From: Lachnospiraceae bacterium
GTDB taxonomy: Bacteria > Bacillota > Clostridia > Lachnospirales > Lachnospiraceae
Direction of reading: 5' to 3'
Assembly (NCBI GenBank): GCA_021202465.1
Contig: JAJQCZ010000050.1
Coordinates: 52,554-116,553, forward strand
DNA length: 64,000 nucleotides
The translations under genes were made by a program, and so were the position numbers. Under the pieces are notes generated by a model. The model saw nothing but the letters and a program-made list of their open reading frames with translations, ran no database searches and was not told the DNA's origin. Positions 1 to 64,000 of the stretch are shown piece by piece (within the stretch, counting starts at the first letter, position 1; each line of letters starts with the position of its first letter).

Positions 1-82
1 GTCCTTCCGGCAAAAGAAAAGACCCCACAGACACTTCGTCCGCCGGGCCGCTCGCTGCACTCTGATCCTGTGCCGGATGAAA

Positions 83-181
83 TCACGCTTCCGTCTTCAT
101 CCCATTACGAACAGCCCTGCCGGTAAACCCTGCAAAGCAAAAGCTCGTAAAGGAAAAATACACGTACGCCTGACTCATCAT
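83..181 (-). CDS. Small ORF, 32 aa, unknown
   Basis: Short reading frame (begins MMSQAYVYF) that I do not recognise. It is supported mainly by its upstream signals: GGCAGGAGG lies just before the paired ATG codons, and a plausible sigma-A promoter (TTTACT, 17 bp, TATACT) sits at 254-282 with a roughly 70-nt leader able to form small hairpins. It could be a leader peptide for a gene beyond the window edge, or a remnant. No domain, signal peptide or homologue is evident to me. Confidence 0.3.
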   Translation of the reverse strand: MMSQAYVYFSFTSFCFAGFTGRAVRNGMKTEA

Positions 182-253
182 AAAATCCTCCTGCCCTTCA
201 GGGAAATCCATTCCCTTCGGGCGTCGGGGTATAAATTCCCCGAACTGCCTGTG

Positions 254-282
254 AGTATAACACAGAAATCCATGAAAGTAAA
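254..282 (-). promoter_or_regulatory. Promoter for the 32-aa ORF
   Basis: Minus-strand -35 TTTACT (277-282) and -10 TATACT (254-259) separated by 17 bp, about 70 bp upstream of the ORF at 83-181. Confidence 0.4.
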
Positions 283-326
283 GCATTAATTTTATGAAAA
301 AACCTCATAAGTGCAGAAAAATTTAC

Positions 327-348
327 GGGGTCAGATACCTCTGACCCC
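327..348 (-). terminator. Terminator after folC
   Basis: A 9-bp perfect stem (GGGGTCAGA with TCTGACCCC) and a 4-nt loop start 6 bp after the folC stop. On the minus strand the stem is followed by GTAAATTTTT, which fits an intrinsic terminator for the RACo-DUF3786-folC transcript. Confidence 0.7.
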
Positions 349-353
349 CATCT

Positions 354-1637
354 TCATTCATTCAGACATTTTTTCATCTCTCTGGTCATGTCTCCCACCA
401 TATACAGAGAGCCCAGAGCACAGACCACTCCGTCCGCCCCGGCATAAGCGAGCGCCGTCCGGCATCCCTCGCCGATAGAGGCCGCCGCTGTCACGGGGAG
501 TTCTCCCATGCTCCGCAGCCGCTCTGCCAGCTCTTCCGCCGGCATGGCGCGCCCCGGATTGTCCGGCGTCACGGTAATGAACCGACCCGCCAGAGGACAA
601 AGAGTCGACAGGATCGTATCCACATCCTTGTCCGCCATCACACCGACCAGGAAAATGATCTTATGGTTCCCGAAATAGGTGCGCAGACTCTCCGCCGTGG
701 CACGGATCCCGGGCGGATTGTGAGAGCCGTCCACGATCACCGCCGGATGCTCCGACAGCAGCTCCAGCCGTCCGGTCCAGCGCGTAGCCGCCAGGCCTTC
801 GCGCATATCCTCCTCCGTGATCTTCCAGCCCTTTTCCCGCAGGACATCCAGCGCTGTCAGCGCTACCGCCGCATTGTCCAGCTGGTAGAGCCCCAGCAGA
901 GGAATGCGAAGTCCTTGCAGCGTCCCGTAATCAAAGGTCTGTCCCGTCAGTTCCCGGCAGACCGGGCGCAGCGAATCGTAATCCGGCCGGTGCAGCCGCG
1001 CCTTTTTCTCACGGCAGACCGTCCCGATCACGGCATCCGCCTCCGGGTTTTTCCCATAAGAGACGACGTCGCCGCCCTCTTTGATGATCCCCGCCTTGGC
1101 AGAAGCAATCTCCGCCAGCGTATTTCCCAGCACCGCGGTATGATCGAGACCGATGGAGGTAATGACCGCCACCTCCGGCACGGAGATCACATTGGTGGAG
1201 TCCAGCTCGCCGCCCAGCCCCACCTCCAGCACAACGATCTCACAGGCATGCCTTCTGAAATACTCCATGGCCAGGGCTGTGATCAGCTCAAATTCCGTGG
1301 GCGCGTCCTCCATGGACTCCGCCAGCGGACGAATCATTTCCGTGAGCTCCGCCAGCTCCTCATCTCCAATACTCTCCCCGTTCACCTGCATCCGCTCATT
1401 GAAACGATGAATAAAGGGCGAGGTATAGAGGCCGACCCGGTAACCCGCCTGCTCCAGAACGGAAGCGGTCATCGCCGCCGTGGAGCCCTTTCCATTTGTC
1501 CCTGCAATATGGACAAATTTCAGCTCCTGTTCCGGATTCCCCAGCTTCGCCAGGAGCTCCCGGGTGCGATCCAGCCCCGGCTTGACGCCCAGCCAGTTCA
1601 CTTTATGAATATAGGAAAGCGCTTCCTCGTATGTCAT
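354..1637 (-). CDS. folC: Bifunctional folylpolyglutamate synthase / dihydrofolate synthase
   Basis: 427 aa, normal length for FolC. This Mur-ligase-family enzyme adds glutamate to folates using ATP and makes dihydrofolate from dihydropteroate. The P-loop GTNGKGSTAAM lies near residues 46-56. The central ATPase region includes EVGLGGELDSTN, and DGSHNPPG opens the C-terminal ligase domain. The start overlaps the stop of the DUF3786 gene by 4 bp (ATGA), so the two are translationally coupled. It is the last gene of the RACo transcript. Since tetrahydrofolate carries the methyl group in the Wood-Ljungdahl pathway, placement beside acs genes makes sense, although that link is inference. Confidence 0.95.
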   Translation of the reverse strand: MTYEEALSYIHKVNWLGVKPGLDRTRELLAKLGNPEQELKFVHIAGTNGKGSTAAMTASVLEQAGYRVGLYTSPFIHRFNERMQVNGESIGDEELAELTEMIRPLAESMEDAPTEFELITALAMEYFRRHACEIVVLEVGLGGELDSTNVISVPEVAVITSIGLDHTAVLGNTLAEIASAKAGIIKEGGDVVSYGKNPEADAVIGTVCREKKARLHRPDYDSLRPVCRELTGQTFDYGTLQGLRIPLLGLYQLDNAAVALTALDVLREKGWKITEEDMREGLAATRWTGRLELLSEHPAVIVDGSHNPPGIRATAESLRTYFGNHKIIFLVGVMADKDVDTILSTLCPLAGRFITVTPDNPGRAMPAEELAERLRSMGELPVTAAASIGEGCRTALAYAGADGVVCALGSLYMVGDMTREMKKCLNE

Positions 1638-2308
1638 CGTCCCGCCTCCGTCTGTTTTTTATTTCCGGACCTCTGCGTCGTCTTCTTCAGCGTCGTAATC
1701 GCGATCTCCGCCATCACCACCAGATCCTCCGCGGAGAAAGAGAGGGGAATATTATCCGAGAAAAGGATCTGCGCAGAGGGCTGAAATTCATCATCTGCTC
1801 CCCAGAGGATAAACTGCAGGGTAAATCCCGGCATCAATTCAAAGCGGTAGCCCTCGTCTCCCGTCGATACCCGCTCGCCGCCCAGCGCCCGCATGGCCTC
1901 CGCAAAGACCGGCAGCTTATACCCGAAGCCGAAGGCCAGCCGCGACAGGCAGCGCCCGGAGAACTGCACATGATACACCTCTCCCCAGGGCGATTCGCGG
2001 AAGGTCAGATATTTCCCGCCCGCCGGGAAATATGTCCCCTCGATAAGGTAACGGATCACCAGAATCTTCGCCGACATCAGCTCCCGCAGTGCGGCAAAGC
2101 CTGTCTCCTCCGTACGCACCGTAAAATCCGGGAAATGTACCTGATAGGTCACGCCCAGCAAAACGACCGTGAATTCCTCCGCCGCTTCATCATAGGGAAT
2201 CCGGCAGCGCGCCGCCGCGGCCACCGGATCGATATCCCGGAACTGTTCCAGATAGTGCTCCCAGGGCACCTCTTCTTTATTATTCTTGATCTGACTCTTA
2301 TCAATCAT
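1634..2308 (-). CDS. DUF3786 domain protein
   Basis: 224 aa soluble protein that I assign to the DUF3786 family, which has no established function. From memory the family tends to occur in anaerobes with corrinoid or methyl-transfer genes. No catalytic motif stands out; the C-terminal part is rich in beta-type segments (for example GFTLQFILWGADDEFQPSAQILFSD). An AGAAGGA site precedes the ATG. It lies between RACo and folC and overlaps folC by 4 bp, so a role in corrinoid or folate-linked C1 metabolism is plausible by context only. Confidence 0.75.
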   Translation of the reverse strand: MIDKSQIKNNKEEVPWEHYLEQFRDIDPVAAAARCRIPYDEAAEEFTVVLLGVTYQVHFPDFTVRTEETGFAALRELMSAKILVIRYLIEGTYFPAGGKYLTFRESPWGEVYHVQFSGRCLSRLAFGFGYKLPVFAEAMRALGGERVSTGDEGYRFELMPGFTLQFILWGADDEFQPSAQILFSDNIPLSFSAEDLVVMAEIAITTLKKTTQRSGNKKQTEAGR

Positions 2309-2428
2309 ATTCCTTCTCCGTGTTCTATCCCTCGCTGAAAAGATCCGACAAACACTTTATCTTTCGGCCTTTCCACAGATTCTCCTCTGCATCGCAAGCG
2401 CCTTACTGTTACCGGTCGCTCACGGATC

Positions 2429-4366
2429 TTACTCCCCCAATTCCTCCATAACACTGGGGAACAGAGCGGCGTCCGTATGCGGCAGGAAGCAGGCCGCCAC
2501 GAACTCATCCATGTAGCCCGGATTGGTGCTCAGTTCCACATATGTCATATTGGAAGCGATCTCATGCACCTTCTTCTCCGCCGTGTCCGATAACAGGATC
2601 GTGTAAGCGCCCGACAGGGAGGAATTGCCGATGTAGTGGTATTTCTCCAGGTCCACATCAGGGAACATGCCGATCATCACCGCGTTCTTCATATTGATGC
2701 CGCTGCCAATGCCGCCCGCCACGTAAATATGCTCGATCATATCGATCTCGAAATCCAGCGAGGCCAGCAGGACATGGATGGCCGAGAAGATAGCTCCCTT
2801 GGCCCGGATGAAGTTATCGATATCCACCTCCGTGATCTCGATATCTTTCACAGAAGCTGCATCCTCGCGGAAGGCCAGCACGTAGCTTCCCATCCCGTGC
2901 TCATTGTGCCGCACCCGCGGCCCTTCACGGGTAAAAAGCCCCTTGGCATTGATGATACCGCAGCGGAACAGCTCACAGATCACATCAATGATCCCGGAGC
3001 CGCACAGGCCCACCGGCTTCTGCCCCTCCTCCCCGACGATGCGGAAGCTGGGCTCCATGGTCTCCTTATCAATCGTACAGGCCTCGATGGCTCCGTCCGT
3101 CGCCCGCATGCCGCAGCTGATATCGCCGCCCTCGAAAGCGGGACCCGCCGAGCAGGCACAGCTCATGAGGAAATCCCGGTTGCCGAAGACGATCTCGCCG
3201 TTGGTTCCCAGATCAATGAGCAAAGAAAACTCATCCTTATCCCAGATGCAGCTCGACAACGCTCCGGCTGTAATGTCGCCGCCCACATAGCTGCCCGTAT
3301 TGGGCGAAATCACCACCTTCGCCTCCGGCGCCGCGAAGAGACCCAGATCGTGCGCCTTCACCGCATGCGTATAAAAGAAGGTGGGAATATAGGGTTCCAT
3401 ACGCACCGGATCCGCGTACACGCCCAGAAGCAGATGGTTCATCGTCGTATTTCCGGCGATACACAGGCGGTATATCCAGGTCACGGGAATCTTCGCGCTC
3501 TTACACATCTCCGCGATCAGCGGGTTCAGTGTCTCCTCCACGATGGCCTTCTGCAGCCGCTTCCGTCCGCCGGCCCGTGTGGACTCGATGATGCGGTTGA
3601 TGACATCCGCGCCGTAGCGGATCTGACCGTTTCCAGCCGAGGCCTTCGCCAGAATCTTCCCGGTCAGAAGATCTGTCAGAACCGCCGAGACCGTCGTGGT
3701 GCCGATGTCGATGGCCAGCCCGGCCGCCACTGCCTCGCGGTCCGCCGGGAGCACATTCATCACCTGAAGACCCGCGCCCTCCTGCGTCACCACCGCCTTC
3801 ACCTGAAAGTCACTGTCCCGCAGCACCCGAGAGAGAGGCTGCAGCACCTGGAAGGTGATCGAAATGTCCTCGCACCCGGTCTCATTTCGCAGCGCCCAGA
3901 GCAGCCGCTCATTATCCGGCATCGTATCATCGAGTGTCGGCGCCTCCATCGTCAGCGGAATCACGCGAAATGTATTTTCAAAAGCAATGCCCGCGCCCCG
4001 CAGTTCCTCCATGGTCGCGTCGAAGATGGCCAGCTCCTCGCCGGAACTCAGATCCGCCACCTTCATACGGCTCTTGTACGCGGAAGCAATATCAGGCACC
4101 AACACCGTCACGTCGCCGGAGACCTTACTGACACAGGCCAGCCGCCACCCGGCGTCATACTCCTCCTGCGTGATGTGAAGCGTCTTCTCCGATGCCACCT
4201 GCCCGCGCACCAGCTTCACCCGGCATTTTCCGCAGGATGCGTTGCCGGAGCAGGGCGCGTCGATCGCCACATTGTGGCTGCGCGCCACCTCCAGGAGGTT
4301 CTCCCCCGGATTGGCCTCCGCACGCACCGGCTCCCCCGTCTCAAACTGAAAAATGATTTCTGCCAT
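2429..4366 (-). CDS. acsV: Reductive activator of the corrinoid/Fe-S protein (RACo)
   Basis: 645 aa. The N-terminal 90 residues are a [2Fe-2S] ferredoxin domain with CSGNASCGKCRVKL and a fourth Cys in WRLACVSK. A linker follows, then an ASKHA-type ATPase (DUF4445) with GLAIDIGTTTVSAVL and LIDLGTNGEIVFGN. RACo uses ATP hydrolysis to return adventitiously oxidised Co(II) of the corrinoid/Fe-S protein (AcsCD) to Co(I). Length and domain order match the acetogen family. AAAGGACAG precedes the ATG, and a consensus-like promoter lies 100 bp upstream. It is the first gene of a transcript continuing into the DUF3786 gene and folC. Confidence 0.93.
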   Translation of the reverse strand: MAEIIFQFETGEPVRAEANPGENLLEVARSHNVAIDAPCSGNASCGKCRVKLVRGQVASEKTLHITQEEYDAGWRLACVSKVSGDVTVLVPDIASAYKSRMKVADLSSGEELAIFDATMEELRGAGIAFENTFRVIPLTMEAPTLDDTMPDNERLLWALRNETGCEDISITFQVLQPLSRVLRDSDFQVKAVVTQEGAGLQVMNVLPADREAVAAGLAIDIGTTTVSAVLTDLLTGKILAKASAGNGQIRYGADVINRIIESTRAGGRKRLQKAIVEETLNPLIAEMCKSAKIPVTWIYRLCIAGNTTMNHLLLGVYADPVRMEPYIPTFFYTHAVKAHDLGLFAAPEAKVVISPNTGSYVGGDITAGALSSCIWDKDEFSLLIDLGTNGEIVFGNRDFLMSCACSAGPAFEGGDISCGMRATDGAIEACTIDKETMEPSFRIVGEEGQKPVGLCGSGIIDVICELFRCGIINAKGLFTREGPRVRHNEHGMGSYVLAFREDAASVKDIEITEVDIDNFIRAKGAIFSAIHVLLASLDFEIDMIEHIYVAGGIGSGINMKNAVMIGMFPDVDLEKYHYIGNSSLSGAYTILLSDTAEKKVHEIASNMTYVELSTNPGYMDEFVAACFLPHTDAALFPSVMEELGE

Positions 4367-4469
4367 ATAAGTCTGTCCTTTCTTCTCTGTAGTCCGGATC
4401 GAAAAAAGAATTCCCTCTGCTTCTATATCCTCAGATCATATGGGCGACAAGAAGGTTTTTGTCCCACGT

Positions 4470-4498
4470 ATCATAGCAAAATTCCAGGCCGAAAGCAA
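4470..4498 (-). promoter_or_regulatory. Promoter of RACo-DUF3786-folC
   Basis: Minus strand -35 TTGCTT (4493-4498), 17-bp spacer, -10 TATGAT (4470-4475). Transcription would start near 4463, giving a leader of about 95 nt before the RACo ATG. Confidence 0.6.
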
Positions 4499-4640
4499 TT
4501 TCTTTTGACCTGACGCCCTTCATTTTCCGCCGCAGCGATCTCAATTTCATACACTCTGTCCATGCCCCTCACAGACAGACAGTTCCTGTTCCGCCGGAAG
4601 CCCTTTTCCCGCCTCCACGAAATGGCAGACACTCCCGCTT

Positions 4641-6296
4641 CTATCCCGCATAGGGAAGCATCTCAAAATATTCATACTCGGAGACACCGTCGATATACAG
4701 CTCCCACACGTTCTCCTCATCGCCGTATTCATAGGAAATACTTCCGGTTTCCCCGGTGTCCTCCTCTGTAAAATACGCTGTCCCGGCATTGTCCGTGCCC
4801 GTGATGCGGATCCGGCTGCCCTCCGGGAGCACTGCAGCTTCCCCGTCTATCGTCACCGGCAGTTCCTTCACAAGCGTCAGGATGTGCCAGGCATAACCGT
4901 CCTGCAGAATCTCGAAGACCTCCTCCGTCTGTGCAAGCGTACCATCCTCTCCGATCTCATACTCCATAAGAGAATCATAATTTCCCAGAACACCCAGACG
5001 CATGACCAGCGTCATAGCCCCGGCGCTCACCGTCCCCCGCTCCAGACTGACGCTCTCCAGACTGCTCCGCAGAGTGATCGTCCCGTCTGTGATCTCATAA
5101 AGGAATGTCACATAATCATCCGACATATAGTCCGCATCGAGAAGCACAAAACTGCGCCCGTCCGCAAGCTGCAGCAGGCAGGCCTCTCCGAAGCTGCCGA
5201 ATTCTCCGACGGATACAGATTCCTCATCCAGGCACACGGAGATCGGGGACATCCCGTAATCTTCATCCACTTCCATCTTCACAGTGACGGTGCCGGACTC
5301 CGTTTTGATCTCTGTATTCTCTGAGAACTGCGCCGAACCCGTTCCCTGCAGGCCGACATAGTTGTCCTTCATATAGCCGCCCACTTCATCATAAGGGCAG
5401 GTCACACAGGCCGTGCCCATGGAATACGGTCCCAATTCATAGGGATTAAATATAAAAGTAATTCCTTCTGCATCCAGATACCAGACCGGTTCTGTCTCCC
5501 ACATGGAAGCGACGGTCTCCTCATATCCCTCAAACAGCTCGTCGCCGTATTCCCCGCCCAGTTTCTCCACGATATAAGCCTGCGCCGTTTCCTGAAAACC
5601 GTCGGCATCCTCCAGGATATCATTTAACGTCAGGATTTCTCCGCTCTCTGCACTGAAATTCACTGATGTATACCCGGAATCTCCGTGCACGCCTCCCACA
5701 TAACTATAAGACAGGATCGTCAGGCTCAGAACACTCTCATCTGCGCGCGTCACCTCAATCTCCCTGCGGGAATCATAATAATAGCTGTCGGGGTCTGTCT
5801 CCACTTCCCCGATGGACTCCGCGGCCTCCTCAGCCAGTTCCTCACAGCTCTCCCAGAAGGACGCTGTCTGCTCTTCATTCCAGAGATTCACCGCTTCACA
5901 GAGCAGATCGCAGCCCTCTCCCTGCACCTGGATGCTGTCGCACTCTGCCTGCATCAGCCACTGTTCTCCGTCCTCACTGTACCAGTTCCTGTACGTCGTC
6001 TCGCTGGTGACCTTCAGAGCTTCTTTCACATCATCCTCTGAGACAGGCGTCTCCGAATCTGCTCCCAAACTTTCCGGTTCGGCCGACTCCTCGCTGTCTG
6101 TTTCCGTCTGTACTGCGGCAGAGCTTTCCTCCCCCGACGTCCCTGTTCCGGAAGTCTCCTGTTCCGTCGTCTCCGTTTCGGAGGCTTCCGTTTCCTTTGC
6201 CGAAGCATTCCGGTCGGACGACGTACCGCAGGCAGTCAGTGCAAGACTCATAATCAATATAAAACATACGGTAAGCCTTCTTCTCTTTTTCTCCAT
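4641..6296 (-). CDS. Lipoprotein with DUF3298/DUF4163-type domain
   Basis: 551 aa exported lipoprotein. A basic N-terminus, a hydrophobic segment and the lipobox LTAC put the lipidated cysteine at residue 23. A low-complexity Ser/Thr/Glu linker (about 24-80) follows. The next part contains SYVGGVHGDSGYTSVNFS and a later beta-rich region, resembling the DUF4163-DUF3298 pair seen in RsiV and PdaC-like proteins. The C-terminal 80 residues look like a small beta domain. Function is unknown; a cell-envelope role is likely. It lies between acsB and RACo, but the acs terminator at 6388 separates it from the acs operon, so co-function with CODH/ACS is not implied. Confidence 0.7.
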   Translation of the reverse strand: MEKKRRRLTVCFILIMSLALTACGTSSDRNASAKETEASETETTEQETSGTGTSGEESSAAVQTETDSEESAEPESLGADSETPVSEDDVKEALKVTSETTYRNWYSEDGEQWLMQAECDSIQVQGEGCDLLCEAVNLWNEEQTASFWESCEELAEEAAESIGEVETDPDSYYYDSRREIEVTRADESVLSLTILSYSYVGGVHGDSGYTSVNFSAESGEILTLNDILEDADGFQETAQAYIVEKLGGEYGDELFEGYEETVASMWETEPVWYLDAEGITFIFNPYELGPYSMGTACVTCPYDEVGGYMKDNYVGLQGTGSAQFSENTEIKTESGTVTVKMEVDEDYGMSPISVCLDEESVSVGEFGSFGEACLLQLADGRSFVLLDADYMSDDYVTFLYEITDGTITLRSSLESVSLERGTVSAGAMTLVMRLGVLGNYDSLMEYEIGEDGTLAQTEEVFEILQDGYAWHILTLVKELPVTIDGEAAVLPEGSRIRITGTDNAGTAYFTEEDTGETGSISYEYGDEENVWELYIDGVSEYEYFEMLPYAG

Positions 6297-6387
6297 CCTG
6301 ATATTTCCCCCTTACTGTTTTTTCACCCATTTCACTGATCGAACCGTTCGGAAGTTCCGGGCAACTCAACGATGTCCCTAATAAAAT

Positions 6388-6420
6388 CCAGGGAGACAAG
6401 TTCACCTTTTGTCTCCCTGG
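6388..6420 (-). terminator. Terminator of the acsD-C-E-B operon
   Basis: A perfect 12-bp stem (6388-6399 with 6409-6420) and a 9-nt loop lie 60 bp past the acsB stop. On the minus strand ATTTTAT follows. Confidence 0.8.
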
Positions 6421-6479
6421 CGTTCTCATGGCGAGTTTATGTCCCGGGCAGATCATTTGCCCTCATTGACACGCATTTC

Positions 6480-8606
6480 CTACATCAGCGGCTCCATCTC
6501 CAGCGCGGGATGTCCCTTCTCGGTCAGGAACTCCAGCACTTCCTCCGTATCCGTGGCGATGGTCTCGTCGCAGATCATGTCGGAGAAGTTATCGATGCCG
6601 TACAGCTCCTTGGTCGTCTTGTTCAGGCGGTCCGCCACATCGTCCTTCAGCTCCTTGGGCATCCAGACGATTCTCTTGACGCCGCCCTCGGCGCTAATGA
6701 ACTTCTTGGAAGCGATGAAATGACGTCCGTGACCCATAAAGCCGGGAGTCTGCACGCCGCCGCCGGTCATGGAAGCCAGCTCGCCGAAGGTCATGCCCGT
6801 GGGGGTCATGCCGGCATACTCACGGTTGACGACCACCACGCCGTTGGAGGCAGGCTCGATGCCGCAGATGCACTCAAAGCAGCCGCAGGAGGTCATCGGA
6901 TCCTCGAGGATAGAGTACAGTGTCACGGAATTTACCGCACCCTGTGTCGCCTGCTCCACCACCTCGTTGACCTTGGTGTAGCGGCCCAGCCGCTCGTCCA
7001 GACATCCTTCCTTGGGGATGGGCTGGCAGGGACCGGTGGGAGTCAGCTCCTTGGTGGCCTTGGCATCCAGCCACGATACGGCGCCGCACAGGCCCAGCCG
7101 CTCCGGCGTGACCACACAGCAGTGAGACGGCGCGAAGGACTGGCAGAGGATGCAGGTGTAGAACTGATCGACGCTCTCGTCCGTCAGGGAAGCCAGACGG
7201 TCATCTCTCTTATTATACGTAGGCAGAGCCTTCTCGTTCAGAATCTCTTCCACCTTCTCCTTCTCGGTGTAGAAGGTGACCTCGCACTTATCCACAACAC
7301 TGTCGAACTCGTCCATGATCATGTTGTAAAGCACTTCGCCGAAATGGTGCAGAGTCAGACCCTTGGCCGCTGCCTCTTTGTTGATACGGATACGGATCAG
7401 GTTTCTCTGGCCGGTGTGCATCACACCCTCCATGTAGTTGAACCAGGTGTGGAACTTTCGCTCGATGACCGACTCAAAATCGGACTGCATTTTGGCCCCG
7501 GCGACTTTTACGTATGTAGCCAGAGGCAGTTCACCGCCCGCAGGAATGTCGGGGCCGACGACCGTAATCTTATGATCCTCGATGCTTCCGGCCTCCACAG
7601 ACTCCACCAGCTCGCAGGTGGGATTGGCATGGGAGCTGAACTCGGTGAGCATATCGCTGCGGCGGATGATCTCACCCTCGAAGGCTGCAGCAAAGGCCAC
7701 AGGAATCGGAAGCTCGGTGACCTTGATCTTAATGTTGCGCAGTTCCAGAGACTTCTTCACGGTCAGGCTGTGATCCGTCACGGATTCCAGAGCTCCGGGC
7801 ACCTGGTTCTCGCCCAGATCGATGTCCACCACCACGGGGAAACCCAGGGCAATGGCCCCGGCTCCGGCGGAGACCACCACATTATCAATCGCGCCGAAGG
7901 TATTCACGAAAGCCGGGACACGGTCTTTTGTGTAAGCCAGCAGATCGCTCAGCTTGCCGGGTTCGATGGCGCCGAAGATCAGCGCCGCCCGGATAGCCAC
8001 AGTAACCACATGTGTGACAGCCGTCACTGCGTGACCCAGCGGCACCACACGGAACTCAAGTCCCATTTTCACGCCGCCCTCAAGACATTGATCAATGACA
8101 TCTCCCACCAGGAAGCTCATAATGCCCTTGCTCTGGTAGTCTTTCACCACATTCACCACATCGGCGGGGTCATCCGCCTTACCCAGGACCACCGCCACAC
8201 CGGGGATATCGCCGGTCACCAGCGGCACGCCCAGGGAACGGATAATGGGATCGGAGACGAAACCGATCCCGGCCTCGTTGGCATACGGATCGTCACTCTC
8301 CGCATACTTCAGCGCTTCCAGGATCTCCGCCCCCACTGCTGTGGCAAGACCCGCGTTCAGTGCCTGACCCAGATCCTCCTGATCCGTGATCAGGCTCTTC
8401 AGCACACCCACACAGGCAGGCAGATCGCCCAGCGTCTTCACCTTCACGCCCGTCGCCGAATAAATCGTGGGCAGAAAATACGCCGTATCCGGGAAGGCGA
8501 TTGCCTTATCCGCGCCGTATTTGGCGATGGCATCATTCACCGCGCCTTCTGTCAGACCGGCCACCGCATGGGAGCCGCCGTAGATTAAATCTGTCAATAC
8601 GCTCAT
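6480..8606 (-). CDS. acsB: Acetyl-CoA synthase, catalytic subunit (copy 1)
   Basis: 708 aa, full length for bacterial acetyl-CoA synthase, which joins CO from CODH, a methyl group from the corrinoid protein and CoA. The A-cluster ligands are all visible: CILCQSF, then SHCC and GLCGAVSW for the [4Fe-4S] cluster, and CGCFEC for the distal nickel Cys-Gly-Cys site. The ATG follows AGGAGG. It is the last gene of the acsD-acsC-acsE-acsB transcript, with three hairpins in the 132-bp gap from acsE and a terminator downstream. A second, divergent acsB lies at 12078-14210, so this genome carries two ACS isoforms within 6 kb. Confidence 0.97.
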   Translation of the reverse strand: MSVLTDLIYGGSHAVAGLTEGAVNDAIAKYGADKAIAFPDTAYFLPTIYSATGVKVKTLGDLPACVGVLKSLITDQEDLGQALNAGLATAVGAEILEALKYAESDDPYANEAGIGFVSDPIIRSLGVPLVTGDIPGVAVVLGKADDPADVVNVVKDYQSKGIMSFLVGDVIDQCLEGGVKMGLEFRVVPLGHAVTAVTHVVTVAIRAALIFGAIEPGKLSDLLAYTKDRVPAFVNTFGAIDNVVVSAGAGAIALGFPVVVDIDLGENQVPGALESVTDHSLTVKKSLELRNIKIKVTELPIPVAFAAAFEGEIIRRSDMLTEFSSHANPTCELVESVEAGSIEDHKITVVGPDIPAGGELPLATYVKVAGAKMQSDFESVIERKFHTWFNYMEGVMHTGQRNLIRIRINKEAAAKGLTLHHFGEVLYNMIMDEFDSVVDKCEVTFYTEKEKVEEILNEKALPTYNKRDDRLASLTDESVDQFYTCILCQSFAPSHCCVVTPERLGLCGAVSWLDAKATKELTPTGPCQPIPKEGCLDERLGRYTKVNEVVEQATQGAVNSVTLYSILEDPMTSCGCFECICGIEPASNGVVVVNREYAGMTPTGMTFGELASMTGGGVQTPGFMGHGRHFIASKKFISAEGGVKRIVWMPKELKDDVADRLNKTTKELYGIDNFSDMICDETIATDTEEVLEFLTEKGHPALEMEPLM

Positions 8607-8638
8607 CTTTTTTCCTCCTGCATTGATAGATCACGGGA

Positions 8639-8728
8639 GCGGGACAAATCCCGCCCCCGGTTGCCGTGAAATCCCCCGGCGGGGGATTTCTGATATTCGC
8701 AGAGAGCCCCCGGCATACGGAGGCTCTC
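8639..8728 (-). other. Three consecutive hairpins between acsE and acsB
   Basis: Three perfect inverted repeats fill the acsE-acsB gap: GAGAGCC arms at 8702-8708 and 8722-8728, a 10-bp stem GAAATCCCCC at 8668-8677 and 8681-8690 with a 3-nt loop, and GCGGGA arms at 8639-8644 and 8649-8654. None is followed by a U-tract, so mRNA processing or stabilisation is more likely than termination. That reading is inferred. Confidence 0.6.
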
Positions 8729-8738
8729 GGAAGTTCTC

Positions 8739-9524
8739 TTACAGTTCCAGATAGGAATCAGCGTACAGAGTATTGTTCTTCAGCACATCACAGGACTTGA
8801 TGGTCTCCATGAGGCGAAGATCGCAGGGGTTCACGATGGCAGAGGTCAGCCCCTGCATCATGGCCATTGCCACCATGGCAGAGTCCATGATGGGGCGGAT
8901 ATGCTTAGGCATACCATTGGAGTTATTGGACAGACCGCCGGTGGAGTTCAGACCCATCTCACTGAACATCTTGATGGCTTCCAGAACCTCCATCTGCTTG
9001 TCCTGCATTCCCTTAACCACCAGGAACAGCGGATCAAACCACAGATCCTCGGCTTCCATACCCAGCTCCATGCCTCTCTCCAGCATGTTCTGGCAGTGCA
9101 TCATACGCTCATCGTTGTCCGCCGCGATACCGTGAGCAGAGCACAGCGCAATAACGATGGCGTCGTTCGCCGCCGCCAGGTCGATGTTCTCGATACGGTC
9201 TCCCGCGTCCGCGGAGTTCACGATGGGCTTACCCTTGGAGCGGTTATAGACGGAGATACCGGCTTCAATGGCTTTCTTATTGGCCGTATCCAGGCACAGA
9301 GGTACATTGTCAAAATTGCCCTGCAGCAGTTCCACGGCCCACTTCATCAGTTCCTCGCCGTCCTTCTCTGCCGGTCCGATGTTCACGTCCAGGTAGGTTG
9401 CCCCCGCATCCAGCTGTTCCTTGGCACGCTTCAGAATCGGCTCGGGATTCCTGGTGGCCATCGCCTCACGGATGGAGGGGGAGATGCAGTGAATACGCTC
9501 ACCAATCGTAATAAATCTTGCCAT
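8739..9524 (-). CDS. acsE: Methyltetrahydrofolate:corrinoid/iron-sulfur protein methyltransferase
   Basis: 261 aa, the usual length. AcsE moves the methyl group of CH3-H4folate to Co(I) of AcsCD. The sequence is a dihydropteroate-synthase-like TIM barrel. Recognisable blocks are the N-terminal ITIGERIH, GATYLDVNIGP, PLCLDTANKKAIEAG, KPIVNSADAG and the glycine/asparagine-rich GLSNNSNGMPKHIRP. AAAGGAG precedes the ATG. It lies between acsC and acsB in one transcript. Confidence 0.97.
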   Translation of the reverse strand: MARFITIGERIHCISPSIREAMATRNPEPILKRAKEQLDAGATYLDVNIGPAEKDGEELMKWAVELLQGNFDNVPLCLDTANKKAIEAGISVYNRSKGKPIVNSADAGDRIENIDLAAANDAIVIALCSAHGIAADNDERMMHCQNMLERGMELGMEAEDLWFDPLFLVVKGMQDKQMEVLEAIKMFSEMGLNSTGGLSNNSNGMPKHIRPIMDSAMVAMAMMQGLTSAIVNPCDLRLMETIKSCDVLKNNTLYADSYLEL

Positions 9525-9578
9525 TTTTTTATCTCCTTTGGATGATTTATAATTCTGCGGATCACTCCGCGTTATCTG

Positions 9579-10901
9579 CTATTTGAACTCCTTAAGGAAC
9601 TGAACCAGCTCGACGGCCTCACGGGTACCCACGATGACATTCCAGTCAGGCAGCTTCTCCTGCACCTCACCCTTCAGGACTGCGACCTTGCCGGGCAGGA
9701 TCAGGGTACGGTTCTTAATCCTGGAGCCGATGTCCGCCTCCTTGATGAACTTGGCAATCGTGGAGGCGCTGAGCTTCCCGGCCGCCCAGGCCGTCAGCAC
9801 GGAGTAGCCGCCCGCGTCGCTGATGAGCAGGTTCACGGGAACGCCGGAGCGCTCGATCTCGCCGGACACCAGGAAATAGGTCAGAGCGAAATCCACCGTG
9901 ATAACACAGGGAGAGTCCTCGGTCGCCCCGTTCAGCGGATAGATGCCGGGATCGACCTTCATGGGCTTCTGCGGGTCGGTAAAAACGTTCTGCCGCAGAC
10001 CGAACAAAGGCAGCGCCTGTGCGTAGGACATGGACTCCATGACGATGATCGAGCCGTAACGCATGGTGAACAGAGAAGCCAGCGCTGTCTGCATCGCCTG
10101 ATCTCCAGGCGCCAGCGCGGCTGTATTGACAAGCACCGGATAACCGAAGGTCCGGTCCGTATTCTTCACAGCGGCGCGGCGAATCTGCACGGTTTCCGCG
10201 AAAGCTTCTTTGACAGAAGCAGTGGAAGCATTGAGAATCAGGTTCTTATTGCCCATCTTCTCGATCTTTGCGGTCAGATCATACAGAGCATCCAGACCCT
10301 CCGCCTTCACTCCCAGAACCACGCCGTATTTGCCGGCCAGCTCATTCATCTTCTCCACGTTCTCCGCGTTGGCTCCGTTGAGCACGGGCTTCGCGTCCTT
10401 AATGGCTTCCAGAGCGGCCTCGGCGCAGACCGGGCAGTCAACATCCAGGATCACCTGACGTCCGGTGGCCGCCGCCTTCTTCGCCATTTCCACAAACACA
10501 TCGGTGTCGCCGTCATGCTTCACGAAAACGAATTCCGCGTACTCTCTCTCTCCGATGCGCTCGTAATCAACCTTTTTCAGTTCCTCAAATACCTCATCGG
10601 CATTCTCCTGCGTATCAGACACGGAGACCGCATACAGCGTCTTGCTGACGAAGGTCTTCTCGTGACGGTACATCACCGTCTCTCCGCCCATGGACAGATC
10701 GCCCACTTTGATGGTCTTCATGGGCGGCGCCGTGGCCTCAGACAGCTTCGCGATCACATCTGCGCCCATGTAAGGACACTTCTCGATCGGCAGAGCCCCG
10801 GCCGCAACCTTCATGGAGAAAGCCATACAGGTCGGCACACCGCACTCCTTGCAGTTCTTCTTGGGCGACATCTTAAATATATCAATACCTTTTAATGCCA
10901 T
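9579..10901 (-). CDS. acsC: Corrinoid/iron-sulfur protein large subunit
   Basis: 440 aa. The N-terminus carries the [4Fe-4S] motif CKECGVPTCMAF with a fourth Cys in EKCPYMGAD. A TIM barrel and a C-terminal cobamide-binding domain follow (DAGGYSVLTAWAAGKLS region). With AcsD it carries the methyl group from AcsE to acetyl-CoA synthase. Only 21 bp separate it from acsD, and AGGAGG sits upstream of the ATG. Length is typical. Confidence 0.97.
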   Translation of the reverse strand: MALKGIDIFKMSPKKNCKECGVPTCMAFSMKVAAGALPIEKCPYMGADVIAKLSEATAPPMKTIKVGDLSMGGETVMYRHEKTFVSKTLYAVSVSDTQENADEVFEELKKVDYERIGEREYAEFVFVKHDGDTDVFVEMAKKAAATGRQVILDVDCPVCAEAALEAIKDAKPVLNGANAENVEKMNELAGKYGVVLGVKAEGLDALYDLTAKIEKMGNKNLILNASTASVKEAFAETVQIRRAAVKNTDRTFGYPVLVNTAALAPGDQAMQTALASLFTMRYGSIIVMESMSYAQALPLFGLRQNVFTDPQKPMKVDPGIYPLNGATEDSPCVITVDFALTYFLVSGEIERSGVPVNLLISDAGGYSVLTAWAAGKLSASTIAKFIKEADIGSRIKNRTLILPGKVAVLKGEVQEKLPDWNVIVGTREAVELVQFLKEFK

Positions 10902-10922
10902 CTTCTTTTCCCTCCTTCAGAC

Positions 10923-11864
10923 TCACATCAGCTCACGGATCAGCCGGGATACTGTAGCGACAGACTGAGGGTGTCTCAGAATCACGCCGTTGGATCCGGC
11001 CGCCAGAACAGCAGCAGCAGTGGCAACTTCCATATCGATCCCGCGCGTCTCACGGTCTCCCCACTCAGGGATATCCGCTTCCTCGGTCACGGACTCCTTC
11101 ACGCCCCAGGTCTCGGAGGCGACAGGAGTGATGATCGGCATCTGAAGGGTGGTATCATTCTGACCCAGAGCCGCCAGGCGGATACGCTCCAATGTGGAAA
11201 CCACGTACTCGAAGCCGTAACCGGCAGTGGCCGTGCCGGGATTCATAACGATGCTGTCGCCGCTCACACCCAGCTGGGTGATGAGGATGTTCAGCTGCTT
11301 GGCAAGGTTGATGTCTACGGAGGACTCAGCGCCCACCTTCTGGTTGTAGGCCAGACCGGCGGCCGCACCCACACCCTTGTAATTCTCTTCCTTGGCGGCC
11401 AGCACCAGGATGTTCTTCCCGGCCAGCGCCTCGGCGCATTTCTCAAAAAGCTGCGCATCCTTCTCGTTGTTCTTGCAGCCCATGATCACGAGGGGCAGAT
11501 CCACGCTGTCAGCCACTTCCTTCGCGGCGGCCACGCAGTCCTCCACCGGCGTATCCGCGCCGTTGGGATCCGCGCTCTCAAAGCGCAGGCACAGGAAATC
11601 CGCGCCCTCCATGGCAGCAGCCTTCTTCGCCTGCTCCGCCATGGTGTCACATCCGGCATAGAAGGCCTTCAGGCCCTCCGGCGCATCCGCGTACCCGGTA
11701 TCCACGATCTCCACACCCACTTTGGGCGCGTTCTCGATCGGACCGTCAAAGCTGTACAGCGGCATCACGGACTCGCCGCCCAGGACGATCTTCCGGTCAC
11801 CGGTGCCAATCTCGACCGTCTTGATGGCAGCCGAAAACTTCTGAGGTGTTTTCTTGAATGGCAT
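10923..11864 (-). CDS. acsD: Corrinoid/iron-sulfur protein small subunit
   Basis: 313 aa from the chosen start. This TIM-barrel subunit pairs with AcsC and helps hold the corrinoid. Typical stretches include VEIGTGDRKIVLGGESVMPLYSFDG near the N-terminus and the C-terminal AVLAAGSNGVILRHP. The frame is open further upstream to 11900, but AAAGGAG lies 8 nt before the ATG at 11864 (MPFKKTPQKF), so I use that start. It is the first gene of the acsD-C-E-B transcript, with a good promoter about 140 bp upstream. Confidence 0.96.
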   Translation of the reverse strand: MPFKKTPQKFSAAIKTVEIGTGDRKIVLGGESVMPLYSFDGPIENAPKVGVEIVDTGYADAPEGLKAFYAGCDTMAEQAKKAAAMEGADFLCLRFESADPNGADTPVEDCVAAAKEVADSVDLPLVIMGCKNNEKDAQLFEKCAEALAGKNILVLAAKEENYKGVGAAAGLAYNQKVGAESSVDINLAKQLNILITQLGVSGDSIVMNPGTATAGYGFEYVVSTLERIRLAALGQNDTTLQMPIITPVASETWGVKESVTEEADIPEWGDRETRGIDMEVATAAAVLAAGSNGVILRHPQSVATVSRLIRELM

Positions 11865-12006
11865 TTTCATTACTCCTTTACTGCTATACTCTCTATACAT
11901 GAGCGGTTCTGTCCTCAGGGACAGATGCGCGCCGGACTCTTTGGGATCCGCCCGGCACGCCGCCTGTTAAGCTAAATAAAATCTGACATTATAATTTATA
12001 AGTATA

Positions 12007-12035
12007 ATAATACCTCTCCCGCCCGGATTCGTCAA
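12007..12035 (-). promoter_or_regulatory. Promoter of acsD-acsC-acsE-acsB
   Basis: Minus strand -35 TTGACG (12030-12035), 17-bp spacer, -10 TATTAT (12007-12012). It lies in the 213-bp gap between the second acsB and acsD, so the methyl-transfer genes can be expressed apart from the cooS genes. I see no intrinsic terminator between acsB and this promoter, so read-through is possible. Confidence 0.7.
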
Positions 12036-12077
12036 CAAACTGTCAAACAAAAATCCGGACATTTGTGGGAAAACTTC

Positions 12078-14210
12078 TTACATCAGAGGGTCCAGACCCA
12101 GGGCCGGATGTCCGACTCCGGAGAGGAATTCCACCAGAGTCTCGGGATCCTCGGCCACCGTCTCATCACCGATCATGGAGGTGAAGTCCTCGATGCCGTA
12201 GAGCTCTTTCGCCGTCGCGTTGAGCTTGTCCGCCACCTGATCCTTCAGCGCCTTGGGCAGCCACACGATGCGCTGCACGCCGCCCTCAGCCTTCATGAAC
12301 TTCTTAGAGGCGATAAAGTGCTTGCCGTGACCCATGAAGCCGGGCGTCTGCACGCCGCCGCCGGTCATGGAAGCCATCTCGGAGAAGGTCATGCCCAGAG
12401 GGGTCATGCCCGTATGCTCACGGTTCACGATGACCACACCGTTGGAGAAGGGCTCGATGCCGCAGATACATTCAAAGCATCCGCAGGACGTCATCGGATC
12501 CTCCATGATGGAGTACAGGGAAATGTTGTCCAGCGCGCCCTGCGAGTATTTCGCCACGGCTTCGTTGACCGCTTCCCATTTGCCCAGATTCTCGTCGATG
12601 ACGCCGGTCTTCGGCACCACCTGGCAGGGACCGGAGGGATCCAGCTCGTTGGTTGCCTTGGCATCCAGCCACGACACAGCGCCGCACAGGCCCAGCCGCT
12701 CAGGCGTGACGATGCATACATGGGACGGGGAGAAGGCCTGGCACATGATGCAGGTGTAGAACTGATCCACCGTCTCGTCGGTCAGGGAGAGCAGGCGGGC
12801 GTCGCGCTTGTCGAAGACCTCATTGGCCTCCTTCCGCAGCGCCGTCACCTTCTCAGGATCTGTCACCACCGTCACCTGGCACTTATCCACCACCGCGTCA
12901 AATTCGCCCTTCACCTTGGCGTACAGCACCTCGCCCAGATGCTTCGCCCGGAAACCGGCCTCGTAGGCGCTCTTGCTGACACGGATGCGGATCATATCAC
13001 GCTGTCCGGTGTGCATCACGCCCTCAATGCAGTTGATATAGGCATGGAATTTGCGCTCAAACACGGACTCGAAATCGGTCTGCATCTTCTTGCCCGCCAC
13101 CTCGACGATGGTCGCCAGGTTGATCTTTGCACCCACCTCGAACTCGTCAAAGTCAGGCCCGATGAGGGTGATCTTATGATCCTCCACTTCAGGGAGCTCG
13201 CGGGTCCGTACCAGCTCCAGGCAATCCTTCCGGGAGCCGTCGGCCTCGATCTGCATATCGCCGCGGCGGATGATCTCGCCCTCGAAGGCATTGGCATAGT
13301 TCACAGGGATATCCACGTTGGTGACCTTTAGCTTGATGCGGCGGGCCTCCAGAGAGGTCTCCACGAACTTCGTAGTATCGGGCTGCACGATCAGGCTCAT
13401 GGGCACACGCCACATGTCATTGTCATCGTTAGTCACCACGGGGAAACCGTAGGAAATGGCGCCGGCGCCGCAGGCTACGGTCATATCATCCACGGGCTCG
13501 TAAGCATTGACCATGGCGTTGACGCGCTTAAAGGTATATTCGCGGATTCCATCATAGTCGCCGGGCGTGATGGCACCGAAGATCAGCGCCGCCCGCACCG
13601 CCACGGAAATGACATGGGACACCGCCCACAGGTCATAGCCCTCGGGCACCAACCGCACATTGAAGCCGGTCTGTACGCCCATCCGTGTCACCTGATCAAT
13701 GATGCCGCCCACCAGGAACACAAAAATGCTCTTGGTCTGATAGCTCTTCACCGTCGCCACGGCCTCCTCGTCCGAGGGAGCCGATCCGATCAGCACAACG
13801 AATCCGGGGATGTCGCCGGTCACCAGCGGCACGCCGAGCTCACGGACCTCCGCGTCGGTGCAGTGTCCCCACAGGGGCGCATGGTCGTAGGGCGTCTGTC
13901 CATCCACATATTTGCAGGCCTCGATCACCTCGGCGGCACAGGCCGTGCCGATGCCGGAGGTAAAGATGTCATGGGTCTTCTTTTCGCGGGTCATCTGGGA
14001 CTGAATCCAGCCCATGATATTTTTCAGCTCGCCCACGTTGGTAACCTTCTCGCCGGTCATGGCGTAGATGCAGGGCAGGTAGTAAGCGGTATCGGGGAAA
14101 GCGACCGCCGTATCGTCAGAATATCTGGCGCTGACCTCCTCCAGGGACTTCACCGCTCTCTCAACCATCTCATCCGAGCCTTTAAAAACTCTTTCAAATA
14201 ATGTTGCCAC
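12078..14210 (-). CDS. acsB: Acetyl-CoA synthase, catalytic subunit (copy 2)
   Basis: 710 aa, full length. It is clearly a paralogue of the acsB at 6480-8606. By eye the C-terminal A-cluster half is much more conserved than the N-terminal half, which contacts CODH in known ACS enzymes. All A-cluster motifs are kept (CIMCQAF, CIVTPERLGLCGAVSW, CGCFECICG), so it should be active. It is the last gene of the 75-aa-cooC-cooS-cooC-acsB group, so it is probably the isoform made together with CO dehydrogenase. Copy 1 is made with AcsE and AcsCD. Confidence 0.97.
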   Translation of the reverse strand: MATLFERVFKGSDEMVERAVKSLEEVSARYSDDTAVAFPDTAYYLPCIYAMTGEKVTNVGELKNIMGWIQSQMTREKKTHDIFTSGIGTACAAEVIEACKYVDGQTPYDHAPLWGHCTDAEVRELGVPLVTGDIPGFVVLIGSAPSDEEAVATVKSYQTKSIFVFLVGGIIDQVTRMGVQTGFNVRLVPEGYDLWAVSHVISVAVRAALIFGAITPGDYDGIREYTFKRVNAMVNAYEPVDDMTVACGAGAISYGFPVVTNDDNDMWRVPMSLIVQPDTTKFVETSLEARRIKLKVTNVDIPVNYANAFEGEIIRRGDMQIEADGSRKDCLELVRTRELPEVEDHKITLIGPDFDEFEVGAKINLATIVEVAGKKMQTDFESVFERKFHAYINCIEGVMHTGQRDMIRIRVSKSAYEAGFRAKHLGEVLYAKVKGEFDAVVDKCQVTVVTDPEKVTALRKEANEVFDKRDARLLSLTDETVDQFYTCIMCQAFSPSHVCIVTPERLGLCGAVSWLDAKATNELDPSGPCQVVPKTGVIDENLGKWEAVNEAVAKYSQGALDNISLYSIMEDPMTSCGCFECICGIEPFSNGVVIVNREHTGMTPLGMTFSEMASMTGGGVQTPGFMGHGKHFIASKKFMKAEGGVQRIVWLPKALKDQVADKLNATAKELYGIEDFTSMIGDETVAEDPETLVEFLSGVGHPALGLDPLM

Positions 14211-14279
14211 GTTTGTCCTCCAAATGTCTACTTCGTTCTATCGTCTCTATGTTCAGAAATATTTTCTTATACGTCACCG

Positions 14280-15047
14280 TCAGGCTTCCAGCTTCGCCTT
14301 GATGGCCCGGATCTCCTCCACGGCCTCCTCATCGTAGTCGTACGGAGATTCTCCCTGGCGATCGGCATCGATGACGCGGCTGCTGTAATGCACGAAGCCC
14401 AGCAGATCCTCCGCGGGAATCCGGCTGCGGACATACTCTTCGTCCTCCGCCGAGCGCACCTTGTTGGCCACCACGCGCACCTGTTTCACGCCCAGATCTG
14501 TGGCCAGCTCCTTCACCCGCTTATAGGTCTGAATGCTGCGGGCGCCGGGCTCGATCACCACGACAAACTGGTCCATATTGGAAGCGGTCCCCCGCCCCAG
14601 ATGCTCCAGACCGGCCTCCATATCCATGACGACCACATCGTCATCCTGCACCGTCAGATGGGACAGCAGCCGCTTCAGCAGGACATGCTCCGGGCAGACG
14701 CAGCCGGCCCCGGCTATATCCACAGTGCCCATAACCAGCAACTTCACGCCGTTGCAGGTCTTCGCGAAACGGTCCGGGATATCGTCCACCCGGGGCGTCA
14801 TCTTGAAATACCGGACGATGCCGGAATCATCCACACCGGTCCGTTCCTTCACCAAATCCTTCATCCGCGAGACCGGCGTGATGTCCGCCAGTTCCTCCTC
14901 CGGAAATCCCAGCGCCAGGCCCAGATTGGCATCCGGATCCACATCCGCGGCCAGAACCGTCCGTCCCTCGTCCGCGTAAAGTCTTGACAGAATGGCGGCG
15001 AAGGTGGTCTTTCCCACCCCGCCTTTACCGGTTACTGCTACTTTCAT
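14280..15047 (-). CDS. cooC: CooC/AcsF-family nickel-insertion ATPase
   Basis: 255 aa SIMIBI-class P-loop ATPase. It has the deviant Walker A GKGGVGKTT at residues 7-15, VDPDANLGLALG (switch I), GAGCVCPEH giving the CxC metal site at the dimer interface, and DMEAGLEHLGRG. CooC-type proteins use ATP to load nickel into the C-cluster of CODH; AcsF-type members serve acetyl-CoA synthase. Lying between cooS and acsB it could serve either. It is one of two cooC paralogues in the cluster. Confidence 0.92.
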   Translation of the reverse strand: MKVAVTGKGGVGKTTFAAILSRLYADEGRTVLAADVDPDANLGLALGFPEEELADITPVSRMKDLVKERTGVDDSGIVRYFKMTPRVDDIPDRFAKTCNGVKLLVMGTVDIAGAGCVCPEHVLLKRLLSHLTVQDDDVVVMDMEAGLEHLGRGTASNMDQFVVVIEPGARSIQTYKRVKELATDLGVKQVRVVANKVRSAEDEEYVRSRIPAEDLLGFVHYSSRVIDADRQGESPYDYDEEAVEEIRAIKAKLEA

Positions 15048-15065
15048 TGCCAGACCTCCCCGCTC

Positions 15066-16958
15066 TTAGATCCCAAGTGCGGTTCTCTTGGCCTCGATGC
15101 CCTCGATAATCGAATCGCCCAGCTTGTCGACATCCAGCTCCACGTGGTAGCAGGCGCCGACCCAGTCCTTCAGGCCGCCCTGCAGCAGGCCATCCACCTT
15201 ACTGGAGCCCTTCGTCTGCGGATAAACACCCAGATATGTATCCAGACCGGTCGCCACAACGTAGTTACCGATGGAAACCGCTTTCTCCGACATCCACTCC
15301 GGTGCGCAGCCCACGACCGGCATCTTGTTGATATCCCAGCCGGAATCCTTCGACATATTGGCGACAAGAACCATCATACGGCTGATATCCACGCAGGAAC
15401 CCATATGCAGCACGGGCGGGATGTCCGCCAGCTCACAGACTCTCCGCAGACCGTCGCCACAGAATTTCTTCGCTTCCTTGCTCATCAGGCCGGCCTTGGC
15501 CGCTGCCTGCGCCGAACAGCCGGAAAGCACCAGCACGATATCGTTGGCCAGCAGCTTCTTCATCAGCTCGATATGCGCATAATCATGGCGGACCTTGGGG
15601 TTATTGCATCCCACCATGGCCACCGCGCCCCGGATAACACCGGAATTGATGCACTCGATCAGCGGCCTGGTCGAACCGGTCTCATCCACAAAGCTGTTCG
15701 TAACCGTATCCAGCGTCTTGACGATGCTCTCATAGGAATAGCCCACCGTGGCCTTCTGCTTCATCTTCGGGATATAGACCAGATCCTTCTTACGGTTGGG
15801 GAAATTCTCCACGGCCATCCGCACGATCTTCTCCGCATTCTCCCCGGCATTTTCCGAATTAAAATGAATGAAATCAGAGTCAGGCATGCGGGCGATCTCG
15901 GACGTCGTAATAAACTTGGTATGGAAGCATTTGCTCAGCGGTCCCAGCGCAGGGAAGATACACTGCACGTCTACTACGATGGCCTCACAGGCGCCGGTCA
16001 GCACCACATTTTCCTGGGAAAGGAAGTTTCCGGCCATGGGAATCCCATGACGCATGGCCACTTCATTGGAAGTACAGCAGACACCGGCGATGTTGATGCC
16101 CTTCGCGCCCACGGACTTCGCCAGCGCGATCATTTCCGGTTTCTCGGAGTACTCCACGATCATCTCCGACAGGGACGGATCATGACCATGAACAATAATA
16201 TTCACCATATCCTCTTCCATAACGCCCAGGTTCGCTTCCGTATCCTGCGGCATCGGAGTACCGAACATCACATCAGAGAACTCCGTTCCCATCATGGAAC
16301 CGCCCCAGCCGTCGCTGAGTCCGCAGCGCAGGCTCTGACGCACCAGCGCCTCCGGCTCGGAGGAACATCCCATATGCGTCATATGCATGGCGCAGGACAC
16401 CTCCCGGTCGATGGCGCGGGGTTCGATATTTTCCCGCTTCCAGATCTCCTGGGTCTTCTCCGGCGCCCTCTTCAGGAAACGCTGCGTTCCGAAGGGTTTA
16501 CCGTACTCCATCAGGCCGGTCTCCGCCACCTCATGGGCAATGTCATAAATATCCCGGTTCTCCGTAGGGATATCCCACTCCGCGGCGATCTTTTTCAGTT
16601 TCTCCGGATCCTTCACCTTGTAGTTGCCGTCCTCGCTGGTCAGATACAGCGTGTGGCAGATCTCGCGGCCGTGATCCGAATGCGTGGCCGCGCCGCCCGC
16701 TGTGAAGCGCAGGAAATTCCGGCCTACGATTCCGTGTACATCGCAGCCGCAGATACCGCGGGGCGCCTTGGGCGTGATCCGGCAGGGTCCCATGGTGCAG
16801 ATCCGACAGCAGGTTCCTTCCTCGCCGAACTTACAGTGGCTGCCCTGATTCTTGGCACGCTGCTGCCAGGAATCCGCCCCCACCTTCTGACCGGTCTCCA
16901 GAAGTTTCGCTGTCTCCGCTTCCATTTCTTCGAGTGTTGTCAGCATGAACTCTTCCAT
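15066..16958 (-). CDS. cooS: Anaerobic carbon monoxide dehydrogenase, catalytic subunit
   Basis: 630 aa Ni-Fe CODH (the acsA gene of acetogens). It reduces CO2 to CO for acetyl-CoA synthase or oxidises CO. The N-terminal cysteine run CKFGEEGTCCRICTMGPC plus GICGCD supplies the B- and D-clusters. C-cluster residues lie in the conserved core (HGHDPSLSE, GVCCTSNE, GCNNPK, SGCSAQAAAKAG, GSCVDISR). AGGAGG is 5 nt before the ATG at 16958. It is flanked by the two cooC genes. Confidence 0.97.
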   Translation of the reverse strand: MEEFMLTTLEEMEAETAKLLETGQKVGADSWQQRAKNQGSHCKFGEEGTCCRICTMGPCRITPKAPRGICGCDVHGIVGRNFLRFTAGGAATHSDHGREICHTLYLTSEDGNYKVKDPEKLKKIAAEWDIPTENRDIYDIAHEVAETGLMEYGKPFGTQRFLKRAPEKTQEIWKRENIEPRAIDREVSCAMHMTHMGCSSEPEALVRQSLRCGLSDGWGGSMMGTEFSDVMFGTPMPQDTEANLGVMEEDMVNIIVHGHDPSLSEMIVEYSEKPEMIALAKSVGAKGINIAGVCCTSNEVAMRHGIPMAGNFLSQENVVLTGACEAIVVDVQCIFPALGPLSKCFHTKFITTSEIARMPDSDFIHFNSENAGENAEKIVRMAVENFPNRKKDLVYIPKMKQKATVGYSYESIVKTLDTVTNSFVDETGSTRPLIECINSGVIRGAVAMVGCNNPKVRHDYAHIELMKKLLANDIVLVLSGCSAQAAAKAGLMSKEAKKFCGDGLRRVCELADIPPVLHMGSCVDISRMMVLVANMSKDSGWDINKMPVVGCAPEWMSEKAVSIGNYVVATGLDTYLGVYPQTKGSSKVDGLLQGGLKDWVGACYHVELDVDKLGDSIIEGIEAKRTALGI

Positions 16959-17002
16959 ACGTCCTCCTATTACCTCTATACTCTCTTTATCTCAGGAACT
17001 AT

Positions 17003-17032
17003 GGGAAACGGCAAACAAATCTGCCGTTTCCC
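17003..17032 (-). other. Intercistronic hairpin between cooC and cooS
   Basis: Perfect 11-bp stem (17003-17013 with 17022-17032) and 8-nt loop, just downstream of the 256-aa cooC stop. No U-tract follows, so it is more likely an mRNA stability or processing element than a terminator. Confidence 0.5.
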
Positions 17033-17041
17033 ATAAACCTT

Positions 17042-17812
17042 TTACAGATTTAATTGATCCAGCAGTTTTGTCAGTTCCCGCCGTACCGACGCATCGTCCG
17101 GGATCTGTACGGTCGGTTTTCCGGCACAATCATACTCGTACACCATCTCATCCTGAGGCAGAACGCCCAGCAGGTCCAGTCCCTGCCGTTCAATCTCTTC
17201 GAGGATACCGGGGTTCAGCTCCCCGGCCGGCGCCCGGTTGACGATGAGTTTGATGTCCTTCACATCCATCTGCACTTCCTTCGCCAGCTTCGCGATCCGT
17301 CCCACCGCCTGGATCCCGCGGCGCGAACAGTCGCTGACCAGAATAAACAGATCCACCTTCGGGAGAATCCCGCGGCTGATGTGCTCCATCCCCGCTTCAT
17401 TGTCCACCACCATGTAGGTATAGTTGCCCACGAGCTTGGCCACCTCATGCTGCAGAAGACCGTTGACATAGCAATAACATCCTGCGCCCTGGGTTCTCCC
17501 CATGACCAGCATGTCATAGTCGTCCTCCTCAATGAGAGCGGAACTGAATTTGAAATTCATGTAGTCCTGCTTGGACATCGACGGAGGAATCGGATTCACC
17601 GACGCCGTCTCAGCCCGGGCGACCTCCTCGCGGATGTCTCCCAGCGTCATCTCCACCTCGACGCCCAGCACCTCGTTCAGATTGGAGTTGGCGTCGGCGT
17701 CCACCGCAAGAATCGGCCCCGCCTTCTTCCTGCACAGATAATCAATCAGGAAGCCGCAGGTCGTTGTCTTCCCTACGCCTCCCTTGCCGGCTACCGCAAT
17801 GGTATAAGCCAT
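17042..17812 (-). CDS. cooC: CooC-family nickel-insertion ATPase (second copy)
   Basis: 256 aa. Walker A GKGGVGKTTT at residues 9-18, switch I VDADANSNLNEVLG, CxC metal site in GAGCYCYVNG, and DNEAGMEHISRGI. This is the classical CooC pattern for ATP-driven nickel delivery to the CODH C-cluster. It lies directly upstream of cooS in the same direction with an 83-bp gap holding a hairpin. It differs substantially from the 255-aa paralogue on the other side of cooS, which suggests one serves CODH and the other ACS. That division is inferred. Confidence 0.93.
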   Translation of the reverse strand: MAYTIAVAGKGGVGKTTTCGFLIDYLCRKKAGPILAVDADANSNLNEVLGVEVEMTLGDIREEVARAETASVNPIPPSMSKQDYMNFKFSSALIEEDDYDMLVMGRTQGAGCYCYVNGLLQHEVAKLVGNYTYMVVDNEAGMEHISRGILPKVDLFILVSDCSRRGIQAVGRIAKLAKEVQMDVKDIKLIVNRAPAGELNPGILEEIERQGLDLLGVLPQDEMVYEYDCAGKPTVQIPDDASVRRELTKLLDQLNL

Positions 17813-17936
17813 AGTTTAAATCCCTCCTACTTGTTAAACTTCTATCTTGATCGATACGTTTTTGTCAAAGTCTCCTGCACGCTCCCGTGCCTGGATCTGA
17901 CACCGGAACATTTCGCTCTGCCGGAGACTTCGAAGT

Positions 17937-18164
17937 TCAGATTTCCGAGAAGGTGAATCGCTGCCGCAGCCCGGCCACCTCCACCTCATACTGTATCACA
18001 CCGTCGGGAGAAACGCTTTTTTCGATCTGCGCCTGCTTCTCCTGAAAAAGAGAGCGGATATAGGCATCCGTATCATCCAGGGTCTTCTCCTCGAAAAAGA
18101 CATCCCGCATCTGATTGTTAGCGCACTCATTAAAGATCTCACGAACCATCTCGTACTCTTTCAC
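17937..18164 (-). CDS. Small acidic protein upstream of cooC
   Basis: 75 aa, predicted helical then beta, no cysteines beyond one and no signal peptide. I do not recognise a family. The start is GTG, supported by GGAGGGG seven nt upstream, and a promoter lies about 85 bp further up. It appears to be the first gene of the cooC-cooS-cooC-acsB transcript, so it may be an accessory or regulatory factor. Function is not known from sequence. Confidence 0.65.
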   Translation of the reverse strand: MKEYEMVREIFNECANNQMRDVFFEEKTLDDTDAYIRSLFQEKQAQIEKSVSPDGVIQYEVEVAGLRQRFTFSEI

Positions 18165-18246
18165 AGGATCCCCTCCCCCCGATTCGTGACTTTCCGTTTT
18201 TGACTGATACCATGGATTGCTCCACGCTGAGCACTTTCCGCCCCTA

Positions 18247-18275
18247 ATAATATCAGTTTCCTACATTTTTATCAA
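18247..18275 (-). promoter_or_regulatory. Promoter of the cooC-cooS-cooC-acsB operon
   Basis: Minus strand -35 TTGATA (18270-18275), 17-bp spacer, -10 TATTAT (18247-18252). The -35 box begins within 2 bp of the T-tract of the cooT terminator. Expected start is near 18240. Confidence 0.65.
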
Positions 18276-18276
18276 T

Positions 18277-18307
18277 AAAAAACGGCTTCCCCCGAAGGAA
18301 AAACCGT
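18277..18307 (-). terminator. Terminator after cooT
   Basis: Interrupted hairpin (ACGG with CCGT, TTCC with GGAA) followed on the minus strand by TTTTTTATTG. It separates cooT from the downstream cooS operon. Confidence 0.65.
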
Positions 18308-18358
18308 CTTTTCATACAATTTGTCAGTTATACGACTCCGTTCTGTCGTCCGATCGCC

Positions 18359-18547
18359 TTACGCGCACCGGATCACAACGACGTTCTTCACCAGATCCAC
18401 GGTGCTCAGCTCGCCGTCCACTTCGATCTCCTCGCCCAAAATGTCTGTCAATACGACTTTTTTGTCTCGAAAACCGATGGTGCTGACGAATTTGCACACC
18501 AGATTCTCCGGTGTCTGCGTGTTTTTATACGCGGCAGCCAGACACAT
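18359..18547 (-). CDS. cooT: CooT-family nickel-binding protein
   Basis: 62 aa. It starts MCLAAAY; a Cys directly after the initiator Met is the hallmark of CooT, a small Ni(II)-binding protein tied to CODH maturation (it falls in the Pfam family named RNA_bind_2). The rest is a small beta-barrel-like sequence ending in VVVIRCA. AGGAGGCGAGGAAC precedes the ATG. Its place upstream of the cooC/cooS genes supports a nickel-supply role. Confidence 0.85.
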   Translation of the reverse strand: MCLAAAYKNTQTPENLVCKFVSTIGFRDKKVVLTDILGEEIEVDGELSTVDLVKNVVVIRCA

Positions 18548-18678
18548 GTTCCTCGCCTCCTGTCCAAGAATTTTACTCCTGACACTTTGCAGGATAAAAG
18601 CAATTTTTTAATCACACAGCTCCATAAATTTACGCTGCGGACAGTGCTCTGAATAAAAGCTGACCGTTCCGCAGGAGA

Positions 18679-18945
18679 TTACTCTTTCAACAGTGCGAAC
18701 GCTGCCCGAAGCTTGAGATTCCCTTCTTTAAAATCTACGATACTTCCCTCGATCTCCTCCGCCACCTGAAAAAGCTCCAGGCCACGCATGGTTTCGGCCA
18801 GTTCAGCCAGCTCCTCGGCGTGATGCTCATTATGAGCCACCATATAGCCCAGAAGAGCCACCGCCTCCTCCCGGCTGGAGGAAGACGCGTCCAGGTCGTG
18901 ATGGTGATGATGGTGCGCGGAATGTACATCGTGTCCGTCGTGCAT
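18679..18945 (-). CDS. His-rich putative nickel/metal-binding protein
   Basis: 88 aa from the chosen start. The N-terminus has alternating His residues and a natural run of six (HSAHHHHHHDLD), followed by a helical segment with NEHHAEELAEL. AAGGAGG lies 6 nt before the ATG at 18945; the frame remains open to 18963 but lacks a site there. The layout suggests a metal store or chaperone, and the CODH/ACS context points to nickel. I know no named family with certainty. Confidence 0.75.
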   Translation of the reverse strand: MHDGHDVHSAHHHHHHDLDASSSSREEAVALLGYMVAHNEHHAEELAELAETMRGLELFQVAEEIEGSIVDFKEGNLKLRAAFALLKE

Positions 18946-19035
18946 GATATGCCTCCTTCTCATGATTCCGGATCCCGCCCTGCTCCGGGCGCCACCGGCC
19001 TCTCTGTTCCCAAGTATAGCACAGCGTCCGAAAAT

Positions 19036-19061
19036 GTGAACCCCCCGGGGGGCTTTTTCAC
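19036..19061 (-). terminator. Hairpin/terminator after the YcxB-like gene
   Basis: CCCCCC-GGGGGG stem enclosed by GTGAA/TTCAC arms, directly after the stop at 19069. ATTTTC follows on the minus strand. The T-run is weak, so function is likely but not certain. Confidence 0.5.
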
Positions 19062-19068
19062 CGATTTG

Positions 19069-19566
19069 TCAGGCGAAGGCGCTGAGCTTCCTCTCCAGTC
19101 CCTCCTCGATCTTCGCATAGGGACGAATGTGATTAATGATCTCCTGGTTCATGGTCCAGAGCCCGTCCAGATACTGATTGGGCAGGAAGCTCTTCCCCTG
19201 CACCGTATAAGTCACCGGACACTGTGCCCGGAAATTCATATCCTTGTAGGCAGCCTCTTCGAAGTCCTTCCAGGGAAGCACCGTCGTGCTTTTCCCCACC
19301 TGAATCTCCAGAGCCTCGCCCGTCACGCGATAGGTCGTACTGTTTTGAATCTTGTCCGCCCCCCAGCGGACAACGACGATCATCAGGGCCTCGATCAGGA
19401 GAAAGAGCGCTACCAGCGGCGCTCCGTCCAGCCAGGGAAAAGCCTCCACCATCACATAATCATAGATAAAATAAAAACAGAAGATCACCAGACTGGCCAG
19501 CACATACAGAATATTCCGGTACCGGATCAGCCGCTTCCCCATCTTATAGGTCTTCGTCGCAGCCAT
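19069..19566 (-). CDS. Membrane protein with PH-like (YcxB-type) domain
   Basis: 165 aa. Two hydrophobic segments (about residues 18-37 and 48-68) are followed by a soluble beta-rich region (TTYRVTGEALEIQVGKSTTVLPWKDFEEA) typical of YcxB/bPH domains. Function is unknown. It lies downstream of dapL with an 80-bp gap containing a perfect 10-bp hairpin. Confidence 0.65.
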   Translation of the reverse strand: MAATKTYKMGKRLIRYRNILYVLASLVIFCFYFIYDYVMVEAFPWLDGAPLVALFLLIEALMIVVVRWGADKIQNSTTYRVTGEALEIQVGKSTTVLPWKDFEEAAYKDMNFRAQCPVTYTVQGKSFLPNQYLDGLWTMNQEIINHIRPYAKIEEGLERKLSAFA

Positions 19567-19596
19567 TTCGCCGCCTCCTCCTTCAAACAGACATGT

Positions 19597-19619
19597 CCTT
19601 CCCCGGCGTCCGGGGAAGG
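19597..19619 (-). other. Perfect hairpin after dapL
   Basis: 10-bp stem CCTTCCCCGG with CCGGGGAAGG and a 3-nt loop in the gap between dapL and the YcxB-like gene. No T-run on either strand. Confidence 0.45.
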
Positions 19620-19646
19620 CGCCGGAAGAGACATGTTCCTGTATCT

Positions 19647-20861
19647 CTACAGCTTTTTGATTCTCTCAATCGCTGCCAGAGTATTCTCATAGCTTCCAAA
19701 CGCCGTCAGGCGCAGATATCCTTCACCGTGCGGACCAAAACCGGAACCGGGCGTCCCTACCACGTTCGCCGTCTCCAGTAAGTAGTCAAAGAACTCCCAG
19801 GAGGACATTCCCTTCGGCGTCCGCAGCCAGATGTACGGGGCATTCACACCGCCGGACACCGTATAGCCTGCGGCAGACAGTCCCTCGCGGATCACACGGG
19901 CATTGTTCATATAATACGCCACCTGCTCCTGCGTCTGTGCCCGCCCCTCCGGAGAGTACACGGCCGCTCCGGCCTTCTGGATCACATAGGAAACGCCGTT
20001 AAACTTGATCTCCTGATGCTTCAGCCACAGCTGATTCAGGGACACATCGCCGCACTTCAACTCCCGCGGCACCACGGTGAATCCCAGACGAACGCCGGTG
20101 AAACCGGCATTCTTGGAAAAGCTGCGCATCTCGATGGCGCACTCCTTCGCTCCTTCGCACTCATAGATGGTGTGCGGGACATCCGGCTCGGAGATATACG
20201 CCTCATAAGCCGCGTCATAAATGATCACCGCACCGATCTTTCGCGCATAATCGACCCATTCCTGCAGACGATCCTTCGTCACCGTCGCTCCGGTCGGATT
20301 GTTCGGGAAACACAGATAGATCATATCCGGCTGTTCCTGCGGGAATTCCGGCGCAAATCCATTTTCCGCGGTACAGGGCATATAGATCAGATTGCTCCAG
20401 CGCCCCTCGTCATTCAGCCAGTCGCCGCTGCGGCCCACCAGCGCATTGGAATCCACATACACCGGATATACCGGGTCGCATACAGCCACCTTATTTCTCA
20501 GACTGAAAATATCTCCCAGATCTGCCGAATCACACTTGGCGCCGTCATTGACGAAAATCTCATCCATGCCGATGTCCACGCCCCGCGCCCGGTAGTCTCC
20601 CGCCACGATTGCTTCCCGCAAAAAGGCAAAACCCTCGTAATCCGGATAGCCGTGGAACGTCTCCGCCTGCCCCATCTCTCCGGCCGCCTCCTGCATGGCG
20701 GTCACGATGGCCGGCGCCAGAGGCTGGGTCACGTCTCCGATTCCCAGGCGGATGATCTTCTTCTCCGGATGCGCCTCCTGGTAAGCCTTCACCTTGCGGC
20801 CGATGGTTGCGAACAGATAGCTGCCCGGCAGCTTCGCGTAATTTTCATTGACTTGGAACAT
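19647..20861 (-). CDS. dapL: LL-diaminopimelate aminotransferase
   Basis: 404 aa, fold-type I PLP aminotransferase that makes LL-diaminopimelate directly from tetrahydrodipicolinate for lysine and peptidoglycan. The N-terminal [14 protein letters not shown] and [16 protein letters not shown] are hallmarks of Dap[10 protein letters not shown] binds the cofactor and [11 protein letters not shown] holds the PLP lysine. I start at the ATG at 20861, which has AGGAGGGA 7-8 nt upstream, instead of the longer open frame to 20909. Upstream lie the broken DUF1015 gene and serA, all on the same strand. Confidence 0.95.
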
Positions 20862-20918
20862 GCGTGTTCCCTCCTGTCTATGGTATAGTTCCTGCACTTC
20901 TCCTGTCAATCTGTTTCA

Positions 20919-22169
20919 TTATTCCTGCGCGCCGCTGATCCGATGGATGAAAAGACCGCTGGCAAGCTTCGGTTCGAACCAGGTAGATTTGGGCGGCATC
21001 AGCCGATCCGCATCCGCCACAGCGAAAAGCTCGCGAATCGAAGTCGGATGCAGTGCAAAAGCGATCCGCATCTCCTCCCGGCAGCGCTCCTCCAGCGCCC
21101 GGAAGCCCCGAATGCCGCCGATGAAATCCAGCCGCGGATCTGTCCGGGGATCCTCTACCCCCAGAACCGGCCCCAGCAGATAGTTCTGCAGCAGAGACAC
21201 ATCCAGTCCCTCCACCGGATCCTGCGAAAGGATCTTTTTCCGGGCAGATAACATGTACCATCAGCCATCCAGATACATGCCGAAAATACCCTTGAATTTC
21301 GGATAGAAGGCGGTGGTCCCGACGGGGCGCACATCGAAGGATTCCTCGACCCGCGCCAGAAATTCTCCCGTCCCCAGTCCGTTCAGATCGCTCAGCACCC
21401 GATTGTAAGCAAGGATCTGCAGCTCATCTTCAGGAAACACGGCGCAGAGGAAATAATTAAAGGGTTCCTCTCCGGTATAATCCGGGTTCGCCTTCCGCAT
21501 CTTCTCGCAGACACGGGCCGCCGCAAAGGCACGGTGATGTCCGTCTGCGATATAAACCGGCCCAAGGCTGGCGATCTTCCGTTCCAGCGAAGCCACGATC
21601 GCCGGATCCGAGAGCTTCCACACCCGATGTCCGACGCCTTCCTCCGAAGTAAACGAATACAGAGGCGCCCGCAGCTTAGCGTGAGCCAGTGTATTTGTAA
21701 TCTCCGGGGAAGAATGGCTGGCCAGAAACACCGGCCCGGTCTGCGCCGCGCAGGCCTCAATGTGGCGGGTCCGGTCCTCCAGCTTCTTTGTCCGCACCGC
21801 CTCGTGCGCCTTCACCTGGTGATTCCAGTAGTCATCCACCGAAGCGCACCCCACCAGACCGGTCTGCTGATGCGCGCCCACGGATACTTCATATATATAA
21901 TAGGAGGGCTCCCGGTCATCCTCCAGGATTCCCTGACGGATCCAGGCCTCCAGCCGCTCTCCGGCTGCCGCATAGACCTCCGGCGCCGCGGGATCCGTCC
22001 CCGCGGGGAACTGGGTCTCCGGCCGGGTGATCGTCAGGATCGAGTGGGGATTGCGCCCCACCGCCTGCCTGGCTTCCTCCTCACTGAACACATCATAAGG
22101 CCGCGAGGCCACCACGGCCGCATTCTCCATCGTCGGCCGGATACACGAAAATGGTCTGATTACTGCCAT
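20919..22169 (-). pseudogene. DUF1015 protein gene interrupted by in-frame TGA
   Basis: Two ORFs in the same frame together give a complete DUF1015 protein of about 416 codons. The first part (21261-22169, MAVIRPFSCIRP to FGMYLDG) ends at TGA (21263-21261). The next codons read W-Y-M-L-S-A-R and continue to the family's LDVSLLQNYLLGPVLG and to a stop at 20919. No indel is needed. Family members usually have Lys, Arg or another polar residue between the Gly and the Trp, so a CGA-to-TGA nonsense change is a simple explanation. Readthrough or a sequencing error remain possible. AAGGAGA precedes the ATG. It sits between serA and dapL. Confidence 0.8.
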
Positions 22170-22279
22170 CTTGCTGTCTCCTTCTTGCTCCTCTGCACGC
22201 TTTCACATCCGACCGGCAGCATGCGATTCCGCTGCCAATCTGTCCGGAACGCTGTGCATTCCTCAAATCGTCCGCACGT

Positions 22280-23395
22280 CTATCCGCGGACAACACGTAC
22301 CCGGTACACACCGGAAACGGCCTTCACCGCATCATAATCCGCACTCTCATCCAGGTCTGCCACAGCGTATCCATAGGCGCCCCGCATGCCTCCAAGAATA
22401 TCGTCGCCCAGAAGAGCCTTCAGTCCCTCCAGCGCGTCCGTGTCCTTATAAAAAATGCCAAGCCGGACTGCCTTCGCTGGTACGCCCTTGTCGACGCGCG
22501 GGAACGTGACGGAATTGATGATATTTCCGTTCTCCACATAATTGCGGATCTCTTCAACCGCCATGACCGCGCAGTTCTCCTCCGACTCCTCCGTGGAAGC
22601 GCCCAGGTGAGGCGTGACGATGCAGTTCTCCATCGCCAGGGTATTGGGATTGGCGAAATCGCAGAGATAGCGCTTCACCTTGCCGCTCTTCAGCGCCTCC
22701 GCCAGATCCGCCTCCTGCACCAGCAGATCCCGGGCATAGTTCAGGATCACCACACCGTCCTTCATCTTCGCGATGGCCGCGGCATCGATCATCTCCCGGG
22801 TATCCGGCAGCAGCGGCACATGAAGCGTGATATAATCGCTGACCGCGAAAATGTCATCCAGGTTCTTTGTCATCTTCACGTCCTGCAGATCCAGATAAGG
22901 ATCATAGCCCAGCACCTGCATACCCAGAGCCTCGGCCGTCTTCGCCAGCTTATAACCGATCGCGCCCAGACCGATGATTCCCAGCGTCTTGCCGGCGATC
23001 TCACAGCCTGCGAACTTCTTCTTCTCTTTCTCCGCGGCCTTGGAGACATCCGGATTCTCCCGGTTGGCCCGGCCCCACTCCACACCGCCAATGATATCGC
23101 GGGACGCCAGCAGCATTCCCGCCAGCACCAGCTCCTTCACCGCGTTGGCGTTCGCGCCGGGCGCATTAAACACCACGATGCCCCGCTCCGCGCACTTCTC
23201 CAGCGGAATATTATTCACACCGGCTCCGGCCCGCGCGATCGCGAGCAGAGATTCCGGCAGCTCTGCCTCATGCATGGATGCGCTGCGCACCAGAACGGCA
23301 TCCGCCTCCGCCAGCTCGTCGGTCAGCACATACTCCTCTCCCAGCAGGTCGGTCCCCTTGCTGGAAATATTATTCAGGCAGCACACCTTTTTCAT
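22280..23395 (-). CDS. serA: D-3-phosphoglycerate dehydrogenase with C-terminal ACT domain
   Basis: 371 aa from the chosen start. NAD-dependent first step of serine synthesis. GAGVNNIPLEKCAERGI is substrate-site sequence, GLGAIGYKLAKTAEALGMQVLGYDPY is the Rossmann nucleotide site, and TPHLGASTEESEENCA carries the catalytic His. The last 70 residues look like a short regulatory ACT domain. AAGGAGG lies 9 nt before the ATG at 23395; the frame is open to 23455 but lacks a site there. A promoter with TTGACG and TATGAT lies upstream. Confidence 0.93.
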   Translation of the reverse strand: MKKVCCLNNISSKGTDLLGEEYVLTDELAEADAVLVRSASMHEAELPESLLAIARAGAGVNNIPLEKCAERGIVVFNAPGANANAVKELVLAGMLLASRDIIGGVEWGRANRENPDVSKAAEKEKKKFAGCEIAGKTLGIIGLGAIGYKLAKTAEALGMQVLGYDPYLDLQDVKMTKNLDDIFAVSDYITLHVPLLPDTREMIDAAAIAKMKDGVVILNYARDLLVQEADLAEALKSGKVKRYLCDFANPNTLAMENCIVTPHLGASTEESEENCAVMAVEEIRNYVENGNIINSVTFPRVDKGVPAKAVRLGIFYKDTDALEGLKALLGDDILGGMRGAYGYAVADLDESADYDAVKAVSGVYRVRVVRG

Positions 23396-23542
23396 TTGAA
23401 ATAACCTCCTTACGAACAGCCTCTGTAAACCGACACAGCCCCCCGTAAACGTCATCAGAGAGTCTTACTTCACTGCGCCGTCACGGGATTTTACACAAAA
23501 CATCCGGGAAACAGAGGTTTTCTCACGTTTTTTTCACGCCTT

Positions 23543-23571
23543 ATCATAGTATAATCGCCGCCTTCCGTCAA
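23543..23571 (-). promoter_or_regulatory. Promoter of serA
   Basis: Minus strand -35 TTGACG (23566-23571), 17-bp spacer, -10 TATGAT (23543-23548), about 150 bp upstream of the serA ATG. Confidence 0.6.
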
Positions 23572-23662
23572 CACGGATTCCGATGCGTTTTTCGTTTTTT
23601 CATATTTCTTTTATATTTTATGGTACACGAGGCCAATGATCAGGCGCAGAATACTCCCGAAT

Positions 23663-23691
23663 TTGACAGAGATTTCTTCTTATGGTATGGT
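23663..23691 (+). promoter_or_regulatory. Promoter of ridA
   Basis: Plus strand -35 TTGACA (23663-23668), 17-bp spacer, -10 TATGGT (23686-23691), 64 bp before the ridA ATG. Confidence 0.5.
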
Positions 23692-23754
23692 AAACGCGAA
23701 TATATCTCCTGCTTCGGCGGGATAAAATTTGTTCTATGCAAAGGAGACAACACG

Positions 23755-24132
23755 ATGTTACAGGTTACCAGCACGGACAAGGCTCCCGCAGCCATCGGCC
23801 CCTATTCTCAGGCCATCGAGTACAACGGCATTCTCTTCACCTCCGGTCAGGTGCCCCTTGATCCCGCCACCGGCGCAGTGGTCGGCAGCGACATCACCGA
23901 ACAGGCTGAACAGGTCATGAAGAACCTGGGCGCGATCCTCGAGGCAAATGATCTCGACTATACGGCCGCCATCAAGACCACCTGCTTCCTTGCTGACATG
24001 GCGGACTTCGCTGCCTTCAACGAGGTCTACGGCCGGTATTTCACCAGCAAGCCCGCCCGCTCCTGCGTGGCAGTAAAGACTCTTCCCAAGAATGTGCTCT
24101 GCGAGGTAGAGGTCATCGCCGCGAAGGAGTGA
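23755..24132 (+). CDS. ridA: RidA family reactive intermediate deaminase
   Basis: 125 aa. RidA/YjgF proteins hydrolyse reactive enamines and imines formed by PLP enzymes such as serine/threonine dehydratase. It has the N-terminal APAAIGPYSQAI, LFTSGQVPLDP, the arginine of PARSCVAVKTLP that holds the substrate carboxylate, and the final glutamate of CEVEVIA. AAAGGAG sits upstream of the ATG at 23755, and the frame is open further upstream without a good site. It is divergent from serA. Confidence 0.95.
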   Translation: MLQVTSTDKAPAAIGPYSQAIEYNGILFTSGQVPLDPATGAVVGSDITEQAEQVMKNLGAILEANDLDYTAAIKTTCFLADMADFAAFNEVYGRYFTSKPARSCVAVKTLPKNVLCEVEVIAAKE

Positions 24133-24153
24133 CACGTCTGCTGCCATTCGTGG

Positions 24154-24256
24154 AATCCTCTGAAAACGAGGATTGAGAAGGAGACAGCTATTTTGCTCCA
24201 TACCCGCCATGCAGGGCGCGTCCGGTGTCAGCCGGAAAATACCTTGCGCGCCCTGC
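24154..24256 (+). other. Two hairpins downstream of ridA
   Basis: A 7-bp hairpin at 24154-24174 (AATCCTC arms) is followed by a larger one with 10-bp GCAGGGCGCG arms at 24211-24220 and 24247-24256. Neither has a T-run. They precede the terminator at 24263 and together make a heavily structured 170-nt 3' region with no gene. Confidence 0.55.
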
Positions 24257-24262
24257 GCATAA

Positions 24263-24324
24263 CGCATCCCGGGCGGTGCAGCCTTTCATATACGTGAAAG
24301 ACTGCACCGCCCGGGATGCGTTTT
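24263..24324 (+). terminator. Large terminator hairpin downstream of ridA
   Basis: Near-perfect inverted repeat: 19-bp outer stem (CGCATCCCGGGCGGTGCAG and its complement) and an inner CTTTCA/TGAAAG stem, followed by TTTTAT on the plus strand. It is unusually long for a terminator. Confidence 0.7.
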
Positions 24325-24481
24325 ATACACACGTCTATAGCCATAATTCAGGAACTACGCCGTCTGTCCCACGCAGTTCCGGGCATTTTTCGGCGAAAAT
24401 GCATCTCTACTCTTGCATCTCCGACTCTGTCCCGGCCAGGATCCGTCCCATATTTTCCACCAGGAATTCCTGCGCCGAAAA

Positions 24482-24877
24482 TCAGAGCCGTATCACTTCC
24501 GGTTCATGACTGAACGAGGAAATGGTCGCCGTGCCGTCCTTAAAATAATACACGGCCGTATTGCCGTCCGGCCCCGTTGTATACATATTGCGAAGATGGG
24601 GGTAAGCATCCAGCATGGACTCCTGCGCTTCTTTCCTGTCGTCAAGAACCAGGGTGCCGCACAGCCTGATCCATTCATCCCCAAGCATCGCGCAGATCTC
24701 TACGTTGGGATTCGCCGCGATCTGCTTCGCCACATCCTTTGTCTTTCCTGTCTGAATATACAGTTTGTCTTCAAAAACATGAACCGTCCCAAACGGGCGA
24801 ACTCTCGGCTGCCCATTTTCATCTGTCGCCAGATAATAAGTTCCCGCCTTCTTCAAAAAATCATATACCCTGTTCAT
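24482..24877 (-). CDS. Pyridoxamine 5'-phosphate oxidase-fold flavoprotein
   Basis: 131 aa single-domain split-barrel protein. It has YYLATDENGQPRVRPFGTVHVFEDKLYIQTGKTKDVAKQI, the typical FMN-binding first half of the PNPOx-like superfamily, and a C-terminal AVYYFKDGTATISSF. Members bind FMN, F420 or haem; the substrate cannot be named. AAAGGAGGACACAG precedes the ATG. Single gene, flanked by hairpin regions. Confidence 0.85.
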   Translation of the reverse strand: MNRVYDFLKKAGTYYLATDENGQPRVRPFGTVHVFEDKLYIQTGKTKDVAKQIAANPNVEICAMLGDEWIRLCGTLVLDDRKEAQESMLDAYPHLRNMYTTGPDGNTAVYYFKDGTATISSFSHEPEVIRL

Positions 24878-25003
24878 CTGTGTCCTCCTTTTTTTATATA
24901 CAATCCTGCAAAGCAGTTTGTTACAGCTCGTTTTCTCTGTTTGCCGGCGGCATAAATTCCGGTTTTTGTTCCATCCGTTTCTTCCCCATAGATATTGTGC
25001 GCC

Positions 25004-25127
25004 TCAGTACTCCCGGAGCACCAGTTCTGTAATGCCCGGATTCTCCCCCTCTTTCATTCTCTATTTTGCCTACAGCCTGCTCTTTTGTCAAGCCATGGAC
25101 GTCCAATTCTATAACAGGTAATTGCAT
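25004..25127 (-). pseudogene. Remnant of a small Smr-domain protein gene
   Basis: The N-terminal part reads MQLPVIELDVHGLTKEQAV, a typical Smr (MutS2 C-terminal-like) opening with the LDxHG motif. After KIENER the frame shifts and the other frame reads GENPGITELVLREY-stop, the usual end of a small Smr protein. The roughly 45 central residues are missing, so this is an internally deleted, frameshifted gene. Confidence 0.65.
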
Positions 25128-25166
25128 TTTGTCTGAAAATCCCACTCTGAAACCACCCATATTTCC

Positions 25167-25216
25167 AAAAAGAGCGCTTCCGGAAATTCTTAACAGCCCG
25201 GGAATACGCTCTTTTT
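25167..25216. terminator. Bidirectional terminator
   Basis: 10-bp arms AAAAAGAGCG and CGCTCTTTTT with additional inner pairing, giving T-runs on both strands. It probably ends the MarR-GNAT transcript on the minus strand. Between here and 25423 I see no convincing gene, only a 34-codon minus-strand frame ending near 25263. Confidence 0.6.
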
Positions 25217-25423
25217 CATGTTCTATATTTTATTCCGCCTTAATCGTTACACTGCAATTCGGCTCTTAAGCAGTGTTTCCTCAAACGCCATCTTCTCCGG
25301 AAAATTCAGCAGGAGCAAACTCTGCATGGCCTGCAATAAATATCTCGGCATGGAGCAAGAGAGTCCAGAGAAACTCCCTTAAACACTTTCTTGACTGCGT
25401 TTTCTTTTTTTACAACTGTTTTC

Positions 25424-25876
25424 TTATACCTTGTATTCAAAAGCGATGTCGCCCCTGACGTACTCATAGTTGTCCAGTTTAATCTCCTTAAAGCCGAACT
25501 TTTCATAAATGTGCAGGGCAGGTTTCAGCTTGCTGTTGGAAAGAATAAACAGTCGCTGTGCGCCATGTTTCAGCGCCCAGTCCATACAAGCCTTGAATAC
25601 TGCGCTGCCTGCACCCTTATGCGGGAGATGCCTGTTTGAACCAAGTTTGCAGATTTCCCATGTCACTCCTTCCATCGGCATCGCCATGCAGGCGGCGAGA
25701 GCTGTATCGTTTTCCACGGCAAAGAAAATCATCGCACCGTTCTGTAATTCCTCATCGATTTTATCAAAGGTTTCTTTGTCGTGTTCCTCCAGAAAACCAA
25801 AATTGGAAATAATCCAATCCGTGTTGAAATCAATAAAATCCTGCCTGTAGCGCTCTTCAAACGGAATAATTTTCAT
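25424..25876 (-). CDS. GNAT family N-acetyltransferase
   Basis: 150 aa. GNAT fold with LGSNRHLPHKGAGSAVFKACMDWA (acetyl-CoA pyrophosphate loop, R/Q-x-x-G-x-G/A variant) and a C-terminal SNSKLKPALHIYEKFGFKEI. The substrate is unknown. The ATG at 25876 is 1 nt past the TGA of the marR gene, so the two are translationally coupled and probably share the MarR-controlled promoter. Confidence 0.88.
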   Translation of the reverse strand: MKIIPFEERYRQDFIDFNTDWIISNFGFLEEHDKETFDKIDEELQNGAMIFFAVENDTALAACMAMPMEGVTWEICKLGSNRHLPHKGAGSAVFKACMDWALKHGAQRLFILSNSKLKPALHIYEKFGFKEIKLDNYEYVRGDIAFEYKV

Positions 25877-25877
25877 G

Positions 25878-26318
25878 TCAGCATTCCTCTTTTCCAAGAA
25901 TTGAAATAACCGTATCAAGTGCGGCGGACAAAGCGTTACATTCGACCTGGTCTAACCCCGATATTTGAGATGTAATCCGGCTGTTCGTCAATGCAATCAA
26001 ATTATCAGTTTCCGCATCTCCAAGTTCAGTAAGGGTAAGTTTACCGGCCCTTTTATCTCCGTCACACCTGTTTTTTTCCACAAGTCCTTTTGCGGAAAAA
26101 CGACGGACGATCCTGCTCAGATAGCTCTTGTCAATATGCAGAGTTTTTACAATATCACTCTGCAGGCATCCACTGTGATTCTTTATCTCGAAAAGGACTC
26201 TTGTTTCTGTTACCGAGTAATCGCTGCCGAGATAGTTAGAACTCAACAACTCCATCCGTACAGTATAAAAACGGTTGAACGCTCTGATTTTATTACATAC
26301 CTCATCATACATATTCAT
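25878..26318 (-). CDS. MarR family transcriptional regulator
   Basis: 146 aa winged-helix regulator. The DNA-binding part contains LFEIKNHSGCLQSDIVKTLHIDKSYLSRIVRRFSAKGLV, and DKRAGKLTLTELG is the wing. GGAGG lies 9 nt before the ATG at 26318. It is the first gene of a two-gene unit with a GNAT acetyltransferase. A large inverted repeat covers its promoter, so autoregulation is likely. Confidence 0.9.
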   Translation of the reverse strand: MNMYDEVCNKIRAFNRFYTVRMELLSSNYLGSDYSVTETRVLFEIKNHSGCLQSDIVKTLHIDKSYLSRIVRRFSAKGLVEKNRCDGDKRAGKLTLTELGDAETDNLIALTNSRITSQISGLDQVECNALSAALDTVISILGKEEC

Positions 26319-26338
26319 ATGATTATGCCTCCGATATT

Positions 26339-26390
26339 GGTTGACTATGTCCACTGGATAATGTAGCAAAATTTGTGGACAATGTCAACC
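26339..26390 (-). promoter_or_regulatory. Promoter and probable MarR operator
   Basis: Minus strand -35 TTGACA (26383-26388), 17-bp spacer, -10 TACATT (26360-26365). The promoter lies between two 16-bp inverted arms, GGTTGACATTGTCCAC and GTGGACATAGTCAACC (26375-26390 and 26339-26354), complementary at 14 of 16 positions. One arm covers the -35 box and the other the start site. Confidence 0.7.
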
Positions 26391-26486
26391 ACCTTTAAAG
26401 CATTTATGTGCCAGTTTCCACACCATAATCAGCACAAATTTCAGTGCTGATATTTGTACAATTTATACCTCCGATTGTTCTTGCTT

Positions 26487-26615
26487 TTATCGCCCGTCAG
26501 AGTGATTAATCTCCATCGCCTCTCTCCAGTAACGTGACACACTCGCAATGACACGAGAAAACGATATTGATGTCACATGCAGCTCGGGTGTCTGCGCAAA
26601 CATATCGAAGGGCAT
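26487..26615 (-). other. Possible 42-aa ORF or gene remnant
   Basis: In the 450-bp gap between marR and rlmD the only coding-like stretch is a minus frame starting MPFDMFAQTPELHVTSIS. It is open 24 further codons upstream without a start, which suggests the 3' end of a lost gene. I do not recognise it and see no ribosome site. Confidence 0.2.
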
Positions 26616-26841
26616 TTTTTTACCATTTGACCGTGTGGCATAACATATACGCCGTTTTTTGCCCGTTTTGAGGCATTTTGGCGCATATGGGTGTTATCGC
26701 GAACATATCCACTTCTTCTGTTCACACTTCCATTGAAGCCATCCTTTCACAATTTCCTGATTTTTACAAATATCTTGCCAATTATTATGCCCACAAAACT
26801 TTACATGCGAGCATAAATCATTCAACCGTATCCTAATATAC

Positions 26842-28254
26842 TCAAGCTTTTCTTGACGTTTCCTCTGTCTTCTCCTTTTCTAATTTTTCTAATTTTACGC
26901 AGACTTCGCAATGCACCCCCATCGGGAACATGTCCACCGGCTGCACTTTCTTCACCTGATATCCGCCTCCGCACAGCACCTTTAGATCTCTTGCCAGGGT
27001 CGCGGAATCGCAGGAGACATAGACGATCCTCTCCGGCTGCATCTGCAGCATTGTATCCAGGAGCTTTTCGTCGCAGCCCTTCCGCGGCGGGTCGACGACG
27101 ATGACGTCGGCTCGGAGCTTCTCTCCCGTCTCCTTCCATACCTTTCGGTAATGTTCCGGCAGAACCTCCTCGGCCCGGCCAACGAAGAATTCCGCGTTGT
27201 CGATTCCATTTCTCACAGCGTTTTCCCGGGCGTTTTCAATGGCGGCCGGTACGATCTCGACACCGTAGACCTGTTTCGCCTGTTTCGCCAGGAACAGAGA
27301 AATGGTTCCGATGCCGCAGTAGAGGTCCCAGACGGTCTCGTTCCCGGTAAGTCCGGCAAATTCCAGGGCAGTGGCGTAGAGCTTTTCGGTTTGCACGGGG
27401 TTCACCTGATAGAAGGACAGAGGGGATATCTGATAAGAAATGTCTCCGATGCGGTCCACGATGTGACCCGGACCGTAAAGGTTGATCAGCTCCTGCCCCA
27501 GGATCACGTTATTTCTCTCCCGATTGACGTTCAGAGAAACGGACGTCATTCCGGGGATGGCGCAGAGCGCCTCCACGAGCCGGTCCGCGTGCGGCAGACA
27601 GCGTCCGTTGATGACGAGGCAGACCATGACTTCCCCTGTCGCACGGCCCTGACGCACCAGAACATGGCGCACCAGCCCCCGCCCGGTGGTCTCATTGTAG
27701 GGTTCGATCCCGAATGTCTCCATATGATCCTTCACCAGCCTCAGCACCCGATCGTTGATCTCATTTCCCAGATAGCAGTGTTCGGTCTCGATGATGCTGT
27801 GCGTGCGGCCGGCGTAAAAGCCGCAGATGATCTTGCCGTCCCGGTTTCGTCCCACCGGCACCTGAAATTTGTTCCGGTACTCCCAGGGATCCTCCATGCC
27901 AAGAACCGGGTCCACCGGAATGTCCAGGCCGCCCAGACGGCGCAGATGATTCTCCACCTTGCGGCGTTTAAAGGCCAGCTGACCGGCATAGTTCATCGCC
28001 TGCAGCTGGCAGCCGCCGCAGGGACCGGCCACGGGACAGCGGGACTCTACCCGGTCAGGGGAAGGGGTAAGGATCCGCAGCAGCTTCCCGTAACCGTATC
28101 GTTTCTTCGCTTTGATCACTTTGGCTTCTACAAGATCACCGACCACGGTGTCCTTGATAAATAACGTATATCCGTCTACCTTACCGATTCCCTCGCCCTG
28201 CTCGGTCATGTCCTCGATCTGAACCCGGACAAGCATATTCTTCTTTATACACAT
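26842..28254 (-). CDS. rlmD: 23S rRNA (uracil-C5)-methyltransferase, RlmD type
   Basis: 470 aa. N-terminal TRAM domain (about residues 7-65), then an iron-sulfur motif (CPVAGPCGGCQLQ), SAM site VWDLYCGIGTISLFLAKQA, and catalytic block VDPPRKGCDEKLL with the C-terminal VYVSCDSATLARDL. It methylates U in 23S rRNA with SAM; RumA and RlmCD homologues differ in the exact position, so I use the general name. AGGAGGATGAGAAC precedes the ATG. Single gene. Confidence 0.92.
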   Translation of the reverse strand: MCIKKNMLVRVQIEDMTEQGEGIGKVDGYTLFIKDTVVGDLVEAKVIKAKKRYGYGKLLRILTPSPDRVESRCPVAGPCGGCQLQAMNYAGQLAFKRRKVENHLRRLGGLDIPVDPVLGMEDPWEYRNKFQVPVGRNRDGKIICGFYAGRTHSIIETEHCYLGNEINDRVLRLVKDHMETFGIEPYNETTGRGLVRHVLVRQGRATGEVMVCLVINGRCLPHADRLVEALCAIPGMTSVSLNVNRERNNVILGQELINLYGPGHIVDRIGDISYQISPLSFYQVNPVQTEKLYATALEFAGLTGNETVWDLYCGIGTISLFLAKQAKQVYGVEIVPAAIENARENAVRNGIDNAEFFVGRAEEVLPEHYRKVWKETGEKLRADVIVVDPPRKGCDEKLLDTMLQMQPERIVYVSCDSATLARDLKVLCGGGYQVKKVQPVDMFPMGVHCEVCVKLEKLEKEKTEETSRKA

Positions 28255-28510
28255 GTTCTCATCCTCCTGGCAGATAACTCCCCTGTTCCCTGTTCATATA
28301 ATGCCTGGGACCAAATTATTTACTCCGGCTGATTCACAGATTGCTCCATGCTCATGCAGCCACGCAAGCCTCTGAACTGACAACGGCGCGCCGGGTTCTC
28401 CACTCCCAACGCGCCGCCAACATCCATTCTTTTTACATCACAGAGCACATTCTCTGCCATATTCTGCTCCGATCCATACATCTATTCACTGTAACGCGAC
28501 GACACGCCCC

Positions 28511-29452
28511 TCACTGACTGGTCTTGCGGATATTTGTCTCCAGCAGCCTCTGATACCCCAGCCAGTCCGTGTCGTTGAGAGCGCCGGAGAGGAGCTCACT
28601 CATGGTCTCCAGCTTCGCATCCGTGTTATCGGCATGGTGCAGGGCGATTGCCTCGATCAGCGCCGGTTTCTTAGGCGAGCCGTATTCCAGCTCCCCGTGA
28701 TGGGAGAGGATCAGGTGTCCCAGCTCCGAAGCCTTACGGGGCGGAAACCCCGGAATCGTCGCAATCCGCTCCATGACCATCTGATAACCGATAACGATAT
28801 GCCCCAGCAGCTGGCCGTCGTCGGTATAATCATTTTGCGGGAAGGACGCCAGTTCGCGCAGCTTACCGATGTCGTGGCACAGCGCCCCGGTGATCAGGAG
28901 ATCGCGGTTCAGCGCCGGATACTGCCGGCAGTAGAAATCACACAGCTCCGTCACCCGCAGGGTATGCTGCAGCAGCCCGCCCAGGAAGCTGTGGTGGACG
29001 CTCTTCGCCGCCGAATGCGCGACAAATTCCTGAATAAATGCCTTGTCCTCCACGAAGAAGGAGGCCGCCAGCGCATGCAGCGACTCATCCTGAATGCTGT
29101 CCACCAGCTTCACAAGCTTCTGATACATTTCCTTCCGATCATACGGCGAGGTGGGCAGATAATCAACCGGATTGTACTCCCCCTCCCGCGCCAGACGGAT
29201 CCGGCGGATGTTCAGTTGCAGGCTCCCCTGAAAGCTGGTCACGTCTCCGTCGATGTGAATGTACTGCATGGCCTCGAAATGGTCGATGCCGCTGCTCAGG
29301 TCCCACACCTTGCCGTCCACGGTACCCGTCTTATCCTGAAGCAGCAGGGAATAATACGATTTCCCGATCTTGGTCCTGGCATTTACTTTATTCTTACACA
29401 GGTAGATATCGGAAATCCGATCTCCCTCCCGCATGGTCTCAATCCATCTCAT
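28511..29452 (-). CDS. yhaM: 3'-5' exoribonuclease YhaM family
   Basis: 313 aa. N-terminal OB-fold (residues 1-85, with KIGKSYYSLLLQDKTGTVDGKVWD) and a C-terminal HD phosphohydrolase domain with GGLLQHTLRV, LLITGALCHDIGKLREL and ILSHHGELEYGSPKKP. This is the YhaM/Cbf1 arrangement, an Mn-dependent 3'-5' exonuclease in Firmicutes. Downstream of the HtrA-like gene on the same strand. Confidence 0.92.
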   Translation of the reverse strand: MRWIETMREGDRISDIYLCKNKVNARTKIGKSYYSLLLQDKTGTVDGKVWDLSSGIDHFEAMQYIHIDGDVTSFQGSLQLNIRRIRLAREGEYNPVDYLPTSPYDRKEMYQKLVKLVDSIQDESLHALAASFFVEDKAFIQEFVAHSAAKSVHHSFLGGLLQHTLRVTELCDFYCRQYPALNRDLLITGALCHDIGKLRELASFPQNDYTDDGQLLGHIVIGYQMVMERIATIPGFPPRKASELGHLILSHHGELEYGSPKKPALIEAIALHHADNTDAKLETMSELLSGALNDTDWLGYQRLLETNIRKTSQ

Positions 29453-29538
29453 TTTCTCATCCTTCCTGTGCGCGGTTTACTCTGTCGGCCCGGCCTGCCT
29501 TTTCCACGGCGCCGACTCCATTTCTCCGCTCACTTTCC

Positions 29539-30885
29539 CTATCTCTCCCCCAGCTTCACCTGGAAATCCTGCTCCACATAACCGTTCCGGCTGCTGCGCA
29601 TGACCGTAACGGTCACGGTATCCCCCGGCTCATATTCCGCCAGCGTATCCTGCAGCCCGCTAAGCGTGGTGATCGTCTCCTCCCCGATCTCCACCAGGAT
29701 ATCGCCGTTCTGCAGTCCCGCTTCGTAGGCCGCGCCGCCGCTGACACAGCTGGAAATATACAGTCCCTGCGGCAGCTGCCGTTCCTCGGCGAGCGATGCC
29801 GTCACCACCTGCACCTGTACGCCCAGGCAGGCCATCGACTCCCCATTGGAAATGCGCTCTATATAGCCCTTGATATCGGAAATGGACATGGCCGCCAGCA
29901 TATTCCCCGTGTCGTCCGAGCTGTAGTCCTGCGTGATCCATCCGACCACCTCGCCGTCCAGATTCACCAGGATCCCCGTCGCCTCGCTGCTGCCGGCAAT
30001 GTCGGTCTGAATCAGCTGGAAATTCATATCGATTCCCTGCTGAGAGGTATTAATATAGGAAATAATGCCCCAAGCCACCGACGGCACGTAGCCCATGGGA
30101 TTGCCCAGCGCCACCACCGTGTCTCCGGCCTGACAGATGTAAGAATTCCCCAGCGTAACGGGCTCCACGTAAGAGAGATCTCCCTCCGACATGTCATCCA
30201 GAGAAATGCCGATCACCGCCAGTCCGGTGGTCTCATCCAGCCCCACCAGGCTCGCGCTGTATTCCGAGCTGTTGCCCAGCGTGACCAGCGCGGTCTCCGT
30301 GTCCCTCACCAGATACGTCTCTGTCAGAATCAGCATCCGGGTGCTGGACTCCGTCAGGATCAGGCCGAAGGTCTCCTGGCTGCGCACATATTCCTGCTGA
30401 AAGATATCTTCACTGGCCTGCAGAGAAGTGACCGTCACCATACTGCGGCGCAGCGAGGTGGCCATGTCGCTGACCAGCTCCGTGTAGGCGGCCTCCTCTT
30501 CGTCACTCTCGCGGGTCGACAAATAGCCCTCTACCAGCTCCTCGACCGTCTCCTTCAGCACCTCTTCATTCGCCTCGGTGGAACTCTCGCTGCTTTCCGC
30601 AGATCCTGCTTCCGCCGTCGTCTCCGCCTCCGGGCTGTCGCGGGAAATCTGAATCGCTTCCTCTGTCTCCTCTCCGGCAAACATCTCCTTCAGCCGCGGT
30701 TCGGACAGCACAAAAGTAAGCGCCGCGATCCAGCCAAATGCCACCGCCAGCACAACCAGGAGAAGCACCCGGCGCAGCCACTTTTTCTTCGAGGGCTTTT
30801 TCTCCTCAATGGTCTCACGAATAAATTTTTTTCTGGAGGAAGGTTCCGTCTCCGGCGTCCCCTTCGGTGTGTTTGAATCGGACAT
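29539..30885 (-). CDS. HtrA-like membrane protein with inactive protease domain and PDZ
   Basis: 448 aa from the ATG at 30885 (GGGAGA upstream). Cytosolic basic N-terminus, one membrane helix at 38-60, an acidic Ser/Glu linker, a trypsin-like domain (about 145-320) and a PDZ domain (about 345-435, GLYISSCVSGGAAYEAGLQNGDILVEI). It aligns with HtrA/DegP but all three catalytic residues are replaced: TNNHVV becomes TETYLV (His to Tyr191), the DLAV aspartate becomes Gly221 in TTGLAVIG, and GNSGG becomes SEATG (Ser to Ala302). Likely a scaffold or substrate-binding pseudoprotease at the cell envelope. Promoter at 31000-31028. Confidence 0.85.
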   Translation of the reverse strand: MSDSNTPKGTPETEPSSRKKFIRETIEEKKPSKKKWLRRVLLLVVLAVAFGWIAALTFVLSEPRLKEMFAGEETEEAIQISRDSPEAETTAEAGSAESSESSTEANEEVLKETVEELVEGYLSTRESDEEEAAYTELVSDMATSLRRSMVTVTSLQASEDIFQQEYVRSQETFGLILTESSTRMLILTETYLVRDTETALVTLGNSSEYSASLVGLDETTGLAVIGISLDDMSEGDLSYVEPVTLGNSYICQAGDTVVALGNPMGYVPSVAWGIISYINTSQQGIDMNFQLIQTDIAGSSEATGILVNLDGEVVGWITQDYSSDDTGNMLAAMSISDIKGYIERISNGESMACLGVQVQVVTASLAEERQLPQGLYISSCVSGGAAYEAGLQNGDILVEIGEETITTLSGLQDTLAEYEPGDTVTVTVMRSSRNGYVEQDFQVKLGER

Positions 30886-30999
30886 AGACTCAAATCTCCC
30901 TGTTTCTCCCCACGTCCCCTGAAGAGACATGTTTTTCCCGGCCGCCACCCCGTCTGTCCCTCTCATTCCGCGGCCGTGTATCTCGTTTATCCAGAAAAC

Positions 31000-31028
31000 A
31001 GTATAATCCATATTTCAAAGTTTGTCAC
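31000..31028 (-). promoter_or_regulatory. Promoter of the HtrA-like gene
   Basis: Minus strand -35 GTGACA (31023-31028), 17-bp spacer, -10 TATACT (31000-31005). Divergent from the mutS2 promoter. Confidence 0.65.
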
Positions 31029-31030
31029 TT

Positions 31031-31070
31031 AAATCTTATGTTTCCGGGGCAAATCTTACATTTCCAAGGC
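31031..31070. repeat. Tandem 20-bp direct repeat between divergent promoters
   Basis: 31031-31050 and 31051-31070 agree at 16 of 20 positions (AAATCTTA, then TTTCC, then GGC conserved). The pair abuts the HtrA-like -35 box and the second copy contains the mutS2 -35, so it could bind a shared regulator. Confidence 0.55.
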
Positions 31071-31089
31071 CGTGAAAATGTGCTATACT
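31061..31089 (+). promoter_or_regulatory. Promoter of mutS2 (probably leaderless)
   Basis: -35 TTTCCA (31061-31066), 17-bp spacer, -10 TATACT (31084-31089). The mutS2 ATG begins at 31096, six bases after the -10, so transcription would start at or beside the start codon. Confidence 0.55.
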
Positions 31090-31095
31090 GGCAAC

Positions 31096-33465
31096 ATGAA
31101 TGAGAAAGCCTGCCATACACTGGAATTTACCAAGATAAAATCCCGTCTGGAGGAGCTGGCGCAGACCCCCGGCGGGAAACAGCTGTGCCGGGAACTTGCG
31201 CCGATGACCGGACTGGCGGAGATCGAAAACGCCCAGAAGGAAACCAGCGACGCCGAGATGCGTATCATCGCCAAGGGGGGCATCTCTTTTTCCGGCGTCA
31301 AAGATGTCCGCGGCTCCGTCATGCGCCTGGCGGTGGGAAGCTCTCTGACCATTTCCGAGCTTCTGGCTGTCAGCTCGCTGCTGACGGTGGCCGCCCGCGC
31401 CAAATCCTACGGGTGCAGGGAGGACCGGGAGGAACCGGATTCCCTGGAGGGGTATTTCGAGACAATCGAGCCCCTCACGCCCCTGAACCACGAGATCAAG
31501 CGCTGCATCCTCTCCCCGGAGGAGATCAGCGACGACGCCAGCCCCGGTCTGGCGAAGGTGCGCCGCAGCATGAAGGGGATCCACAACCGGATCCATGATC
31601 AGCTGAACGCCCTGGTCGTCAGCCACCGGAACTATCTGCAGGACGGCGTCGTCACCGTGCGGGATGGCCGCTACTGCATCCCGGTGAAGGCCGAATACCG
31701 GGCCCAGGTGCCCGGCCTGGTCCACGATCAGTCCGGCAGCGGCTCCACCTTCTTCGTGGAGCCCATGCCCATCGTGCGGCTGAACAACGAACTGCGTGAG
31801 CTGGAGCTTCAGGAAGCCAAGGAGATCGAGGCCGTACTGGCGGCCCTCTCGGAGCGGGTCGCCGAGAATCCCGAAGCTCTGACCGAGGATTTCCGGGTGC
31901 TGACCCATCTGGACTTCGTCTTCGCCAAGGCTCAGCTTTCACGGCAGTACAAAGGAACGGAGCCTCTCTTCAACCGGGAGCGCCGTATCCATATCAACCA
32001 GGGGCGCCATCCTCTGCTCGCGGCGAAGAAGGTCGTTCCCATTGACATCTGGCTGGGAAAGGATTTCGACCTTCTGGTCATCACGGGACCCAACACCGGC
32101 GGCAAGACCGTCACGCTGAAGACGCTGGGCCTCTTCACCCTCATGGGGCAGTCCGGGCTGCACATCCCGGCGGCGGCCGGTTCGCGGCTGGGTATCTTTC
32201 ACGAGGTCTTCGCGGACATCGGCGACGAACAGAGCATCGAACAGAATCTCTCGACCTTTTCCGCCCATATGACCAACACGGTGGGAATCCTCGAGGCCGC
32301 CGACGAGCACTCCCTGGTGCTCTTCGACGAGCTGGGCGCCGGTACCGACCCCACGGAAGGCGCGGCGCTGGCCATGGCCATCCTACAGCGGCTCCACCGC
32401 CGCGGCATCCGCACCGTGGCCACCACACACTACAGTGAGCTGAAGGTCTACGCCCTGTCTACCCCGGGCGTGGAGAATGCCTCCTGCGAATTCGACGTGG
32501 CGACGCTGCGGCCCACCTACCGTCTGCTGATCGGCGTCCCCGGCAAGAGCAACGCCTTCGCCATTTCGCGCAAGCTGGGGCTCATGGAGGAGGTCATCGA
32601 GGAGGCGCAGGCCTCCATCGGCCAGCAGGACGAAGCCTTCGAGGACGTCATCGCCGGTCTGGAAGCCCAGCGGATCCAGCTGGAGAAGGATCAGAGGGAG
32701 GCCGCCCGCCTGCGGGACGAGGCCGAACGCCTGCAGCAGGAGACGGCGCGGAAGCAGAGCCGTCTCGACGAGCAGCGGGATGCCGTCCTGCGCAAGGCCC
32801 GGGAGGAGGCCCGCGATATCCTGCAGGAGGCGAAGAATTCCGCCGACAAGGCCATCCGCAATCTGAACAAACAGGGCGTCCGCGTCACCCGGGAGATGGA
32901 AGCCGAGCGCAGCCAGCTGCGGGACAAGATGGACGAGAACAACAAAAAGCTGGCCGGAAATCAGAAAAAGCGCGTACACAAGACCGCCGCCCCCGAGGAT
33001 TTCCGCATCGGCGACGCCGTACATGTCATTTCCCTGAACCTGGACGGCACGGTCAGCTCTCTGCCCAACGCGAAAGGGAACCTGACTGTCCAGATGGGCA
33101 TTCTCCGTTCCCAGGTCAACATCCGCGACCTGGAACTGCTTCAGGAACAAACCGTCTCCTTCGACGGGAAGAAGACAAAAAGCACCGCCAGCCAGATCAA
33201 GATGTCCAAGTCCGCCGCCGTTTCCGGGGAGCTGAACCTCATCGGCAAGACCGTCGCCGAGGCCATCCCGGAGCTGGACAAATACCTCGACGACGCCTAC
33301 CTGGCCCATATGCCCTCGGTCCGCATCATCCATGGCCGCGGTACCGGCACCCTGAAGGCAGCCGTCCAGAGCTTCCTGCGCAAGGACAAGCACCGCGTCG
33401 CCAGCTACCGGGGCGGTGAATTCGGCGAAGGCGGCTACGGCGTCACAGTGGTTGAATTCAAATGA
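31096..33465 (+). CDS. mutS2: MutS2 family endonuclease / ribosome-rescue ATPase
   Basis: 789 aa. MutS core without the mismatch-reading domain, Walker A GPNTGGKTVTLKTLG, Walker B LVLFDELGAGTDPTEGAAL, a long coiled coil (about 500-640), a KOW-like segment and a C-terminal Smr domain with LDKYLDDAYLAHMPSVRIIHGRGTGTLK. In Bacillus MutS2 also splits collided ribosomes. I choose the ATG at 31096 (MNEKACHTLEF); no ribosome site precedes it, and a -10 box ends six bases upstream, so leaderless initiation is likely. Confidence 0.95.
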   Translation: MNEKACHTLEFTKIKSRLEELAQTPGGKQLCRELAPMTGLAEIENAQKETSDAEMRIIAKGGISFSGVKDVRGSVMRLAVGSSLTISELLAVSSLLTVAARAKSYGCREDREEPDSLEGYFETIEPLTPLNHEIKRCILSPEEISDDASPGLAKVRRSMKGIHNRIHDQLNALVVSHRNYLQDGVVTVRDGRYCIPVKAEYRAQVPGLVHDQSGSGSTFFVEPMPIVRLNNELRELELQEAKEIEAVLAALSERVAENPEALTEDFRVLTHLDFVFAKAQLSRQYKGTEPLFNRERRIHINQGRHPLLAAKKVVPIDIWLGKDFDLLVITGPNTGGKTVTLKTLGLFTLMGQSGLHIPAAAGSRLGIFHEVFADIGDEQSIEQNLSTFSAHMTNTVGILEAADEHSLVLFDELGAGTDPTEGAALAMAILQRLHRRGIRTVATTHYSELKVYALSTPGVENASCEFDVATLRPTYRLLIGVPGKSNAFAISRKLGLMEEVIEEAQASIGQQDEAFEDVIAGLEAQRIQLEKDQREAARLRDEAERLQQETARKQSRLDEQRDAVLRKAREEARDILQEAKNSADKAIRNLNKQGVRVTREMEAERSQLRDKMDENNKKLAGNQKKRVHKTAAPEDFRIGDAVHVISLNLDGTVSSLPNAKGNLTVQMGILRSQVNIRDLELLQEQTVSFDGKKTKSTASQIKMSKSAAVSGELNLIGKTVAEAIPELDKYLDDAYLAHMPSVRIIHGRGTGTLKAAVQSFLRKDKHRVASYRGGEFGEGGYGVTVVEFK

Positions 33466-33508
33466 AGATTTCACATTTATATAGAAGATAGAAGAAGGAG
33501 GTATCACA

Positions 33509-34210
33509 ATGTCCAAGCAGAAGATTCTGATCGTAGACGACGATACCAATATTTCCGAGCTGATCTCCCTGTATCTGATCAAGGAGTGCTTCGAGACGAA
33601 GACTGTGGAGGACGGCGAATCGGCCCTGATCGCTTTCCATTCCTTCAAGCCTGACCTGATCCTTCTGGATCTGATGCTGCCCGGCATGGACGGCTACCAG
33701 GTCTGCCGGGAGATCCGGCGGGAGTCCCAGACCCCCATCATCATGCTCTCCGCCAAGGGGGAAGTCTTCGACAAGGTCCTGGGGCTGGAGCTGGGCGCCG
33801 ATGACTACATCATCAAGCCCTTTGACTCCAAGGAAATGGTGGCCCGTGTCAAGGCTGTGCTGCGCCGTACCGGGCGGCAGCAGGAAGTGCAGACTTCCCC
33901 TTCGGAGAAGATCGTGCGGCTGCCCGACCTGACCGTCAATCTGACCAACTATTCCGTAACCTACCGGGGTGAGAACCTGGAAATGCCCCCCAAGGAGCTG
34001 GAACTGCTGTATTTCCTTGCCTCCTCGCCCAATCAGGTCTTCACGCGGGAGCAGCTCCTGGATCATATCTGGGGCTATGAATATGCCGGAGACAGCCGCA
34101 CCGTCGACGTCCATGTAAAGCGTCTGCGGGAGAAGCTGAAGGACAATGCAAGCTGGCGGCTGGCCACGGTCTGGGGCATCGGCTACCGCTTCGAAGTCAA
34201 GAACCGCTGA
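33509..34210 (+). CDS. OmpR/PhoB-family response regulator
   Basis: 233 aa. Receiver domain with LIVDDD (acidic pocket), LILLDLMLPGMDG (phospho-acceptor Asp near residue 53) and the conserved Lys in DYIIKPFD. The C-terminal winged helix (about 130-230) includes SRTVDVHVKRLREKL and TVWGIGYRFE. GAAGGAGG precedes the ATG. The partner kinase starts 4 bp after its stop. The regulated process cannot be told from the sequence. Confidence 0.95.
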   Translation: MSKQKILIVDDDTNISELISLYLIKECFETKTVEDGESALIAFHSFKPDLILLDLMLPGMDGYQVCREIRRESQTPIIMLSAKGEVFDKVLGLELGADDYIIKPFDSKEMVARVKAVLRRTGRQQEVQTSPSEKIVRLPDLTVNLTNYSVTYRGENLEMPPKELELLYFLASSPNQVFTREQLLDHIWGYEYAGDSRTVDVHVKRLREKLKDNASWRLATVWGIGYRFEVKNR

Positions 34211-34214
34211 CATC

Positions 34215-35642
34215 ATGAAAAAAAAGACACTTTATCTGAAATTTATCCTGGTGTATGTCATCTACGCCATCCTGTGTTTCACGGTGGTCGCCGTCTTCTC
34301 TTCCTGGCTGTCTATTCAGCGCAGTGTGGAGAGCAAGGCCTCCGAGCTCTACGATCAGGCGGTGCAGATCGCCGACGCCTACAGCGACATCTACACCGAC
34401 GGCTCCGTGCCGTCGGATTTCGGTGATCAGCTGCGGGCCATCTGCGCCTACAGCAACCTGCGCATCTGGCTGCAGACCGGGGACGGCATGATTTATTTTG
34501 ACACGGCCGCCTCCGGCAACCTGACAGACACCACCGTGGCCGACTTTGACGCCGCCGACTCGCGGAAGAACTACCGGACCGGGGATTACTACGGCACATT
34601 CTCCACCGACATGCTCAGCGTGCTGGCGCCGGTCACCGCCAATTTCAAGACCTACGGCTATGTAGTCATCCACATGCCTCTGTCGGAGGCGCAGGCTCTG
34701 GGCGACCAAATGCTGATTCCCCTGTACATCACGGCCCTGATCGTATTTCTCCTGTCCCTTATGATCCTCCTCGTCATCCGCACGGATGTGTTAAAACCCA
34801 TGCGCAAGATCTCCGAGGCGGCGTCGGAATATGCCTCCGGCAACCTGAAGCATACAATTAAGATCGACTCGGACAACGAACTGGGGCGGCTGGCCGATAC
34901 GCTGAACCTGATGGCGCAGGAACTGTCCTCCTCCGAGGACTATCAGAAAAAATTCATCGCCAACGTTTCCCATGATTTCCGCTCTCCGCTGACCTCCATC
35001 AGGGGCTATCTCACGGCCATCGCCGACGGCGTCATCGCCCCGGAGGATCAGGAAAAATACATCCGCATCGTCATCAAGGAGACCGAACGGCTCAACAACC
35101 TGACGCAGAGCATGCTTTCTCTGAACTCCCTGGACCGGAAAAACATGCATCTGGAGTATTCAGACTTCGATATCTGCCCGCTGATCAAAAATGTCTGCGC
35201 CACCTTCGAGCGCTCCTGCGAGATGTGGGACATTTCCTTTGATCTGATCCTCTCCTCCGCCTCCGTGCCGGTTCACGCCGACATGGGGAAGATCCAGCAG
35301 GTCATTTACAACCTGGTGGACAATGCCATCAAGTTCTCTCACGATCACTCCGCCATCACCATCCGGGTGTCGGAGAAGGCGGAGAAGGTCTTCATCTCCG
35401 TCAAGGACGACGGCATCGGCATCTCACGGGCCGACCAGAAACAGATCTGGACGCGTTTCTTCAAGACAGACACCTCCCGCGGCAAGGACAAGAAGGGAAC
35501 CGGCCTGGGACTGTCCATCGTCAAGGAAATCATCACGGCTCACGACGAAACCATCGACGTCATCAGCACCGAAGGCGCCGGTACCGAATTCGTCTTCCGC
35601 CTGCAGCGGGGCGGAACTGAGGAGGTCCGGGATATCTTCTGA
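34215..35642 (+). CDS. Sensor histidine kinase (HAMP, HisKA, HATPase)
   Basis: 475 aa from the ATG at 34215. Membrane helix at about 7-30, extracytoplasmic sensor of about 150 residues, second helix near 170-195, HAMP (VLKPMRKISEAASEYASGNL), dimerisation helix with the phospho-acceptor His in VSHDFRSPLTSIRGYL, and ATPase boxes NLVDNAIKFS, DDGIGIS and GTGLGLSIVKEI. It follows its response regulator by 4 bp, so the two are coupled. The signal is unknown. Confidence 0.93.
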   Translation: MKKKTLYLKFILVYVIYAILCFTVVAVFSSWLSIQRSVESKASELYDQAVQIADAYSDIYTDGSVPSDFGDQLRAICAYSNLRIWLQTGDGMIYFDTAASGNLTDTTVADFDAADSRKNYRTGDYYGTFSTDMLSVLAPVTANFKTYGYVVIHMPLSEAQALGDQMLIPLYITALIVFLLSLMILLVIRTDVLKPMRKISEAASEYASGNLKHTIKIDSDNELGRLADTLNLMAQELSSSEDYQKKFIANVSHDFRSPLTSIRGYLTAIADGVIAPEDQEKYIRIVIKETERLNNLTQSMLSLNSLDRKNMHLEYSDFDICPLIKNVCATFERSCEMWDISFDLILSSASVPVHADMGKIQQVIYNLVDNAIKFSHDHSAITIRVSEKAEKVFISVKDDGIGISRADQKQIWTRFFKTDTSRGKDKKGTGLGLSIVKEIITAHDETIDVISTEGAGTEFVFRLQRGGTEEVRDIF

Positions 35643-35731
35643 TCGACGCAAAGGCTGCTTACGGGTGCCTCAATCAGTACAACGTAAAGCAACGAAAAAC
35701 GGTTTATCATTAAGAAAGCAGGCAGTTCATC

Positions 35732-36169
35732 ATGCAGACCATTACACCCTGGAAGCACAAGATCCAATTCTATGAAACAGACAAGATGGGGATCGTCCAT
35801 CATTCCAACTACATCCGCTGGTTCGAGGAAGCACGGATGCACACGCTGGAGGAGATCGGCCTCGGCTACGACGTCATGGAGGCCTCCGGCATCATCAGCC
35901 CCGTCCTCTCGGTGGAAGGGAAATTCATTCAGATGACCCGCTTCGGCGAGACGGTCCGGATCGAGGCCGCTGTGGAGAAATTCGACGGCCTGCGTCTGAA
36001 CCTCCGCTACCAGGTAATCCGGGAGAGCGACGGCGTCCTCTGCTGCACCGGGAAGAGCGCGCACTGTTTTCTGAACGAAAAAGGCCGCCCCATTTCTCTG
36101 AAACGAAGCCGCCCGGATTATTATGAAATATTTGCCTCTCTGCCCACAGAATTTCCGTCCATTTCGTAA
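35732..36169 (+). CDS. Acyl-CoA thioesterase, 4HBT hotdog fold
   Basis: 145 aa. Hotdog-fold thioesterase of the YbgC/4HBT group, with the active-site block YETDKMGIVHHSNYIRWFEEAR (aspartate near residue 17). Such enzymes hydrolyse short acyl-CoA or acyl-ACP thioesters; the substrate cannot be read. It sits after the two-component pair with a 90-bp gap and a weak ribosome site. Confidence 0.88.
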   Translation: MQTITPWKHKIQFYETDKMGIVHHSNYIRWFEEARMHTLEEIGLGYDVMEASGIISPVLSVEGKFIQMTRFGETVRIEAAVEKFDGLRLNLRYQVIRESDGVLCCTGKSAHCFLNEKGRPISLKRSRPDYYEIFASLPTEFPSIS

Positions 36170-36260
36170 GGCCGGCCGCTCTGGAGCCTCATACTTCCGA
36201 TCCTTAAAAGGAATTTCCCCCGGTATCCCGCGATACGCGGCATACCCAAAATGATCGTAC

Positions 36261-36752
36261 CTACCAGTGTAATCGGTGCAGCTGCCCCTCGGTCTGCATC
36301 CCGCTAAATCCCTGATGGCGCAGAGCCTCATAGACCACCACGGCCACCGAATTGGCCAGATTGAGGGAGCGGATGTCCGGCAGCATGGGGATGCGGACCG
36401 TATTCTCCCGGTTCGCCAGCAGCAGCTCTTCGGGCAGCCCGGCGCTCTCCTTGCCGAACATCAGATAACACCCGTCCTCATAGTCCGGCTCCGTGTACAG
36501 GCGCTGCGCCTTTGTGGAAGCCATGTAAATCTTCGCGCCGGGATTGCGCGCCAGGAAATCCCCGTAGTCATCATAGACAGTCACATCCAGGTCCGGCCAG
36601 TAATCCAGGCCCGCCCGTTTCAGCATCTTATCGTTGATCTGAAAACCCAGCGGCCGGATCAGATGCAGCTTCGAGCCGGTCGCCACGCAGGTGCGGCCGA
36701 TATTTCCCGTGTTGGCCGGCATCTCCGGCTCCAGCAAAACAACATGCAGCAT
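36261..36752 (-). CDS. trmL: tRNA (cytidine/uridine-34 2'-O)-methyltransferase
   Basis: 163 aa SPOUT-class methyltransferase. LLEPEMPANTGNIGRTCVATG at the N-terminus, LMFGKESAGLPEELL, and the knot-forming RIPMLPDIRSLNLANSVAVVVYEALRHQ identify TrmL, which modifies the wobble base of leucine tRNAs with SAM. AAGGAGACAGGGGAT precedes the ATG. Probably in one unit with the aminotransferase and Lrp-type genes upstream, 51 bp away. Confidence 0.94.
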   Translation of the reverse strand: MLHVVLLEPEMPANTGNIGRTCVATGSKLHLIRPLGFQINDKMLKRAGLDYWPDLDVTVYDDYGDFLARNPGAKIYMASTKAQRLYTEPDYEDGCYLMFGKESAGLPEELLLANRENTVRIPMLPDIRSLNLANSVAVVVYEALRHQGFSGMQTEGQLHRLHW

Positions 36753-36803
36753 ATCCCCTGTCTCCTTCTAAAAAGGCCCCCTTTTCAGGGAGCCCGCCGA
36801 ATT

Positions 36804-37973
36804 TCATTTCTTCTCATCCAACCGGGAGATGAATCGCTCCAGCCGCTCCAGAGCTTCCTTCAGACTCTCCAGAGAATAGGCATAGGAGATGCGCAGGAAG
36901 CCCTCGCCGCAGTCTCCGAAGGCCGTGCCCGGCACGACGGCGACCTTCTCCTCCTGCAGCAGTCGCGTGGCAAATTCCTCACTGGTCATGCCAAAGCGGC
37001 TGATATTGGGGAAGCAGTAAAAGGCGCCATGCGGCTCAAAGCAGGGCAGCCCCATTTCCTCGAAGCGCTTCAGCAGGAAGCGCCGTCTCTGGTCGTAGGC
37101 CTCCCGCATATAAGCCACATCCTTATCACCGTTGCGCATGGCCTCCACCGCCGCATACTGGCTGGTCGTGGGAGCGCACATGATCGCATACTGGTGAATC
37201 TTCGTCATCTGACTGATCAGCGCCTCCGGCCCGCAGGCATAGCCCAGCCGCCAGCCCGTCATCGCGTAGGCCTTGGAGAAACCATTAATCAGCAGCGTCC
37301 TCTCCTTCATGCCCGGGAAGGAAGCGATGGTGACGTGATCCCCGTGATAAGACAGCTCCGAATAAATCTCATCAGAAATGACAAAAATATCCTTTTCAAG
37401 GATCACATCCACCAGCTCCGCCAGCTCCTCGCGTCCCATGATCGCGCCGGTGGGATTGTTGGGAAATGGCAGAATCAGCACCTTCGTCCGCGGCGTGATG
37501 GCATCCAGCAGCTGCTGTCTCGTCAGCTTGAAGGCATTTTCTTCCTTGAGTTCAATGATCACCGGCACGCCGTCAGCCAGCACGGTGCAGGGCAGATAGG
37601 AGACATAGCTGGGCTGCGGAATCAGCACCTCGTCTCCCGGATTCAGCATGGCCCGCAGACCGATGTCGATGGCCTCGCTGCCGCCGACGGTGACCAGCGT
37701 CTCGCGTCCCGCGTCATAGCGCACCTGGCAGCGACGTTCCAGATAACGGCAGATCTCCTCCCGCAGCGGCATCAGACCGCTGTTCGAGGTATAGAAGGTC
37801 CGCCCCCGCTCCAGGGACTCGATGCCCTCCTGCCGCACATGCCAGGGCGTATCAAAATCCGGCTCGCCGACTCCCAGGGAAATTGCGTCCGGCATCTCAC
37901 TTACGATATCAAAAAATTTGCGAATGCCAGAGGGCGCCAGCCCTCTGACCTTGTCAGACAGTATCTCTCTCAT
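36804..37973 (-). CDS. Class I/II PLP-dependent aminotransferase
   Basis: 389 aa fold-type I aminotransferase of the AspB/PatA/aromatic group. ISLGVGEPDFDTPWHV binds substrate, [13 protein letters not shown] contacts PLP, SDEIYSELSY precedes the PLP lysine in NGFSKAYAMTGWRLGY. The arginine near the end (EGFLRISYA) binds the carboxylate. Amino-acid specificity cannot be assigned. The start overlaps the stop of the Lrp-type regulator by 4 bp (ATGA), which suggests control by that regulator. Confidence 0.9.
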   Translation of the reverse strand: MREILSDKVRGLAPSGIRKFFDIVSEMPDAISLGVGEPDFDTPWHVRQEGIESLERGRTFYTSNSGLMPLREEICRYLERRCQVRYDAGRETLVTVGGSEAIDIGLRAMLNPGDEVLIPQPSYVSYLPCTVLADGVPVIIELKEENAFKLTRQQLLDAITPRTKVLILPFPNNPTGAIMGREELAELVDVILEKDIFVISDEIYSELSYHGDHVTIASFPGMKERTLLINGFSKAYAMTGWRLGYACGPEALISQMTKIHQYAIMCAPTTSQYAAVEAMRNGDKDVAYMREAYDQRRRFLLKRFEEMGLPCFEPHGAFYCFPNISRFGMTSEEFATRLLQEEKVAVVPGTAFGDCGEGFLRISYAYSLESLKEALERLERFISRLDEKK

Positions 37974-38452
37974 GGTGTGACCAGTATCCTTTCATCCCTG
38001 GATCTTTCTTCCAGGATCGTTCCGTGGTCCTTGTATTTCTTCAGCACAAAATGTGTCGCCGTGTTCAGCACCGCGTCCAGAGGACTCAGCTTCTCCGACA
38101 CGAAATTCGCCACCTCGCGCATGCTCTTCCCGCGGATGATCACCGTGAAATCAAAATCCCCCGACATCAGATACACCTCGTCCACTTCCGGATAATTATA
38201 GATTCGCTCGGCGATCTTATCAAACCCCATGCCGCGCTGGGGCGTCACCTTCACCTCGATCATGGCCGTGACCACCTCGCGGGGCGTATTGTCCCAGTTG
38301 ATCAGCGTATGATAGCCGCAGATCACATTCTCCCGCTCCATGGCGGCCAGCTCTTCCGCCACCTCTGTCTCCGTCGCACCCAGCATCGCTGCCAGATCAT
38401 GAATGTCGATGCGCGCGTTCGTCTCTATGATAGAAAGGATCTTCTCTCTCAT
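37970..38452 (-). CDS. Lrp/AsnC family transcriptional regulator
   Basis: 160 aa. N-terminal helix-turn-helix (IDIHDLAAMLGATETEVAEELAAME) and a C-terminal RAM ligand-binding domain. It is translated with the aminotransferase (4-bp overlap) and starts 10 bp after a 37-aa membrane peptide gene, with AAGGAGGACGTA between. Likely senses an amino acid and controls this aminotransferase unit. Confidence 0.92.
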   Translation of the reverse strand: MREKILSIIETNARIDIHDLAAMLGATETEVAEELAAMERENVICGYHTLINWDNTPREVVTAMIEVKVTPQRGMGFDKIAERIYNYPEVDEVYLMSGDFDFTVIIRGKSMREVANFVSEKLSPLDAVLNTATHFVLKKYKDHGTILEERSRDERILVTP

Positions 38453-38462
38453 TACGTCCTCC

Positions 38463-38576
38463 TTACAGATACCCCAACAGCCCCGTCATCAGGCCTCCCA
38501 CCATGCAGATCACCAGAAAAACGATGATAATGATGGAAATAATGCGCTGTGTCTTTTTGTCTCTGAAATTCATCAT
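38463..38576 (-). CDS. 37-aa single-helix membrane protein
   Basis: The frame MMNFRDKKTQRIISIIII continues as a hydrophobic segment VFLVICMVGGLMTGLLGYL and ends at TAA (38463-38465). A GGGAGA site precedes the paired ATGs. The stop codon merges into TAAGGAGG, the ribosome site of the Lrp-type gene. The layout (short basic N-terminus, one helix) resembles the tiny DUF4044-like membrane proteins of Firmicutes. Function unknown. Confidence 0.65.
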   Translation of the reverse strand: MMNFRDKKTQRIISIIIIVFLVICMVGGLMTGLLGYL

Positions 38577-38796
38577 GGTCGTCCCATCTCCCATTCATTC
38601 CCGCCGCCGCGGGATATCGTATACTTTCTGTATTCTTCACGTCTCATTTCCGATGACGTGCCTTCTATTGTAAGACACACCGAACCGCAAATCAAGTCTT
38701 TTTCGGGAATGCCCGGATTTTAAAGCGCAGCCTTCTTTTCGTTTTCATTTTTGAGGAGTATACTCTATATAAAAGCAAAGTTGAAAGGACAAACCC

Positions 38797-39276
38797 ATGG
38801 AAATCGAACGCAAGTTTTTAGTGCCGGAGCTCCCGGCAGATCTCGACCGGTACCCCTTCCACGAAATCGAGCAGGCCTACCTGTGCCGGAATCCCGTCGT
38901 GCGGGTGCGGCGACAGGATGACGATTATATCCTGACCTACAAGGGCGGCGGCAAAATGGTCCGCGAAGAGTACAACCTGCCTCTGAACAGAGAAGCCTAC
39001 GAGCATCTTGCCGCCAAAGCGGACGGAAACCGCATCTGCAAGCGGCGTCACTGCATCCCGCTGGCTCCCTACACCGTGGAGCTGGATGTGTTCCGCGAGC
39101 CCTTCGACGACATGGTGCTCGCGGAGGTCGAATTCCCCACGGAGGAAGAGGCCCTGGCCTTCGAGGCTCCCGCCTGGCTGGGAGAAGACGTCACGCAGGA
39201 CGACCGGTTCCACAACAGCCGGATGAGTCAGACGGAGTATCGGAATCACTCCTTCTGGAACCCGGTTCTTCATTGA
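38797..39276 (+). CDS. CYTH domain protein (triphosphate tunnel metalloenzyme)
   Basis: 159 aa. Opens with the signature MEIERKFLV (ExExK) and carries alternating charged beta strands (VVRVRRQDDDYILTYKGGGKMVREEYN, YTVELDVFREPFDDMVLAEVEF) that line the tunnel. CYTH enzymes hydrolyse inorganic triphosphate or thiamine triphosphate. GAAAGGACAAACCC precedes the ATG. Its 3' end overlaps the convergent kinase gene by 7 bp. Confidence 0.9.
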   Translation: MEIERKFLVPELPADLDRYPFHEIEQAYLCRNPVVRVRRQDDDYILTYKGGGKMVREEYNLPLNREAYEHLAAKADGNRICKRRHCIPLAPYTVELDVFREPFDDMVLAEVEFPTEEEALAFEAPAWLGEDVTQDDRFHNSRMSQTEYRNHSFWNPVLH

Positions 39277-41093
39277 TAATTCTCCACCTCAATCCCCTGG
39301 CTCTCCTCGAGGATCGGCAGGTAAATGACGAAGCAGGTTCCCTTCCCCTCCTCGCTGTGCACGCAGATCAGTCCCTCGTGCGCCTCCACCAGACGCTGCA
39401 CGATGGCCAGTCCCAGCCCGGTTCCCTCGCCGGGCTTTTTCGTGGTAAAGAAAGGAATAAAGATCTGGTCGATCGTTTCCTGACTCATGCCGCAGCCGGT
39501 ATCCTCAACGGTAATCCGGTAGAACCATTTCTTCTCCTTGCCGCGGAAGAAAGGATCCTGCTTGCGCGTGGGCTGCATGGCCGCTCCGCGGATTGTAAGC
39601 GTGCCCGGCTCTGTGCCCATGGCATGGATGGCGTTGTTGCAGAGATTGACGATCATCTGATGAATCTGCACCGGGTTGCCCATACAGACATCCCGCTCGG
39701 TGTTGATTTCACTGACCATGGTAATATTGCGCGGCTTGGCGGCCTCGGTGATGATCAGCGCCTTCTTTACCGCCTCGCCGATGTGCATGGGCTGGAACAT
39801 CTTCTCTGCATTCTTCCGGCTGAACTGCGTGATCTGATCAATGATCTCCTTGGCCTTCTCTGCGGAGCCCAGGATCTCCTGCATATCCTCGTAGTTTTCA
39901 TCGTCCTCCGACATCCCCGAGAGAATCATCGCCGAATAGCCCATGATCGGCGTCAGTAGGTTGTTGAATTCATGGGCAATGCCGCCCGTCATCGTGCCGA
40001 TCAGCTGCAGCCGCTGCTGATGAGACAGAATCTCCTCCTGCCTGCGCAGCTGCTCCAGGCGCTCATTGACTTCTTTCAGATAAGCATTTTCCCGCTCCAT
40101 CTTCATCCGCCGGGTGACTGTATTCCACATAAACAGGACCCCGGCGAGCAGAACCAGCACCAGGAGAATCGAGAACAGCAGAATCCGCAGGCCCACGCTC
40201 TGCACCGGGCCGATGATCTCGCTGTAATCCATGACAGCGCTGACGATCAGAAAATCGTCTCCGATCGTCACCGGCAGATAGGCCGATACCTTCTGCGTGC
40301 GGCTCGGCGGATCATCCGCCCACCAGTATGAATAGTAAATCTCCACGCCGCTCTTCCCGGCCAGCTGGTTCCCGATCAGCGTCTCCAGTTCACTGTAATC
40401 GAGATCCGGATAGAGCTCCTTCCGATCCGCGAGCACATCCATACCAATCTGCTCCTCCACCGGATGCATCAAAATAAGCCCGTCAGAGTCCTTGATCATG
40501 ACATAACCATTTTCTCCCATCTGAATATAGGAGGCCGTCTTCTCATACACCATTTCCAGGGGAACATAAAGCACCAGATACCCGTCCGCCCCGTCGGAGG
40601 CCGACAGGCTGAAATAATAGGCTCCGTCCCCGTCCACCATGATCTCTGTCTCCTGGAAGGCGCCGCCCGCTCCCATGGATTTACTCAGTGTATACGAACG
40701 ATCCTCCCCGACGGCGCAGGTCTCTCCCGACGATGCCGTGTAACACAGATAGACGATCTCCTCCGTACGCTCCCCCGCAATCTCTGTAAGGAACGTCCGC
40801 ATCGCCGCCTCCTCACCCGCCAACAGCTCCTCCCGGGCCTCCGTAAACTGATCCAGAACCACCAGCCCTTCCACCAGCTCCCGAAAGCTCTCCAGATAGA
40901 CCTCCAGGTTGTTGGCGACGCTCTCGGAAATATTCATCAGCTGATCGCTCTGACTGTCCAGAACCGCCTTCCGGTAGCTGCGGAAAAGCATCATCAGGAC
41001 AGCTGCTGCCAGCACTGCCGTCACCGCAAGGATCACGGCAAACAGAATCAGCCAGCGATGCTCCTTTTTTTTTTTTCTGTTGAGCTCTTTCAT
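39270..41093 (-). CDS. Cache-domain sensor histidine kinase
   Basis: 607 aa. Helix at 14-36, large extracytoplasmic dCache-like sensor (about 40-300, with ENGYVMIKDSDGLILMHP), second helix near 305-328, a coiled linker, phospho-acceptor His in TGGIAHEFNNLLTPIMGYSAMI, and ATPase boxes NLCNNAIHAMG, DTGCGMS and GEGTGLGLAIVQRL. Cache sensors often bind carboxylates or amino acids. It is divergent from the response regulator at 41400 and near a CitMHS transporter, so a citrate-type ligand is a reasonable guess. Codons 6-10 contain a 12-A tract (41065-41076). Confidence 0.92.
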   Translation of the reverse strand: MKELNRKKKKEHRWLILFAVILAVTAVLAAAVLMMLFRSYRKAVLDSQSDQLMNISESVANNLEVYLESFRELVEGLVVLDQFTEAREELLAGEEAAMRTFLTEIAGERTEEIVYLCYTASSGETCAVGEDRSYTLSKSMGAGGAFQETEIMVDGDGAYYFSLSASDGADGYLVLYVPLEMVYEKTASYIQMGENGYVMIKDSDGLILMHPVEEQIGMDVLADRKELYPDLDYSELETLIGNQLAGKSGVEIYYSYWWADDPPSRTQKVSAYLPVTIGDDFLIVSAVMDYSEIIGPVQSVGLRILLFSILLVLVLLAGVLFMWNTVTRRMKMERENAYLKEVNERLEQLRRQEEILSHQQRLQLIGTMTGGIAHEFNNLLTPIMGYSAMILSGMSEDDENYEDMQEILGSAEKAKEIIDQITQFSRKNAEKMFQPMHIGEAVKKALIITEAAKPRNITMVSEINTERDVCMGNPVQIHQMIVNLCNNAIHAMGTEPGTLTIRGAAMQPTRKQDPFFRGKEKKWFYRITVEDTGCGMSQETIDQIFIPFFTTKKPGEGTGLGLAIVQRLVEAHEGLICVHSEEGKGTCFVIYLPILEESQGIEVENYQ

Positions 41094-41399
41094 GGATTTC
41101 CTCCCTGCAGATTTCCATATTCTTCATGCAACGGAGCCTCTGCGCTTCCTTTCGAGGCGTGCCTTTTCAACATCCTGCAGCACCGAATGCAAACGGCGAA
41201 AGTCACATGGATATGATATTTTGTCAATTTTTACCGGGAACCTCATTTACTTATTTCCTCAAAACCAGTATACTGTAAAGAACGACACAGGAAAAGTGAC
41301 TCTGCCGGCAGCGAACACTCCCGCCCGTTTCCGGTTGAACCGTTCCCCTTCCCATCATAGCGGAACTTCGGGGAATTGTACAGAAAGAGGACAGATAAA

Positions 41400-42092
41400 A
41401 TGGAAGAAAAAGTTCTCATCGTCGACGACGATCCCAGCATCCAGCGCCTCCTGAAGAAGGTCATGCTCAGCAACCAGCTGGCTGCCGATGTGGCCGGAAG
41501 CGCGGAACAGGCCCTGGCCATGCTCCGCACCACCACCTACGCCCTGATCCTCATGGACATCACCATGGAGGGCATGGACGGCTTCGAGGCGGTGGAGCAG
41601 ATCCGCGCCGCCCGGAACATGACCCCCATCATCATCGTCAGCGGCAAAAACGAGGACTATGACACGCTCTACGGTCTCGAGCTGGGCGCCGATGATTACG
41701 TCACCAAGCCTTTCAATCCGGTCATCCTGGGCGCCAAGGTAAAAGCCCTGATCCGGCGCAACGAACAGGCACAGTCCTCTTCCTCCCGTTTCCTTGCCGC
41801 GGGACCCTTCCGCTTCAACAAATCCACGCTGCGCCTTCAGAAAAACGGCGAAGAGATCCCTCTTTCCTCCAAGGAAACGCGGCTCATGGCCTTCTTCCTT
41901 GAACATCCGGGGCAGGTCTTCTCCAAAGGCCAGATTTACCAGCAGGTGTGGAATGACGATTTCGTCGACGAAAATACTGTCACCGTCCACATCAACCACC
42001 TGCGGGCCAAGATTGAAGACACCCCCAAAAATCCCCGCCATCTGATCACCGTCTGGGGGTTGGGTTATAAATTTATTCCGGAGGCGGAATAA
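41400..42092 (+). CDS. OmpR-family response regulator
   Basis: 230 aa from the ATG at 41400 (AGAGGACAG upstream). Receiver domain with LIVDDDPS, LILMDITMEGMDG (phospho-acceptor Asp near 51) and DDYVTKPFN. The winged helix ends TVWGLGYKFI. It is divergent from the Cache kinase with a 306-bp shared control region, and it is followed by a terminator and the convergent transporter gene. Probable target: the citMHS promoter, where TTAA-type direct repeats occur. Confidence 0.94.
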   Translation: MEEKVLIVDDDPSIQRLLKKVMLSNQLAADVAGSAEQALAMLRTTTYALILMDITMEGMDGFEAVEQIRAARNMTPIIIVSGKNEDYDTLYGLELGADDYVTKPFNPVILGAKVKALIRRNEQAQSSSSRFLAAGPFRFNKSTLRLQKNGEEIPLSSKETRLMAFFLEHPGQVFSKGQIYQQVWNDDFVDENTVTVHINHLRAKIEDTPKNPRHLITVWGLGYKFIPEAE

Positions 42093-42116
42093 AACCAAAA
42101 TGAATCTCTCTGTATA

Positions 42117-42146
42117 TCCCTTCCCACATGGGAGGGGATTTTTTCC
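42117..42146 (+). terminator. Terminator after the response regulator
   Basis: 10-bp stem (ATCCCTTCCC with GGGAGGGGAT, one G-U pair), 4-nt loop and TTTTTT. The 100 bp beyond hold nothing else visible. Confidence 0.75.
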
Positions 42147-42249
42147 GAAATGACCGAAGGAGAGCTGCCGGACTGCGGCAGCCCTCCCCGGGCAGTATCA
42201 TAAATTTTAGATTTCACTGAGTAATATGTCTGTTTCCGGAACCTGATCG

Positions 42250-43617
42250 TTACAGCTGAATGATTCCGAAAAGCACCGCGGCGATCATGCAGATCAGGCT
42301 GAAGCCCCACACCCATCCAAAGGACGCCTTGATGTGATCCTTGATATCCACCTCAGCCAGGCCGGTTCCCAGCAGCGTGGCGGGCACCATCGGGCTGATG
42401 AAGGTCGCGCAGTTGCGGCACACACACATGGCGATGGCCACCTGAAGGGGCTCCACGCCGTACTGCTGTCCGACCGTGATCATGACCGGCAGCACACCGT
42501 AGAAGTAAGAATCCGTGCAGAAGGCCAGGGCCAGCGGGACAGACAGGATGCCGATGACGATAGGGAGATGATATCCCACCAGGTCAGGCATAAAGCTGGT
42601 CAACAGCGTCGCCATGTAGTACATGACGGAGTTATTTACATAGGCATCGCCGGTGGTATAGCCGGACAGGATACCCAGCAGCATGGCCGCGGCGACCAGG
42701 GTGCTGGCCATCATCATCGCGGGACCCGCATGGGACTTGATGATCGCGCTCTGCATCTTGCTGCCGGGATAGTTCACAAACAGCGCCAGCGCGCAGCCGA
42801 CCATGAACACCACATAAGAAGGAAGATCAATAAACACCAGACCCAGGATAACCGCCAGTGTCAGCACCACGTTGAAGACAAACAGCTTCGGCCGCGCCAG
42901 CTCATTGGCCTTCGCCTGCTTCGCTTCATCGACGACCACTTCGCCCTCTTCCTGCGCCAGACGGCCGTGCAGACCGGCGCCCGCCTTCTCTTCCTTCTTG
43001 CCGAGGATAAAGGCCACGATAAAGGCCAGAACGATACCCACCGCCTGAATCGGAAGAATCTCTCTCCAGAGAACATTGGCCTCAATGCCGAGCACCGACG
43101 CGGACCGCATCGTCGGACCGGCCCAGGGCATCAGGTTCAGAACGCCCATCGCCAGCACGCAGATCGTCAGCAGCGTCGTGGGTTTCATATGCATTTTCTT
43201 ATAAATGGGCAGCATCGCGGGAATCGTGATCAGGAAGGTGGAAGCTCCGCCTCCGTCCAGATGACCGATTGTGGCGATCAGGCAGGTCATCAGCGTAATA
43301 CCGACCACACTGTCGCCCACCCGCGAGACCAGCGCGCCGATGATCACATCAAACATCCCCGCATCGGTCATGATTCCGAAGAATAAAATCGAGAAAATAA
43401 ACAGCGCCGCCGTGGGGGCCGTGTCCGAGAACCCGGACTGGATAATCGTCTTGATATCCTCAAGGTTGTAATAGCCTCCCAGCACCAGAATCACGGCCAG
43501 AATCGTGGGCACCACCACAAAGGCCATCGCCGGCACCGTCTTGTTCTTGAACAGAAGAACGATAATGGCGATGATGGCGATAAATCCGAGTACGCCCAGC
43601 ATAGTTTCATTCAGCAT
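42250..43617 (-). CDS. CitMHS-family citrate/carboxylate:cation symporter
   Basis: 455 aa with about 12 hydrophobic segments and a soluble, charged loop near 205-245 (GKKEEKAGAG to NELARPK). Typical blocks are IATIGHLDGGGASTFLITIPAMLPI and CVCRNCATFISPMVPATLLG. CitMHS proteins import citrate complexed to Mg or Ca with protons. AAGGAGGAGAAGTACC precedes the ATG. Convergent with the response regulator gene; the upstream region contains four TTAA boxes. Confidence 0.88.
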   Translation of the reverse strand: MLNETMLGVLGFIAIIAIIVLLFKNKTVPAMAFVVVPTILAVILVLGGYYNLEDIKTIIQSGFSDTAPTAALFIFSILFFGIMTDAGMFDVIIGALVSRVGDSVVGITLMTCLIATIGHLDGGGASTFLITIPAMLPIYKKMHMKPTTLLTICVLAMGVLNLMPWAGPTMRSASVLGIEANVLWREILPIQAVGIVLAFIVAFILGKKEEKAGAGLHGRLAQEEGEVVVDEAKQAKANELARPKLFVFNVVLTLAVILGLVFIDLPSYVVFMVGCALALFVNYPGSKMQSAIIKSHAGPAMMMASTLVAAAMLLGILSGYTTGDAYVNNSVMYYMATLLTSFMPDLVGYHLPIVIGILSVPLALAFCTDSYFYGVLPVMITVGQQYGVEPLQVAIAMCVCRNCATFISPMVPATLLGTGLAEVDIKDHIKASFGWVWGFSLICMIAAVLFGIIQL

Positions 43618-43688
43618 GGTACTTCTCCTCCTTTTTTCTATGAGTCTGTCATGCTTGTTCTATGCTTTTATTTTAGAAGGCGTACTTT

Positions 43689-43747
43689 AATATATCCTTT
43701 TGAAATATTAAGATTTGTTAAGATTCTCCTTAAATTCCTTTAATTTA
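43689..43747 (-). promoter_or_regulatory. citMHS promoter with direct-repeat regulator site
   Basis: Minus-strand -10 TATATT at 43689-43694 lacks a -35 match. In its place the plus strand reads two 10-bp-spaced TTAAGATT copies (43708 and 43718), then TTAAATTC (43730) and TTAATTTA (43740). Repeats with 10-bp spacing are usual for OmpR-type activators. The remaining sequence to 43888 shows nothing else apart from one copy of a 26-bp repeat. Confidence 0.5.
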
Positions 43748-43785
43748 CGAGGGGAAAACGAAACTCTTCTCTATGCCATTTTCAA

Positions 43786-43811
43786 ATTTACCCTTTTTTT
43801 ACCCCTGCCAG
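43786..43811. repeat. Left copy of a 26-bp repeat flanking the AbiE genes
   Basis: ATTTACCCTTTTTTTACC followed by CCTGCCAG. It matches 45668-45692 in the same orientation except for one missing base and one change. The two copies bracket the AbiE pair. Confidence 0.5.
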
Positions 43812-43888
43812 CCAGCAGCATGACAGACGAAGAACCTCCCCTGTTAGAGACTGTTTTTTCACAGCCCCATGTTTTCATCCTCCTAATA

Positions 43889-44785
43889 TTACACCCATGT
43901 GTTGTAGCCAGAACTCCATCTGTTGAAACATTTCTCACCTTCTATTACTGCTATAAACGGTTTAGTAAGGAAATCCTTAATCGTTCGTAATACCGTACTG
44001 TAATCATCCGTTTTCGTATCGATCTTCCGACAGAAAGCCTTCCATTTCCTCTGCATGGCCTCGTCGCTGTCAAACGCCATCACCTGTCCGAATTGCTCCA
44101 CAGTAAAGCTATGCCCACGATTCTCAAAGGTTTTTCTCAGTGCTTCAGTCAATACCTTACCGTCAAAATCGAACTTATTAGCAAGATAATAGATATCATA
44201 GTAGTCCTTCATTCGGCTGGAGAACTCCATCAAACTGAGGATAGCGTCCAGCTTTTCGGCAACTGTGGTTTCCAGCGAATATGTATTAACAATTGGAGCG
44301 GGAAAATCTGCAAGCTGGGTCGGGATCTTCCGCTTTTCTGACTTTGGCACGATCACGTCCCCTACGCCAAAGTCGACGCTAAAGGGGATTCGCGTATTCT
44401 TGATATGTGCCACCAGCGAAGCCCCGATTCCTGCGTACTTTTTTGCAACAGCTATAGGAGCGACATTTTTGATCTCAAAAGTAACGAAATCATTGCCGGT
44501 AGACGTTGCAATGATTTCCTCCAATACCACCCTCAGCTGCTCCGGTGTATTTGGCACCTTCCGAAGAAGAAAGTCCACATCCACAGTTACCCGGCTGTCA
44601 AAATCTGTGACGGAATAAATGAATAAACCGCCCTTCAGTACCAGATTATCCGCATATTTCGATTTCTCCAATCGGCGCAAAAACTCTTCCTGGCAAAAAA
44701 GCTGCATACAGAGCTGATAGCTTCTCCCGGTCTCCTTCGCCTTGTTTTTGAGCCTCGCAAGCACAGATGCAGCCATATCAGCCAT
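43889..44785 (-). CDS. abiEii: AbiEii/AbiGii-type nucleotidyltransferase toxin
   Basis: 298 aa. Nucleotidyltransferase-like toxin of the type IV AbiE abortive-infection system: NLVLKGGLFIYSV followed by SRVTVDVDFLLRK gives the GG...DxDF active site, with a C-terminal helical region (RMKDYYDIYYLANKF). Such toxins block phage growth by nucleotide transfer to tRNA or similar targets. It overlaps the antitoxin gene by 8 bp. A+T-richer than the flanking core genes, consistent with transfer. Confidence 0.9.
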   Translation of the reverse strand: MADMAASVLARLKNKAKETGRSYQLCMQLFCQEEFLRRLEKSKYADNLVLKGGLFIYSVTDFDSRVTVDVDFLLRKVPNTPEQLRVVLEEIIATSTGNDFVTFEIKNVAPIAVAKKYAGIGASLVAHIKNTRIPFSVDFGVGDVIVPKSEKRKIPTQLADFPAPIVNTYSLETTVAEKLDAILSLMEFSSRMKDYYDIYYLANKFDFDGKVLTEALRKTFENRGHSFTVEQFGQVMAFDSDEAMQRKWKAFCRKIDTKTDDYSTVLRTIKDFLTKPFIAVIEGEKCFNRWSSGYNTWV

Positions 44786-45401
44786 TGAGCAGTACCTCCA
44801 TCAATTCCGTGACCTTTTTATGCACTCTAAGTCTTTTAGCATAGATAGATAGATTTTGCAGGTTTTTGTTCGTATCATCGGCATAGGCAATCAGAGCCTT
44901 GCTAAAAAGTTCATTGTCGAGTCTTGAACGATATTTGAAACAATCGCAAATGGTCCGCTCTCGGTCATATACAGAAAGCGTAACACCATTAAAATCATCA
45001 GTAGTCTTACCCAACTCATAAATCTCAGCCTGAACATAATAAGGTTGTAAGGCAAGCACATCTATTTCCAGTTTTCTTCTTGACATAGACCGTGGAACTG
45101 CTATTGACCATTTTCGAGGTGCGAAATTGCTGTATCCGTAGTGGAAAAGAGCAGACTCGACGCACACGATCCCTTTCGGAACCAGTGCAGCAAGCAGTTG
45201 TTCTTCGGAAGGCGTATCCTGCCCGGCAAGTTGATAATATCCGTGACGAACACGGTCAAGAAAGCCTTCGTTGCACATATTTACGACATCGGTTGCCCGT
45301 ATTCCCGCATCCACAAAATCAGCGGCCTTAGCAATACCGCCTTTTTCTGTAATGATTTGCCTCGCAAGTTCGCGGATATTCATGGGTTCACCAGCTTTCA
45401 T
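44778..45401 (-). CDS. abiEi: AbiEi-type antitoxin and regulator
   Basis: 207 aa. N-terminal winged helix (IRELARQIITEKGGIAKAADFVDAGI), then the AbiEi antitoxin domain with GIVCVESALFHYGYSNFAPRKWSIAVPRS and VYDRERTICDCF. It acts as antitoxin without binding the toxin and represses its own promoter through inverted repeats in known cases. The start is uncertain: ATG at 45401 or 45383, neither with a strong ribosome site. Confidence 0.9.
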   Translation of the reverse strand: MKAGEPMNIRELARQIITEKGGIAKAADFVDAGIRATDVVNMCNEGFLDRVRHGYYQLAGQDTPSEEQLLAALVPKGIVCVESALFHYGYSNFAPRKWSIAVPRSMSRRKLEIDVLALQPYYVQAEIYELGKTTDDFNGVTLSVYDRERTICDCFKYRSRLDNELFSKALIAYADDTNKNLQNLSIYAKRLRVHKKVTELMEVLLNG

Positions 45402-45667
45402 CTGTAAAATTTAAGCACAGGAGTAGCATAAATGTGTGTAGATTTATTATAGGGCTAATCCCTGCAAATTGCAATAAAAATTGCTCACATTTTTTTGATA
45501 TGTGCGTGAAAATAATAATCGCAACTGGTTTTTAGGTGATCCAGACGAACAATTTCATGCGCATTATTGGAGGGAAAAACGGATTCGATTTTTCCTCCGT
45601 CAGCAGTAAGTCCATGCTTGTGAATGCGAACCGTCTGCCGGTACACGCTCTGGCATGCTGTCTTCGT

Positions 45668-45692
45668 ATTTACCCTTTTTCCCCCCTGCCAG
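45668..45692. repeat. Right copy of the 26-bp repeat flanking the AbiE genes
   Basis: ATTTACCCTTTTTCCCC followed by CCTGCCAG; direct-repeat partner of 43786-43811. The stretch 45402-45920 otherwise has only short unrecognised frames, including a 76-codon minus frame at 45485-45715 that I cannot assign. Confidence 0.5.
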
Positions 45693-45923
45693 ACGAGAAA
45701 CGGCTCCGGGAGCATCTGGAACCGCCGTTTCTCGAGATCGTACTGACTTTCGATTGCATGCCAAAAAATTGATTTTTGTAGAAGAAGTATAGTATACTCT
45801 TATTGTTGCCCCATTTTGAAAACTCCAGGTTTGTCGTCAACAGGAGGCTTTTCCTCTCATAGCTGTCAGAGGAGAGTCCTATCGGCTCAAGCCCCCTGAC
45901 CTATACAAAACGTATTGATCCAG

Positions 45924-45993
45924 ATGTAAAAAATTGCTTGCCGAAGGATGTAAACTTCTCCTTACCGTACAATGTAAAAAACTCCTTACTGTT
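45924..45993 (-). repeat. Triple 24-bp terminal repeat of the IS21 element
   Basis: Plus-strand ATGTAAA occurs at 45924, 45948 and 45972, exactly 24 bp apart, each followed by a related CTCCTTAC-like tail. It abuts the premature istA stop. Confidence 0.6.
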
Positions 45994-46578
45994 TCTGGTC
46001 TTCCACAAACAGATCAGCGATCACTATTCCTTTTTTATAATGGTTCTCCGAAGCCTTCCCCACATGCAGATCCAGCAGTTTGCGATTGTATTCCTCAATG
46101 TCATGGTAGGTCGGCACCGGAACGAACAAGTTTCGCCTATGCGTTCCCACCTTGTTCTCAACATTGCCTTTTTCGTATCCGGCACGCGGATTGCAGAAAC
46201 GGATCTGGAAGCCGTGATGCGGCAGGAAACGGGAAAACAGATCAGTCTCTGTTACTTTGTCCATGACCCTGTGCCCCACACCGGTCGCGTTGTCAAAGAC
46301 AAGGAGTTTCGGGACACCCCTTTACGGAGCAGGTCATCAATTACAGCAGTATAGCCAGTAAGTAATGTTGTGCCAGCCTTCCATCCCCTGAGAGCATGGG
46401 GCTTGTCAACAAACCCATTCGCCTGGAGCCTGCGGAGCTTAGCCCGGGAGAGGCCTGTGCGTCTTCCCAATTCAGCGAGATTAACCTTGCTGATATCGAA
46501 ACTATTTCCCATTTCCCTCTTCATTTCCTCGAGGGCTTGTGCTAGTATGTCAGTTAAGTCATTGTGTTTTTCTTCCAT
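45986..46578 (-). pseudogene. istA: istA transposase remnant (deleted, frameshifted)
   Basis: The N-terminal piece starts at 46578 (MEEKHNDLTDILAQALEEM) with the helix-turn-helix LAELGRRTGLSRAKLRRL and runs to about LLRKGV. There the frame changes and the catalytic-core piece PKLLVFDNATGVGHRV to NPRAGYEKGNVENKVG appears. It stops early after LFVEDQKQ. Compared with a full IstA of about 500 residues, a large internal block and the C-terminus are gone. Confidence 0.75.
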
Positions 46579-46856
46579 TCTTGATTATAGCTGATGTATT
46601 GGCATTCACCAGTTTAATGCAGATGGGAGAAAACACAATGGCTATTTTCATTCGACCGGGATTGGTTTTTATCTGCCGACTCTAATTGGTTAAAATAAAG
46701 CGACTATGGGTGGCTAATTCCACCCGACGCTAACACTGACCATTTTATCAACTTAAGTAACTGACTTTGACCGCAAAATATACCAACATTTTAAGTGAAT
46801 ATGGAAGATAGCGCTGCCATCATCAAGAATGAGGACGGAGCGAGGAAAAATATAAA

Positions 46857-46888
46857 ATTCAAATCCACACTCCCACAAGAAAAACGAC
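46857..46888 (-). repeat. Decayed CRISPR repeat beyond the array end
   Basis: 32 bp that align without gaps to the array repeat at 23 of 32 positions. It is 33 bp, one spacer length, before the first recognised repeat at 46922. Seven of the nine differences are G-to-A on the plus strand. The A+T-rich region 46579-46856 upstream holds no gene I can support. Confidence 0.7.
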
Positions 46889-46921
46889 CTGCATCAGATA
46901 GCCCACCGCATTCTCTTTAGT

Positions 46922-49900
46922 ATTTAAATCTGCGCTCCCGCGAGGGGAGCGACCGTTGCCGAGGAGCAGGTCAGTTACAAGTGCGTGATTTCAATCCACG
47001 CTCCCGCGAGGGGAGCGACCCGATGCCCGAAGTGCGGCGCGGAGGTGACGGTATTTCAATCCACGCTCCCGCGAGGGGAGCGACTACCCCACGGGTTTTC
47101 CATACCACGATAAGAAACAATTTCAATCCACGCTCCCGCGAGGGGAGCGACCAGGAGAAAGTGTGTCCACTTTCAGCGTCTACACGAAATTTCAATCCAC
47201 GCTCCCGCGAGGGGAGCGACAAGATTAGGGACAATCAATTCTGCTGATAACTGAATTTCAATCCACGCTCCCGCGAGGGGAGCGACCTGGTGCCACCGAA
47301 GACCGCGATTGCATTGTCGAAATTTCAATCCACGCTCCCGCGAGGGGAGCGACGTTATTCCAGTAACGTCGGTAACCATGCTGTACAAATTTCAATCCAC
47401 GCTCCCGCGAGGGGAGCGACGCCAGCCTGACAATATAGGCTTCCGTCTGCTTCTTATTTCAATCCACGCTCCCGCGAGGGGAGCGACTCAAGGCTGCTCT
47501 GACAGCCTACACAGACGCAGAATTTCAATCCACGCTCCCGCGAGGGGAGCGACGGAGGTGGTTCAGCTGGGGACGGATATGCTCGGGATTTCAATCCACG
47601 CTCCCGCGAGGGGAGCGACATAAGCAGAAGCAGATACTGGCCTTCCCATATAGCATTTCAATCCACGCTCCCGCGAGGGGAGCGACTCCACGGCAACAAC
47701 GGCCTGACGAACGCGAACTGATTTCAATCCACGCTCCCGCGAGGGGAGCGACTATGTGCGATTTATGTTATCATCACCTATTCGCGATTTCAATCCACGC
47801 TCCCGCGAGGGGAGCGACGTAAATGGTTAGACATTTGCGAGAAGCGAGGCATTATTTCAATCCACGCTCCCGCGAGGGGAGCGACCTGGACCTACGCGGC
47901 GCGGCTTTCTCCTAACGCATTTCAATCCACGCTCCCGCGAGGGGAGCGACGGAGACACAACTATTTCCAATGTAAAAGCTACGGTATTTCAATCCACGCT
48001 CCCGCGAGGGGAGCGACTCTGTTCCAATATCCATGGTGGGCCGATATTCGTGATTTCAATCCACGCTCCCGCGAGGGGAGCGACTATCTGAGATGGGATA
48101 CTAAGACGCATCCAGATCATTTCAATCCACGCTCCCGCGAGGGGAGCGACGTAAATGGTTAGACATTTGCGAGAAGCGAGGCATTATTTCAATCCACGCT
48201 CCCGCGAGGGGAGCGACCACTTTCCGCACCTCCCTTTTTGTGTCGGTATAACAATTTCAATCCACGCTCCCGCGAGGGGAGCGACGGGGACAGGCTCCCG
48301 CCTGGGTGATTATGAATCAATTTCAATCCACGCTCCCGCGAGGGGAGCGACATGAATCAGAATTACTCCCGCTGCATTGGACAGATTTCAATCCACGCTC
48401 CCGCGAGGGGAGCGACTTGAGGACTGGGGGTGATTCCGCCTTATTTCTGCAATTTCAATCCACGCTCCCGCGAGGGGAGCGACCTTACGCCATTGATGGA
48501 ATACCCGGACAATGCGATTTCAATCCACGCTCCCGCGAGGGGAGCGACGCAGTGTTGGCCACGCTGGAAATGAACCCGACAATTTCAATCCACGCTCCCG
48601 CGAGGGGAGCGACTAAAATGTGGTATATTATTTTCAGTAGGGCAAGGATTTCAATCCACGCTCCCGCGAGGGGAGCGACCTTGCCGTCTTCGTCCTTGTC
48701 CTTCACGTTACCAAGAATTTCAATCCACGCTCCCGCGAGGGGAGCGACCCATCCGTTGGAAAGCTGCATAGCACCTGTAGTAATTTCAATCCACGCTCCC
48801 GCGAGGGGAGCGACATCACATACTCGCGGGCCGTCGCCGTGCTGAAGGTGTAGATTTCAATCCACGCTCCCGCGAGGGGAGCGACCTATCACGCCGAGGA
48901 CTCCGACATGTGGTTTGACATTTCAATCCACGCTCCCGCGAGGGGAGTGACTAAAATGTGGTATATTATTTTCAGTAGGGCAAGGATTTCAATCCACGCT
49001 CCCGCGAGGGGAGCGACATGCACTTTCCGTAGTAAGTGCTGACTTCTTTCGAAATTTCAATCCACGCTCCCGCGAGGGGAGCGACGTCGAACTTTTCCGC
49101 TCCTATGTTTCGGTAAGTCATTTCAATCCACGCTCCCGCGAGGGGAGCGACGCAGACGAAATTGATTGCCGTATCTCCACAGTGAAATTTCAATCCACGC
49201 TCCCGCGAGGGGAGCGACGTGACAACGATGTGCAACGGCGATGCCCCGAACAATTTCAATCCACGCTCCCGCGAGGGGAGCGACTTGTCCTGCATGGTGT
49301 CGCACAGATACCCTAACAATTTCAATCCACGCTCCCGCGAAGGGAGCGACTGAAGAAAAAATTGAAGACATTCGCGCCGAAATTATTTCAATCCACGCTC
49401 CCGCGAGGGGAGCGACATCGCGGCGTTGTGCAGCGCGTACTTCTTATTCCCATTTCAATCCACGCTCCCGCGAGGGGAGCGACTCATACTTCCCGGACGT
49501 TGGTGTTCCGGATAACAATTTCAATCCACGCTCCCGCGAGGGGAGCGACTGGCGGGCGGGACTCCCCCGTCCGCCGGAAAGGAATTTCAATCCACGCTCC
49601 CGCGAGGGGAGCGACACTAATATCTTTCGCCGTACTCTTGCCTACATTCGATTTCAATCCACGCTCCCGCGAGGGGAGCGACCGAACCGGTTTATGGCGC
49701 AGGTGGAAAAAGACAGATTTCAATCCACGCTCCCGCGAGGGGAGCGACACTGGAGATATGACATACAGGGCGCCATATATCAATTTCAATCCACGCTCCC
49801 GCGAGGGGAGCGACTGTATGGACGAATCGACGAGATCGAAAGAAAGATTATTTCAATCCACGCTCCCGCGAGGGGAGCGACGATGGACTGGCAGGCAAAG

Positions 49901-51140
49901 TACAAGGAGGATTCGGATTTCAATCCACGCTCCCGCGAGGGGAGCGACGAAAACATTCAACCGGGAGAAACCGACAGCAGGAATTTCAATCCACGCTCCC
50001 GCGAGGGGAGCGACGTGTATGCTCAGGTACTCTATAAGCGGTATGTGATTTCAATCCACGCTCCCGCGAGGGGAGCGACGTCCTGGGAATTCGCAAAGCT
50101 GTTTAAGCGGATATTTCAATCCACGCTCCCGCGAGGGGAGCGACTGGATGCAGCGCTGGCAAAATTCGAGAGGAGGTATTTCAATCCACGCTCCCGCGAG
50201 GGGAGCGACCACCAACACCGATGATGGCCGGACTGGAGAAGATGATTTCAATCCACGCTCCCGCGAGGGGAGCGACATGACGTGCAGGCCAGATGCAGGA
50301 GGACGCTGTCGATTTCAATCCACGCTCCCGCGAGGGGAGCGACTATCTCACGCTCCTCCTCCGCAGTCAGAGCAGAGAATTTCAATCCACGCTCCCGCGA
50401 GGGGAGCGACACCGTCCCTGCGTTTGCGGTTCCTCCTGCATACTGCGATTTCAATCCACGCTCCCGCGAGGGGAGCGACCTAAGACGTAACGAAAGGAGC
50501 ACACCACCATGATATTTCAATCCACGCTCCCGCGAGGGGAGCGACGACGGCGTGAGCTTCACCGACCTGGACGCAAAGGATTTCAATCCACGCTCCCGCG
50601 AGGGGAGCGACCACTGCGCCAGGCCGTAGCCTGCAGAGTCCTTCACATTTCAATCCACGCTCCCGCGAGGGGAGCGACGTCGTAGATACTCTCCACGCCC
50701 TGGTGCGTCAGATTTCAATCCACGCTCCCGCGAGGGGAGCGACGTCCGCGAAGTAGGACGCCTGATCGGCCTCCATGGAATTTCAATCCACGCTCCCGCG
50801 AGGGGAGCGACACCGGCTGACGCTCGAGGAGATCGCGGCCGAACTATTTCAATCCACGCTCCCGCGAGGGGAGCGACGAGGTCGCCGCTCAGTACGGTTT
50901 TATCATTAACGAATTTCAATCCACGCTCCCGCGAGGGGAGCGACTTCCGTCGACATAGTCGTATCCGGTGATCGTGTTATTTCAATCCACGCTCCCGCGA
51001 GGGGAGCGACACGAGTAACGCGCCGCCGTGTACCTTGAAAACTATTTCAATCCACGCTCCCGCGAGGGGAGCGACATTAACAAACGCGCCGACGGGTCGA
51101 TCATTGATATTTCAATCCACGCTCCCGCGAGGGGAGCGAC
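46922..51140 (-). CRISPR. Type I-C CRISPR array, 64 repeats and 63 spacers
   Basis: The 32-bp repeat reads on the plus strand from ATTTCAATCC to GGGGAGCGAC. On the transcribed minus strand it begins GTCGCTCC, forms a 7-bp hairpin (CGCTCCC with GGGAGCG) and ends in the 11-nt handle TGGATTGAAAT, a standard I-C repeat. I count 64 repeats at 65-70 bp spacing, giving spacers of 33-38 nt. The leader is at the high-coordinate end next to cas2. The distal repeat (46922) is degenerate; repeats at 48920 and 49319 each carry one change. Two spacers occur twice (47819 = 48151; 48614 = 48952). No plus-strand reading frame across the array is real. Confidence 0.98.
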
Positions 51141-51303
51141 AGCAATATCGGGCAAAAATTTCAGAAATTATAAGTCATTTATACTCTATTCTTCCAAAAA
51201 CGTCTTATAAATTCCCAATCTATACCCGATTATTTCTTATATAACCATACGTATTATCGTGCGAAACTCGCTGTAATTTCATGCACGCTTCCTGTTCGCA
51301 CAG
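51141..51303 (-). promoter_or_regulatory. CRISPR leader
   Basis: A+T-rich 163 bp between cas2 and the first repeat. A minus-strand TATAAT at 51167-51172 places a transcription start about 20 nt before the array. A 7-bp inverted repeat GTGCGAA/TTCGCAC (51259-51265, 51295-51301) directly follows cas2 and may act in termination or leader recognition. Confidence 0.75.
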
Positions 51304-51594
51304 CTACATCATTAGGATGCCTTCCGCTTCATAGGTATTCTTCGCACCGAAATGCTCTATCTTAGTTTTATAGTTATTCCCAAGATAGTAAAAGCGCAGG
51401 CTGTCCTTTTCAGGATCAATGAGTTTCTGCAACTTGTCCTTCAGAAGCAGCGATTGCGATGCATCTACGATACATTCAAACACAGAATTCTGGACTCTCT
51501 GTCCATAATTCACACATTCTTTTGCAACTTTCCGCAATCGGCTTTTCCCTGCTCCATCGACGGTACTGACATCATATGTGATTAGCATTAACAT
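51304..51594 (-). CDS. cas2: CRISPR-associated endonuclease Cas2
   Basis: 96 aa ferredoxin-fold adaptation protein. LMLITYDVST holds the conserved aspartate after the first strand; RVQNSVFECIVD and LRFYYLGNNY follow. With Cas1 and Cas4 it captures and inserts spacers. GGGGTGAGAAC precedes the ATG. It is the last cas gene, ending at the leader. Confidence 0.97.
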   Translation of the reverse strand: MLMLITYDVSTVDGAGKSRLRKVAKECVNYGQRVQNSVFECIVDASQSLLLKDKLQKLIDPEKDSLRFYYLGNNYKTKIEHFGAKNTYEAEGILMM

Positions 51595-51608
51595 GTTCTC
51601 ACCCCAGT

Positions 51609-52610
51609 TTATTTCCAGAAAAACGGCGGATATTCATCCAGATCTCCACGTATAGTTCGCGCCAGAAGCAACGCCTGTACATAAGGAACCAATCCCCATT
51701 CTATTTTCTCTTTCAAATATGGATGGGTGATTTTCTCCCTCTTTCGTGTCTGCCACTCACTGAAAAATATCTTTCTGCCTTTATCATTCAGATAAACGGC
51801 GCCATCTTTTTGCTTTTCAAAGTGGGTGGCATTTATCTTCCTCATATTAATCAGCGTCAATACGAACCGGTCTCCCGAAACAGCACGAAGTTCCTCCATC
51901 AGGTCTAGCGCCAGTGATTTTCTGCCCGGACGGTCACGATGCATAAACCCTACATAAGGATCCAGGCCAACACTCTCCAGCGCATTTGCACAGTCATTCG
52001 CCAGAACCGTATAAGAAAAAGACAGCAAGGCATTCACATTGTCGAGCGGCGGCCTGCGATTTCGATTTCTGAAAATGAAATCATCTTTTTGATTCAGGAT
52101 TAACTCGTCAAAGATTCCAAAGTAACACTCTGCCAGCTTTCCCTCTTTTCCCCTCAGCTCATCCATCGTCTGAATAAGGGGAATGTTCTGATAGCCATCC
52201 TTTAAGGTTTGCGAGGCCGTTCGCAGGCGATCCACATTGACTCTTAGTGCATGATCCCTTATGGTCCTCTCAATATTCCAGCGGCAATTATATACCTTCC
52301 CAAGAATCATGTTTCTTGCGTAGACTGTACTTTTTTCCAAGGAATCTGAGATGCGGTACTGCTCTTTGCGCAGCAAAACATTACCATATTCTTTTCCTCT
52401 GATTCTCGCAAGGAATTTCCCTGTCGGAGAATAAAAACATAAGCCGATCTTTCTGTCGGCACATGCACCCATGAAGGCCGGAGACGCTCCTTTATACGTA
52501 AAGCATATAATATTTTCCAGCGTATGCAGAGGAACTCTTCCGAGTGTGACATCTCCGTTCACAACCACCACATTTTCGCCATCTAGAGTCAGATACGCGT
52601 CCTCTGTCAT
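51609..52610 (-). CDS. cas1: CRISPR-associated integrase Cas1, type I-C
   Basis: 333 aa from the first ATG. Metal-site residues lie in GKEGKLAECYFG (Glu), HRDRPGRKSLALDLMEE (His, Asp) typical of Cas1. I-C Cas1 proteins normally begin with M-K/R-KLLNTLYV ten codons upstream. Here those ten codons are intact in frame (RKLLNTLYV) and AAAGGAGG is well placed, but the expected start codon is ACG (52640-52638). The ATG at 52610 has no ribosome site. Either initiation is weak at ACG, or the protein lacks its first strand, or the base is miscalled. Confidence 0.93.
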   Translation of the reverse strand: MTEDAYLTLDGENVVVVNGDVTLGRVPLHTLENIICFTYKGASPAFMGACADRKIGLCFYSPTGKFLARIRGKEYGNVLLRKEQYRISDSLEKSTVYARNMILGKVYNCRWNIERTIRDHALRVNVDRLRTASQTLKDGYQNIPLIQTMDELRGKEGKLAECYFGIFDELILNQKDDFIFRNRNRRPPLDNVNALLSFSYTVLANDCANALESVGLDPYVGFMHRDRPGRKSLALDLMEELRAVSGDRFVLTLINMRKINATHFEKQKDGAVYLNDKGRKIFFSEWQTRKREKITHPYLKEKIEWGLVPYVQALLLARTIRGDLDEYPPFFWK

Positions 52611-52624
52611 GACATATAAAGTAT

Positions 52625-53320
52625 TCAGCAGCTTTCTCGTGCTCCGTCCTCCTTTCCCGCATCCTCATCGGCAAGATGAGCTTCAATGTACTTCGTAACC
52701 GTTCCCTTTTTTTGCAGCTTCGGCACACATAGATCAGCCAAAGAACAGGATTTGCACTTTTTTGAAGACTTTACCTTCGGCGTATATCCGCGATCGAAAT
52801 ACTCATGCATTTCCAAAACACATTGACGTACATAATCCCGCAGCTCATGGCCAAAAGATACACTGGTGCGCCGCTTTGTCTCTCCATAATAGAGAAATCC
52901 CTCGTCAATTTGCGTCAGGAACATTTCTTCCAGACACATCGCCTGAGCGCAGAGCTGTACCTCATCTTCCTTACCTTCTTTTGCTTTCCCTCGTTTGTAT
53001 TCAATAGGAACTATTTTCCAGCATCCCTCGTATCCAAAAACGTTAACACCCTCTGCCGCCCTATGAAATTCGACCACATCACACTGGCCAGTCAGTCCCA
53101 GCTGCGGCGAAGCGATACGCAGCCCCCGGGCAATCATCGTGTCTCCACGTTTTTCGAATTTGCTTTCGTCGTGAGCATTCTTATGCATCAATTCACCAGC
53201 AGTGGTCTGATAGTTCTCAGCCCACTGCTGTTCGATATGAATCAATGCCCACTGCCTTCGGCAAAACACAAAGTGCTGTAGGCCGGAAAGGAGCAGATAG
53301 TCGTCTTCTTTATATGCCAT
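52625..53320 (-). CDS. cas4: CRISPR-associated exonuclease Cas4
   Basis: 231 aa RecB-type nuclease with an iron-sulfur cluster. FVFCRRQ gives the first cysteine and CKSCSLADLC the other three. Nuclease residues are in LTGQCDVVEF and VPIEYKRGKAK (Asp, Glu-x-Lys). Cas4 trims and orients prespacers so that the correct PAM side is inserted. Its 3' end overlaps the expected true start of cas1 by 16 bp. Confidence 0.96.
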   Translation of the reverse strand: MAYKEDDYLLLSGLQHFVFCRRQWALIHIEQQWAENYQTTAGELMHKNAHDESKFEKRGDTMIARGLRIASPQLGLTGQCDVVEFHRAAEGVNVFGYEGCWKIVPIEYKRGKAKEGKEDEVQLCAQAMCLEEMFLTQIDEGFLYYGETKRRTSVSFGHELRDYVRQCVLEMHEYFDRGYTPKVKSSKKCKSCSLADLCVPKLQKKGTVTKYIEAHLADEDAGKEDGARESC

Positions 53321-53323
53321 AGA

Positions 53324-54211
53324 TTAATCCCTGCAAATACAGGTAACTCCTTCCGGCCATTCAGAAGGTATCGTCAAATTGTAGTCTTCAAAGCTCCGCG
53401 GGACATCAACACCTTCCCTTTTCACGATTTTAATACCGTCAAATAGCTTATAAGAAGGAGCATTTCCCAATTCACTGTCATGTCTGAAAATAATCAGCTT
53501 CCGAACGGCCATCTTTCCTCTGGCAGCGGAATGATCATTTTCAAACATATTCAGGATGCTCTGCCAGAGCAGTTCCAGGTCATCTTCTGAAAATCCTGTC
53601 ACTTTCCGGGCCAGATTTGCTGACACATAGCCTTCTGCACGATACAAACCGTACGGCACAATATACTTTCGGCCCATCTCTGTGTTCTTTTTCTTCGCAT
53701 CATCCTCTGTGGTAATCGCGACTCTCGTAATCGTGATCTCCTGGGGAATGATCGGATCAACAGAACGCGCAAACCCGATTTGTACCGGTCCGCGAACCTG
53801 TCCGCAGTTCAAATTATCCCGGACAAACGTCGTCATAACAGCGCCGAAGGTACGGATATCATAGAAATTCCCGCACATATAATCACGCACTTTTTCGTCT
53901 AATGCCGGATCATTTTTCTTCATTGCCTTTACCTGCGCCGGATCCATGCCAAGCGAATTATATGCCTCTTTGTCACTTGCATTTAACGGAACATTTTCTT
54001 TGATGTAAATACGGTAACCGGTCGCATCTTCCTTGATCATTTCCACATAATTCCGAATCTTTCTTTTCAGGCATACATCCGTCACCAGACCACACCCGGT
54101 TTCCGGGTCTACGCGCGGCATATTTCCGGCATCCGGATCTCCATTCGGATTCCCGTTTTCCACATCGAACAGCACCACAAAATCATATTTGTTTTTGATT
54201 ACGTCACTCAT
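53324..54211 (-). CDS. cas7: Type I-C Cascade backbone protein Cas7
   Basis: 295 aa Cas7 (Csd2) with the N-terminal FVVLFDVENGNPNGDPDAGNMPR typical of the family and RGPVQIGFARSVDPI in the middle. Multiple copies coat the crRNA spacer in Cascade. AAAAAGGAGGAG precedes the ATG, which overlaps the cas8c stop region. 3 bp separate it from cas4. Confidence 0.97.
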   Translation of the reverse strand: MSDVIKNKYDFVVLFDVENGNPNGDPDAGNMPRVDPETGCGLVTDVCLKRKIRNYVEMIKEDATGYRIYIKENVPLNASDKEAYNSLGMDPAQVKAMKKNDPALDEKVRDYMCGNFYDIRTFGAVMTTFVRDNLNCGQVRGPVQIGFARSVDPIIPQEITITRVAITTEDDAKKKNTEMGRKYIVPYGLYRAEGYVSANLARKVTGFSEDDLELLWQSILNMFENDHSAARGKMAVRKLIIFRHDSELGNAPSYKLFDGIKIVKREGVDVPRSFEDYNLTIPSEWPEGVTCICRD

Positions 54212-54574
54212 TTACTTCTCCTCCTTTTTCTGGTAGCGTTTCTGTGTCTGATGGTAATATCCCAACTGGAATGACCCCTGCTCCGGCAAAGTCATTCTGT
54301 CGGGGAATTCTTCTCCTATTTTCCCCATAATATCCTGTATATTTTTTTCAAAATATACTTTTTTGTTCATCTCTTTGATCTTCTTTAAATGCTTCTGCGA
54401 CAAATTGATCAGAAGCGGAAAGATACGAGACGGTGTCGAAGCCGCTGTATTAAAGTATTTATCTTTAATCGTAGCATTAATACCAGGATTTGCTTCCTGT
54501 TGAATATGCTCCAACACAGCAAATAGCCGTCCCAGATTATAGGGAATGTTCGTACTTTGTCCATTCAATTGCAT
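54212..54574 (-). CDS. cas11c: Embedded small subunit Cas11c (internal start in cas8c)
   Basis: Within cas8c an in-frame ATG at codon 461 (54574) has GGAGGAGG eight nt upstream, an ideal ribosome site inside a coding region. The product would be 120 aa, helical, beginning MQLNGQSTNI. Type I-C systems are known to make Cas11c this way, and it forms the belly of Cascade. The internal site here is seen directly; its use is inferred. Confidence 0.75.
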   Translation of the reverse strand: MQLNGQSTNIPYNLGRLFAVLEHIQQEANPGINATIKDKYFNTAASTPSRIFPLLINLSQKHLKKIKEMNKKVYFEKNIQDIMGKIGEEFPDRMTLPEQGSFQLGYYHQTQKRYQKKEEK

Positions 54575-55954
54575 TTGCAGCACCTCCTCCGGACATTTTG
54601 AATTTGTATTTTTCAGGTAAAAAGCTTTAATAATCGCCGCCCGTCCCCTTGTGATGTTATGTTCTGCCCGAACCCGAAGCATGACCCCATTTACCAGGGA
54701 GTCCGGATAATAGCTGTCCGATAAGATAGCTTTCATCGTATCCGCTGCCATTTGCGGCGAAGGGCTCTTATCTTTTGCCTTCTGATTCACTGTCTCCTGG
54801 AGCATTTTCCATACCGGCAGCCTTTCAAACGGATCTTTCGCCGGACGTATAATCTCCATGCGCTGATAATGTCTGGCTACATTTCTCAGGAGATTTCCAA
54901 AAGAGTCCTGATAGAAAAAACGAACCGACAGCCTTGCGGCATTTGGCGCCAGCCCAAGAATATAGAAAGGCCTGTCCATATCAAGATCCAGCTCCTCCAT
55001 ATCCAACGGATCTCCCCGGAGCGCGGCCTTCAAAATCGCCCGAAGATCGTCTTCGGATATTTTACTGCGATCGCTTTCCCCCAGAAATGCAGCAAGCGCA
55101 GCATCCTGGTACTTTTCTTCGCCTCCCTCTGCCCAGCACACAACAGTAGTATCACCGACGCTTCTTACATGCTCCCGGTCATTCAACAAATGGTTCAAGG
55201 CCGCCCCATAAGCTGCCGCAGCATATTCGCCGACCGAAGCATTTTTTCCCTGTTCTTTTCCATAAGAGCAAAACGCCGGGGCATTATACGAAACCAGGGA
55301 TGTTCCCATTGCCTGTGCCCCATAGATTCCTTTTATAACAGGATGAAGAATCGCAGCTTTGGTTTTCTTTCCGGTCACCATACAGATGCAGTCTGCCGCT
55401 TCATCTGTATGATCATAATGCTCCTGCCAGGCCGCTCTGATCTTTACATCTTCCACTGAAGGCTGACCTTCAACATACAAAAGAATATTCGCGCCTTTCA
55501 TCAGGTCTTTCCAATGAGAAACGATACACTCGTATTCCTTCACTTTTTCCGGTTCCCAGTGATCGAGAAAAAGAAGAATGGCTTTTGCAGTCTCTGAATC
55601 AAGCGCAGCCAGAATATCCTGATGCAGTTTCCGAAATGCCTGAAAGCATTGCCGGGAACGCTCCGGTTTTCCTTTTTCATCAATGCCAAATACATACGAG
55701 GAATTATCACAGAGGAAATTCGCGCTTATCCCGCTGGCACGTTTAACCCGCTGTGGAACCTGCATGTCACGAGGCACCATCACTTTTTTCTTTCCATTAT
55801 CAATCTCCCGCTTGAGTGAAACCAGATCCAGGAGTTTTCCCTGCGAGTCAATATTCAGCTGAAAGGATACCTTCTCCGTTCCCCAGCCAGGCTGCGGGAT
55901 CTGACCTTTTTCCAGCAGATCCTCGTAATGTCTTACCAATGCCTGTAATATCAC
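54212..55954 (-). CDS. cas8c: Type I-C large subunit Cas8c
   Basis: 580 aa (Csd1). Blocks typical of the family: VPRDMQVPQRVKRASGISANFLCDNSSYVFG, ICMVTGKKTKAAILHPVIKGI and FYILGLAPNAARLSVRFFY. Cas8c recognises the PAM and recruits Cas3. The last 120 residues can be made separately as Cas11c from an internal start. It overlaps cas5 by 4 bp. Confidence 0.96.
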   Translation of the reverse strand: MILQALVRHYEDLLEKGQIPQPGWGTEKVSFQLNIDSQGKLLDLVSLKREIDNGKKKVMVPRDMQVPQRVKRASGISANFLCDNSSYVFGIDEKGKPERSRQCFQAFRKLHQDILAALDSETAKAILLFLDHWEPEKVKEYECIVSHWKDLMKGANILLYVEGQPSVEDVKIRAAWQEHYDHTDEAADCICMVTGKKTKAAILHPVIKGIYGAQAMGTSLVSYNAPAFCSYGKEQGKNASVGEYAAAAYGAALNHLLNDREHVRSVGDTTVVCWAEGGEEKYQDAALAAFLGESDRSKISEDDLRAILKAALRGDPLDMEELDLDMDRPFYILGLAPNAARLSVRFFYQDSFGNLLRNVARHYQRMEIIRPAKDPFERLPVWKMLQETVNQKAKDKSPSPQMAADTMKAILSDSYYPDSLVNGVMLRVRAEHNITRGRAAIIKAFYLKNTNSKCPEEVLQMQLNGQSTNIPYNLGRLFAVLEHIQQEANPGINATIKDKYFNTAASTPSRIFPLLINLSQKHLKKIKEMNKKVYFEKNIQDIMGKIGEEFPDRMTLPEQGSFQLGYYHQTQKRYQKKEEK

Positions 55955-56595
55955 ATGATCACCTCACAATTTTCAACCTCCATGACTCCCTGGTTAAGCT
56001 GTGCATGAAAGAACATCGGCTGAATATTATCCAGGTCTTCATAATTCATGTCATACAACATATAACCCAGATCCTTATCAACCGGAATAGGACGAATCAC
56101 TTGTCCTTCCCACGCACGAAAATGTGCAGGGAACTCCCGACAACCAAAATACGGCTGATGATAACACTGCCCCTTTCGGATCCGCCGCTTTAAAATGTCC
56201 TGAAATTTTCCCGGATTGTCACTCGGCGCCGCTTTCGAAGTCATGTCAAAATGAGCTTCGATCACATAGCGTACATCCTGCAAGACCAGCGATGACCGCT
56301 GATTTCTCTCATCCGAGGTATTCAGGTACAGATCGCCTTTACCATCAATCATCGTTTTTCTCACATTACCGGCCAGTATCTTTGATTTTACTTCATTTCT
56401 TTTAATACTTGTCGTTCGAATCGGATTCATGACATATATTCTGTCAATTTTGTACTCGAGGCCAGGATGCCAGAATACTGCTTCAACAATTCCCCGTGCT
56501 GCAGATGGAGTCATCACATCATACGAAACCCTCTCTGTCTTGAGTTCCGGGCGGCTGAAGCAGGCATAGTCCCCAAAAACTTCCAAACGAATCAA
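55951..56595 (-). CDS. cas5: Type I-C Cas5 (crRNA-processing endonuclease)
   Basis: 214 aa from a TTG start at 56595, which has AAAAGGAGG and a 7-nt gap; an ATG at 56619 would place the ribosome site inside the gene. In type I-C Cas5 replaces Cas6: it cuts the repeat at the hairpin base, leaving an 11-nt 5' handle, and stays bound to it. The N-terminal LEVFGDYACFSRPELKTERVSYDVMTPSAARGIVEA is typical. First gene of the cas5-cas8c-cas7-cas4-cas1-cas2 transcript. Confidence 0.95.
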   Translation of the reverse strand: MIRLEVFGDYACFSRPELKTERVSYDVMTPSAARGIVEAVFWHPGLEYKIDRIYVMNPIRTTSIKRNEVKSKILAGNVRKTMIDGKGDLYLNTSDERNQRSSLVLQDVRYVIEAHFDMTSKAAPSDNPGKFQDILKRRIRKGQCYHQPYFGCREFPAHFRAWEGQVIRPIPVDKDLGYMLYDMNYEDLDNIQPMFFHAQLNQGVMEVENCEVIM

Positions 56596-56614
56596 ACTTG
56601 CACCTCCTTTTAAA

Positions 56615-56641
56615 TTCATTGGTTTTACTTGTTAAGTATCA
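56615..56641 (+). promoter_or_regulatory. Predicted Cascade self-target on the cas5 promoter
   Basis: Plus strand TTC (56615-56617) followed by ATTGGTTTTACTTGTTA. TTC is the usual type I-C PAM, and the following 24 nt agree at 18 positions with the guide of the crRNA-like RNA at 56744. The site covers four bases of the -10 box and the expected start of the cas5 operon. Confidence 0.75.
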
Positions 56642-56666
56642 TATCCCTCTTTCATAAATTTGTCAA
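56638..56666 (-). promoter_or_regulatory. Promoter of the cas5-cas8c-cas7-cas4-cas1-cas2 operon
   Basis: Minus strand TTGACA (56661-56666), 17-bp spacer, TATGAT (56638-56643): a near-consensus, strong promoter. Expected start near 56631, giving a leader of about 36 nt to the TTG start. Confidence 0.8.
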
Positions 56667-56696
56667 GACTTTCCGCTATTTTTTTTTATGATAATT

Positions 56697-56705
56697 TGCT
56701 ATACT
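56697..56705 (+). promoter_or_regulatory. Extended -10 promoter of the crRNA-like RNA
   Basis: Plus strand TGC-TATACT (TG at 56697-56698, -10 at 56700-56705). No -35 match is needed with an extended -10. Start expected at about 56712, the first base of the degenerate repeat. Confidence 0.6.
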
Positions 56706-56711
56706 GTTACC

Positions 56712-56795
56712 GTCATCTTAAATAGATAGATGTGGATTGAAATATTGGAGTTACATGTTATGCAGCAGCGGGCGACAAAACCATCTTGTCGCCCG
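56712..56795 (+). ncRNA. crRNA-like cas-regulating RNA (CreR type)
   Basis: 56712-56743 is a 32-nt degenerate repeat, the same length as the array repeat. It keeps the first 3 nt (GTC) and the last 12 (GTGGATTGAAAT); the middle differs but can still fold (CATCT with AGATG) right before the 11-nt handle TGGATTGAAAT. The guide starts at 56744 (ATTGGAGTTACATGTTA) and is followed by a 10-bp hairpin CGGGCGACAA/TTGTCGCCCG (56769-56795). There is no second full repeat and no T-run, so the 3' end is uncertain. Cas5 could process and bind it like a crRNA. The guide's partial match to the cas5 promoter beside a PAM suggests repression without cleavage. Confidence 0.75.
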
Positions 56796-56821
56796 TTACT
56801 GTTGCTGTACGCCATTCCCAT

Positions 56822-59023
56822 TTAATCAAAAAAGATTCCAATTCCCGTTTCTACATCCATCTGCAGCCCTGTCTTGGAATCATAATTCCTCATATCGTCT
56901 AATTCATAGATGCCTTTTGCGATTTCTCTTACCAAACCCTGATCCATCATTTTTTGAAACTGATATTCCGGCAGAGAAATCCCATACTGCTGCAGTTTCC
57001 GGTAAATCGCTCTGTCTGCATGTCCTGACTCTACCCTCTGCAAATATTCTTTCACGGTATCATCTGCAGGGATATAGATGGTTCTGGTATCGTTTTCGAT
57101 CAACTTAAACAGGCGCGCCACCGTCGCAAACGGGAAGAAGTTCTCCTTCTGATCCCATATCTTTAAAATACCTTTTTCATCCAGATTTTCCTGCCCCAGA
57201 AGCTCCCGATAATACCGAAAATAAAAAGCGATCGCCTCCGACCCATTTACCTTTTCATATTTCCGCAATGTTTCACGCAAAGCCCCACGGCTCAGCTCCA
57301 TGCGGGGATTACTCTCCTCCTCCAGTGAGAATGAAAATACTTCGCTGGATCCTTTTGGACGTTTTCCCTCGCGGTTGCAGCGTCCTGCAGCCTGAATCAG
57401 AGAATCCAGGCCTTCTTCTTCTCGATATACAGCAGGAAAATCCAGATCTACTCCCGCCTCGATCAACGATGTCGATATTACTTTGCAGGATTTTCCGTCT
57501 TTAAGCCGTTGTTTTATCTCTGCAATCTTCTTTTTCCTGTCCGCAGGATAAATCAGCGTTGTAAGACAATAGCTCCCTTCTCCCTCTAAACGATGATACA
57601 GCTCCTGCGCGGTGGCTTTCCTGTTTACGACACATAGAACCTGATCGTATCTGTTTAATCTCTCTTCCAATTGCGTCTTCGTTATAATCCCGAGATTTCT
57701 GATCGTAACCCGTTCAAAGACCAAGGCTTCTTCTTCCGTGCAGCTCCCGCATATCTCCTTCAGCTCCAAACCGGGAATATATTCCTTAAAGTACGATTCC
57801 AAGGCCGGCTGCGTCGCTGTACAAAGCACCGCCGTTGCTCCATAATTGCTGACCAATTGGGCAATCGCAGCAATGCAGGGTTTCAGATAAGGAACCGGTA
57901 ATGTCTGTGCTTCATCAAATACAATCACGCTGTTGCACAGATTGTGAAGTTTTCTGCATTTGGAGCTTTTGTTCGCAAACAATGATTCAAAAAACTGCAC
58001 TGCCGTTGTGACGATGACAGGAGCATCCCAGTTTTCCGTTGCCAGAACATTTCTTATCTGCCACGGTTCACAGTCGTTTTCGTCCAAATCTAATTGCACT
58101 CCGGAATGATGCTCAACAACATTATTCCTTCCAAAAATCGAAGAAAAAGTCTCCGCCGTCTGGTCAATAATAGACGTGTAGGGAATCACATAAATGATTC
58201 TTTTCATGCTTTTATGCGCTTCCACATGACGCAGCGCAAATCCCATGGAAGCTGTTGTTTTTCCGCCCCCGGTAGGCACTGTAAGCGTATAAAGACCCTT
58301 GGGAAGTCTTTTTCCCTTTTCCATGCATTCCCTGAGAATCTTCGTTCGGCATTGATATAATGGTTTGACTGATCCGGGTGGATGCAGCCATGCATCTGTG
58401 TACTCGTCAAATTTCTCAATCAATGTCTCAAATGTATCATATCCACTCCGGCTTTCTGCTTTTCCCCTATCCATAAAGCCTTCTGTATCTAAATAGTCTG
58501 CATCCACCAGGCAGGAATAAAGCATACGCATAAAAAAAGCCGAGCTAAAACCACTATTTCCCACATAGTCTGGCAGCTTCATCCTGTAATCATTCTTTAA
58601 AAGCTCTGCCAGATCTTCCTTCCAGCACGAATAATCGGGAATATCTGCTTTCATTCTTCCAAAATAGGTCCCGTCTCCGGCAAAAGCACTCATGCCGTTC
58701 CCACCGTCCATCAGCCCGCTGTGGTGCCCGGCAATCACCATTCCCTCCAGCGGATTCGTCTCTTTGGCCCCTGCCGTAGAATGATCGATTTTTCCATATT
58801 TCTCCGGATTTCGTATTCTTCTTTGGAAAGCATCCGAATATTTCCCAATATCATGCATCAACCCGCAATGATATCCCATTTCTTCACAGCCAAACCCAGC
58901 GGCAAATTCCCCCGCTTTCTTTGCTGTCCCCATCAAATGCTCTTTCACAGACTGTTCGTTACCCTCAGAATCAATATGCGCAATAAATCTTCCTGTCTCT
59001 GTCATCTTCTCCTTCTCACCCAT
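56822..59023 (-). CDS. cas3: CRISPR-associated helicase/nuclease Cas3, type I
   Basis: 733 aa from the ATG at 59023 (GAAGG seven nt upstream); TTG at 59077 or ATG at 59005 are alternatives. N-terminal HD nuclease with GLMHDIGKYSDAFQRRI, then a superfamily 2 helicase: VPTGGGKTTASMGFAL (Walker A), IVFDEAQTLPVPYL (DEAQ box) and QAAGRCNREGK (motif VI). Recruited by Cascade, it nicks and degrades target DNA. It has its own promoter, so effector genes and cas3 can be regulated apart; the crRNA-like RNA is transcribed towards its 3' end. Confidence 0.96.
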   Translation of the reverse strand: MGEKEKMTETGRFIAHIDSEGNEQSVKEHLMGTAKKAGEFAAGFGCEEMGYHCGLMHDIGKYSDAFQRRIRNPEKYGKIDHSTAGAKETNPLEGMVIAGHHSGLMDGGNGMSAFAGDGTYFGRMKADIPDYSCWKEDLAELLKNDYRMKLPDYVGNSGFSSAFFMRMLYSCLVDADYLDTEGFMDRGKAESRSGYDTFETLIEKFDEYTDAWLHPPGSVKPLYQCRTKILRECMEKGKRLPKGLYTLTVPTGGGKTTASMGFALRHVEAHKSMKRIIYVIPYTSIIDQTAETFSSIFGRNNVVEHHSGVQLDLDENDCEPWQIRNVLATENWDAPVIVTTAVQFFESLFANKSSKCRKLHNLCNSVIVFDEAQTLPVPYLKPCIAAIAQLVSNYGATAVLCTATQPALESYFKEYIPGLELKEICGSCTEEEALVFERVTIRNLGIITKTQLEERLNRYDQVLCVVNRKATAQELYHRLEGEGSYCLTTLIYPADRKKKIAEIKQRLKDGKSCKVISTSLIEAGVDLDFPAVYREEEGLDSLIQAAGRCNREGKRPKGSSEVFSFSLEEESNPRMELSRGALRETLRKYEKVNGSEAIAFYFRYYRELLGQENLDEKGILKIWDQKENFFPFATVARLFKLIENDTRTIYIPADDTVKEYLQRVESGHADRAIYRKLQQYGISLPEYQFQKMMDQGLVREIAKGIYELDDMRNYDSKTGLQMDVETGIGIFFD

Positions 59024-59142
59024 CACAAAACCTTCAAGCAGAAAATAGTCGTCTCTATCCCTGACAAGATTTAACAACTATTTTTATTAGTCTCGCCAGG
59101 GCAGGCAGGTTAAGCTTTCCCTCCATCTGTCCTGCTGAGCAT

Positions 59143-59171
59143 ATTATAAACCATTCGACGATATCCAGCAA
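59143..59171 (-). promoter_or_regulatory. Promoter of cas3
   Basis: Minus strand TTGCTG (59166-59171), 17-bp spacer, TATAAT (59143-59148). The leader is about 110 nt and contains a possible 23-codon frame (59055-59126) overlapping the cas3 5' region. Confidence 0.6.
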
Positions 59172-59236
59172 CCAAAAATAGATGCCTTGGCCTGCTTTTG
59201 AATATCATACTGCACGAGCCATCTTCGTCCGTGCAC

Positions 59237-60406
59237 CTACTTTTCTTTCTCCAACCCCGGCAACGTCACCCCTGCCAGCACCGCGGCAGCCACGCACAAC
59301 ACGGCAAACATCGCATAGGCGAAGGAATATCCGCGGACGTCTGCCAGGCGGCCGACGGTCACCGGCCCCAGGGTCATGCCGATGCCGTAAAGGGCCTGGA
59401 AGAGTCCCATGGCGGTGGATTTGTTCTCCGCCGGGACCCGTTTGATGGCCAGCGCCATGAGAATGGACATCAAGAGAATATTTCCGGCGCCGCCGAGGAT
59501 CTGCGCCAGGAAGAGCTGCCAGACGCTCCCCGCCGCGGCGATGATACCGCAGGAAGCAGTCAGGAGCAGGAAGCCTGCTGCCACGGATTTCGTGGTTCCC
59601 AGGCGCGGTGTGAAGTGTTTCCCCAGCCAGCCTCCGGCGACCACCTGGACAACGGTGAAGAGAGCGGTATTGATGCCGATCTGCACAGAGGTGGCCCCCA
59701 GTTCTTCCGCGACGGTGGAGGTGAAGGAAAACGCCGTCCCCTGCACCACCATTTGCAGGACGATGGCGAAGAGAGCCGGCAGCAGGACCGACGGGTTGCG
59801 GAAGGTGTGCGCCAGCACGGAGAGGCGCATGGGTTCTTTATGGATGGGAACTTCCTTCAGCTGCAGTGCCAGGATCACGGCCACGACGCCGGTGAGGAAG
59901 CTGATGACCAGCGGATAGCGGTATCCCCACAGGGTCGCCACAATAGTTCCCAGCATGAAAGCCAGCAGTTTCCCGGTGTTGTTGAAGACGTTGATGCTGG
60001 TCATGGCCTGCACGCCCTCCTCGGGGTCGTAGTAGGCCGAGTACAGAACAGAAAATGCCAGCCAGGTAGAGGCCGCGACGCCTGCCAGGAAACGACAGAA
60101 GATGATGAACGCGGCGCTGGTGGCGAACATCAGGCCGAATGAGGACACCGTGGTAAAGAGCGTTCCCATGAGCACTACCCGCCGGTAGCCTCCCGTCGCG
60201 TCGGTGGCGATCCCCAGAGGAATCCGCACCAGCATCTGCGTAAATCCGTAGGTTCCTGTCATGACTCCAATGGCCGAAGCCCCAAAGCCGAGCATGGTCA
60301 GATACGGGGTAAAATACGGAACGTGGCAGTACTCTGATGCCCAGAAAAAGATGATCACGACGCTGAGGATCCGGCGCGAACGGCGCATGGATTGAGATGA
60401 AGACAT
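59237..60406 (-). CDS. MFS transporter
   Basis: 389 aa with 12 predicted membrane helices. GFTQMLVRIPLGIATDATGGYRRVVLMG is the loop 2-3 MFS motif, and FQALYGIGMTLGPVTVGRLADVRGY resembles the second-half repeat. The substrate cannot be told. AGGAGAAATATATC precedes the ATG at 60406; the frame is open to 60556 but that extension lacks a site and looks like leader sequence with hairpins (for example TCTGCC/GGCAGA). Confidence 0.88.
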   Translation of the reverse strand: MSSSQSMRRSRRILSVVIIFFWASEYCHVPYFTPYLTMLGFGASAIGVMTGTYGFTQMLVRIPLGIATDATGGYRRVVLMGTLFTTVSSFGLMFATSAAFIIFCRFLAGVAASTWLAFSVLYSAYYDPEEGVQAMTSINVFNNTGKLLAFMLGTIVATLWGYRYPLVISFLTGVVAVILALQLKEVPIHKEPMRLSVLAHTFRNPSVLLPALFAIVLQMVVQGTAFSFTSTVAEELGATSVQIGINTALFTVVQVVAGGWLGKHFTPRLGTTKSVAAGFLLLTASCGIIAAAGSVWQLFLAQILGGAGNILLMSILMALAIKRVPAENKSTAMGLFQALYGIGMTLGPVTVGRLADVRGYSFAYAMFAVLCVAAAVLAGVTLPGLEKEK

Positions 60407-60566
60407 GATATATTTCTCCTTGGTCAGCAAGTGCGAAATTCTGCCCCGAAAGGCATAAGGCAGACTTTCGTCGTTGGCTGTTCTGCATCGATTCGCCGTC
60501 GGGAGCCAAAGGATTCCTCCAATGAGCACCTTCAGTAAGTTTCGCCTGACAGACACCTGAATACAG

Positions 60567-60604
60567 AAAAATCGGCGGCGGCACTCACTGTGCTCCCGCC
60601 GCCG
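60567..60604 (-). terminator. Terminator of the 129-aa protein gene
   Basis: 8-bp G+C stem (CGGCGGCG, 60573-60580, with CGCCGCCG, 60597-60604), then ATTTTTC on the minus strand, 15 bp after the stop. Confidence 0.75.
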
Positions 60605-60618
60605 GCCGAAGAACGATG

Positions 60619-61008
60619 TTACGAGTCAAATTCGGGCTTATCAGGGTCGAAGGTCAGGTTCAGTTCCCTGATCTCGAACTCCCCCTCATCCTTGAAATAA
60701 TCATAGTTGGCCTGCAGAGCCTCCCAGATCTCTTCCAGGGTAGGTGTCCCGCCGAAGAATTTCTTCGGTTCTGCCCGCCAGTACAGGTCGTCATTTGCCA
60801 GATCCTGATCCTTATAATGGTTCAGCTGCACGATGTAGATCATGCGCTCCGTCTTGAAGCGCTGCGGTTTGTGCGTCACCTTCACGATCCAGTCGTCCAC
60901 CGGCGTGGATTCGTAAAATTCCTTGACGTGATGATCTTCCAGTTCCATGATCGCGTCATAGTCCTTCTGCGTAAATACCTGCCGGATGATCGGTTCAATC
61001 TCTGCCAT
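60619..61008 (-). CDS. Hypothetical acidic protein
   Basis: 129 aa, acidic, no signal peptide or membrane helix. I do not recognise the family; the C-terminal FEIRELNLTFDPDKPEFDS is strand-rich. The start is supported by AAGGAGG upstream of the ATG. It lies between an aminotransferase and an MFS gene on the same strand and is followed by a clear terminator, so it is probably a real gene of unknown role. Confidence 0.7.
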   Translation of the reverse strand: MAEIEPIIRQVFTQKDYDAIMELEDHHVKEFYESTPVDDWIVKVTHKPQRFKTERMIYIVQLNHYKDQDLANDDLYWRAEPKKFFGGTPTLEEIWEALQANYDYFKDEGEFEIRELNLTFDPDKPEFDS

Positions 61009-61079
61009 AGCCTTTTCCCTCCTTATTTATTGGCCGCACGGCCATCCCCCTCCGGGCGCCAGGCCCTCGCGGGGCTTTC

Positions 61080-62366
61080 TTATTTATTCTCCAGCATTTT
61101 CTCCACGCTGACCAGCTTCACGCACAGCGAGAAGATTCTGGTCGCCTGCTTCATTTCCTCAAGAGTCGGATAGGTGGGCGCGATGCGGATGTTGCTGTCG
61201 TCCGGATCCAGGCCATAGGGGTATGCCGCCCCCGCGCCGGTCAGGATCACTCCGGCTTCTTTGCACCGGGCCACGATCTCCTTCGCGCAGCCGTTCATCG
61301 CCTGGAAGGAAATGAAATAGCCGCCGCGGGGCTTCGTCCACGTTCCGATTTCCAAACCGCCCAGTTCCTGTTCCAGGATGTCCTCCACGGCCTCGAATTT
61401 GGGCCGGATTAGATCCGCCTGCTTTCTCATATGCGCCTTCAGAGTGTCCAGATCCTTCAGGAAACCGACGTGGCGCAGCATATTGATCTTGTCATAGCTG
61501 ATGGTCTGCACGCCCATGCGCTGTTTGAATTCCTCCAGATTGGCCGGAGAGGCAGCGAAAACGGAGATTCCCGCGCCGGGGAAAGTCACCTTGGAGGTGG
61601 ACGCGATCTCATACACCATATCCGGGTTACCGGCCTTCTCACACTCGCTTAAGATTTCCAGAATCTGCTGCTGATCCTCCTCATACAGATCATGAATCGC
61701 GTACGCATTATCCCAGAAAATACGGAAATCCCGGGCCGCCGGTTTCAGGGCCGCCATGCGCCGCACGACCTCATCCGAATAAACGATGCCGCCGGGGTTC
61801 GAGAAGCGGGGCACACACCAGATACCCTTGACGGTCTCATCTTCGGACACCAGCTTCTCCACCAGATCCATATCCGGGCCGTCCTCGTTCATGGGAATGT
61901 TGATCATATCGATTCCCATCGCCTCTGTCATGCGGAAATGCCGATCATAGCCGGGCACCGGACAGAGAAATGTCACCTTCGGCAGTTTGGACCAGGGCGT
62001 CTCTCCGAGAATGCCGAAGAGTTCGGCCCGGGCCAGCAGATCGTACATCACGTTCAGGCTGGCGTTGCCGCAGACCACTGTCTGCTCCGGCTGACAGCCG
62101 ATCATCGCCGCCATCAGTCTCTTCGCCTCAATCACGCCATCCAGCGCGCCGTAATTCCGGCAATCCGTCCCGTCCTCCGAACGGGGCACCGTATTTCTGT
62201 TAAAAGTTTCCATCATCTCCATGGAGAGATCCAGCTGATCAGCGGCCGGTTTGCCGCGGGACATATCCAGCTTCAGCCCCAATCCCTTCGCATCCTCGTA
62301 AGCCTTCCGCAGTTCCTCACGTAAGGTCATCAGTTCTTCTTTCGTCATAACCTGGTACGATTTCAT
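61080..62366 (-). CDS. Class I aminotransferase (type Ic aspartate aminotransferase-like)
   Basis: 428 aa fold-type I PLP enzyme. LDMSRGKPAADQLDLS at the N-terminus and CGNASLNVMYDLL are typical of the long 'aspartate aminotransferase type Ic' group. FLCPVPGYDRHF, SNPGG, WDNAYAIHDL and the PLP lysine in ASTSKVTFPGAGI follow. The usual role is aspartate/2-oxoglutarate transamination, but specificity is not certain. AAGGAGGATAACGC precedes the ATG. Confidence 0.9.
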   Translation of the reverse strand: MKSYQVMTKEELMTLREELRKAYEDAKGLGLKLDMSRGKPAADQLDLSMEMMETFNRNTVPRSEDGTDCRNYGALDGVIEAKRLMAAMIGCQPEQTVVCGNASLNVMYDLLARAELFGILGETPWSKLPKVTFLCPVPGYDRHFRMTEAMGIDMINIPMNEDGPDMDLVEKLVSEDETVKGIWCVPRFSNPGGIVYSDEVVRRMAALKPAARDFRIFWDNAYAIHDLYEEDQQQILEILSECEKAGNPDMVYEIASTSKVTFPGAGISVFAASPANLEEFKQRMGVQTISYDKINMLRHVGFLKDLDTLKAHMRKQADLIRPKFEAVEDILEQELGGLEIGTWTKPRGGYFISFQAMNGCAKEIVARCKEAGVILTGAGAAYPYGLDPDDSNIRIAPTYPTLEEMKQATRIFSLCVKLVSVEKMLENK

Positions 62367-62495
62367 GCGTTATCCTCCTTCCGATACCTGCACAACCTGT
62401 TCGTACCCGTTTAATCTATCACTTCCCGCAGGAAAAAGCAAGTCCACTTCCTGTCACAGGCGTCCTTCCCGCCTTACAAGGCCCGGCTGTACCTT

Positions 62496-63722
62496 TCAAA
62501 AAAGCGATTCCTTCGCGGACGCAGCAAGCTTCTGATATAAACGCTTTGCCTCGGCCACCTCCTCTCTGGTGGCCTCGTCATTATAACGAGCCGCGATGTA
62601 CAGCTGCCGCAGGGAACGGACATCCCCCGGCTCCATGACATATTTTGTCTTTCCCGCAATCTCCTCACTGGTGTCACTCTTCGCGAGATCGATTCCTCTG
62701 CGCCGACACAGACTCAGATATTTCCGGTACTGCGCCCGTACCTGCCCCACCGGCCGGGAAGACGCCCGGAGCCGCCGTCTCAGAGAAGTCTTTTCGGAAA
62801 CCGCAGACCGCCGCTCCGCGGACTCTGTCCGGATCGCATCCCACCGGCTGCGGCCGGAGAGCCAGCGGAAAAGAACTATAAGAAGTACCGCGGCCAGAAT
62901 CAGCCCCAGAGCAGTCAGCACACGCAGGAAGAGGTCCGCGTTCTGTCCGGCTTCCATCCCCTCGAACACATTTTCCAGACCGGAGGTGTCGATCGTCACC
63001 TCTGACTCCTGCTGTTCTGAGGCAGAGAACGAAATCCGGGAAAACAGCCAGACAACGACGCGAAGTACACCCGCCAGAACATACACGCAGCCGAGTAAGA
63101 GCGGATAAAAGACCGTCTGATACACCCCGGTCAGGAACATCCGCACAGCATCGAGAAAAGCGTCCGAAGAGAAAATGGCCGCTCCCATGAGAACGCCGAC
63201 CGCCGCCGCCAGATTCATCGCCTGAAAACGCGGCGTGCAGCACACGGACAGATCATGGCGCAGCGAACGCAGCAGCAGCACACAGCAGACCAGACTGATC
63301 AGTCCCGCGGGAATCGTGATCGCGGCCAGCTGCGCCCCGCAGCCCACAAGCAGCGCCAGCATGCAAAATCCCAGCAGCACTTTCCAGAAAATACGAAAAA
63401 TATCGACCTGCGCCGACCAGTCCGGCAGGTACAGCTTTTCAGCCGTCAGGTAAATCATATAAACGGCAGGCGGCAAAGCGGCAAGCCACCCCGTCCATCC
63501 GCCGCCGGGCAGGAAAAAGATCCCCACCAGCAAAGCGAGCGGCAGAAAACGAAGACTCCCCCGTTCCCGAAACGGAAAGGTCAGCGTTCCCGTCAGCGCC
63601 TGCAGGCCCAGGCAGGCCAGAAGAAACGGCGCTTCCGCCCCGGCCAGCAGCGCAAAGAAGCCGGCAAAAGCATAATAAAATCCCAGATCGGACAAACATT
63701 TGAGTAATACAAGGGTCAGCAT
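62496..63722 (-). CDS. DUF4129 domain membrane protein
   Basis: 408 aa. About eight hydrophobic segments in the N-terminal 250 residues, then a charged linker and a C-terminal DUF4129-like domain (LYIAARYNDEATREEVAEAKRLYQKL). Such proteins usually sit next to DUF58 and transglutaminase-like genes in a conserved membrane cluster. GGAGGAGTCTGT precedes the ATG at 63722, which overlaps the stop of the upstream gene (ATGCTGA). Confidence 0.8.
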   Translation of the reverse strand: MLTLVLLKCLSDLGFYYAFAGFFALLAGAEAPFLLACLGLQALTGTLTFPFRERGSLRFLPLALLVGIFFLPGGGWTGWLAALPPAVYMIYLTAEKLYLPDWSAQVDIFRIFWKVLLGFCMLALLVGCGAQLAAITIPAGLISLVCCVLLLRSLRHDLSVCCTPRFQAMNLAAAVGVLMGAAIFSSDAFLDAVRMFLTGVYQTVFYPLLLGCVYVLAGVLRVVVWLFSRISFSASEQQESEVTIDTSGLENVFEGMEAGQNADLFLRVLTALGLILAAVLLIVLFRWLSGRSRWDAIRTESAERRSAVSEKTSLRRRLRASSRPVGQVRAQYRKYLSLCRRRGIDLAKSDTSEEIAGKTKYVMEPGDVRSLRQLYIAARYNDEATREEVAEAKRLYQKLAASAKESLF

Positions 63723-63985
63723 ACAGACTCCTCCTGCCCGGTCGCAGTCCACAGAGGCACCCCCGCCCGTTTTGCCCGGGCCGCGGCCAGATGCAGAATC
63801 TCCGGATCCTCCTCCGGCGTGATAAACATCAACCCCCGGGTGCTGTCCGAGCTTCGGATCGCCTGTTCCAGCAGGACGTCACAGGAAATCGCCGCCTGAC
63901 CCAGGCCGCGCCCCAGCCCCTCGAGGGGGTGCGGCGGAAGAGGCTCAGCCACCCCCCAGACCCCCCCCAGCCGCGGGCCCGGCAA
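63716..63985 (-). CDS. C-terminal part of a DUF58-like protein (window edge)
   Basis: Frame ending LHLAAARAKRAGVPLWTATGQEESVC, coupled to the DUF4129 gene by an ATGCTGA overlap. Position and sequence style fit the C-terminus of a DUF58 protein, the usual neighbour of DUF4129 genes. Upstream of about 63930 the sequence is C/G-homopolymer rich and the reading frame there (HPLEGLGRG) looks unreliable. The true start lies beyond the window or is lost to a local error. Confidence 0.45.
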   Translation of the reverse strand: MPGPRLGGVWGVAEPLPPHPLEGLGRGLGQAAISCDVLLEQAIRSSDSTRGLMFITPEEDPEILHLAAARAKRAGVPLWTATGQEESVC

Positions 63986-64000
63986 GAACGCGGGGGAGGG

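Follow-up and report, generated by a model that had tools for sequence, protein, structure and literature searches.

Self-regulation of a CRISPR effector through a natural guide RNA is known from tracr-L of Cas9, with which the effector represses its own promoter. Liu et al. 2023 are said to have described CreR, a group of cas-regulating RNAs, and Shmakov et al. 2023 reportedly described CRISPR-derived regulatory elements, that is, standalone repeats near cas genes whose guides are partly complementary to cas promoters. Type I-C systems are used for editing and CRISPRi, and positions 6 and 12 of the guide are free in type I-C Cascade. CreR are given for types I-B, I-E and V-A (PMC13131331), competition by crRNAs and release by anti-CRISPRs are described for CreR (PMC12737573), and the type I-B CreA pairs at positions 1-5 and 7-11 beside a TTC, mutation having shown that changes at positions 6 and 12 are tolerated (PMC8501985). 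The Racr are solo-repeat RNAs of phages and include RacrIC1 (PMC10651486).

A crRNA-like element between cas3 and cas5

The stretch of DNA analysed here, called the window, comprises 64,000 nt from Lachnospiraceae bacterium (GCA_021202465.1, contig JAJQCZ010000050.1, positions 52,554-116,553 of the forward strand). A type I-C locus occupies its minus strand in the order cas3, cas5c, cas8c, cas7, cas4, cas1, cas2, followed by the array, and the gap between cas3 and cas5 holds a solo repeat with a guide. The parts of the locus are as follows, in window positions.

49241..51153, CRISPR array, repeats read on the minus strand
51304..55954, minus strand, cas8c, cas7, cas4, cas1 and cas2, the remainder of the predicted regulated operon
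55951..56595, minus strand, cas5c (TIGR01876), with a probable TTG start
56615..56617, plus strand, TTC PAM, read from the sequence (TTC in 34 and TTT in 4 of the 38 loci compared below)
56618..56634, plus strand, core of the target within the cas5 promoter, covering the predicted start site and leader
56638..56666, minus strand, predicted cas5 operon promoter TTGACA-N17-TATGAT, from a motif scan
56697..56705, plus strand, predicted promoter of creR, an extended -10 (TGC-TATACT) whose end is 6 nt upstream of the repeat
56712..56743, plus strand, degenerate solo CRISPR repeat, last 12 nt as in the array repeat
56733-56743, plus strand, predicted 11-nt handle inside the solo repeat
56744..56760, plus strand, 17-nt guide ATTGGAGTTACATGTTA, target matched at 14/15 read positions
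56762..56802, plus strand, stable hairpin 3' of the guide, without a T-tract in the window
56822..59077, minus strand, cas3, upstream of the solo-repeat element; no guide target found before cas3

The start of cas5 is probably the TTG at 56595 rather than the ATG at 56619, since a Shine-Dalgarno sequence, AAAGGAGG, lies directly before it and the cas5 genes of two relatives (L006 and L007) start at the same residue. No Cas5c match was obtained in any of the ten same-genus genomes searched (G001-G010), so that the system is patchy in the genus.

An earlier sequence-only reading of this DNA had proposed a repeat-like 32-nt element at 56712-56743 in the cas3-cas5 gap, and this is borne out: the sequence, GTCATCTTAAATAGATAGATGTGGATTGAAAT on the plus strand, is identical over its last 12 nt to the array repeat of the locus, GTCGCTCCCCTCGCGGGAGCGTGGATTGAAAT. 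Its hairpin is weak, at -3.1 kcal/mol versus -13.0 kcal/mol for the array repeat. Among the 27 loci (described below) with an array in reach, the handle of the solo repeat is identical to that of the local array in 15, differs by one mismatch in 9 and by two in 3. In many loci (L015, L036, L038 and others) the solo repeats measure only 24-27 nt from GTC to guide, against 32-33 nt in array repeats, with both loop and stem shortened.

The element has a -10 box of its own. The best -10-like hexamer lies 6-7 nt before the GTC of the repeat in 37 of 38 loci, the remaining one (L027) receiving a spacing of 3 from the automatic choice of hexamer, and a box matching at least 5/6 at 6-7 nt is present in 33/38 loci, the rate at 5194 control positions within these gaps being 5.3%. 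This fixed spacing suggests that transcription would begin at the repeat. On the other side of the guide, the window has a hairpin of -27.7 kcal/mol over 60 nt; all 38 loci have one at this place (-18.6 to -40.5 kcal/mol over 60 nt), its stem begins at guide position 18-29, and in 37/38 loci it is more stable than all 50 mononucleotide shuffles. A T-rich tail accompanies it in 11/38 loci, the window not being one of them, and a scan of the window called no terminator at this hairpin, where there is no T-tract. The hairpin may end transcription in some loci, and it may replace the 3' hairpin of mature type I-C crRNA. A second flanking repeat makes the mini-CRISPR form of CreR and is not known to be required; in the window, no second handle with up to two mismatches lies beside the guide, and a hairpin of unrelated sequence is found there instead.

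Guide and target in the window

When the guide is read from 56744 and the protospacer from 56618, 18 of 24 positions are identical, with mismatches at 6, 7, 12, 18, 20 and 22 and a TTC at 56615-56617, so that the alignment on which the sequence-only reading was built is reproduced in full. Over the 15 read positions (the 17-nt core, with 6 and 12 left out) the match is 14/15, and the TTC adjoins the target on its 5' side. Dinucleotide shuffling of the gap, repeated 20,000 times, never gave 14/15 beside a TTN PAM and gave 13 three times. The pattern TTCATTGGNNTTACNTGTTA has a single exact match in the 3.1 Mb genome, namely the cas5 promoter, and when three mismatches are allowed it additionally finds the guide itself and three other places. 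The spacers of the window's own array were likewise compared with the cas5 promoter (29 handles), and the best of them reached 11/15, without a PAM.

Since the repeat stands alone, one could ask whether it acts as a Racr-like decoy, an RNA that ties up Cas5 and Cas7 and whose guide has no role. Solo type I-C repeats can indeed inhibit, as RacrIC1 does (PMC10651486), but the element seen here belongs to a cas locus and has a promoter box of its own, and its guide is matched to a PAM-flanked target, which makes a decoy extremely unlikely.

The TTGACA-N17-TATGAT promoter that had been proposed for cas5 scores 11/12 (56666-56638, minus strand). The scan found 2 promoter-like sites, against 1.5 per region in shuffles, and since shuffles give nearly as many, the motif alone is weak evidence. 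The target had also been placed on both the -10 box and the start site of this promoter. The latter half of that statement stands, with the start site at about 56631 as predicted from the -10 box; the former does not hold for the core kept by relatives, which is 17 nt long (56618-56634) and stops 3 nt short of the -10 box at 56638-56643. That box would be covered only if the protospacer were longer, by its positions 21-26, and the placement on it is therefore true only in that case, the selected core being 17 nt.

Relatives with and without the element

We collected the best 80 of 121 Cas5c loci from genome contigs together with 14 further loci from relatives, one of which is the window (L095, counted once). 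Of these loci, 93 of 94 could be placed on cas5, and the one left over (L089) was searched separately and was negative. Handles were sought with up to two mismatches, read opposite to cas5 and 100-320 nt upstream of it. They occur in 40 distinct loci including the window, 38 of which have a guide match of at least 12/15 in the gap; these 38 positives are the window and 37/80 of the best 80 of 121 Cas5c loci, the other 43/80 being without a recognised element. The element was found in none of the other 13 relatives. Among the loci that carry it are those of the culturable Flavonifractor plautii (L053), Agathobaculum desmolans (L022) and Butyricicoccus pullicaecorum (L048). Selection at a minimum of 12/15 raises the match at the read positions, though not at 6, 12 or 18 and beyond.

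Two handle-bearing loci fall below the threshold and are counted as negative, L035 with 11/15 and L047 with 10/15. By eye, the match in L035 (11/15 ungapped, TTC) runs well beyond position 17 with a 1-nt shift, and the pair is perhaps young or drifting. A relaxed handle (up to five mismatches) in the 53 loci without a handle produced weak 12/15 matches in L057, L085 and L090, which we take for chance, and a search with any handle across the whole locus in 55 loci found none at 12/15.

The cas3-cas5 gap, measured to about residue 10 of Cas5, is 209-443 nt long in the 37 positives besides the window, whereas among 50 measured negatives it is at most 179 nt in 42 and at least 215 nt in 8. These lengths indicate that the element occurs where cas5 has a promoter of its own. 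In a wider sample, among the matches listed, scores of at least 12 were found in 10/49 class-level loci and in 1/69 phylum-level loci; one of these positives (L169) has only 12/15. When targets were reversed as a control, 1/131 loci scored at least 12, 13 of the 131 belonging to the first set. The wider search used the clostridial handle, with which elements built on other repeats would be missed.

Co-variation of guide and target

The sequence-only reading had been made to depend, beforehand, on co-variation of guide and target in relatives, and this co-variation is both present and strong. The 38 loci, which form 27, 16 and 9 Cas5 clusters at 90, 80 and 70% identity, carry 38 different guides and 37 different targets. 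Positions 1-5 match in all 38 loci, positions 7-11 in 36, 36, 38, 36 and 38 of them, and positions 13-17 in 34, 36, 36, 31 and 25, while from position 18 onward matching is near chance. Positions 6 and 12, which were not used in the selection, match in 7/38 loci each, the swap expectation being 0.24 and 0.21 of 38. The proposal that mismatches 6, 12 and 18 of the window sit at positions unread by type I Cascade thus gains from the comparison, in which 6 and 12 are free. The pattern fits a type I Cascade that would read five bases and skip one, three times over, and the PAM beside it is TTC in 34 loci and TTT in 4.

When guides were swapped between Cas5 clusters, the maximum was 11/15 in 1182 trials, compared with 12-15 for own pairs. 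Under a looser control, without the PAM and with close relatives included, at least 13 was reached in 20/1640 swaps versus 37/41 own pairs (the window being counted twice). Closely related loci show the same dependence from one change to the next: of the 71 guide changes that fall on read positions in 14 disjoint close pairs, 60 are accompanied by a compensating change in the target, against 3 of 46 at positions 6, 12 and 18-22. Over all 57 close pairs, which overlap, 321 of 387 guide changes are compensated.

These data bear on the view that the element is a functionless remnant of an old mini-array whose spacer came from the cas5 promoter by chance. The repeat is degenerate and alone, as decay would leave it, and L035, with its longer, shifted match as judged by eye, is what a young or decaying case would show. 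Against this, guide and target co-vary over 16 Cas5 clusters, and the handle, the -10 box and the 3' hairpin have all been kept, so that we consider mere decay very improbable.

Position of the targets

Judged by the best-scoring promoter of each gap, 16/38 targets are located downstream of the -10 box, one of them with a 2-nt overlap, and 20/38 upstream of the -35 box, the promoters of 2 loci (L022 and L070) being uncertain; 7/38 targets are on the other strand. This distribution matters for the notion of an antisense small RNA that needs no Cascade and stops translation by base-pairing to the cas5 mRNA leader. In the window and in the other loci with downstream targets, the predicted cas5 leader is complementary to the guide, but transcription from the promoter would leave out the 20 targets that lie upstream of its -35 box, those on the other strand do not suit such pairing, and neither the free positions 6 and 12 nor the PAM nor the array handle would be expected of an antisense RNA. 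There is accordingly very little chance that this explanation is right, and repression by Cascade remains our reading.

In 11/38 loci PAM plus core reach into the region from the -35 box to the start site, no more than under random placement (0.41 expected). The guides thus aim beside the hexamers and not at them, so that a wider footprint of Cascade or of polymerase would be required for repression.

The window has a leader of about 36 nt between the predicted start site and cas5, which follows directly. In L052 and L053 the cas5 leader, again from the predicted start site, exceeds 100 nt, and an inverted repeat is visible in it. In L125 a promoter about 350 nt upstream of cas5 is matched by the guide (15/15, TTC), and the roughly 300 nt between this promoter and cas5 contain several small ORFs, one 35 codons long; a small gene may intervene here. 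One could therefore speculate about an addiction module of the CreTA type, in which the guide silences a toxin and cas5 is affected merely as a neighbour; the guide design is the same as that of CreA, and L125 offers space with small ORFs. The leader of the window, however, leaves no room for a toxin gene, and we give this explanation next to no credence compared with direct repression of the cas5 operon.

Second targets, for example before cas3, were sought over 554 kb and appeared only in L007 (12/15) and L052 (13/15), both beside TTT, the latter apparently a near-palindrome at the locus's own target. Two guide-specific patterns run against viral contigs gave no copy that could be a phage mimic.

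A predicted autorepression loop

The element is in all likelihood a type I-C CreR, a predicted crRNA-like RNA with which Cascade would repress cas5-8-7-4-1-2. The autorepression reading draws on the co-variation of guide and target, while production of the RNA, autorepression itself and its release by crRNA load or an anti-CRISPR are inferred from the precedent of CreR and CreA. The RNA would begin at the first base of the solo repeat, and Cas5c would cleave below the small hairpin to leave an 11-nt handle. Loaded with this RNA, Cas5, Cas8c and Cas7 would bind the promoter over three 5-bp blocks (1-5, 7-11 and 13-17), a match so short that Cas3 cleavage would not ensue, and the promoter-bound complex would block RNA polymerase. 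Array crRNAs or anti-CRISPRs would draw Cascade away and repression would ease, with cas3 standing outside the loop.

A broader picture, which we offer tentatively and rate a little short of an even chance, is that clostridial type I-C systems have a widespread built-in sensor, a one-repeat mini-crRNA with a 17-nt guide in which a 3' hairpin replaces half the spacer. The short Cascade formed on it would repress the cas5 operon, would be unable to call in Cas3, and would report both crRNA load and anti-CRISPRs.

If the loop works as read, deleting one small RNA gene would change Cascade levels, and studies of type I-C immunity or of anti-CRISPRs in Clostridia would need to take it into account. 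The 38 natural guide-target pairs also constitute a data set on the match that type I-C Cascade needs for binding without cutting, namely 15 read positions in three blocks that end at position 17.

Comparison with known systems

The literature that we searched names no type I-C CreR; Liu et al. 2023 and Shmakov et al. 2023 lie outside that search, and we make no claim of absence from print. With tracr-L the element shares the principle of an effector that represses its own promoter via a natural guide RNA, such repression being predicted here, while tracr-L belongs to class 2 and is a long tracrRNA form, an RNA unrelated to the present one. The elements of Shmakov et al. 2023 are reportedly mostly two-repeat mini-arrays, whereas the present element has one repeat.

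The Racr likewise consist of a single type I-C repeat outside an array, but they are phage-borne decoys; the present element is not carried by a virus or plasmid but stands within a complete cas locus, between cas3 and cas5, and has a PAM-flanked target that its guide matches. The likeness to CreA of CreTA goes further, since the sources describe a degenerate repeat, a TTC PAM, base-pairing in the blocks 1-5 and 7-11 that leaves 6 and 12 free, and, in the H. hispanica form, one repeat and a terminator (PMC8501985, PMC9458426). CreA represses a toxin, however, whereas the target here is the cas5 operon promoter, which in the window drives no small toxin gene (a leader of about 36 nt leads straight into cas5), and a third block, 13-17, is kept.

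CreR comes closest. A crRNA-like RNA (predicted here), a degenerate repeat, a partial match to a cas promoter and Cascade as the repressor, the last as we infer it here, are common to both; a degenerate repeat that stands outside the array and keeps the local handle is found in the window and in the 27 loci compared, and the guide is partly complementary to a cas promoter beside a PAM. The present element differs in belonging to type I-C, in its selected 17-nt match in three blocks, and in its layout in the cas3-cas5 gap, where a lone repeat precedes a hairpin and the element is read in the direction opposite to cas5. Autorepression of cas genes by a crRNA-like RNA is thus a principle already known for types I-B, I-E and V-A, and what looks new, within the literature searched, is the type I-C subtype, the three-block 17-nt guide and the form with one repeat plus a hairpin.
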